Shown here: positions 1-24,200 of the stretch, piece by piece | Layout of the letters: each line of letters starts with the position of its first letter | Numbering within the stretch: the first letter of the stretch is position 1 | DNA from: a virus | Length of the DNA stretch: 24,200 bases | IMG/VR virus record: IMGVR_UViG_3300028883_000138 | Location: 1-24,200 of that record | Reading direction: 5' to 3' (one strand) | Position numbers and translations under genes: made by a program | The notes under the pieces: generated by a model | The model's database searches: none | Told to the model about the DNA's origin: nothing | The model's input: the letters and a program-made list of their open reading frames with translations, nothing else

Positions 1-205
1 TATTTGAAGAACTCGTAATTTGCGCTATGTATTCGGCTGTCTTTACATAAGACCCACCGGAATATGTGGTAGAAGAATACAAAGTCGAACCAGTAGGGAC
101 GGAACCACCTGCAGCATTATTTATATCTAAAGTAAGACCGCTCGTAAGAGTTCCTTCTAAATTCCATTTCTGCGTAACCGATGTAACTGTCCAAGTTATA
201 GCCAT
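1..205 (-). CDS. Tail fibre or receptor-binding-region protein, 3' end outside window
   Basis: The first 68 residues of a gene that runs off the left edge. The ATG at 205-203 shares a base with the TAA of the preceding gene (TAATG), and a GAGG-type ribosome binding site lies about 9 bases upstream. The visible protein begins MAITWTVTSVTQKWNLEG and is rich in Thr, Ser, Gly and Tyr with no charged stretches, as expected for a beta-rich virion protein. It follows two fibre-like genes in the same operon, which is the main reason for the call. I recognise no specific family. It could also be a small baseplate accessory or a chaperone for the fibres, and its total length is unknown. Confidence 0.6.
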   Translation of the reverse strand, partial: MAITWTVTSVTQKWNLEGTLTSGLTLDINNAAGGSVPTGSTLYSSTTYSGGSYVKTAEYIAQITSSSN

Positions 206-924
206 TATGGAGTCCTCTTATATAACTCAATATAAGTGCCAGAAACAAAGCTGCGCCCCCCAGCTCCAACACTAGTAAAAAAAGTTATACTTGTGATAGT
301 GCTAGATGTGTCCGTCCAAGATCCGTTTACTCTACCTGATAATAATATGCTTGCAACAGACCCCCCTACTGCATTATTAGCTAAAACACCTCTTTGTTTA
401 CCAGTTTCAGAGTATATATTTATTTTCAATAAATCGTTACCTCTTCCACTTTCTGCGATTTGAATTCCTCTGGAGCTTGGTTGAAACAGTATGGCAGGCG
501 CAGATATAGCAGCAGATAGTTGAACCGCATAATATCCACTTGTTGTTTGGTTATTAAAGCACATATAGGTGAAATCTCCCCCACCTGTAAGATATACTTG
601 CATAAAAGCAAAGTATTCTTTATCGACATCACCATTAAGACCGCTAAACTCAATTCTTTGAGTAGCTGCTGTTACTTCTACAGATGAAATAAATATATAT
701 GAATAAGTGCTATTGAGTAGCGTTGTAGTTGAGGCTACACTTATACTATTAGCGTATAAGGTCTTCCATGTCGTTACAGAACTTCCTATGTCATAAGTAT
801 CCGCTACATTCTCCATAGTAGTTGAACCCTTTGGGGTAATAGAACCTTGAAAACAATGATAGAAGTTTTCGTTATACTTAGTCGGGTTCATTGTTGTAGA
901 GTTTTGAATTATATTCCAAGTCAT
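205..924 (-). CDS. Putative receptor-binding/tail fibre protein, paralogue of the gene before it
   Basis: A 239-aa protein starting at the ATG at 924, which overlaps the upstream stop as ATGA and has GGGGAAG just upstream. A longer reading from 936 would add only four residues and lacks this signal. Residues about 20-60 carry the pattern YH..QG.I.P.G...YDIGS...W..LY, which recurs in the neighbouring 921-1658 protein and resembles the 'YDIGS..W..LY' segments often seen in phage tail fibres. The rest looks beta-rich, with an IEFSGLNG motif and a C-terminal ITSITFF...GTYIELY segment matching the ITSLKFV...GTTIRIW end of its neighbour. Position downstream of the tail hub supports an adhesion or host-recognition role. 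No enzymatic motif was seen. Confidence 0.65.
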   Translation of the reverse strand: MTWNIIQNSTTMNPTKYNENFYHCFQGSITPKGSTTMENVADTYDIGSSVTTWKTLYANSISVASTTTLLNSTYSYIFISSVEVTAATQRIEFSGLNGDVDKEYFAFMQVYLTGGGDFTYMCFNNQTTSGYYAVQLSAAISAPAILFQPSSRGIQIAESGRGNDLLKINIYSETGKQRGVLANNAVGGSVASILLSGRVNGSWTDTSSTITSITFFTSVGAGGRSFVSGTYIELYKRTP

Positions 925-1658
925 ATTCTTCCCCAAATCCTTATTGTAGTTCCTGAGCCTATATTATTAGATTCACTACTTACAAATTTTAAACTTGTTA
1001 TTGTATCGATAGAATTGTTCCATAAAAAAGTCTTATAAATTACTGGCCCCGCATAAGCTCCGCCTATATAATAGCCGTTTCCACCTTCATTTTTAATTAT
1101 AGTTCTAATTTGATTTAAAGTTGCATCAAAATAAATCACACTAAAACTATCGGTAACGGTAGTAGTTGCGTCTCTTGTAGTTGCGACAGACTCTATATAA
1201 GAAACGCTGCTAGTTCTAGAAGACGCAATAGAAGAACCTACGCCCGAAATAATTATTCCATAGGCTTCTTGATAACCATAATTTGAAGCTGAATCACCAT
1301 TTATATACATCCTTAAGCTAGAGGCTGTATTTATATCAGTATAATAAATCTCCATTCTATAATAATTAGCATTAAGGCCAGTAAATTCTATACTACTTGA
1401 AGTAGTAGTAATTATAGTTTCACCGACCAATCCCCAAAGGGTGCCGTCATTCGTAGAAATAGAACCACTTACATATAAATTATTGCAAAATACGTCATCC
1501 CACTTAAAGTCTTCACTCCCTATGTCATAGACTGCATCCGTAGCTGTAAGACTTTGGCCACCTCTAGGCAAGATATCCCCCTGTCTGGTGTGATAAAGAT
1601 TATCCATAAATTGATCCGCGTCTGCTATGCTACCCGCTGTAAATATATAAAAACTCAT
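921..1658 (-). CDS. Putative receptor-binding/tail fibre protein
   Basis: A 245-aa protein beginning MSFYIFTAGSIAD. Its ATG overlaps the tail-hub stop (ATGA at 1658-1655) and is preceded by TTAGGGA. An N-terminal module (about residues 20-65) contains YHTRQGDILPRGG and AVYDIGSEDFKWDD, matching the next gene downstream. The C-terminal part, from IEFTGLNANYYRMEIYYTD to ITSLKFVSSE, looks like a beta-sandwich of the type found on phage tail proteins. I infer a shared N-terminal attachment module with a diverged C-terminal binding domain. It lies directly after the hub gene, the usual place for host-recognition proteins in siphoviruses. The precise family is not identified. Confidence 0.65.
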   Translation of the reverse strand: MSFYIFTAGSIADADQFMDNLYHTRQGDILPRGGQSLTATDAVYDIGSEDFKWDDVFCNNLYVSGSISTNDGTLWGLVGETIITTTSSSIEFTGLNANYYRMEIYYTDINTASSLRMYINGDSASNYGYQEAYGIIISGVGSSIASSRTSSVSYIESVATTRDATTTVTDSFSVIYFDATLNQIRTIIKNEGGNGYYIGGAYAGPVIYKTFLWNNSIDTITSLKFVSSESNNIGSGTTIRIWGRI

Positions 1659-2929
1659 ATTTCCCTAACCTCTAAAGAGCTTACAAACTTATCTAGGTCG
1701 TGTTTAATATTCAATATCTTAACATTCTGATTAACTAGACTTATATTAAAACCTGTCTGGCCTCCCCATATGGCTTCATCCCAGTTATCAAAACCCCACA
1801 AGCTAGAGCCTGTAACAATCGCGCTTTGATAAGTCACGTCTACCCTATCTTGTACCATCAACTGTGGAACGAATTTAGCGTCAAATTTAATTTCTGTCTT
1901 AGGTTCTGAGTATTCGTTAAAAATAGTGCCCCCTATTGTTTCGGCTGTAGCCGTTACTAACCAATCATTATTGTAATTAAACTCACGCACTCCAAATCTA
2001 AAAGAAGAACTAGAATCCCCCCAGTCCCAAGTCTCTTCTTTAATATAGTAACTTGTTATTGTATCCGAGTTGTTAAATTTAACTCTAATTCGATTATAGA
2101 CCTTTCTAAGACCTTCGTCTATAGAAATTTTTCTCATTATATTATGGCCATGCGACTTATCACCATCTCCAATTCCACTAAAATGGTAACTAGCAACAGA
2201 TGGAACATCTGATTTAGCTTGGAAATAAAATTCTCCTATCTTATCTACAAAAACTACATAGTTTTCTGCCTCTGCTAATTTCTTCATTAAACCCCAACAG
2301 CTTTGACCCTGTAAATTTGTAGTAGTAGCCATATTATAATTTGTTGTAGTAGTTTGTATAGTCCAAGCCCCTAAAGAAATAAATTTTTGAAAAACTGAAA
2401 TACTATTGCTGTCTATATAATCCCGAATCTTAGTTACAACATCGCTGGCCGTCTGCGTAGCCCCTAAACCCGGTATTTTATCCGCCGGAAACTCCTCAAA
2501 TACACTACTTAAATGTTTAGTCTGGAACTGTATTATATTATCCTGTTTCTGTTTGAAATCGTTTGTAATCAATCCTATATACAGTGTAGATTCTGTAGGA
2601 AGTTCACTTCCATCTGTATCAGTGTATCCCGCTTCAATTTTAACTAGTGTTCTAAATCGACTTAAGTAGCCAAACCAAAAAGACTGCTCCTGTGTTACCT
2701 CGCTAAAAAAACCGTCATTATTAAGAACCTGAAAATTAACTCCTGAGAATTTATAAAAATTCGGCTTAACATCATCTACACTAAATTTAACATTACCCCA
2801 TTTTTTTATCAATCTTCTTGGTACTTCCTGCCAATCACTCTCATATTCACCATTGGTTTGACGTCTCTTTAAATAAAGACGCCGGAAAACCTCCATTTTG
2901 TCTCTTTTTATTAAACTTTTTAAACTCAT
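1655..2929 (-). CDS. Tail hub / tail-associated protein
   Basis: A 424-aa protein placed after the distal tail protein and before the fibre genes, where siphoviruses encode the hub (gp27/Tal-like) that closes the tail tube. Residues about 25-110 (WQEVPRRLIKKWGNVKFS, then YLSRFRTLVKIEAGY) and a C-terminal hub-like section (VPQLMVQDRVDVTYQS, LNIKHDLDKFVSSLEVREI) resemble hub proteins of the gp27/Tal superfamily, in which the C-terminal 'D.V.V.y......ileikH' pattern is common. I see no peptidase or lysozyme domain. The ATG at 2929 overlaps the upstream stop as ATGA but lacks a clear Shine-Dalgarno site. A second ATG (residue 12, at 2896) has AAGAGAC upstream and could be the true start. Confidence 0.65.
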   Translation of the reverse strand: MSLKSLIKRDKMEVFRRLYLKRRQTNGEYESDWQEVPRRLIKKWGNVKFSVDDVKPNFYKFSGVNFQVLNNDGFFSEVTQEQSFWFGYLSRFRTLVKIEAGYTDTDGSELPTESTLYIGLITNDFKQKQDNIIQFQTKHLSSVFEEFPADKIPGLGATQTASDVVTKIRDYIDSNSISVFQKFISLGAWTIQTTTTNYNMATTTNLQGQSCWGLMKKLAEAENYVVFVDKIGEFYFQAKSDVPSVASYHFSGIGDGDKSHGHNIMRKISIDEGLRKVYNRIRVKFNNSDTITSYYIKEETWDWGDSSSSFRFGVREFNYNNDWLVTATAETIGGTIFNEYSEPKTEIKFDAKFVPQLMVQDRVDVTYQSAIVTGSSLWGFDNWDEAIWGGQTGFNISLVNQNVKILNIKHDLDKFVSSLEVREI

Positions 2930-3720
2930 TTAGGTGTTTCACTCAATCTTAATCTAGCATTAAAGCCATTTCCCTTTATGTTACTTGAAAAAGTTTCGTC
3001 AAAATCGTCAGTCCAGTTCATCTCCCAAATAGTATGTTTTTCGTTTTGCCAACCTGTGCCTGTTGGGAACGGAACAAAAACTATAGGTTCTAATAAGTTG
3101 TACATAGCGTCAAAATCATCGTACTGATTATCACTAATATATTTAATTTTTATATCTGCCTTTTGGTTATCCTGAATTACATAAGTTGCGACACCACCAT
3201 CGCTCATAGTATGTTTAAATTCTCTTCTATCTCTAGAAATCTTGTAATCTCTTGCGTTCGGGTTTCTTTCTAATTGTAATATCTGACCGCTTACCCAGAG
3301 TTCGCCAATTTTCTTTTCTTCATTTGCGTCAATTGTTGAAGTTGCAGCTATTTGGAAGCTCGAAATCGTGGTAGTTGTGTTACACATTAAATATAGTGAG
3401 GTTGCGCTATTACTAGAAAACTCGCTTGTCTGGGTAAGACAGTCAGCCGAAAGACTAAATTTATTCGCTGTATTAGAGTTATAATAAATATTAAATGATT
3501 TCAAGTTTATATTCTGTAGTACTATTCTATCAACACTTTTATTACTAGAAAACTCTACTGAAATAGAAGTAGTAGTTAAATCGGAGTCATCTCCAGAAGA
3601 ACTATATATTATACTGGGCTTTCTATCAAACAACCTTGCTACTGAGGTACTTCCAGACGTAACAGTTACTATTGTAGTAGTGTTTACATAATTCTGATAT
3701 AAAAACTCCATGTTACCCAT
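2926..3720 (-). CDS. Distal tail protein-like, with a possible discoidin-type domain
   Basis: A 264-aa protein following the tape measure, the canonical position of the distal tail (Dit) protein that links tube to tip. I chose the ATG at 3720 because GAGAGG sits six bases upstream; the frame is open to 3747, and another ATG at 3711 follows the tape-measure TAA by one base. The N-terminal half contains SVEFSSNKSVDRIVLQNIN followed by SFNIYYNS, a pattern typical of discoidin/F5-8-like beta-sandwiches that bind carbohydrate or protein. The C-terminal half (TIWEMNWTDDFDETFSSNI, then GFNARLRLSE) looks like a beta-rich tail structural domain. It has Thr-rich runs (TTT at three places). The Dit role rests mainly on gene order. 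Confidence 0.55.
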   Translation of the reverse strand: MGNMEFLYQNYVNTTTIVTVTSGSTSVARLFDRKPSIIYSSSGDDSDLTTTSISVEFSSNKSVDRIVLQNINLKSFNIYYNSNTANKFSLSADCLTQTSEFSSNSATSLYLMCNTTTTISSFQIAATSTIDANEEKKIGELWVSGQILQLERNPNARDYKISRDRREFKHTMSDGGVATYVIQDNQKADIKIKYISDNQYDDFDAMYNLLEPIVFVPFPTGTGWQNEKHTIWEMNWTDDFDETFSSNIKGNGFNARLRLSETPK

Positions 3721-5761
3721 TATTGGCCTCTCTAATTTTTGAAGCAAACGTACTATTTGAATCTTGGTCTAATCTGAAAAGACCTCTATCAATAGCTGCT
3801 ACAAAGTCTTCCGGTAAGTTCTCATTAGCTAGCACCGCGCCCTCCATATGAATACTTATGTTCTGACCTCCTCCCATAATTCCTCTTTCGCCTAATCTTT
3901 CTTGAACTTCTTCATTCTCGAAAGGAATTATCATTTCATCCTTTCCTTTTTCGCCCGCTATCATCTGTGTTCCCATTGCAGAACCCTTAATTAAAGCACC
4001 TTCCTGTGCTGGTATGGGTGTAGCTGCTATAATCCCAATCTGAACCGCTGCCATAGCACCTGCTATTGCTGCCATAATAAAGGACGCAGGAGGCGGTAAA
4101 CTACTAAGTGCCATAATAATGGCCCCTGCTGCACCTATAATTGCATTAGCAATAGCGACAGCCTTTTGTGATTCTGCTTCCCTTTTTCTCATTTGTTTAC
4201 GTCTGATTTCTGCTGCAAACTCTAAAGCCTGAATAATTTGGTCTCTTTTCTCTTCATCTTTTACAACTGCGTTTACAAAAGCTTTCTTTTTCTTTAAATC
4301 ATTATCTAGTCTTGTATGCTCCATTTTAGAGTGGAGATTCATTATCTTAGAAACACCACTCACTATTTGTTGTGCTGATTGAATAGCCGTTTGGACGTTT
4401 CTAATTCTTCTTTCGGTTTCTTTCTCTTCTGCTTCTGCTCTAATTTCTGCTAACTTCTCTTGATGTAGTAATTCCAGTTCTTGCAATTGCTCATTAGTAA
4501 GCATTGCATTTTCAATAATAAATTCTCTTTTTCTGTTGATCTCTTCTATTTCTAATTCGTCTTCACTTTTACGCCACTCATTAAAAGACTGTAAGGCCTC
4601 TTGTTGCTTTTTAATAGCTTCTTTACCCGCAGCACCCATTGCTTTTTTTGATTCTTCGTTCTGTTGCGTTGTTATAGTATTGTTAGTTGTAGCGTTTGTG
4701 TTATTCTCAGTTTCGTCTGTATAAGCTGCCAAATCTCCTTTCATTGCCTTAACAGCATTACCAAATTCAGCCATTGTCTTTTTAGCGTTTTCTATAGGAT
4801 TTTCACCAGCAGTCAAGGCCTTACCAGCTTCTATTAAAGCAGTGACAGGATTTAACTTCATTACTACTTTACCACCTGCTAATGCTACATTAACAAGCCT
4901 AATTACAGTTCCTATCAACCTACCTATTCTTTCGGCAGCAGTTGCAGCACCTGACCCCACACCCACAATAGTATCAGCAAGTTCCGCTAAAGGATCGAGC
5001 ATCCCCTTCCCAAGATTGGCAGCTACATCCTCAATTCGAGCGTTCATTATACGCATTCTGTTAGCAAAAGAACCAGAAGTTCTCGCAAAGTCTCCCATTG
5101 CATTTTTACTTTGTTCTTGTGCGAATAATAAAGTCTCTTGTGCTTTTGCCTGTCTAAGGGCTTGCCCCGTAAGCTTATCCAACCCCTTTGCTTGAAGTCT
5201 TTGATTCAGCTCAGTTTCGGTAATTACTATACCTAATTCTTTTAATGCTTCTCTTTCACCAAACAAAGCTTTAGTAAGTGCCTGACTTGCTCTTTCTGCC
5301 CCACCTTCTATATTAGTAAAAGATGCTAAATCAACAGCTAAAGTTTGAACCTGACTAGAAAGATCTAGCGCAGATTTACCAGTCATCCCAAAACCAGTTA
5401 ACAGGTCGGCAGTATTAGAAAGTAGTTTTCTAGATTGAATTTCACTAAGGCCGTAAGACTCCCTTAATTTATCAGCCCAAATTTCAGCTTCATTTCCGAC
5501 ATCCTTGAAAACTGTTTTAAATTTAGATGTTGTTTCCTGTAAATCAGAAGCCGGCTTAATAATCTTTTGGTAAACTACCCCTAGAGTAGCAGCAACGGCA
5601 GTAACTTTAAAAAAGACTGTCTGCATTTGTTTAAAATTCTTCTGGAGCTTACTTTGGCTTTTTTGAAGTTGTTTAAATCTCTTCTCCAACTTAACCAAGT
5701 CGGTCAAAGCCTTATTAACATCACTCTGAATTTGTAGTAATATTTTTTCTGTTACTGCCAT
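3713..5761 (-). CDS. Tail tape measure protein
   Basis: A 682-aa protein that sets tail length and occupies the tube lumen. The N-terminus is an amphipathic coiled coil (KLEKRFKQLQKSQSKLQKNF) followed by a hydrophobic stretch. Residues about 85-190 carry the classic tape-measure core: SYGLSEIQSRKLLSNTAD, then LASFTNIEGGAERASQALTK and ALFGEREALKELGIVI. A long charged coiled coil covers about 370-470. A hydrophobic Ala/Ile/Gly segment follows at about 535-590, with AGEKGKDEMIIPFENEE near the end. The ATG overlaps the stop of the frameshifted chaperone (TAATG). At the usual ratio of about 1.5 angstrom per residue, the tail would be roughly 100 nm. No lytic transglycosylase or peptidase domain was seen. 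Confidence 0.95.
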   Translation of the reverse strand: MAVTEKILLQIQSDVNKALTDLVKLEKRFKQLQKSQSKLQKNFKQMQTVFFKVTAVAATLGVVYQKIIKPASDLQETTSKFKTVFKDVGNEAEIWADKLRESYGLSEIQSRKLLSNTADLLTGFGMTGKSALDLSSQVQTLAVDLASFTNIEGGAERASQALTKALFGEREALKELGIVITETELNQRLQAKGLDKLTGQALRQAKAQETLLFAQEQSKNAMGDFARTSGSFANRMRIMNARIEDVAANLGKGMLDPLAELADTIVGVGSGAATAAERIGRLIGTVIRLVNVALAGGKVVMKLNPVTALIEAGKALTAGENPIENAKKTMAEFGNAVKAMKGDLAAYTDETENNTNATTNNTITTQQNEESKKAMGAAGKEAIKKQQEALQSFNEWRKSEDELEIEEINRKREFIIENAMLTNEQLQELELLHQEKLAEIRAEAEEKETERRIRNVQTAIQSAQQIVSGVSKIMNLHSKMEHTRLDNDLKKKKAFVNAVVKDEEKRDQIIQALEFAAEIRRKQMRKREAESQKAVAIANAIIGAAGAIIMALSSLPPPASFIMAAIAGAMAAVQIGIIAATPIPAQEGALIKGSAMGTQMIAGEKGKDEMIIPFENEEVQERLGERGIMGGGQNISIHMEGAVLANENLPEDFVAAIDRGLFRLDQDSNSTFASKIREANNG

Positions 5762-6284
5762 TATCTTTTCTTCGCCTTTTTTCTCATTCTTTCAAGCTCC
5801 CTATTCTCTTCTTCTATTCTCGTGTTTTTATGCTCCAAGAAAACTATAAATCTTTGATAAGGCATCTCTAAAACTTCGTCTATACCCATATGGTAAAATT
5901 CACAAAAGCCCGCGATCAATTGAACAGCATCTATAACTATTTCTTTTTTTGCTCTTCTGATTGATCGTCTGTCGACTTTTTTTCGGCCTCTTCTAAACCT
6001 CCGAATATGAACACTATAATTTTAGAAAAATCTTCCATAGTTATATTTTCTGTAAAATCCTCAAAGATAAGATTTTCCTGCCTTATCTTGAAGATTCTAT
6101 AGAGCATTTGGAGAGCTTCTTTCCAGACTTCAATATTGTTGATGTCTTTTTGCATTCTGTTCTGAACGTCTATTAGTTCCAGAGAACGCAAGACAGATAA
6201 TTCACCCGGAATTATAAAGCTCCCACTTTCAAGCTCTACAACCTTGTCTTCTTGTTTAATTTTTTTTAAATTCAGTACTTCCAT
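5761..6284 (-). CDS. Tail assembly chaperone GT fusion, made by -1 ribosomal frameshifting
   Basis: The extended chaperone is read by joining 6284-5943 to 5943-5761, with base 5943 read twice. Frame 0 reads CAA AAA AAG AAA TAG. Slipping back one base on A AAA AAG continues as GAA ATA GTT ATA GAT..., giving an open frame of 60 more residues (EIVIDAVQLIAGFCEFYHMG onward, ending RMRKKAKKR). This frame ends at a TAA that overlaps the tape-measure ATG (TAATG). The fusion is about 174 aa. In lambda-like siphoviruses the long product recruits the tape measure and tube subunits during assembly. The extension has no start of its own with a good binding site, and its exact fit up to the tape measure strongly supports expression by slippage. 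Confidence 0.85.
5937..6284 (-). CDS. Tail assembly chaperone G (short product)
   Basis: A 115-aa acidic, helical protein encoded between the tail tube and tape measure genes, which is the standard position of the G chaperone. It starts MEVLNLKKIKQEDKVVELES, has a Shine-Dalgarno AGAGG before the ATG, and ends in a Lys-rich tail (SEEQKKK) encoded by the slippery A-tract. Middle residues (LEALRMLYRIF-like helix, here KEALQMLYRIFKI) suggest the usual alpha-helical chaperone fold. The short form is released at the TAG at 5939-5937; a fraction of ribosomes shift to make the GT form. Assignment rests on position, size and the frameshift signal rather than on sequence identity. Confidence 0.85.
   Translation of the reverse strand: MEVLNLKKIKQEDKVVELESGSFIIPGELSVLRSLELIDVQNRMQKDINNIEVWKEALQMLYRIFKIRQENLIFEDFTENITMEDFSKIIVFIFGGLEEAEKKSTDDQSEEQKKK
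5943..5949 (-). promoter_or_regulatory. Slippery heptamer A AAA AAG for -1 frameshift
   Basis: On the minus strand the bases CAA AAA AAG AAA TAG are read in frame 0. The last A of CAA plus AAA AAG forms the classic bacterial slippery heptamer. The frame 0 stop follows one codon later and the -1 frame stays open to the tape-measure start. I saw no convincing downstream stem-loop within 60 bases, so any stimulator is unclear. Confidence 0.85.
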
Positions 6285-6296
6285 TTATAAACCTCT

Positions 6297-7319
6297 TTAA
6301 AAATAATTTGCAGTAGCGTTTCTAATCATCATTTGTATGGAATACGCTGCTTCTGTGTTATACATTCCTGTATAAGAAAGTTCTTGTGTAAGAGTTTCAG
6401 CTCCTCCCACTTCTGGTTGATTAGAATTAAGATAAGCTGCCGGTATTCTTATAATCATCGCATAAGTAGTACCGCCCGCTGTAATAGTAACACCTGTGTC
6501 TGCTGTTATTCTAATAGCAGTCATAGTGTTATCAATAAACCTATCGTATGCTGTAGTTGTGTCAAATCTCATACCTACTGTTAGAGCTACATCTCTCATA
6601 ACAGGAGGTAAGACGGAAATATTCCGACTTCCTAGACTTCTTTGGTCTCCATCTATGTTATTATTGAGTGAAAGCTCAAAATTAGTAACATATTCAGCAC
6701 TTACGTTTGTTATAGAATCACCTGTTTCAAATGCAATGTCAACAAAGTTTATTGGCAGTACATCCGAAAAACTCACTGTAGGTATAGAACTCGAAATACT
6801 ACACCCACTTCCGATTATCTCACAAGTAAAACCAACAGGGCTTCCTATCTCACCGCTTAAAGTAAGATTGTTAACTCTACAACCTGCGTGATTCCAAACG
6901 TTAGTATCTCCTCTTCTTACTGATATAGAAAGACCTTTTACATCGCTTGAAGTGTTAGTTCCAGCATTACTTTCCATGTCTCCTGTATTGAACGTATGTT
7001 CTACAGCGCCAGCAGCAAGAGTATTAGCGCTAACGGTTCCACCCATAGCCTGTTTTACAATAAGCGCAAAAGCATCTTCGGCCACATTAACCGGCGCTTC
7101 CAAAGAACCACTTACAGTTTCATTCATTATCATTCTTTTTTTGTAATCTCTGGTCGTATTAACCGCAGGAACCTTTAATTCCTCTCGTTCCTGTTTTAGA
7201 GATTCACTATTAAACTCTATAAAAGCGGTTGCTGTAACAAAAGTCCCTAAAGTAGTTTCTTCTGCTATCCCCACCGCGCTTTGGTATCCCATCTTAGGGA
7301 CTGCATTTCCAACAGCCAT
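6297..7319 (-). CDS. Major tail tube protein
   Basis: A 340-aa protein upstream of the tail chaperones, where siphoviruses encode the tube subunit. It begins MAVGNAVPKMGYQSAVGIAE and continues with TLGTFVTATAFIEF, the 'g.q....vg.E.t.Gt.......l' opening common to siphoviral tube proteins. Then NETVSGSLEAPVNVAED matches the 'v.G.i..e....' beta strand of that fold. The remainder is beta-rich with VNNLTLSGEIGSPVGFTCEI, as in tube proteins, and an Ig-like or extra insertion may account for the large size. The start has GGAGGAA upstream. No sheath gene lies nearby, so the tail is non-contractile. Confidence is high from context plus sequence character. Confidence 0.85.
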   Translation of the reverse strand: MAVGNAVPKMGYQSAVGIAEETTLGTFVTATAFIEFNSESLKQEREELKVPAVNTTRDYKKRMIMNETVSGSLEAPVNVAEDAFALIVKQAMGGTVSANTLAAGAVEHTFNTGDMESNAGTNTSSDVKGLSISVRRGDTNVWNHAGCRVNNLTLSGEIGSPVGFTCEIIGSGCSISSSIPTVSFSDVLPINFVDIAFETGDSITNVSAEYVTNFELSLNNNIDGDQRSLGSRNISVLPPVMRDVALTVGMRFDTTTAYDRFIDNTMTAIRITADTGVTITAGGTTYAMIIRIPAAYLNSNQPEVGGAETLTQELSYTGMYNTEAAYSIQMMIRNATANYF

Positions 7320-7322
7320 TTT

Positions 7323-7529
7323 TTATTCCTCCATTTCCTGTATTATACTTCGCCTTTGTCTCACTTCCTCAAAACAAGGGTTATTTCCATTTTTCCGTTT
7401 CAGTAAATTTATTTTCTCTCCTTCTGTGACCTCAAGAGTATTATCCCCACTTGGTAAAGAAAGCCCATTTGGGTACTTTGCCAATTTAGGAATATATATT
7501 GGCCTGTGATCGATATATTTAAGTTTCAT
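7323..7529 (-). CDS. Small hypothetical protein between the Maf-like gene and the tail tube
   Basis: A 68-aa protein beginning MKLKYIDHRPIYIPKLA. The start overlaps the upstream stop as ATGA and has GGAGG five bases before it. The sequence TLEVTEGEKINLLKRKNG and then NPCFEEV resembles short proteins found in many phage head-tail regions with a 'v...ea..LlkrknG...F..v' pattern. I infer a small virion or assembly protein, but do not know its role. There is no membrane segment or enzymatic motif, and the C-terminus is charged (RQRRSIIQEMEE). Confidence 0.55.
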   Translation of the reverse strand: MKLKYIDHRPIYIPKLAKYPNGLSLPSGDNTLEVTEGEKINLLKRKNGNNPCFEEVRQRRSIIQEMEE

Positions 7530-8548
7530 ACTGCCTCCAAAAATTCTAAAACTGGTTTAGGTATATGATTAACAATGACTTCCGCTACATTATTGTTTTG
7601 TAAAGTCTGTTGTAATAATTCCTGTGAACTAGGCCCCGCTGGTATATGTATTGTTTCCATAAAAGCCTTCATAATGTCCTGCTTTTCCTGTTCAGTAGCT
7701 TTTTCAAATTTTGAATTCTTTAATTTCTTTTTTAAGTCCGCTCTAGGCGTTGCTAATATGCCCTGACCTGAACAATTATATATAGGTCTACCTCTCACTA
7801 CTGAATTTAGAAAGTCGCTTAACCACCTAGCGCTGAATAATAAGTTTTGACTGGTATTCGCATAATCTCCATTAAAATCAATTGTAGCAGCGTGTTTCAT
7901 CCAATACCTTTTGTCTGAATCAGTAGCCCCATGCGAATAGTAAGGTTCATTTTCTTTCCAGCAAAAATCATAGCCTACTAAATACATTTCCCTGCATCCT
8001 AAGACCTGTGTACTAAACACTACCACAGTATTTCCTACGTTAGAACTAGCTGGTATAACCTCTCTACATCCTGAGATTTCGCTGAATATTTCCTCTGATT
8101 GAATATTATCTTTATTCACATAGAAGTAGACAGGCCCCTTCCAATTATACGGCCATTCCGGATTCGCGTTTACATTAGAAAGGAGTATAATCCCGTCTGT
8201 TTGATCTTTCCACGGTTCCATCCATTTTTCATAACTAATCCCGGCGTCTGCTATAAATACATAATGAGGCTTTACTCCTGCATCTAAGAGGTAACCCAGA
8301 CACTTATCTACACATGCTATCATAACATTATCTTTATACTGTGCTATTGTATCAATGTTTTTAAAAAACGAGTTACCAAACGCTACACAAAGTAGATTTC
8401 TTCCAACACATTGATACAGTAGATCCTTATATAATCTACCGTTCTTTTTGTATAACTCCCCATTCTTTTTAGCGTTACTCCGCCAAATGTCTTCCCATTG
8501 GCCAAAAGCTGCTTTGCTTTGTTTTAAAACTTCATCTGAACTTAACAT
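7526..8548 (-). CDS. Maf/DUF115 family (MptE-like) glycosyltransferase-like protein
   Basis: A 340-aa protein of the DUF115/MptE-like family, which includes the Maf proteins that transfer nonulosonic acids to Ser/Thr of flagellin. A nucleotide-sugar-type Rossmann core is visible: LLCVAFGNSFFKNID (about 52-66; family pattern 'G.GPSL...i'), MIACVDKCLGYLLDAGVKPH (76-95) and YVFIADAGISYEKW (96-109). Later come VGNTVVVFSTQVLGCREMYL and GYDFCWKE, matching 'g.s.....a..lg...i.l.G.D.a'. The family GPSL appears here as GNSF. The start has AAGGAGATATT before the ATG. It lies between tail terminator and tube genes, overlapping the next gene, so it is co-expressed with virion proteins. I infer a role in glycosylating a virion protein, but substrate and donor are unknown. 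Confidence 0.75.
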   Translation of the reverse strand: MLSSDEVLKQSKAAFGQWEDIWRSNAKKNGELYKKNGRLYKDLLYQCVGRNLLCVAFGNSFFKNIDTIAQYKDNVMIACVDKCLGYLLDAGVKPHYVFIADAGISYEKWMEPWKDQTDGIILLSNVNANPEWPYNWKGPVYFYVNKDNIQSEEIFSEISGCREVIPASSNVGNTVVVFSTQVLGCREMYLVGYDFCWKENEPYYSHGATDSDKRYWMKHAATIDFNGDYANTSQNLLFSARWLSDFLNSVVRGRPIYNCSGQGILATPRADLKKKLKNSKFEKATEQEKQDIMKAFMETIHIPAGPSSQELLQQTLQNNNVAEVIVNHIPKPVLEFLEAV

Positions 8549-8557
8549 AATATCTCC

Positions 8558-9049
8558 TTAATTTGAGTATAAATCGATCGTCAGTGTAATTTCTACAATA
8601 CTATTGTAAGTATCATTAGATTCTGAAACATCATAGTTAACATTTGAAACTAAGGCCTGTAATACCTGAGTAGTATTTGAGAGCTTAGGAAATGTTCTGA
8701 ACAAACTTTCCAAGTTACTAGACAGCCTAATCATTTCGTCATCACTCGCCTCTCTACCGTCTGGCTGTCCTAACCCGTAATCAGTAACGCCAACTATATT
8801 GTAATTTAGTGAAATATTTCTTCTGTCTGTTCTTCCTAATTGTGCAAATTCTTCCTGTTTATTATTCAGCTCTACAAATACACTAGGAAAGTTAATATTT
8901 AAAATAGGCTTTATTTCGTGATAGCCCCTTACTACCTGTTTTACTTTTTCATTCAATCCAGCAGAAATATTATAACTAGAAGTAGTAGTATTGTTCTTTT
9001 CTATCAAGTTCTTTAGGCTATCGCCAAATGTTATTAAATTTAAAGCCAT
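8558..9049 (-). CDS. Tail terminator / head-tail joining protein
   Basis: A 163-aa protein that overlaps the gpG-like gene by one base (TAATG) with AGGAAATA before the start. The sequence shows the alternating pattern of tail terminator proteins: an N-terminal helix (ITFGDSLKNLIEKN), then INFPSVFVELNNKQEEFAQLG and SLNYNIVGVTDYG, an internal helix (DEMIRLSSNLESLFRTFP), and a final strand NSIVEITLTIDLYSN. This matches the 'p.i.i......e......g......l.i.v....' plan of the gpU/minor tail family. Gene order (connector, gpG-like, this, tube) also fits. The exact family is not certain. Confidence 0.65.
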   Translation of the reverse strand: MALNLITFGDSLKNLIEKNNTTTSSYNISAGLNEKVKQVVRGYHEIKPILNINFPSVFVELNNKQEEFAQLGRTDRRNISLNYNIVGVTDYGLGQPDGREASDDEMIRLSSNLESLFRTFPKLSNTTQVLQALVSNVNYDVSESNDTYNSIVEITLTIDLYSN

Positions 9050-9465
9050 TATTTCCTCATTATAAACCTAGCTAGTGTTTTACGCATTAAATTTTTAGCT
9101 TTCTTACTAATCCACATATAAGGCCTTGCAGGAATATTCCTTGAACTATCACCGAAATGATGTGTTGCCGCATAAACTAGGTCAGTAAATACTATAGCTT
9201 CTCTAGCTGCAGCTTTTGACCTTATAGAAGCCCTTAATATTCCAGTGTCTTGTAGAATTTTAGTTCCGCCTCTCTTTCGAGGACTTTTTAAATTAGGCCA
9301 TTTTCCCTTAGGGCCTCGTTCATCCTTGAAGTGTTCCACAACGTCCCGTTGTCCTTGTGCGGCTATCCTTAACATAGCTACTTCAGGATTGACTAATTTC
9401 TTTTCCATCTTCTTGAATCTTTTTAGAACTTCTTTAACGCCTACTATGTTTATGCTAACGGGCAT
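9049..9465 (-). CDS. Mu gpG-like virion morphogenesis / tail completion protein
   Basis: A 138-aa basic protein of the phage virion morphogenesis family (Mu gpG, P2 gpS-like). Diagnostic features are an N-terminal helix (VGVKEVLKRFKKMEKKL), then a KILQDTGILRASIRSKA motif ('l.dtG.L..Si'), VYAATHHFGDSSRN ('YA..hq.G') and IPARPYMWIS ('iPaRpf.g.s'). In P2 and Mu these proteins complete the tail or join head to tail. The ATG at 9465 overlaps the preceding gene by 11 bases, with GAGG six bases upstream. Confidence 0.85.
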   Translation of the reverse strand: MPVSINIVGVKEVLKRFKKMEKKLVNPEVAMLRIAAQGQRDVVEHFKDERGPKGKWPNLKSPRKRGGTKILQDTGILRASIRSKAAAREAIVFTDLVYAATHHFGDSSRNIPARPYMWISKKAKNLMRKTLARFIMRK

Positions 9466-9946
9466 CCTCTACCTCTGATTTAAGTTCGGAATCGAAATCC
9501 CAGTCAAAAGAATCATCAATATCAAAAAGAGGCTGGTAGTCTTTCATATTAGAATCTACAATACCGCCCTCTTTTTCTGTGATCTCTTCAATTAACGATC
9601 CTGCAGTATCTACTAAATCAATGTCACCCTCTCGTATTTGCTCCAGTGTGTCCATTGCTAATTTAAGAAGATCCTCAAAATATTCTAGCCTATTAAGATT
9701 GTCCTGTGAATAAAAAGACCTATATGTATAATAGGCTGTAATATCTTCGCTGAGATTAGCCAATAAAGGCGGTGTAGGATCTATAGGCACAGAATACCTT
9801 TTGGAAATCTTTCCGTTTATTAAAGAATCCGCCCTTGTTATATGCCTACCCACGACTAGGCTTGTTTCAGAATAACCACTTGCTGTAGTAGTCTGTGGTA
9901 ATCCCGGTAGTACTGTTTGTATCGCTGTTAATGAAGAATATGCCAT
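9455..9946 (-). CDS. DUF1320-like (Mu gp36-type) head-tail connector
   Basis: A 163-aa acidic protein starting MAYSSLTAIQTVLPGLPQTT. The pattern of an N-terminal 'Y.t...i....g', then RADSLINGKISKRYSVPIDP followed by LLANLSEDITAYYTYR, is that of DUF1320/gp6-like adaptor proteins that dock under the portal: a helical bundle with 'Ad..Ida.l..RY..P....P..l......ia.y'. The C-terminus is very acidic (DSFDWDFDSELKSEVED). It sits between the capsid and the gpG-like gene, as in Mu-like head modules. The start uses TAATG overlap with GAGGAG upstream. Confidence 0.85.
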   Translation of the reverse strand: MAYSSLTAIQTVLPGLPQTTTASGYSETSLVVGRHITRADSLINGKISKRYSVPIDPTPPLLANLSEDITAYYTYRSFYSQDNLNRLEYFEDLLKLAMDTLEQIREGDIDLVDTAGSLIEEITEKEGGIVDSNMKDYQPLFDIDDSFDWDFDSELKSEVEDAR

Positions 9947-10170
9947 TATTGCTCCTCTAGAGTTTTATGTCCCCACAACATTTGCCCTTTTTTCTCAACT
10001 CCAATTATCTTTTGTTTAATCGTACCATTTTTATAAATAGTTCTCATTAAATATTTAATCTTGCCTGCGTCCGGTCTTTGCTGTGAAAAATACTCTACCC
10101 TATCCACAGGGCCATAGTCTCTTGGCTTAATCCCGGTTCTATCAATTTCTTTGTAATCTTGTTCAATCAT
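9946..10170 (-). CDS. Small hypothetical protein after the capsid gene
   Basis: A 74-aa basic protein, MIEQDYKEIDRTGIKPRDYG onward, with no recognised domain. AAAGGAG lies about 10 bases before the ATG. An earlier ATG at AAGGAGATAATG gives only a five-codon frame. Its stop overlaps the connector start (TAATG). Position between capsid and connector suggests a minor head protein, but that is context only. The central part (IKYLMRTIYKNGTIKQKIIGV) reads like two beta strands. Confidence 0.5.
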   Translation of the reverse strand: MIEQDYKEIDRTGIKPRDYGPVDRVEYFSQQRPDAGKIKYLMRTIYKNGTIKQKIIGVEKKGQMLWGHKTLEEQ

Positions 10171-10195
10171 TCGTCATTATCTCCTTTAAAGTTTT

Positions 10196-10221
10196 AGTGG
10201 GGCAGCCTAAACCACCCCACT
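10196..10221 (-). other. Hairpin just after the major capsid gene
   Basis: Seven-base perfect inverted repeat AGTGGGG / CCCCACT with a 12-base loop, starting 7 bases after the capsid stop. On the minus strand the stem is followed by AAAAC rather than a T run, so it is not a standard intrinsic terminator for this operon. It could stabilise the capsid mRNA or attenuate transcription. It is in the 57-base gap that is one of the few non-coding spots here. Confidence 0.6.
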
Positions 10222-10227
10222 TTAATA

Positions 10228-11160
10228 TTAAATTAAGTTTACTGTCTTAAATAAGAAACCACATGCTGTCGCAATGGCCTTCATGTCGTACTTAGTAGAA
10301 ACTTCAATAAAAGTTCCTTCTATGTCGTCTTCGTACCATCTGCGAACCCTCATGGGATTTCCTTTTCTTGAGACCCTGAAAGTTGCAGCAGCAGTCTTAG
10401 TTTTTATACCCGGTCTTGGTGCGAAATATCCCAACATCGCATCTGCTCCCCAAATAAAACCTTGATTTTCTGTTGCTCCCTCTTTTGCTGAATCTCTAAT
10501 CGCTGTTCCCACATGAACTTGCTCTAGGTCAAAAAGACTTGCAAGAAGTTCTTTGGTCACGATTGATTTCTGAACATACTTAACTCTTTCGTGAATATTC
10601 TGGTTTTCTTTCAATACCTCAAAAGTACTCCAACCAACAACCAGCTTATTAGGCATTTGTGCTGAAGCTGCCAGAATAACACCTGTAGCGCTCAAAACAT
10701 CCCCAATTGGATCTGCTGTAGTAGTTGCAGCATAATTCCAAGTAGTAGCTGTAGTGAGTGTTACATTGTTTGAAAAAGTAGTAGTTGTAAAAAGTAGCGT
10801 CATAGCGTCTACTTCATGTTTAAGCAGAATTTGATCTGTTAAATACTCTGTGATGTCTCTTTGCAGATTAAGAGGCGCGTCTGTGTTAGCTGCGTCTGTC
10901 TCTGTGATAACATCTTTCAAAGCCTGCTCTTGTGCTCTATAACTTGAAGTACTAAATGAAATAGTAGCCATGTTGGCCGGTGATCCATTAGCCCTTGCGG
11001 TTTCTTCAAGTCTAAAGTTGGAATTGTGTACCCAATAAAGGTCACTTTCCTTGTTTACTATAATGTCTTTAAGGACATCTCTCGCAATATAGTTTTCATT
11101 TCTATATTGTACTGAAATATTACTTAAAGGTTTGTTAATTCTTGTTGATCCTTGTGGCAT
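10228..11160 (-). CDS. Major capsid protein (HK97 fold)
   Basis: A 310-aa protein forming the icosahedral shell. The opening (SNISVQYRNENYIARDVLKD, then SDLYWVHNSNFRL) matches the 'vs..y....fia..v.p...v....g.y...d...fr' start of a large family of phage capsid proteins. ALKDVITETDAANTDAPLNL and LTDQILLKHEVDAMTLLF follow the 'd..e..ada..d.....t..l.....i..E...a.ll' helix, and the P-domain follows later. The C-terminal region SRKGNPMRVRRWYEDD and VSTKYDMKAIATACGFLF is typical. GGGAGGG precedes the ATG. It lies after the protease/scaffold and a decoration-type gene, as in Mu-like head modules. Thr-rich loops (TTTT, ATTT) are a visible oddity. Confidence 0.92.
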   Translation of the reverse strand: MPQGSTRINKPLSNISVQYRNENYIARDVLKDIIVNKESDLYWVHNSNFRLEETARANGSPANMATISFSTSSYRAQEQALKDVITETDAANTDAPLNLQRDITEYLTDQILLKHEVDAMTLLFTTTTFSNNVTLTTATTWNYAATTTADPIGDVLSATGVILAASAQMPNKLVVGWSTFEVLKENQNIHERVKYVQKSIVTKELLASLFDLEQVHVGTAIRDSAKEGATENQGFIWGADAMLGYFAPRPGIKTKTAAATFRVSRKGNPMRVRRWYEDDIEGTFIEVSTKYDMKAIATACGFLFKTVNLI

Positions 11161-11172
11161 TTTGTCCCTCCC

Positions 11173-11676
11173 TTATGATACCAGATTGTTATCATACATG
11201 CTGGGATTGACAAACACAGTGATAACAGTGTTAGTGCTGGCGTCTTCGAGCGCCCTGCCTAAAATTACAGTATGTGAACTAATTGATTGTGTTGCAACAG
11301 ATACACTCGCACCATTAGCAACCGCTACAATTTGTCCCCTTCTTGTAGTTGTACTTACTCCCTGATATGCTCTGACAAAGTCAAAAGCGCTTATAGAACC
11401 GGCAGCGGTACACTTAGCTAGACCAAAAACCCTCACTGTACACTCGGCAGAAGTGCCAGAAAGGTAAGATTGGTTAACTCCTATTAGACCATTAGCTGTT
11501 GCTGTAGGTGTAATAGTAACAGTAGTAGCGGTGTCACAAGTAACTCCGATGACTCTGTCTGTAGCTGTAGTAGTACCTGGCATACCTACACATAGATACT
11601 GCGAGGTAGTAGTTCTCATAGCTGCATCAGGAATTAGAGTAAGATCGTAATCTCTTCCATTTCCATATATTGCCAT
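11173..11676 (-). CDS. DUF2190-like capsid decoration protein
   Basis: A 167-aa beta-rich protein between the protease/scaffold and major capsid genes, the standard spot for decoration proteins. It is small, rich in Thr, Val, Ala and Gly, with ECTVRVFGLAKCTAAGSIS and RRGQIVAVANGASVSV resembling the 'v...G...v.a...i..gd.v......G.v......' pattern of DUF2190/lambda gpD-like head stabilisers. The start overlaps the previous stop (TAATG) and has AAGGAG. Confidence in a decoration role is good from order and composition, moderate for the exact family. Confidence 0.72.
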   Translation of the reverse strand: MAIYGNGRDYDLTLIPDAAMRTTTSQYLCVGMPGTTTATDRVIGVTCDTATTVTITPTATANGLIGVNQSYLSGTSAECTVRVFGLAKCTAAGSISAFDFVRAYQGVSTTTRRGQIVAVANGASVSVATQSISSHTVILGRALEDASTNTVITVFVNPSMYDNNLVS

Positions 11677-12704
11677 TATTCGTCTCCTTTGTTTGCAATT
11701 GCATCATAAGCTTCTGGATATGACACATTGTTTTCCTTTGCGTATTTTTTGATCTCGTTATGAAGCTTATCTTCTTCTGGCAGCTTTTCAACCTCTACAG
11801 GTTGTGAAGATTCGTTAGAATCAATAACCGGCTGCTGATTATCAATAAACTCTTTTAACAGATCAAAAGATGATCCTTCAATGGTTCTTTGTTCATCGTT
11901 TTCAATATATGAATATGTTCTCTGATCTGAAATACTCGCCATTGCCATTAGTACATGCTTCTGGCTAGGAAGTATCTTCTTCTCCTTGATAGCTGAATCA
12001 AGATATGCGTCTACTTTCTGCGCGTATGCTTCAACTTCTTTTTGTGCATACTCTTTTATCTTTTCCTCATATTCCTTTTCTTTCTGCTCGAACTCTTTAA
12101 GCTTGCTCTCTATTTCAGCTTCCTTTTTTTCGTATTCTGCTAGCTTTCCCTCTAGCTCTTCCATTTTATTCTCTTCCATCTTCTTCTCCTCTTGTGGAAT
12201 TTTCTTTGTGTAACTCTTCAATCCCTCTTTTTCAGTACCATCATAATATAAATCGATAAAATCGTTTAGATCCGTATTCGCTGGTATATCGGCGCCTAAC
12301 AACGCTACATGATCCAAAACATTATCTATCATTTCGCCATTGATGTTCATTTTCTCCCATATACCCGGTGAAAATCTCCCAAAGGCTTTATTGTCAATCA
12401 ATTTAGCTATCTTCTTTGGAACACTTTTAAAATTAGCAGTTAGACTCTTGCCTTTTCTTTTTAAATCTGTGATCCATCCTAACGCTGCCATGCCTGTTAA
12501 ACCATCACTTGCGTTCTTATCGTGTGACAGCCTAAGTCTAGGCTTAACTTTGTTTCCTATTTTGTTATAGCTGTCAACTATTTTATCAAGATATTCTTCA
12601 TCTATAATATCGCCACCGGGTCGGCTTCCCTTACCTTCCCATGTTCCTGTTGAAAAGATCTCTATATCGTTAAAATCGACAGTCTCTTCTCTTGTCTCTT
12701 CCAT
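11676..12704 (-). CDS. Prohead protease with fused scaffold domain (Mu gpI-like)
   Basis: A 342-aa protein. Residues about 10-155 resemble Mu-like prohead serine proteases (peptidase family S49-unrelated, herpes assemblin-like fold): IEIFSTGTWEGKGS, RLRLSHDKNASDGL with likely catalytic His61, KAFGRFSPGIW with likely catalytic Ser112, then DHVALLGADIPAN. Residues about 170-235 are a long charged coiled coil (EELEGKLAEYEKKEAEIESK and on), typical of the internal scaffold, with a C-terminal helical end. Scaffold and protease in one chain is common: the protease cleaves the scaffold and itself after assembly. Catalytic residues are assigned by pattern. GAGGGGG lies six bases before the ATG. In Mu the scaffold Z is an internal product of gene I; no clear internal start was identified here. 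Confidence 0.88.
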   Translation of the reverse strand: MEETREETVDFNDIEIFSTGTWEGKGSRPGGDIIDEEYLDKIVDSYNKIGNKVKPRLRLSHDKNASDGLTGMAALGWITDLKRKGKSLTANFKSVPKKIAKLIDNKAFGRFSPGIWEKMNINGEMIDNVLDHVALLGADIPANTDLNDFIDLYYDGTEKEGLKSYTKKIPQEEKKMEENKMEELEGKLAEYEKKEAEIESKLKEFEQKEKEYEEKIKEYAQKEVEAYAQKVDAYLDSAIKEKKILPSQKHVLMAMASISDQRTYSYIENDEQRTIEGSSFDLLKEFIDNQQPVIDSNESSQPVEVEKLPEEDKLHNEIKKYAKENNVSYPEAYDAIANKGDE

Positions 12705-12705
12705 A

Positions 12706-13254
12706 TTAAACCCCCTCTATCAATATAACCTGTATACCTGCCGGCCATGCACTGACTAACCTAATATCACTCATTTCAGTAACCTTAAAAGGAACCTTAA
12801 AACAAAAGTTCCCGTCTATTCTATTGACTTCCATAAACTCAGTTTCTTTTATTTGCAAAGAAACGTCTTTACCGTATACATTTGTAATAAAACCAGTATG
12901 ACCTGCAGGTATTGTGTAATCAGAATACTGACTTTTAACTTTCTTTGGTTTAATTCTGTAATCCCCTACAAATATAGTTCCCTGATTTATCCCATCTGTA
13001 TGCATGCAATTTATCTTGTGGAATTCACCAATGTCAACTGGACTTGCGCCCCTAAGTTCTACTTCCATTACATTTCTGTTGTAGCCTTCGTCTAGACCGT
13101 CTATAATAACAAACATATTGTCTTCTGGTGAATCTGAGTAAACCATATTATCAATCACACCCTCAAAAGCTGAACCATATATATTTACAACGCTGTGTCT
13201 ATCTAATCCAATAGAAATCGCTAAATAGTAATCCATGAATTCTTCATATTTCAT
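12706..13254 (-). CDS. Hypothetical head-module protein
   Basis: A 182-aa acidic protein with no family I recognise. It starts MKYEEFMDYYLAISIGLDRH, overlapping the preceding stop as ATGA; an AAGGAG lies about 15 bases upstream. The middle (MFVIIDGLDEGYNRNVMEVE, then SPVDIGEFHKINC) and the C-terminal section (FKVTEMSDIRLVSAWPAGIQ) read like alternating beta strands. It sits directly before the protease gene, in a head-gene operon, so a virion or assembly role is likely but unproven. No signal peptide, membrane segment or nucleotide-binding motif was seen. Confidence 0.55.
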   Translation of the reverse strand: MKYEEFMDYYLAISIGLDRHSVVNIYGSAFEGVIDNMVYSDSPEDNMFVIIDGLDEGYNRNVMEVELRGASPVDIGEFHKINCMHTDGINQGTIFVGDYRIKPKKVKSQYSDYTIPAGHTGFITNVYGKDVSLQIKETEFMEVNRIDGNFCFKVPFKVTEMSDIRLVSAWPAGIQVILIEGV

Positions 13255-13532
13255 ATAGCTGTCGTAATTCTCCTTAAATGATCCGATTCTACTATCTGGT
13301 GTTTATACCGTTCTGTAGTTGTACTCATTGCAGCGCCGCCGTCTATCACTATATCATAATCCTGACTTTCAGCTATAGAAGTAAAATTGTATTTATACGT
13401 TCCATTGCCAATTTCTGTCATTGTGGTAGTAGCTACAACTAGAGTGCTGTCCCCTATTCTGTAAATAGACAGAGTAGGTGTTAACCCTGTAGTTGGTGCG
13501 CCTGCTGTTGTAAAGTGTGCTATCACATACAT
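13251..13532 (-). CDS. Small Ig-like/beta-domain structural protein
   Basis: A 93-aa protein, MYVIAHFTTAGAPTTGLTPT onward. The plan 'g.p.tGltp...iyr..d...v.....mtEiG.G.Ykynf' followed by DYDIVIDGG and ERYKHQ is a beta-sandwich pattern I associate with small virion proteins in phages. Within head genes it may be a decoration or head-fibre accessory. I cannot give a firm family name. Confidence 0.6.
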   Translation of the reverse strand: MYVIAHFTTAGAPTTGLTPTLSIYRIGDSTLVVATTTMTEIGNGTYKYNFTSIAESQDYDIVIDGGAAMSTTTERYKHQIVESDHLRRITTAI

Positions 13533-13703
13533 TTACTTTTTCTTCTTCTCCACTTCTTCATTTTCAGGTTCTTGTATAGTTACATCTAAAACCTGTAAAA
13601 CTCTATCAACTGCCAGTTTATTGTTTAAACCCCCGGCCTTTAAAGCAATATCGCACATTTGAACTATTATGTTTTTAGTTTCTTCATCAATATTGTACTT
13701 CAT
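13533..13703 (-). CDS. Small acidic/basic-tailed hypothetical protein
   Basis: A 56-aa helical protein starting MKYNIDEETKNIIVQMCDIA. AAGGAG lies six bases before the ATG at 13703; a directly preceding ATG at 13706 overlaps the upstream TAA (TAATG) and is an alternative. An open frame continues up to 13736 but lacks a binding site there. The C-terminus is a Glu/Lys run (ENEEVEKKKK). Unknown function; it lies in the head-gene operon between two other small genes. The heptad-like LNNKLAVDRVLQVLDV suggests oligomerisation. Confidence 0.55.
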   Translation of the reverse strand: MKYNIDEETKNIIVQMCDIALKAGGLNNKLAVDRVLQVLDVTIQEPENEEVEKKKK

Positions 13704-13705
13704 CA

Positions 13706-14083
13706 TTAACTCCTTACCATTTGTAGTAATTCCCAATAAGTCTTGCCTGATAAAGGACCTGTACTGACTGTAGTATTCTGCATGTGATATACTATACTGT
13801 CAGTAGTAGAACCATCGTCACCAAGAACCGCACCCAGAATCTTATTAACCAATGCGCCATCTAGATGCTTAAGCCTGATATCGGTTGCGTTCTCTCCGAT
13901 AAGTTCTTCGTTTGTCCCGTTGCCTGACTCGTAATCGTTAAAGTCAATTGAATCACCGTCGTCTGCATCGTCACGCCATTCCTGTAAGCCCTGAATAGCC
14001 TCAAGCGAACCCACGAAAAGTGGAATACTCTCAATTAGACTTGTTACTATGCTGCGCGCTATTTCTGTTTTGTCTGTTGCCAT
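13706..14083 (-). CDS. Hypothetical head-module protein
   Basis: A 125-aa acidic protein with no recognised family. It begins MATDKTEIARSIVTSLIESI and contains an Asp/Glu-rich middle (WRDDADDGDSIDFNDYESG) and a helical C-terminus (KTYWELLQMVRS). GGAG lies about eight bases before the ATG. It directly follows the YadA-like fibre gene; a fibre chaperone or attachment role is possible, but this is inferred only from adjacency. Confidence 0.55.
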   Translation of the reverse strand: MATDKTEIARSIVTSLIESIPLFVGSLEAIQGLQEWRDDADDGDSIDFNDYESGNGTNEELIGENATDIRLKHLDGALVNKILGAVLGDDGSTTDSIVYHMQNTTVSTGPLSGKTYWELLQMVRS

Positions 14084-14094
14084 TATTTTTTCTC

Positions 14095-16059
14095 CTACGT
14101 TAATAATCCTAAACTTTGTAATTTTGTTTCTAGTTCATCAACTCGAGTTTGTAAATTTGCTATAACTGAAAGGACCGTATTTCCTTCATCTTTTGTAACA
14201 AAGCCAAATCCGCCTGCTGATAAATCCTGTATCGCATAATCCGGTGTTCCCGGAGCTGTATAAGTAATTGTTGTTAATTGTGCCGTTAGTGCTGTTGGTT
14301 TTGCTACTGGAGCAGTATTAAAAAATGCCATTCCTGTACCGTCTATTCTAATCCGTGGTGTAGCACTATCGCAAATCTGCAATTCACCTGTGTTACTGTC
14401 TATAAGGCTGTTAGTAGCATTGTGATAAAGTTCTAAATCGTTCCCCGCGCCTATAAGTATTTTATGGTTATCCTGTAAAACTTTGAAGTCCGTAGCGTCG
14501 AATAGAAAATCTAACGCCCCGAACCCTATGCCAAAAGAACTGTCATTTGTATTTGTTACACTTTCGCCGAACGTTATTATATTGTCCCCTGCGTTTGAGC
14601 TTATTACAGCCTGCCCCATTGCAATTGAGGCTTTTCCAAGTGCCTGAGTGTTACCCCATCCTATAGCAACCGCACCGTAATCACCTGCGACATCTCCGGC
14701 CTGAATTGTACCGCCATCAGGGTAACCCATAGCAACCGAACCCGAACCTATAGAAATAATTTCTCCATATGCAGCGTAACCATGTGCAAACCCTCCTGCG
14801 CCGGAAGCTGTTATTCTTGCATCGTTACCGGCCCCGAATCCACCATAGCAAGCACCCTGAGCGAAAGCCCCAGCACCTGAAGCCCATATTTTACCCTCAG
14901 CGTTACCGCCTCCATTGGCTGCTCCCTGTGCAAAAGAGCCCTGACCGTTGCTGAGAATTGTACCATCACAAACTCCAGCACCGCCCATAAAACCGCCTGC
15001 AGCATATCCTTGAGCGAAACTTGAATATCCGCTTGATGTAATTATACTTAAACCGCTTGGAGCAGCACCAGTGTATCCGTGAGCAAAAGAACCTGTACTT
15101 GTCGCTGATATTGCCTGAGTTGTATTATTAATGGCTCTGCCTAAAGCAACCGCACCCTCTCCACTTGCGACAACGTTATACCCGATTGCCGTTGCTCCCA
15201 GACCGGAACTTGACTTAGAGTGATACCCCATTGCAATACTGTAAGACGCCGTCGCCTGAACACTGGCACCCATTGCAATAGACCCATATCCGGAAGCCGT
15301 TGGACTATTCCCAGTCGCAAAACAATATTGCCCGCTTGCTGTTGCTCCCGATCCAAAACTGACATCTCCTGCCTGTTGTGATTGACAGGCTGTTCCTATC
15401 GATACAGAATACAGTCCGCTTGCCGTACTTGATCCCCATGCCAGCGAATAATTACCGCTTGCCGTTGCACCATAGCCCGCAAGAGAGGCCGAGGCCCCGA
15501 CTAATGTTAAAGCCTCTTTAAGAGTACCACCGTCATTAACTTTAAATACAATATCTTTATTCGAGTTCGAGTTCAAAAACCAGAAATTATCATTATCTAA
15601 ATATATCTGCCCTGCTAATGTTCCAACAATTGTAAAAGCGTCTGCCCTGACATCGCCTGATACCGCTCCAACAACTTCGAAAGTGTTGCCATTAAACGTC
15701 ATGTATCCAGAAGGCCCGCCTGTTGGATATTCATCTTTAATTGCTCCTGTGGCGTCTTTATCGCCTATCAAGACTCTTGTAGCTGTATAACCGCCATTTA
15801 ATAAATTAGCTGCCAAAGTTCCACTTGTTAGTGTAACATTATTACTAGATATAGTCCAATCACCTGTTAAGTCAACTGATCCATCTTTTTTGAGAAAATC
15901 ACTTAAGGAATTTAATTTTGCGTTTACGTCATGCCCGCCCGCGCCTAAATTTGTAATATTATAACCCTGCCAGTTTTTGTCTGTGTCTATTACAAGACTG
16001 GAAAGTAAACCACTAAAAGGCAGTTGATCTATTTCTGAACCCTTAGTCTGAATTATCAC
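14095..16059 (-). CDS. Fibre protein with YadA-head-like repeats
   Basis: A 654-aa protein encoded directly after the portal, with ATGA overlap at 16059-16056. The N-terminus (about 30-110) has WQGYNITNLGAGG and SLSDFLKKDGSVDLTGDWTI, typical of phage fibre shaft starts. Residues about 190-510 contain many degenerate repeats of the form 'a.a.G..S.A.G....A.g..S.A.G' (SYSIAMGYHSKSSSGLGATA, GEGAVALGRA, GSFAHGYTG, GSVAMGYPDG, KASIAMGQAV), the left-handed beta-roll of trimeric YadA-type adhesin heads. The C-terminus (VIANLQTRVDELETKLQSLG) is a short coiled coil that may trimerise it. The repeat DNA is clearly richer in GC than its neighbours, partly because of the Gly/Ala content. Host or environmental surface binding is inferred. 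Being among head genes, it may be a head or neck fibre rather than a tail fibre. Confidence 0.85.
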   Translation of the reverse strand: MIIQTKGSEIDQLPFSGLLSSLVIDTDKNWQGYNITNLGAGGHDVNAKLNSLSDFLKKDGSVDLTGDWTISSNNVTLTSGTLAANLLNGGYTATRVLIGDKDATGAIKDEYPTGGPSGYMTFNGNTFEVVGAVSGDVRADAFTIVGTLAGQIYLDNDNFWFLNSNSNKDIVFKVNDGGTLKEALTLVGASASLAGYGATASGNYSLAWGSSTASGLYSVSIGTACQSQQAGDVSFGSGATASGQYCFATGNSPTASGYGSIAMGASVQATASYSIAMGYHSKSSSGLGATAIGYNVVASGEGAVALGRAINNTTQAISATSTGSFAHGYTGAAPSGLSIITSSGYSSFAQGYAAGGFMGGAGVCDGTILSNGQGSFAQGAANGGGNAEGKIWASGAGAFAQGACYGGFGAGNDARITASGAGGFAHGYAAYGEIISIGSGSVAMGYPDGGTIQAGDVAGDYGAVAIGWGNTQALGKASIAMGQAVISSNAGDNIITFGESVTNTNDSSFGIGFGALDFLFDATDFKVLQDNHKILIGAGNDLELYHNATNSLIDSNTGELQICDSATPRIRIDGTGMAFFNTAPVAKPTALTAQLTTITYTAPGTPDYAIQDLSAGGFGFVTKDEGNTVLSVIANLQTRVDELETKLQSLGLLT

Positions 16060-18341
16060 TTCTTAGGCCTCACTAGTTGTAAACCACCGCCTGTCCTAGG
16101 TTCTGTAGGTGGCATATTACTAAAACTCCCAAATTCTTCATCTTCAAATATAGGAACTATTAAGCTTCTACAGTTAGGGTGTAAAGGCGGTTGAAAATAT
16201 TCTAACTGCTGCGGTAGAAGGATCTTGCCGTCTAGTTGTGTACAAATATCGCTTGTTCTTCCGTCTAATATTGCGGAAAATTGAAATGCGCTAATTTCAC
16301 CCTCTTCTCTAAGCTCTGCAAACTGCTGTGTTCTTGCTTGGTTAAACGCCTTTGCTGTCTCTGTTCTTGTAATCATCTCAATTCGCGAACCGGAAATACC
16401 TAAGTTCCACGGCTTAAGAGCTTCTTCTAAAAGCTCGCTTGTCTGCTGTGTTCCATAGCCCTTTCTTATACCCTCTGCCAAAACTGCCTTAACTTTCTTT
16501 AATATTTCCTCTGATTCTACACCGCTAATTCTAATAGCTTCTTCTTCTATCCACTTGGCTATGTCTTCATTGTCTAAATTAAATTTCTTTCTGTTTACCG
16601 TAGAAGTACCGAAATTATAAGCGTCCTTTATCATATCCTTATAAAGCTTTGTAGTCTGGTTGACGTTCCTAAGCTTAACACTGTTAACTTGTTCTAATTT
16701 CTTCTTCTGTATAATCCGCTTTTTTCTAATGTCGTTCATTACGCCATTTATTATTAGTCTATAGGCCTCGTTTAACAACTGATTATACTTTTCTTGTATC
16801 TCTGCTTCTTTCTTTTCTACTTTGTTAAAATCAACTCTACGTTTTTCAAATACTGTAAGTTCTCTATAATATTTAGAAAACTCTTTTTGCATTTCCTTTT
16901 TGTCTTCTTCTGTCTGGCCGGGAGGCTTGTCATTCTTAGGTTTCTCTTTAGGTGGTTCAGGTTTTGAACTCTTTGGGTTTTCCTTATTGTTAGGCACATT
17001 TTGTGTATTCTCTTCTTGATTACCGTTATTCGCTAATTGATCTTTAAAAGCCTGCTTTTCTTCCTCAATCTTTTCTAATTCTTCTTTGCTTATCTCTGGC
17101 GCATTCACCTTATCTAAGAACCAGTTTATAGATTCGTTAGTAACTGGAATCTTACCTGTCTTAATAGCCTCTGTCCATCTCGTAAGGTCTTTTTCTTTCT
17201 GCTCTTCATCAATAGGCGCAAACCTGAAATGAGCATCAACCTTGTTCCCAAAGTTCCAAAATACTAATTGGTTTACTATATGCCTATTCACAATCCTTTC
17301 TATATCCTGTCTTATAGACCTAATCACAGAATAAAATAAATCAAATTGCTCTTTTCCTAGTGCATAACTTCCTCCGCCTGTCTCGCTTCCGCTTAATCCC
17401 ATAAGGTCAGGAATTAGTAGTTTTCTGGCTATCATTGTGTCATACTTATTTATAGCCTTTTCGTATGCGTCAAATCCATTACCTTTCATCTCTAGGAATT
17501 CTACCATGACTTCATCAGGTATGGTCATTGCAGTTCTTGATTGAATGTTTTTTAATACTTTCAGTATATCATCTTTTATATTTGCTCTTGCTGCTGGAAT
17601 CTTGCCAATCGCAGTTGGCATTGCATATTTCTCTAGTGCAATATTCCAGAATTTTATAATATTGGTCTTACTCCACCAAGCTGTGTATACACCTTTGTTT
17701 ATATCCGACTGACCGTAGAAATTGTCAAACTCTTTTTGGTAGGAATATAGTATGACTTTATCAAGTGGAATCTTTTGATCTTGCCCGCCAGTATATTGAA
17801 CTAATTCTGTAATTGCTCCCTTATCGTCTGTTCTAATTTCCCAACTGTGAGGCGCTCTTGTTAAAAGCTTAGTAAAGACCATTTTAGGCCCTTCCGGAGT
17901 TTCTACAATATCAGCCACTTTCTCAGTTACACTAAATCCATAGTCTAAAGCGGTGAGAATCTCTTTTAATTTATTCTCGAATGTGTCATCTAAATAGACA
18001 TTCAGGCAAGATGTTATAAATTTAACTACATCTTCGTCTTCACACTCTATTTTCCAGCCTGAATTTAGAATAATGTGCTTCTTTAAACTCAAAGCTGCAT
18101 ATACTTGGTCATCCTGCCTTATATCATCATATAGGTCATAATTACCCTTTTGCTGGTAAAGTGCATCTGGATTATACGGTCTGAAGTTATAACCTTCAAA
18201 TAAAGCAGTAGAGGCCCATGAGACCTCTTGCTTAAGTGCTGGCGTGAACTCTTGCACTGCATTTGAATATTCTGTTATTGAGTATTGTTTTGGTTGGCCA
18301 TTTTCGTCTACTACCTGAATTCTTGACATAAACCTATCCAT
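16056..18341 (-). CDS. Portal protein fused to a MuF head-morphogenesis domain
   Basis: A 761-aa chain. Residues about 1-430 are a DUF935/Mu gp29-type portal: YDLYDDIRQDDQVYAALSLK, GWKIECEDEDVVKFITSCL, ALDYGFSVTEKVADIVETPE and GSETGGGSYALGKEQFDLF. Residues about 445-485 are a Pro/Lys/Asn-rich linker. The C-terminal section carries a MuF minor head domain: EMITRTETAKAFNQARTQQF (about 655-675), SAILDGRTSDIC and then LHPNCRSLIVPIF (about 720). In Mu the portal (gp29) and gpF (gp30) are separate genes, so here they make one protein. The portal forms the dodecameric DNA gate, and MuF proteins are internal head proteins. No strong Shine-Dalgarno site precedes the ATG at 18341; a second ATG at 18329 has GGATAGG just before it. 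Confidence 0.9.
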   Translation of the reverse strand: MDRFMSRIQVVDENGQPKQYSITEYSNAVQEFTPALKQEVSWASTALFEGYNFRPYNPDALYQQKGNYDLYDDIRQDDQVYAALSLKKHIILNSGWKIECEDEDVVKFITSCLNVYLDDTFENKLKEILTALDYGFSVTEKVADIVETPEGPKMVFTKLLTRAPHSWEIRTDDKGAITELVQYTGGQDQKIPLDKVILYSYQKEFDNFYGQSDINKGVYTAWWSKTNIIKFWNIALEKYAMPTAIGKIPAARANIKDDILKVLKNIQSRTAMTIPDEVMVEFLEMKGNGFDAYEKAINKYDTMIARKLLIPDLMGLSGSETGGGSYALGKEQFDLFYSVIRSIRQDIERIVNRHIVNQLVFWNFGNKVDAHFRFAPIDEEQKEKDLTRWTEAIKTGKIPVTNESINWFLDKVNAPEISKEELEKIEEEKQAFKDQLANNGNQEENTQNVPNNKENPKSSKPEPPKEKPKNDKPPGQTEEDKKEMQKEFSKYYRELTVFEKRRVDFNKVEKKEAEIQEKYNQLLNEAYRLIINGVMNDIRKKRIIQKKKLEQVNSVKLRNVNQTTKLYKDMIKDAYNFGTSTVNRKKFNLDNEDIAKWIEEEAIRISGVESEEILKKVKAVLAEGIRKGYGTQQTSELLEEALKPWNLGISGSRIEMITRTETAKAFNQARTQQFAELREEGEISAFQFSAILDGRTSDICTQLDGKILLPQQLEYFQPPLHPNCRSLIVPIFEDEEFGSFSNMPPTEPRTGGGLQLVRPKK

Positions 18342-18384
18342 TTTTTAGTTTTATTTTTTGTCTGAATTCAGTAAGTACATAACA

Positions 18385-18413
18385 AATATATATATAAATG
18401 TTTTATTTGTCAA
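18385..18413 (-). promoter_or_regulatory. Sigma-70-type promoter driving portal and the head/tail operon
   Basis: On the minus strand TTGACA (18413-18408), a 17-base AT-rich spacer, and TATATT (18390-18385). The start of transcription would be near 18378, about 37 bases before the portal ATG. It lies in a non-coding gap of about 80 bases, just after the stop of the 34-aa membrane protein. A perfect -35, a five-of-six -10 and optimal spacing make it a strong candidate. Confidence 0.8.
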
Positions 18414-18419
18414 GTTTTT

Positions 18420-18524
18420 TTAAAAACAAAAAACCAAAAATGAGACTGTAAAAAGGCATAGAATTATACATAAAATGCCTATTAAAAAACACACTAAAGC
18501 AAGAATCTGTGTTGGCCCTACCAT
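18420..18524 (-). CDS. 34-aa single-span membrane microprotein overlapping terL end
   Basis: A short gene of 34 codons. The ATG at 18524-18522 lies inside the last codons of the large terminase, and AGGAGAGAGG is five bases upstream, a strong binding site. Translation begins MVGPTQILALVCFLIGILCI and stays hydrophobic to the end (about 28 of 34 residues non-polar), with four Cys and no charged residue. It stops with TAA at 18422-18420, six bases before the -35 box of the portal promoter. It is a likely inner-membrane protein. Location near terminase resembles the lysis gene area in Mu-like phages, so a holin-type role is possible, but a T-rich strand can give such frames by chance. Confidence 0.6.
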   Translation of the reverse strand: MVGPTQILALVCFLIGILCIILCLFTVSFLVFCF

Positions 18525-19735
18525 TCCATCCTCTCTCCTATGTCTCCTACAATATCACTACCACCTGCGTTTTTGTGACAAGCGTAATAAGCCAGAGCTA
18601 AAGCTATTACACAGTCATCATGTAATCCCTCTGGTGCTGAATATCTAATCAACCCACCGGGTGTTTGGTCAAACGTAAATACACTTAACTCATTTAAGAG
18701 TTCTGGTATTTCTGGAAAACTAACTTCCTGTCTTTCCACCGCTATGGCTAAATTCTCTATTAGTTGTCTTTTACTTATATTCGTGAATTTATAACCTTCC
18801 ACTCTTACATGTAAACTAAGATCGTCTAATATGGGATCTCCCAGTCCTGTAGAATCTATTAAAATATAAGCGTCAAATCTAGTACATAAGTTTATTATTC
18901 TTTCTTTCTGTATAGTCCATGAAATATCGTTGAATCTATCCCACGCACATACATGACCGTCTTGGTCTACTATGCATATAACTGTATAGTCTGTACTCTT
19001 AGCTAAGTCAACACCTGCAAAGTATGTTTTCTTAGACAGTCTTTTTTCATCGAAATCACCTTTTATACATTCTCTCACATTTCTAAATACTTCACCACCG
19101 TCATCTATAAATTTAGCCTTATATTCTTGTTCAAATATCTTTTGTGGCAACTTTTGTACTTCCTGCCATTCTTCATTACTAAAATACCTGCTTTCATTAC
19201 TAGAGAACTGAAAAGAAACATAGTCCTTTTCTTCTGAATCCTGCCCTTTACAATATAGCTCGTAAAATAAGTTCTTTCCTTTTGGTGTGCCTATAAATAA
19301 TACAGGCGCTCTAGTAGCTGTAATTGTACCCCTTAGGGCGTACTGGTAAGCGTCTCTTTTAATCATGCCCATTTCATCAATTACCATAAAATCGACCGTT
19401 TCACCTCTAAGCCCTTCTTCTCTGTCCGCACTCTTAAAGTCTATGCTAGAACCATTTGTAAACTCTATTCTTAATTCAGACCTATTTGTTTTAAAAATAG
19501 CTCCCATATCCTGAAGTAGTTCCAAAATACGCCTAAATGCTATCTTTGAATTTTGGTAAGTAGGAGATACCCACCAGTTTATTGATTTTGTCTGTCTTGC
19601 TCTAAGTGCTAGAAGAAATACACCTAAAAAAGTCTTTCCTGATTGTCTACCTGCTGAAACTACTACAAATCTATATGTATCAAAAGCCTCATATACTTCA
19701 AATTGCCATTTTGTAAGAATAATATCATAACTCAT
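18518..19735 (-). CDS. terL: Terminase large subunit
   Basis: A 405-aa DNA-packaging motor. ATPase: Walker A GRQSGKT (29-35), Walker B with the catalytic acid MVIDE (117-121), and the coupling motif GTPKG (149-153). Nuclease (RNase H-like): AGVDLAKSTDYT with Asp243, ILIDSTGLGD with Asp294, and LHDDCVIALALAYY with Asp373/374. Both domains look intact, and the length is a little short for the family (commonly about 400-600). It follows the small subunit with ATGA overlap (19735-19732) and precedes the portal. The C-terminus ends with IGERMEW, inside which a 34-aa membrane protein starts. The protein cuts concatemers and pumps DNA through the portal. Confidence 0.97.
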   Translation of the reverse strand: MSYDIILTKWQFEVYEAFDTYRFVVVSAGRQSGKTFLGVFLLALRARQTKSINWWVSPTYQNSKIAFRRILELLQDMGAIFKTNRSELRIEFTNGSSIDFKSADREEGLRGETVDFMVIDEMGMIKRDAYQYALRGTITATRAPVLFIGTPKGKNLFYELYCKGQDSEEKDYVSFQFSSNESRYFSNEEWQEVQKLPQKIFEQEYKAKFIDDGGEVFRNVRECIKGDFDEKRLSKKTYFAGVDLAKSTDYTVICIVDQDGHVCAWDRFNDISWTIQKERIINLCTRFDAYILIDSTGLGDPILDDLSLHVRVEGYKFTNISKRQLIENLAIAVERQEVSFPEIPELLNELSVFTFDQTPGGLIRYSAPEGLHDDCVIALALAYYACHKNAGGSDIVGDIGERMEW

Positions 19736-20004
19736 TTTTCTCTTATTACTCTAATTGTGTGTTCAATTGCTTCACCATCTTCGCCAGTTACTTCTTGTCT
19801 ATTTTTGTCTGGAATACTCTTTTTTAATAATATTTCAGCACACCTTAATCTATAATTCTTATCGTCTGAATCTAGGCCGTCTATAAGAACTTGTAAAGCA
19901 TCCTCCACACTATCATCCAGCATCTTAATTGCTTTCTCATAATTAGAAAGTCTTTTCTCTATAGGCTTTCTGCCTGAATTTGGTCTATAACCTCCGCGTG
20001 CCAT
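19732..20004 (-). CDS. terS: Putative terminase small subunit
   Basis: A 90-aa protein directly upstream of terL with a four-base overlap. It begins MARGGYRPNSGRKPIEKRLS, the AT-hook-like 'GG.RpgaGRK' start common in phage small terminases and DNA-binding proteins. Then comes a helical section (LDDSVEDALQVLIDGLDSDD), and a tail QEVTGEDGEAIEHTIRV that resembles 'ltG.dGg.i' tails of terminase small subunits. The small subunit recognises viral DNA and loads the large subunit. I start at the ATG at 20004; an in-frame GTG at 20019 would add five residues. It is short for the family. Position and ends support the call. Confidence 0.72.
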   Translation of the reverse strand: MARGGYRPNSGRKPIEKRLSNYEKAIKMLDDSVEDALQVLIDGLDSDDKNYRLRCAEILLKKSIPDKNRQEVTGEDGEAIEHTIRVIREK

Positions 20005-20045
20005 TTGATTATTCCCCACAAATCATTTTTTCAATAAATCCCATT

Positions 20046-20150
20046 CTACTTTTTGTCTACTTTTGTTAAACACCAAAATATCCAAGCATATAGTGAGAAA
20101 AAACAGAATATTACAAAACATATTAGTATTAAAGCTATTAGGTCTATCAT
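20046..20150 (-). CDS. 34-aa single-span membrane microprotein
   Basis: A 34-codon gene. Its ATG overlaps the stop of the 50-aa gene as ATGA (20150-20147) and AAGGAG lies seven bases upstream. It begins MIDLIALILICFVIFCFFSL and ends with LTKVDKK, so one transmembrane helix with a positively charged, probably cytoplasmic, C-terminus. Small size, tight coupling to another membrane protein and location just upstream of the terminase genes suggest lysis or membrane function such as holin/antiholin, but no family is recognised. It is of the same length as the microprotein at 18420-18524. Confidence 0.7.
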   Translation of the reverse strand: MIDLIALILICFVIFCFFSLYAWIFWCLTKVDKK

Positions 20151-20299
20151 TTTATAACTCCTTTTAGTAGAGTAGAAATCTGTTTACTGAACACTGCCCA
20201 GACATTAACAAGTGTTAAAATAGTCTGTAGTACTATTAAGGTAATGCCTGTGAATAAACCTATTGTTATTTTAAACACTCTTCTCTTCTTCATACCCAT
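20147..20299 (-). CDS. 50-aa membrane protein upstream of terminase
   Basis: A 50-aa protein with a positively charged N-terminus (MGMKKRRVFK) and one hydrophobic helix (ITIGLFTGITLIVLQTILTL), then a mildly basic tail (SKQISTLLKGVIK). The ATG at 20299 has AAGGAG six bases upstream; the open frame reaches 20332 but without a binding site. It looks like a single-pass inner membrane protein with the N-terminus in the cytoplasm, and the next gene overlaps it as ATGA. In Mu-like phages lysis genes lie just before the terminase genes, so a holin-type role is plausible but not shown. A promoter lies across its start. Confidence 0.68.
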   Translation of the reverse strand: MGMKKRRVFKITIGLFTGITLIVLQTILTLVNVWAVFSKQISTLLKGVIK

Positions 20300-20328
20300 A
20301 ATATACTCCTTTTTTAGTGTTTTGTCAA
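20300..20328 (-). promoter_or_regulatory. Sigma-70-type promoter across the start of the 50-aa membrane gene
   Basis: On the minus strand TTGACA (20328-20323), 17 bases, TATATT (20305-20300). The hexamers and spacing equal those of the portal promoter. The -35 overlaps the TGA of the TPR gene, and the spacer contains the AAGGAG of the 50-aa gene. Transcription would start near 20293, at or beside the second ATG of that gene (MGM...), so the RNA would be leaderless for it and could supply the 34-aa protein and the terminase genes. Confidence 0.6.
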
Positions 20329-20690
20329 GCATCCTTGTAGAATAGACATATCATATTCCAACTCTCTGTAAACCTCTGGGGGTTTATTCTTATAGTCTCT
20401 TTCATATATTCTACTGCTTTCTTTTGATTCTTCTTGTATCTACTCTCTATTAGAGCAAGGAAATAACAACTATCCTCCACGCCCGGTTTCATTTCTATAC
20501 ATTTCTTAAATAGTTCTTCTGCTTTTTTAATATGGTTGGAATAATGCATCTTTTCTGGTGTAGATTCATCCCATTGGAAATACATTTTAGCCAATTGGTT
20601 TATCAGTCTGGAACTATTAGGACACTGTTTTAAGCCTTCCTCCAATATTGCCTTTTGTGCTTCAAAGTTTTTCATGTTGTCCTTATTCAT
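20325..20690 (-). CDS. TPR-repeat protein, in frame with the preceding methyltransferase after one TAA
   Basis: A 121-aa helical protein with about three tetratricopeptide repeats: FEAQKAILEEGLKQCPNSSR, AKMYFQWDE, HIKKAEELFKKCIEMKPGVE and KKAVEYMKETIRINPQ. TPRs mediate protein-protein contacts. The first ATG is at 20690; a second at 20675 has AAGGA upstream. The same frame is open for 27 more codons up to the TAA of the methyltransferase, and this stretch (PQEAYKVFSKFPDAYF) looks like coding sequence that belongs to a further TPR. So this may be the C-terminal half of a methyltransferase-TPR fusion cut by a stop, or a gene with a start I cannot see. Sequencing error is also possible. Confidence 0.65.
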   Translation of the reverse strand: MNKDNMKNFEAQKAILEEGLKQCPNSSRLINQLAKMYFQWDESTPEKMHYSNHIKKAEELFKKCIEMKPGVEDSCYFLALIESRYKKNQKKAVEYMKETIRINPQRFTESWNMICLFYKDA

Positions 20691-20771
20691 AGCATGTAAA
20701 AAATAGGCGTCTGGAAATTTAGAAAATACCTTATATGCTTCTTGTGGCTTATTAACTATAGGATCTACAAG

Positions 20772-21641
20772 TTAAATTGCCTTTTTGTTTGCTTCTAGTA
20801 TCTGCTGCTGAATTTTATAATCTTCTTTGACTATATCCTTTTTTTCTCCCCTTTTACACAGTACCGTATACCCATATAGTGCTTCATCTTCTTTTATTAT
20901 CTCAAACCCTGCATTATTTAGTAAATTATGAAAACTCTGCTTTGAAAATACATTCACATGGTTTAGGTGTAGGTAGTTCTCCCAGTCTCTTAAAAACGAA
21001 CCTGACCATTCCTCTAAAACGTCAAACCAGAGAGGAACAGAAATATATAGTAAAGCATCATCTCTCATAACTGTCTTAATTCTTTCTAATTCTTTGTCCG
21101 GGTGTTGTATATGCTCTAGTACATGGTAATAACTGACAAAATTATATATATATCTAATGTCTATTTCTTGTGTAATTTGAATACCATATTCATGTCTTCC
21201 ATAGTTAGCGAAAGCTTTTGACCATTCAGTGCCGTAATATGTGTCACAATCCTCTATCTTTGTTACTTTTTCATAAGCTCTGTTTTCTCTAAGATCGTTT
21301 AAAAAACTACCCTGTGCGCAACCTACGTCTAGAAAAGGCCCTTCTATTTCTACGTCCTTCAAAAAAGCCCGATGGTATTCGTTTTTCCTGTTACATGTGA
21401 TTATATGGTTGGCCGTCATCACTGGTCTAGCCTGATTATAGCTGGTTTCTAATCTTTTGTCATTCACATAGTCATAAGTACAAAATCCACATTCCTTACA
21501 AATCTTAAATCCTACCGCTTCACCTTCTTCTCTAAGGTCTAAATCATACCAATATTTATGGCTCCTCAAATAATCTAAATCATGCCATTTATTTTCTTTA
21601 CATATCGGACAATTTTCTAACTTTATTATCATATTCAACAC
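20772..21641 (-). CDS. Zinc-ribbon class I SAM-dependent methyltransferase
   Basis: A 289-aa enzyme. The N-terminus has a zinc ribbon: CPIC (Cys11, Cys14) and CKECGFC (Cys48, Cys51). Then a Rossmann methyltransferase: motif I FLDVGCAQGSFL (103-114), an acidic residue at GTEWS (Glu139), and YYHVLEHIQHP (171-181). This pairing of a ribbon and a Methyltransf_23-type domain resembles enzymes acting on sugars or lipids, such as sugar C-methyltransferases; the substrate is not shown. The GTG start at 21641 has AAGGAG seven bases upstream and is preferred over the ATG at 21632; the gene overlaps the 102-aa gene by 44 bases. A TAA follows Ala-Ile, and the same frame continues as a TPR region. Confidence 0.85.
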   Translation of the reverse strand: MLNMIIKLENCPICKENKWHDLDYLRSHKYWYDLDLREEGEAVGFKICKECGFCTYDYVNDKRLETSYNQARPVMTANHIITCNRKNEYHRAFLKDVEIEGPFLDVGCAQGSFLNDLRENRAYEKVTKIEDCDTYYGTEWSKAFANYGRHEYGIQITQEIDIRYIYNFVSYYHVLEHIQHPDKELERIKTVMRDDALLYISVPLWFDVLEEWSGSFLRDWENYLHLNHVNVFSKQSFHNLLNNAGFEIIKEDEALYGYTVLCKRGEKKDIVKEDYKIQQQILEANKKAI

Positions 21642-21906
21642 CGTACATCTCCTTGTAAAATTTTTCTACTGTCTTAGGACAGTTTTTTGTCATCTTGTTC
21701 GCTGCTATATCTGAAAGTATTTTTTGTATATCTTTATCGTCTGAACCCTGTTTTAACCAGAGGGCTACACTAATATCCATTATCTCTTGCTGGCAGTGCT
21801 TTTCTGTTTTCGTCTTGCAGCACTCCTTTAAACACTCTACTAAAAATAAGTCCGCCATATAAGTACTACTGAGAACTATACCAGCACATAAAATTATCGC
21901 TTTCAT
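21598..21906 (-). CDS. Cys-rich protein with hydrophobic N-terminus
   Basis: A 102-aa protein starting MKAIILCAGIVLSSTYMADL, a short hydrophobic start like a signal sequence or membrane anchor. Cys are at 7, 25, 29, 30, 38 and 75, an unusual density. The remainder is helical and basic (MTKNCPKTVEKFYKEMYG). Its start overlaps the previous stop (TAATG) and has AGAGAGG upstream; the end overlaps the methyltransferase by 44 bases. I do not recognise a family. If exported, it could form disulphides in the periplasm or outside; an enzyme role is not indicated. Confidence 0.6.
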   Translation of the reverse strand: MKAIILCAGIVLSSTYMADLFLVECLKECCKTKTEKHCQQEIMDISVALWLKQGSDDKDIQKILSDIAANKMTKNCPKTVEKFYKEMYGVEYDNKVRKLSDM

Positions 21907-22175
21907 TAGTTCGCCCTCTCTTTTATTATTTTTATCATATTTTCATAACTTTGATCAATATACTCTCCTATGCATCTTATGAAATCTTTTTTAAATAACT
22001 TAAAGAACTCTTCGTCTTTACCTGTACTTATAAAATATATAGTAGCCACGTCTATAACACCGCAAAAGCACAGTGTGTATGGATCTATATTGCAATTTCC
22101 TTTTTTATATGCCTTTTCTATATTATTTAAATTCTTCCTTATCGCGTCAAAATGTGATGAACTAAAATCAATCAT
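21906..22175 (-). CDS. Hypothetical helical protein
   Basis: An 89-aa protein that starts MIDFSSSHFDAIRKNLNNIE. The ATG overlaps the aldolase-like gene stop as ATGA and has GAGGAG eight bases upstream. Sequence is mostly helical with Cys at 28, 36, 38 and 68 and a partly hydrophobic centre (LCFCGVIDVATIYFIST) that is not clearly a membrane span. No family is recognised. Tight coupling suggests it works with, or is regulated with, the aldolase-like enzyme or the methyltransferase. Confidence 0.6.
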   Translation of the reverse strand: MIDFSSSHFDAIRKNLNNIEKAYKKGNCNIDPYTLCFCGVIDVATIYFISTGKDEEFFKLFKKDFIRCIGEYIDQSYENMIKIIKERAN

Positions 22176-22885
22176 TTCAATATCTCCTCTAATTCATCTA
22201 CTGACAGCATTTGGAATTGATCCGTTTTACTTTTCCCGTCTATTGTACATTCAAACATAAAATGTTGAACTCCTATCGCCTTAAAAGCCCTATAGGTATC
22301 TCCTATGAAATCCTTATACCCTACACTGTGACTACAATCAACTATTAGTTTATCAAATATATCCGGCCTTTCGTTCTTAATTCTTATCACCCCTTTTAGG
22401 TCTGGACTCCATCTCGAATACTCTAATCTATCAAATGTGTTAATCCCTCTCTCTACAAAAAACACTTCATCCGTACAAGCTGCGTGATTCGTATAAATAT
22501 CGTATAATCCTATAGTTTCATCTACAGTCATCCCAAAATCACGCTTAAAAAGCACCATCCCTGTGACGTGTCTTAAGGCCTCTATCAATCTATAGTTTTG
22601 TGAATTTCTAGCGCCAAACCAAAAATAATATAAGTCCTTCACAAGTTCAATGTGTTCTTTTGTGAATATCTCGCATCCTACCGGTATTATGTTTTCGTTT
22701 ATCTGCTGTAGTACGTTTATCCCAATGTCACCTACTCCGCTATAGTATCGGTCAATCTGAGTTCCACCACCCCACAATTTACACCTGTAAAAGTCTGCTA
22801 TTCCCACAAGTGCTTTTGCAGTGTGTTGGACCATTCTGGTTTCTGAAAAATCATAGTATAAACAAGGGCCTGCAAATATAGCCAT
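22172..22885 (-). CDS. DAHP/KDO8P synthase-family aldolase
   Basis: A 237-aa enzyme-like protein of the family that condenses phosphoenolpyruvate with an aldose phosphate. Visible motifs: FAGPCL (Cys8), CKLWGGG (about 35-41), FGARNSQN (90-97), VLFKRDFG (Lys114, Arg115), VERGINTF (144-151), IVDCSHSVG (His186), MFECTID (Glu212) and KTDQFQML (Asp222). By family knowledge Cys8, His186, Glu212 and Asp222 match the four metal ligands, and the GARN, K-R and ERG motifs match phosphoenolpyruvate binding. The acceptor loop, KPRTSP in DAHP synthase or KANRS in KDO8P synthase, is replaced by GGGTQID, so the acceptor is probably different. There is no N-terminal regulatory domain. The start overlaps the previous stop (TAATG) with AAGGAG. 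It is likely active, but its product is unknown. Confidence 0.8.
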   Translation of the reverse strand: MAIFAGPCLYYDFSETRMVQHTAKALVGIADFYRCKLWGGGTQIDRYYSGVGDIGINVLQQINENIIPVGCEIFTKEHIELVKDLYYFWFGARNSQNYRLIEALRHVTGMVLFKRDFGMTVDETIGLYDIYTNHAACTDEVFFVERGINTFDRLEYSRWSPDLKGVIRIKNERPDIFDKLIVDCSHSVGYKDFIGDTYRAFKAIGVQHFMFECTIDGKSKTDQFQMLSVDELEEILK

Positions 22886-23157
22886 TAGTACACTCCTTTT
22901 CTGAAGTTTATTTTTTTATACCATTCTTCAAATTCTTGTTTATTTCTTTTGTTAATATAGCCTCTTCTCTGTAATTCACCTTGAATTATACTTTCTTTTC
23001 TGGCTATATCTAAAACTTGATCATCTGAAACTCTATTTTTTGCTTCCCATTTTAAATCCATCAAAGTGGTAAAAAGATTCAATAAAGTCTTTGTCCCTAC
23101 TTTATGTACTTGCTCTCGAAATCTTTCTACGTCTACTGTTAAAATATTCTGTGTCAA
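22885..23157 (-). CDS. Hypothetical protein before the aldolase-like gene
   Basis: A 90-aa charged, helical protein, LTQNILTVDVERFREQVHK onward. I choose the TTG at 23157: AGAGGTGG lies seven bases upstream and the start overlaps the upstream stop as TTGA. An ATG at 23181 would give 98 residues but has a weaker site and a larger overlap. No family is recognised. The segment SDDQVLDIARKESIIQGELQ is a helix, and the C-terminus is basic (YKKINFRKGVY). It shares a TAATG junction with the aldolase-like gene. Confidence 0.55.
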   Translation of the reverse strand: MTQNILTVDVERFREQVHKVGTKTLLNLFTTLMDLKWEAKNRVSDDQVLDIARKESIIQGELQRRGYINKRNKQEFEEWYKKINFRKGVY

Positions 23158-23306
23158 AACCTGTCCACCTCTTTTATCCATCCAATTTTTATTTCAATCT
23201 GGTAATTATCCATCATTTTTCTTTTCACTTCTCTTTTCGATTTGGCAACTACATAAATAACACAAATATCATCACCATTATTAAACTTGACCTCGTAAAT
23301 TTTCAT
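23154..23306 (-). CDS. 50-aa small protein, related to the one just before it
   Basis: A 50-codon gene. It starts at the ATG at 23306 inside the end of the previous gene, and stops with TGA at 23156-23154. The protein begins MKIYEVKFNNGDD and contains VIYVVAKSKREVKRKM, then IEIKIGWIKEVDRF. It matches the preceding 53-aa protein in plan (MK-[LI]-Y-[KE]-V, then V.A..[KE]RE, then a final [VI]KE[IV]) and many tiny phage proteins with this beta-alpha-beta layout. Function unknown. It fills what otherwise looks like a 100-base gap. Confidence 0.65.
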   Translation of the reverse strand: MKIYEVKFNNGDDICVIYVVAKSKREVKRKMMDNYQIEIKIGWIKEVDRF

Positions 23307-23442
23307 TTCTGATTTCCTTCACGCAATATATTTCTAAAATTTTTGATCCATCAAAATCTAAATACCTTAAAATTGCATGTTCTCTTTCAGACGCTATAAC
23401 ATAATAATCCCTTCTCAGTGTCACTACCTTATATAGCTTCAT
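23281..23442 (-). CDS. 53-aa small protein, paralogue of the next gene
   Basis: The ATG at 23442 is within the final codons of the glycosyltransferase gene. The frame is open back to 23568, but most of that is the shadow of the glycosyltransferase. The protein is MKLYKVVTLRRDYYVIASER onward, ending CVKEIRNENLRGQV. The plan of a first strand, a YYVIASERE strand-to-helix section, and a final strand with VKEI is shared with the next gene. Function unknown; the Shine-Dalgarno site is weak, so it may be coupled to the gene before it. Confidence 0.55.
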   Translation of the reverse strand: MKLYKVVTLRRDYYVIASEREHAILRYLDFDGSKILEIYCVKEIRNENLRGQV

Positions 23443-24193
23443 TTTTCGGGTGACTTGGATCTTGTGTCTTCTGTCCCTCTCTCCTCCTGTAGTTCCATAA
23501 AGGCTTAGGGATAAAACTTGTCTTATAAACCTTTCGCCATCTATTATAAAATTCCTTTCCTTCCTCAAATCCCGGTGTTAAACCATCTTTATATTTCAAT
23601 TCATTAACACACCACCGGCTCAATAAAGCACAGGCAGGATGCCACATGTTTTCTAAAATTTCCGCTGTTGCTGTCAATGCAGATTTCGTTTCATTATATC
23701 CTGTAAGGACACCGTCGGATTCGTCCAATCTGGCCTGTGTGACGGTTTCGGAAATAAAGTTGGGATGTATAGTATCATCACTGTCAACGCGAACAATAAA
23801 CCGGCCACGACCCAAAACGGTACACTTATTGCTAGAATAAACCAACCCACTATTTTCTTCATTTCTTATCACCTTCACTCTTTTTTGTTGTACTGGACTC
23901 AATTTAGAGTAATATTCCATGATTACATCCATGGAATTGTCTGTAGACCCATCATCTAAAACTATATACTCAAAGTCGTCAAAGTCTTGATTTAAAACAG
24001 ACTCCATGCAGTCTATTATGTAATCGGCTGTATTATAATTGCACGTATAAACCGTGACTTCTGGTAAGTGGTTAATTCTCAATAAATATTTGTGTTTCTT
24101 TAAAAAGTTTATTATGTCCAAAGTTCCCGGATTTGAAAGGCAGCAAAATAGTATTCTAAGTAAAGTTAAGTCTTCCTCATAGTCCATGACCAA
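23429..24193 (-). CDS. Family 2 glycosyltransferase, 5' end possibly outside window
   Basis: A GT-A fold glycosyltransferase of family 2 (254 residues visible). The catalytic domain starts about residue 45: PEVTVYTCNYNTADYIIDCM, the nucleotide-sugar motif VLDDGSTDNS (78-87), RGRFIVRVDSDD with the metal-binding DSDD (137-140), and a later FIPKPLWNYRRREGQKT. It transfers a sugar from a nucleotide donor; acceptor unknown. The frame is open to the right edge (TTG at 24193, ATG at 24187) with no binding site visible in the 13 remaining bases, and the N-terminal 45 residues do not look like the domain start, so the gene may begin outside. Its stop is overlapped by the 53-aa gene. Confidence 0.85.
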   Translation of the reverse strand: MVMDYEEDLTLLRILFCCLSNPGTLDIINFLKKHKYLLRINHLPEVTVYTCNYNTADYIIDCMESVLNQDFDDFEYIVLDDGSTDNSMDVIMEYYSKLSPVQQKRVKVIRNEENSGLVYSSNKCTVLGRGRFIVRVDSDDTIHPNFISETVTQARLDESDGVLTGYNETKSALTATAEILENMWHPACALLSRWCVNELKYKDGLTPGFEEGKEFYNRWRKVYKTSFIPKPLWNYRRREGQKTQDPSHPKNEAI

Positions 24194-24200
24194 TCTATAA

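Follow-up and report, generated by a model that had tools for sequence, protein, structure and literature searches.

What does a gene related to bacterial flagellin glycosyltransferases do inside the tail operon of a phage, and on what would its product act? Maf flagellin glycosyltransferases (PF01973) include the Magnetospirillum protein 5MU5, PseD/PseE of Campylobacter, and CbMaf. In the window, which is the whole stretch of DNA analysed in this study (an IMG/VR record, probably fragmentary, with a length of exactly 24,200 bases), a DUF115 (PF01973) gene lies among tail genes, and a sequence-only reading had taken its product for a Maf/DUF115-type glycosyltransferase that may act on virion proteins.

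The DUF115 Gene in the Tail Operon

The DUF115 ORF starts with ATG at position 8548, AAGGAGAT lies directly 5' of this ATG and is a good ribosome-binding site, and the plus strand opposite the ORF is full of stops. The ORF is a real gene and not a chance one, because PF01973 was matched by 65/65 non-redundant relatives. As the sequence-only reading had supposed, the MAF_flag10/DUF115 family recognised the window protein itself (PF01973, 72.9 bits over a cut-off of 34.6, E 3.4e-20, residues 38-199), and PHROGs gave no match for it. The TGA of the gene (7528-7526) overlaps the ATG (7529-7527) of a 68-aa ORF as ATGA, which bears out the coupling to a small tail-region gene described earlier. Apart from L135, the records with this small gene between DUF115 and tube belong mainly to the subclade of the window itself (L100-L113, L178). 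The gene order in the window is major capsid protein (MCP), Gp36-like protein, Phage_tail_S, terminator, DUF115, 68-aa gene and tube (Table 1). The place between tail terminator and tail tube was thus read correctly, with PF18906 downstream and upstream a terminator presumed by position, which had no family match above the cut-off in Pfam or PHROGs.

The 654-aa ORF at 14095-16059, between the portal and protease genes, has YadA-head-like repeats and a higher GC content (44%), and it is possibly a head fibre. A single 761-aa ORF at 16056-18341 combines a Portal_Mu portal with a Mu F-like minor head protein.

Table 1. Features of the window in the tail operon and the sugar cassette.
Feature	Position	Strand	Basis
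Tail tube protein (PF18906 Phage_tube_2), candidate acceptor	6297..7319	minus	PF18906 match
68-aa gene, ATGA-coupled to the DUF115 gene	7323..7529	minus	ORF
Putative DUF115/PF01973 Maf-like transferase, 340 aa	7526..8548	minus	PF01973 match, 5MU5 fold match, profile match to cellular Mafs
Presumed tail terminator, 163 aa	8558..9049	minus	Position and synteny
Phage_tail_S tail completion/neck protein	9049..9465	minus	PF05069, phrog_26
Gp36-like head-tail adaptor	9455..9946	minus	PF07030, phrog_195
Major capsid protein (MCP)	10228..11160	minus	phrog_1005, E 2.9e-69
TPR ORF	20325..20690	minus	Same frame as the methyltransferase ORF
Methyltransferase (PF13489), N-terminal part of cluster c0	20772..21641	minus	Pfam, clustering
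DAHP/NeuB-superfamily synthase	22172..22885	minus	PF00793, 66 bits; alignment
98-aa conserved gene, cluster c22, between fusion and synthase	22885..23181	minus	Clustering
C-terminal 256 aa of cytidylyltransferase-GT2 fusion	23429..24199	minus	PF00535, 90 bits; cluster with full fusions

Domain, Fold, and Profile of the DUF115 Protein

An AlphaFold2 model of the DUF115 protein was built from the 65-sequence alignment and reached a pLDDT of 95.5 and a pTM of 0.91. Its best fold in the PDB was Maf 5MU5 (Foldseek E 4.6e-11; Z 22.7, rmsd 3.0, 243 residues), the second best was the MptE archaeal 6-hydroxymethylpterin diphosphokinase of M. jannaschii, 8SD5 (Foldseek E 5e-5; Z 17.1, 203 residues), and SteA (Z 11) and then GT29/GT42 sialyltransferases (Z 8-10) followed. 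A profile search of PDB sequences gave the same first two, with Maf at E 1.1e-5 and 8SD5 at E 0.0016, the latter alignment spanning only profile positions 35-97. When aligned by HHalign with 20 cellular Mafs, the phage profile scored a probability of 99.6 and E 5.4e-24 over 233 columns, and the similarity ran past the Pfam domain and covered the whole catalytic domain. By structure and by profile, the central catalytic domain is closer to Maf than to MptE, with which the phage protein shares the Pfam family and the core fold; the best match is therefore not the pterin pyrophosphokinase that the sequence-only reading had named as an alternative. The general fold is also that of the CMP-sialic acid enzymes of GT42/GT29 (CstII 1RO8 and ST8SiaIII 5BO9, Z 9-10), whose relation to the phage protein lies below the resolution of sequence search. 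PF06002 (GT42, CST-I) was not listed among the Pfam matches of the 65 members, and the sialyltransferase fold scored a Z of about 9.

The nearly invariant residues of the family are G58, S60, D81, K82, D101, N129, D147, A167, N170, G192, D194, S233 and N235, and in the alignment and the model they track the ends of consecutive beta strands. Strand ends are the usual active-site edge in such a fold, so this arrangement argues against a purely structural part.

Studies have shown that Mafs have an N-terminal Rossmann-like domain, a central domain, and a C-terminal helical bundle domain (PMC11339370). In contrast, the phage model has one long N-terminal helix and a short helical tail instead of the two outer domains, the protein is only 16% identical to 5MU5, and its 340 aa compare with about 570-765 aa in most cellular Mafs. 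Tail genes also replace the flagellar genes around it. Because two defining features of Maf, the three domains and the flagellar setting, are missing, we believe that the protein should be called Maf-like: judging from alignment and model, it would work like the Maf core but is not a Maf proper. The earlier assignment to the Maf type thus holds for the catalytic domain and not for the terminal ones.

Relatives and Their Gene Neighbourhood

The tblastn search of phage and plasmid collections with the DUF115 protein gave no match at E 0.01; at E 10, only chance-level matches appeared (Gordonia phages and one faecal record), and PF01973 was absent from the two of these records that were searched. 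Single-sequence scans of viral and genome contigs were also unsuccessful, and the relatives were reached via the capsid. An alignment of distant major capsid proteins led to 80 viral loci; PF01973 scored above the cut-off in 3 of the 50 capsid-related records scanned, all three among the closest capsid relatives, and in these the gene sits between terminator and tube. A four-sequence DUF115 alignment led to 80 viral loci and three MAG contigs, giving about 80 relatives in uncultivated phages.

At loci with enough flank, the tube gene followed DUF115 in 77/78 and the terminator preceded it in 77/78; after near-copies were removed, the counts were 62/63 and 61/62, respectively. The gap between DUF115 and tube was at most 50 nt in 64/82. 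This neighbourhood is an independent result, since for most loci the collecting scan used DUF115 motifs only, and it answers positively the question raised by the sequence-only reading of whether relatives lie next to the tube. The tail operon was the setting at every locus, and the flagellar neighbourhood typical of Maf was found at none. The dN/dS values were 0.05 and 0.25, from the few pairs that were measurable.

The three MAG contigs (Phycisphaerae, Endomicrobiia and Pricia) resemble phage contigs in bins. When 392 genomes of the phylum of one of these MAGs were searched with the phage-type profile, the only strong match was on the phage-like contig of that MAG, and the remaining matches scored far lower and were mostly of full-Maf length.

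The sequence-only reading had also pointed to neighbours rich in Ser and Thr. The tube does contain 19.7% S+T, but several other tail proteins are equally rich (16-25%), so this richness does not single out the tube, and we rejected it as a pointer to the acceptor.

The Linked Sugar Cassette

Upstream of the terminase, the window carries a set of sugar genes that recurs in related phages in the order radical-SAM/SPASM protein, cytidylyltransferase-GT2 fusion, small gene, DAHP-like or NeuB-like synthase, and methyltransferase-TPR protein. Twenty cassette regions were inspected; they were chosen by their cytidylyltransferase match, so the count of that gene is biased there, and the other cassette genes were not used for the choice, except in some regions that also had a NeuB match. 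No pterin genes were recognised in the cassette. The DUF115 gene was never observed within the cassette itself; it always stood in the tail operon.

In the window, the N-terminal (cytidylyltransferase) part of the fusion lies off the contig end, and the fragment begins at a conserved RL..DYxED motif; full fusions in its cluster have about 443 aa and match PF02348 and PF00535. In the alignment, GPC, GARN, KR and ERG are conserved in the window synthase, as are CSH, E and D, which bind the metal, but its aldose motif, KPRTSP in true DAHP synthases, is altered. Because this motif is changed, the synthase probably uses an aldose other than that of DAHP synthases. DAHP-like and NeuB-like synthases hold similar places in the cassettes, which suggests that they share one role, the making of a 2-keto-3-deoxy sugar acid.

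Some minor observations concern the same genes. In the DAHP-like synthases of these phages, that of the window included, the catalytic residues are retained, and all share the changed aldose-binding motif, with GT in place of KPRTSP. The methyltransferase and TPR parts (window 20325-21641) form one ORF of about 440 aa in relatives and are split here by an in-frame stop. A radical-SAM/SPASM gene stands directly before the cytidylyltransferase fusion in L197 (8042-8923), L199 (4357-5313) and other cassettes, and both proteins weakly resemble portions of spiro-SPASM proteins (TIGR04321). In the Arthrobacter phage Wheelbite (L012, 1597-2718), an annotated class I aldolase lies within the capsid operon.

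The cytidylyltransferase (PF02348, CTP_transf_3) was present in 29/50 DUF115 records and in 2/46 capsid relatives without DUF115. Among contigs of at least 30 kb, the counts were 22/23 and 2/17, respectively (Fisher p 5e-8, with kinship ignored). The NeuB-type synthase was found in 16/50 and 2/46. Linked genes for nonulosonic-acid synthesis and CMP activation, which are a feature of Maf loci, thus accompany DUF115, the window itself holding the DAHP-like synthase and the truncated fusion only. These donor-pathway genes, which the sequence-only reading did not include, strengthen the case for a virion glycosyltransferase.

All DUF115 phages fall into one clade of the capsid tree (98/96). Their joint possession of DUF115 and the cassette therefore goes back in the main to a single acquisition that has persisted through long divergence, and not to many independent gains. 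In the sister record L025, neither DUF115 nor NeuB nor cytidylyltransferase is present. The only DUF115-minus records with both NeuB and cytidylyltransferase are L018 and L059, which stand apart from the DUF115 clade. They carry mutually homologous sialyltransferase-like ORFs (L018, 11537-12547; L059, 13057-14004) in the head-tail operon shortly after the capsid gene; one of the two has a weak CST-I sialyltransferase match, and an ORF of this type was missing from the other DUF115-minus loci searched. These two further lineages would support the link to a sugar cassette only through a different, CST-I-like protein. A weak PF01973 match in the DUF115-minus record G031 was considered; it was rejected as a family member, being a different, CST-I-like ORF.

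Proposed Function and Alternative Explanations

In this study, we think it fairly probable that the DUF115 protein is a minimal single-domain Maf-like transferase that uses a CMP-ulosonate to O-glycosylate one of the virion proteins, perhaps the tail tube. In the proposed pathway, the DAHP/NeuB-superfamily synthase would condense PEP with an aldose, so that the sugar would be at least partly phage-made; the SpsF/KdsB-like cytidylyltransferase, fused to a GT2 domain, would activate it with CTP; and the radical-SAM protein and the methyltransferase may tailor it. Judging from their genes, phages that carry the cassette look able to make and activate a sialic-acid-like sugar. During virion production, the DUF115 protein would move the CMP-activated 2-keto-3-deoxy (ulosonic, sialic-acid-like) sugar onto a virion protein encoded in the same operon, at Ser/Thr. 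The tube is the leading acceptor candidate because of the fixed neighbourhood, that is, by position, and a place beside the tube need not make the tube the acceptor. The GT2 domain, the radical-SAM protein and the methyltransferase exceed this simple scheme and could serve another product, on the cell surface or on DNA.

A catalytically dead DUF115 fold might instead have been recruited for the structure or assembly of the tail, for example as a chaperone, a tail completion protein or a tube cap. The gene is stable through the clade, and between terminator and tube it keeps its place as firmly as a structural gene would. However, most of the invariant residues are polar and are placed at strand ends like those of an enzyme pocket, the capsid relatives, L025 included, manage without DUF115, and sugar-activation genes are linked to it; we regard a structural role as unlikely.

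The protein might also be a glycosyltransferase whose target is a glycan of the cell surface or the DNA of the phage and not the virion, the tail operon setting late expression only. The GT2 domain and the methyltransferase make the cassette look like surface-glycan clusters, and phage DNA glycosylation is known, according to work cited in PMC12619734. However, DUF115 was seen in the tail operon and never in the cassette, its Maf relatives modify proteins (PMC11339370), and an enzyme that alters the cell surface would be of little use if expressed late. We therefore give this explanation a low probability.

The third alternative, an MptE-type 6-hydroxymethylpterin diphosphokinase that increases the synthesis of pterin or folate, has behind it the name of the Pfam model (MptE-like) and the second place of 8SD5 in both searches, but it is very improbable, since Maf is better by every measure and similar beyond the MptE-like domain, the genes of the cassette form a keto-acid sugar set and no pterin context was seen, and one would not expect a metabolic gene to remain fixed between terminator and tube.

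To our knowledge, sugars on phage particles have been reported only recently and for few phages. Freeman et al. (2023) reportedly described virion glycosylation in mycobacteriophages (Che8 and others), a system in which we are aware of neither a Maf-type transferase nor a fixed place in the tail operon nor a phage cassette for ulosonic acid. In both cases the glycosyltransferases, putative in the present phages, are phage-encoded, and glycans on the capsid and tail tube of mycobacteriophages are among those reported (PMC11256854, PMC12619734). Cellular Mafs can use CMP-Neu5Ac as well as CMP-Kdo, and they act on flagellin at Ser/Thr (PMC11339370). Similarly, a CMP-ulosonate is the probable donor of the phage enzyme, and its expected substrate would be the protein subunit of a polymer.

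As a probable Maf-like transferase of virion proteins, the DUF115 protein points to phages that probably sugar-coat part of their own particle. Because the transferase gene keeps its place in the tail operon as constantly as the tube gene does, and donor genes are linked to it, glycosylation is suggested to be a core part of virion building in the DUF115 clade. A benefit to the virion, for example the shielding proposed by the sequence-only reading, may follow, and glycosylation may bear on how these phages meet antibodies, lectins or surfaces. A wider reading, tentative and somewhat short of probable, is that of a complete phage-borne system in which a new ulosonic acid is made, CMP-activated and put on the tail tube by a pared-down Maf transferase with a fixed place among the tail genes, paralleling bacterial flagella, while a second phage lineage type does likewise with a CST-I-like transferase near the capsid gene. 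The mass of the tail tube now offers a direct test, and the compact single-domain transferase would be a means of studying how Maf enzymes choose their proteins.

Two proteins named 'MptE-like', A0A6J5PG89 and A0A0F7L3H2 (uncultured Caudovirales phage and marine virus), were met in the fold search at about 30% identity (E 1e-27 and 8e-25, respectively). They bear an automatic domain name only, without stated context or function, and by their similarity they probably belong to the phage DUF115 family.

Follow-up and report, generated by a model that had tools for sequence, protein, structure and literature searches.

A phage protein of the DAHP/KDO8P-synthase fold with an altered acceptor loop, encoded in a cassette predicted to make an activated 3-deoxy sugar acid

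The elements of the locus described here are each already known separately: enzymes of the DAHP synthase and KDO8P synthase families, KdsA and NeuA genes in phages, Maf systems that glycosylate flagellin, and glycosylated virions. In flagellin glycosylation with pseudaminic or legionaminic acid, as in Aeromonas caviae, a synthase and a CMP-sugar synthetase are combined with a Maf protein acting on a filament or tube protein, and Aeromonas Maf1 has flagellin as its target and the cytoplasm as its site of action (PMC4065374). The nearest published cases are phage KdsA and NeuA genes interpreted as LPS genes: TARA_ERS478052_N000008 carries KdsA and NeuA (PMC5332604), and kdsA has been described as a viral auxiliary metabolic gene (PMC11018836). 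The available text of these two papers reads such genes as serving the host surface or metabolism, and reports neither a Maf protein, nor a conserved cassette, nor an altered loop. Mycobacteriophage virions can be glycosylated, with glycans that reportedly impair antibody recognition (Freeman et al. 2023, as cited in PMC12691614). The open-access literature searched, which leaves most subscription journals outside, yielded no description of phage nonulosonic acid or NeuB-linked virion glycosylation, of a phage Maf beside a tail tube gene, or of a DAHPS-like clade replacing NeuB. To our knowledge, mycobacteriophage virion glycosylation has not been described with ulosonic acids or Maf either.

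We analyzed a 24,200-base stretch of an IMG/VR virus record (hereafter the window), which ends as a contig fragment. Its minus strand encodes, in order, a small gene cassette, a terminase, a Mu-type portal protein, a capsid E-type head protein, and a tail module with a Phage_tail_S protein, an MptE-like protein, a tail tube protein, and a tape-measure-like protein. The terminase large subunit (18518-19735, minus strand; PHROG 2, 3.5e-44) lies downstream of the cassette, and the portal gene (Portal_Mu, 3.6e-56) occupies 16056-18341 on the same strand. Between the portal and head genes, 14095-16059 encodes a 654-residue protein with YadA-head-like repeats (2.9e-5, just under the Pfam cut-off). 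PADLOC gave no meaningful match, and a defence-system reading was dropped on that ground.

Family, active site, and acceptor loop of the synthase

The cassette gene at 22172-22885 (minus strand, ATG start; P0001) encodes a protein of 237 residues; the plus strand across the same interval contains many stops. The initial annotation, made from the sequence alone, had placed this protein in the DAHP/KDO8P synthase family, and profile, sequence, and fold comparisons agree with that placement. Pfam DAHP_synth_1 matches residues 2-235 (E = 3.2e-18; 66 bits, above the gathering score of 25.5), the top NCBIfam matches (9.5e-25 and 1.2e-21) are to models of type I-beta DAHP synthases, and the nearest solved structures by sequence are type I-beta DAH7PS. 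An AlphaFold2 model (pLDDT 83.6, pTM 0.86) has as its best Foldseek match the type I-beta DAH7PS 5j6f (E = 8.3e-16, TM 0.83), followed by KDO8PS (1.8e-12); no unrelated TIM-barrel family gave a better match in the profile and fold searches. Judged by profiles and predicted structure, the gene product is a DAHP/KDO8P-synthase-fold protein.

Within this superfamily, the protein is set apart from each described enzyme. It resembles the type I-beta DAHP synthases (PF00793; TIGR01361; PDB 1zco, 1rzm, 5j6f) in its fold, in how long the catalytic barrel is, in its metal ligands, and in most of the residues that bind phosphoenolpyruvate (PEP), but is only 24-30% identical to them, scores far under the curated NCBIfam equivalog and subfamily cut-offs (87.5 against 335 bits and 77 against 268 bits), differs in its acceptor loop and in a lysine at position 36, belongs to a separate clade, and is found outside an aromatic gene context. 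With KdsA (TIGR01362) it has in common the superfamily, the logic of the metal site, and a coupling with a KdsB-like cytidylyltransferase, whereas the KdsA models barely recognize it (0.037; 13 against 314 bits), the K-A-N-R-S loop seen in E. coli KdsA is absent, and a KdsC-type phosphatase was not noticed. The NeuB/NnaB/PseI enzymes are a different sequence family, and their domain model (PF03102) has no match in the window.

Nine distinct phage members were found (the window, G001, G002, G003, G004, G336, G337, G340, and the fragment L204), with G005, a near-identical fragment of G001, counted together with the latter. In a tree of eight phage and 34 cellular sequences, the phage synthases form one clade with 100/100 support, separated from the cellular sequences by a branch so long that their source within the cellular family could not be placed. 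KdsA was removed as an outgroup, its branch of 9.7 making the placement meaningless. A scan of genome contigs for close cellular relatives returned one ordinary homologue (27% identity). When 297 genomes of that homologue's phylum were searched with a profile, nothing scored above 93 bits; the best matches there are apparently ordinary DAHP synthases, and those inspected carry K-P-R-T. On these two results, a cellular origin or near cellular kin was rejected.

Three further sets of matches were kept apart from the clade. The 28% matches in "phage" records of Listeria, Staphylococcus, and Enterococcus are ordinary type I-beta DAHP synthases and probably host DNA, as is a match in L092, which has KPRTSP and host-like neighbors; neither was used. 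A second phage synthase of the DAHPS type, in G021 (L084, 16808-17761), has the loop FRAGTYP where cellular enzymes have KPRTSP, so that the arginine is again absent, and adjoins the same methyltransferase as the cassette. It was left out of the clade count because its branch is long and its grouping with the phage clade was not trusted.

When aligned to cellular enzymes, four residues of the synthase coincide with metal ligands, as had been claimed: Cys8 (codon 22862-22864, all codons on the minus strand), which aligns with the cellular AGPC motif, His186 (22328-22330), Glu212 (22250-22252), and Asp222 (22220-22222). Arg34 (22784-22786), on strand beta2 and aligned with the first residue of the cellular RGGAFKPRTSP, coincides with a PEP-binding residue, as do Arg93, Lys114, and Arg146. 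These eight residues are invariant in all eight aligned phage sequences, as are Lys36 and Gly40-Gly41-Thr42. The conservation of PEP-binding residues suggested at the outset is accordingly borne out for Arg34, Arg93, Lys114, and Arg146, but not for the lysine of K-P-R-T, the one PEP-binding residue that has been lost. Across the eight sequences, at only ~39-58% identity to the window protein, 42 positions never vary, more than chance would leave.

The loop that had been noted as changed is indeed altered, and the change is common to all nine phage members rather than unique to the window phage. The cellular R-G-G-A-F-K-P-R-T-S-P reads R34-C-K36-L-W-G-G-G-T42-Q-I-D in the window synthase, and the phage pattern is R-x-K-x-x-x-G-G-T-x-x, K-P-R-T having become x-G-G-T. 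Gly40-Gly41-Thr42 (22760-22768, minus strand) stand in place of Pro-Arg-Thr, and Lys36 (22778-22780), a glycine in cellular enzymes, is a lysine in the eight aligned phages and in the ninth member too. In the Mtb DAHP synthase, the Arg and Ser of the motif bind at the position of the erythrose 4-phosphate phosphate, and its Lys contacts the PEP-side carboxylate of a reaction-intermediate mimic (PMC7144000). The loss of both the loop Lys and the loop Arg therefore suggests that it is the acceptor, and not PEP, that has changed. By its loop, the protein would be classed as neither an ordinary DAHP synthase nor an ordinary KDO8P synthase, and its acceptor is probably neither erythrose 4-phosphate nor arabinose 5-phosphate. 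The acceptor is possibly unphosphorylated, as with NeuB; alternatively, because position 46 is basic (Arg or Lys) in the aligned phage members, phosphate binding is possible, and this residue may hold the phosphate of the acceptor. The missing loop lysine may have been functionally replaced by Lys36.

The loss of two loop residues is also what might be seen in a catalytically dead or repurposed homologue with another function, for example a structural or regulatory subunit. Nevertheless, neither the metal ligands nor the four PEP residues vary over the divergence given above, and the exchange of this gene for NeuB (see below) is unexpected of a dead protein; we regard such a loss of activity as very unlikely. 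That the protein belongs to the class of metal-dependent ulosonate synthases, with catalysis predicted from the conserved residues, is in our judgement highly likely.

The initial annotation also allowed that the enzyme might alter host metabolism, which found no support. In its most specific form, the gene would be an auxiliary metabolic gene whose product, a genuine DAHP synthase, increases flux through the aromatic pathway of the infected host; the best models are those of type I-beta DAHP synthases, and DAHP synthases have been recorded in phages before (PHROG 5045, which matches the window protein weakly, 4.6e-6). This is made highly improbable by the disappearance of K-P-R-T from 9/9 phage members, by the scores far under the curated cut-offs, by linkage to a cytidylyltransferase and a glycosyltransferase, and by the identity of the gene that substitutes for it in other phages, which is NeuB and not another shikimate gene.

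The cassette and the exchange of synthase types

The glycosyltransferase and methyltransferase genes that had been noted beside the synthase in the window recur in its relatives, where the gene order is radical SAM enzyme, CTP_transf_3::GT2 fusion, in some cases an NAD-epimerase, a protein of ~100 residues, the synthase, and a methyltransferase-TPR protein, with terminase and portal adjoining. In the window, the GT2 glycosyltransferase (23429-24199, minus strand; Glycos_transf_2, 2e-25) is cut by the contig end. Its counterpart in the relatives is the C-terminal half of a fusion with a KdsB-like cytidylyltransferase; the full fusion matches CTP_transf_3 (3.8e-14 and 9e-11), and KdsB models match its N-terminal domain at 1.8e-8 in G001 and 3.6e-11 in G004, and more weakly in G002 and G003. 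The window has no CTP_transf_3 match; its contig ends within the fusion gene, so the cytidylyltransferase domain lies beyond it, and the residues at the start of the open GT2 frame (YRLVMDYEEDLTLLRILF...) resemble the matching stretch of the relatives' fusion. The radical SAM (SPASM) gene precedes CTP::GT2 at L003 5514-6431, L004 2080-3009, and equivalent loci. A single NCBIfam model, spiro-SPASM, covers the cytidylyltransferase part with the start of its profile and the radical SAM gene with profile positions 233-404, a hint that these two functions are fused in a cellular protein.

Directly upstream of the synthase is a gene for a 98-residue protein (22885-23181, minus strand), which has no match in Pfam or PHROG. 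The synthase start codon overlaps its stop codon by one base (the ATG of a TAATG junction), and the synthase overlaps the next gene by four bases, an arrangement consistent with translational coupling. Homologues of the 98-residue protein occupy the same position in a phage with a DAHPS-like synthase (G340, 6.5e-11) and in one with NeuB (G332, 5.7e-5); kept with both synthase types, it is possibly an accessory factor of the synthase or of the cytidylyltransferase.

On the other side of the synthase, the window encodes a SAM methyltransferase (20772-21641, minus strand; Methyltransf_23, 6.1e-19) and a TPR part (20325-20690, minus strand; TPR_8, 7.5e-8). A homologue of this methyltransferase is found beside the synthase or the cytidylyltransferase in nearly all cassettes examined. 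In the relatives, methyltransferase and TPR form a single protein of ~434-462 residues, whereas in the window a frame check found one in-frame TAA (20772-20774) parting the two; a real split, a mutation, and a sequencing error are all possible. Two small genes (21598-21906 and 21906-22175) lie between synthase and methyltransferase in the window, without convincing family matches, and are absent from the other cassettes compared. A DNA adenine methylase-like protein in G004 (L012, 8892-9773) has, judged by eye, low-complexity LEQ/LER repeats in its middle.

The strongest evidence on the function of the synthase gene is the exchange of two synthase families within one cassette. In the sister phages G020, G023, and G332, NeuB stands in place of the DAHPS-like synthase, together with CTP_transf_3, a methyltransferase, and Maf. 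The order in G332 is CTP::GT2, small protein, NeuB, methyltransferase; its NeuB is thus located between the ~100-residue protein and the methyltransferase, the position of the synthase in the window. NeuB is also found in the cassette of G334/G331, fragments that end short of Maf, and G015 encodes NeuB, GT2, a PseF-like CTP_transf_3, and Maf in a different arrangement, after the tail genes. The NeuB model matches at 3e-73 (G020), 1.4e-58 (G015), and 7e-16 (G023). These phage NeuB proteins are short (240-293 residues; L079 15733-16530, L081 3467-4348, L082 9281-10045, and G332 20076-20798) and stop before the cellular NeuB model reaches its C-terminal part.

The KdsB-like fusion in the relatives, the exchange with NeuB, and a Maf-type gene beside the tail tube gene (see below) strengthen the earlier suggestion of a 3-deoxy sugar acid as the product. 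The synthase would work like an enzyme of a NeuB- or KdsA-type pathway, yet its loop would place it outside DAHP synthases and KdsA. Activation of the product to a CMP-sugar is likely, as is presumably also the case for the product of NeuB in the sister phages.

The Maf-type protein and the predicted pathway

The MptE-like gene of the tail module (7526-8548, minus strand) encodes a Maf-type (DUF115/MptE-like) glycosyltransferase by its match to PF01973 (3.4e-20; 72.9 against 34.6 bits) and weakly matches the NCBIfam model of PseD, a flagellin modification protein (1.9e-6). A sequence search of solved structures returned no match for it, and a fold search was used for that reason. Its model is moderate (pLDDT 77); the best Foldseek match is Maf 5mu5 (1.7e-10), followed by the archaeal HPPK 8sd5 (6.5e-6) and then mammalian sialyltransferases (8.8e-4 and 9.9e-4). 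The predicted fold is nearer to Maf than to archaeal HPPK, although archaeal pterin kinases share it. The phage protein is short, with about 340 residues compared to 632 in the solved Maf, and it differs from the flagellin system in being phage-encoded, in being accompanied by a DAHPS-type synthase, and in its predicted target, a virion protein instead of flagellin.

Capsid and tail tube genes flank the Maf homologue in all 29 loci found, and the tube gene comes immediately after it (6297-7319, minus strand, in the window; Phage_tube_2, 4.4e-31). Every contig that bears a DAHPS-like or other cassette and reaches the tail genes encodes it. Of the 14 Maf-bearing contigs that are 20 kb or longer, 12 encode a PEP-condensing ulosonate synthase, and the other two start near or past the cassette position, while none of seven portal-related contigs without Maf (16-45 kb) encodes a synthase, NeuB, or CTP_transf_3. 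The corresponding Fisher p of 3e-4 is descriptive: these phages share ancestry and many of the contigs are incomplete, which means that the counts are not independent; absence of Maf from short contigs is likewise weak evidence. G340, which has the synthase and CTP::GT2 and no Maf, was kept outside the count, as its contig breaks off within the portal gene.

We predict that these genes together form a pathway. The synthase would catalyze the metal-dependent condensation of PEP with an aldose to a 3-deoxy-2-ulosonic acid, and the KdsB-like domain fused to the cassette GT2 would convert this to a CMP-sugar. The Maf-type transferase of the tail module would then act in the cytoplasm and attach the sugar to a protein of the virion, for which the neighboring tail tube is the likeliest candidate; GT2, the methyltransferase, the epimerase, and the radical SAM enzyme could tailor the sugar or extend the glycan. 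The phage might gain a receptor decoy, antigenic masking, or particle stability. We hold the pathway as a whole, a phage-made CMP-ulosonate placed on a virion protein by Maf, to be somewhat more probable than its negation, and the odds that a virion protein is the target to be about even or slightly better. The tail tube as the specific acceptor is a guess from gene adjacency. More tentative, falling somewhat short of even, is the complete version, in which an ulosonic acid from a new acceptor is made by a DAHPS-derived synthase interchangeable with NeuB, activated with CMP, and used by Maf for O-glycosylation of the phage's own tail tube; in that version, a family of tailed phages would supply a sialic-acid-like virion decoration wholly from its own genes. 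Against the pathway, no phosphatase was noticed, and a sugar phosphate as acceptor would require one. Also against it, G011 has the cytidylyltransferase and methyltransferase with no synthase in view, and G006 encodes Maf with neither synthase nor cytidylyltransferase, although both contigs start near the cassette.

The cassette and Maf could instead be independent glycosylation systems, Maf taking a CMP-nonulosonate of the host and the cassette making another sugar. The two occupy separate gene clusters, and Maf occurs without cassette genes in several fragments and in G006. The Maf-only contigs, however, are short or start at or after the terminase, so that the cassette position is not covered, and contigs spanning both clusters have Maf with a synthase or cytidylyltransferase even where the synthase types have been exchanged. 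Independence of the two is, in our view, unlikely.

A larger though still minor share of probability belongs to a role of the CMP-ulosonate at the host surface, altering LPS or capsule, for instance to exclude other phages, with Maf as an unrelated protein of tail assembly or modification. A marine phage with NeuA, KdsA, Gmd, WcaG, ManC, and WaaG has been read as a maker of LPS or capsule for superinfection exclusion (PMC5332604), and the GT2 domain of the cassette is similar to glycosyltransferases of polysaccharide synthesis, among them TuaG and EpsE. Inspection of the cassettes, short of a systematic search, nevertheless brought no flippase, polymerase, or membrane glycosyltransferase to notice. 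The cassette is also probably expressed late, because it shares its strand with the adjoining terminase and structural genes, and a protein of the protein-transferase fold, Maf, accompanies it wherever the contig reaches the tail genes.

If the preferred reading, CMP-ulosonate transfer to a virion protein by Maf, is correct, flagellin-style nonulosonate glycosylation would have been taken over by phages for the decoration of their virions, and a DAHP-synthase scaffold would have been re-tooled for the job of NeuB. The cassette would then present a testable case of non-orthologous replacement, and the synthase would be a naturally occurring catalyst that yields ulosonic acids from other aldoses. 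It would also offer a way into the role of phage sugar coats, whether in receptor mimicry, evasion of immune systems or protists, or stability.
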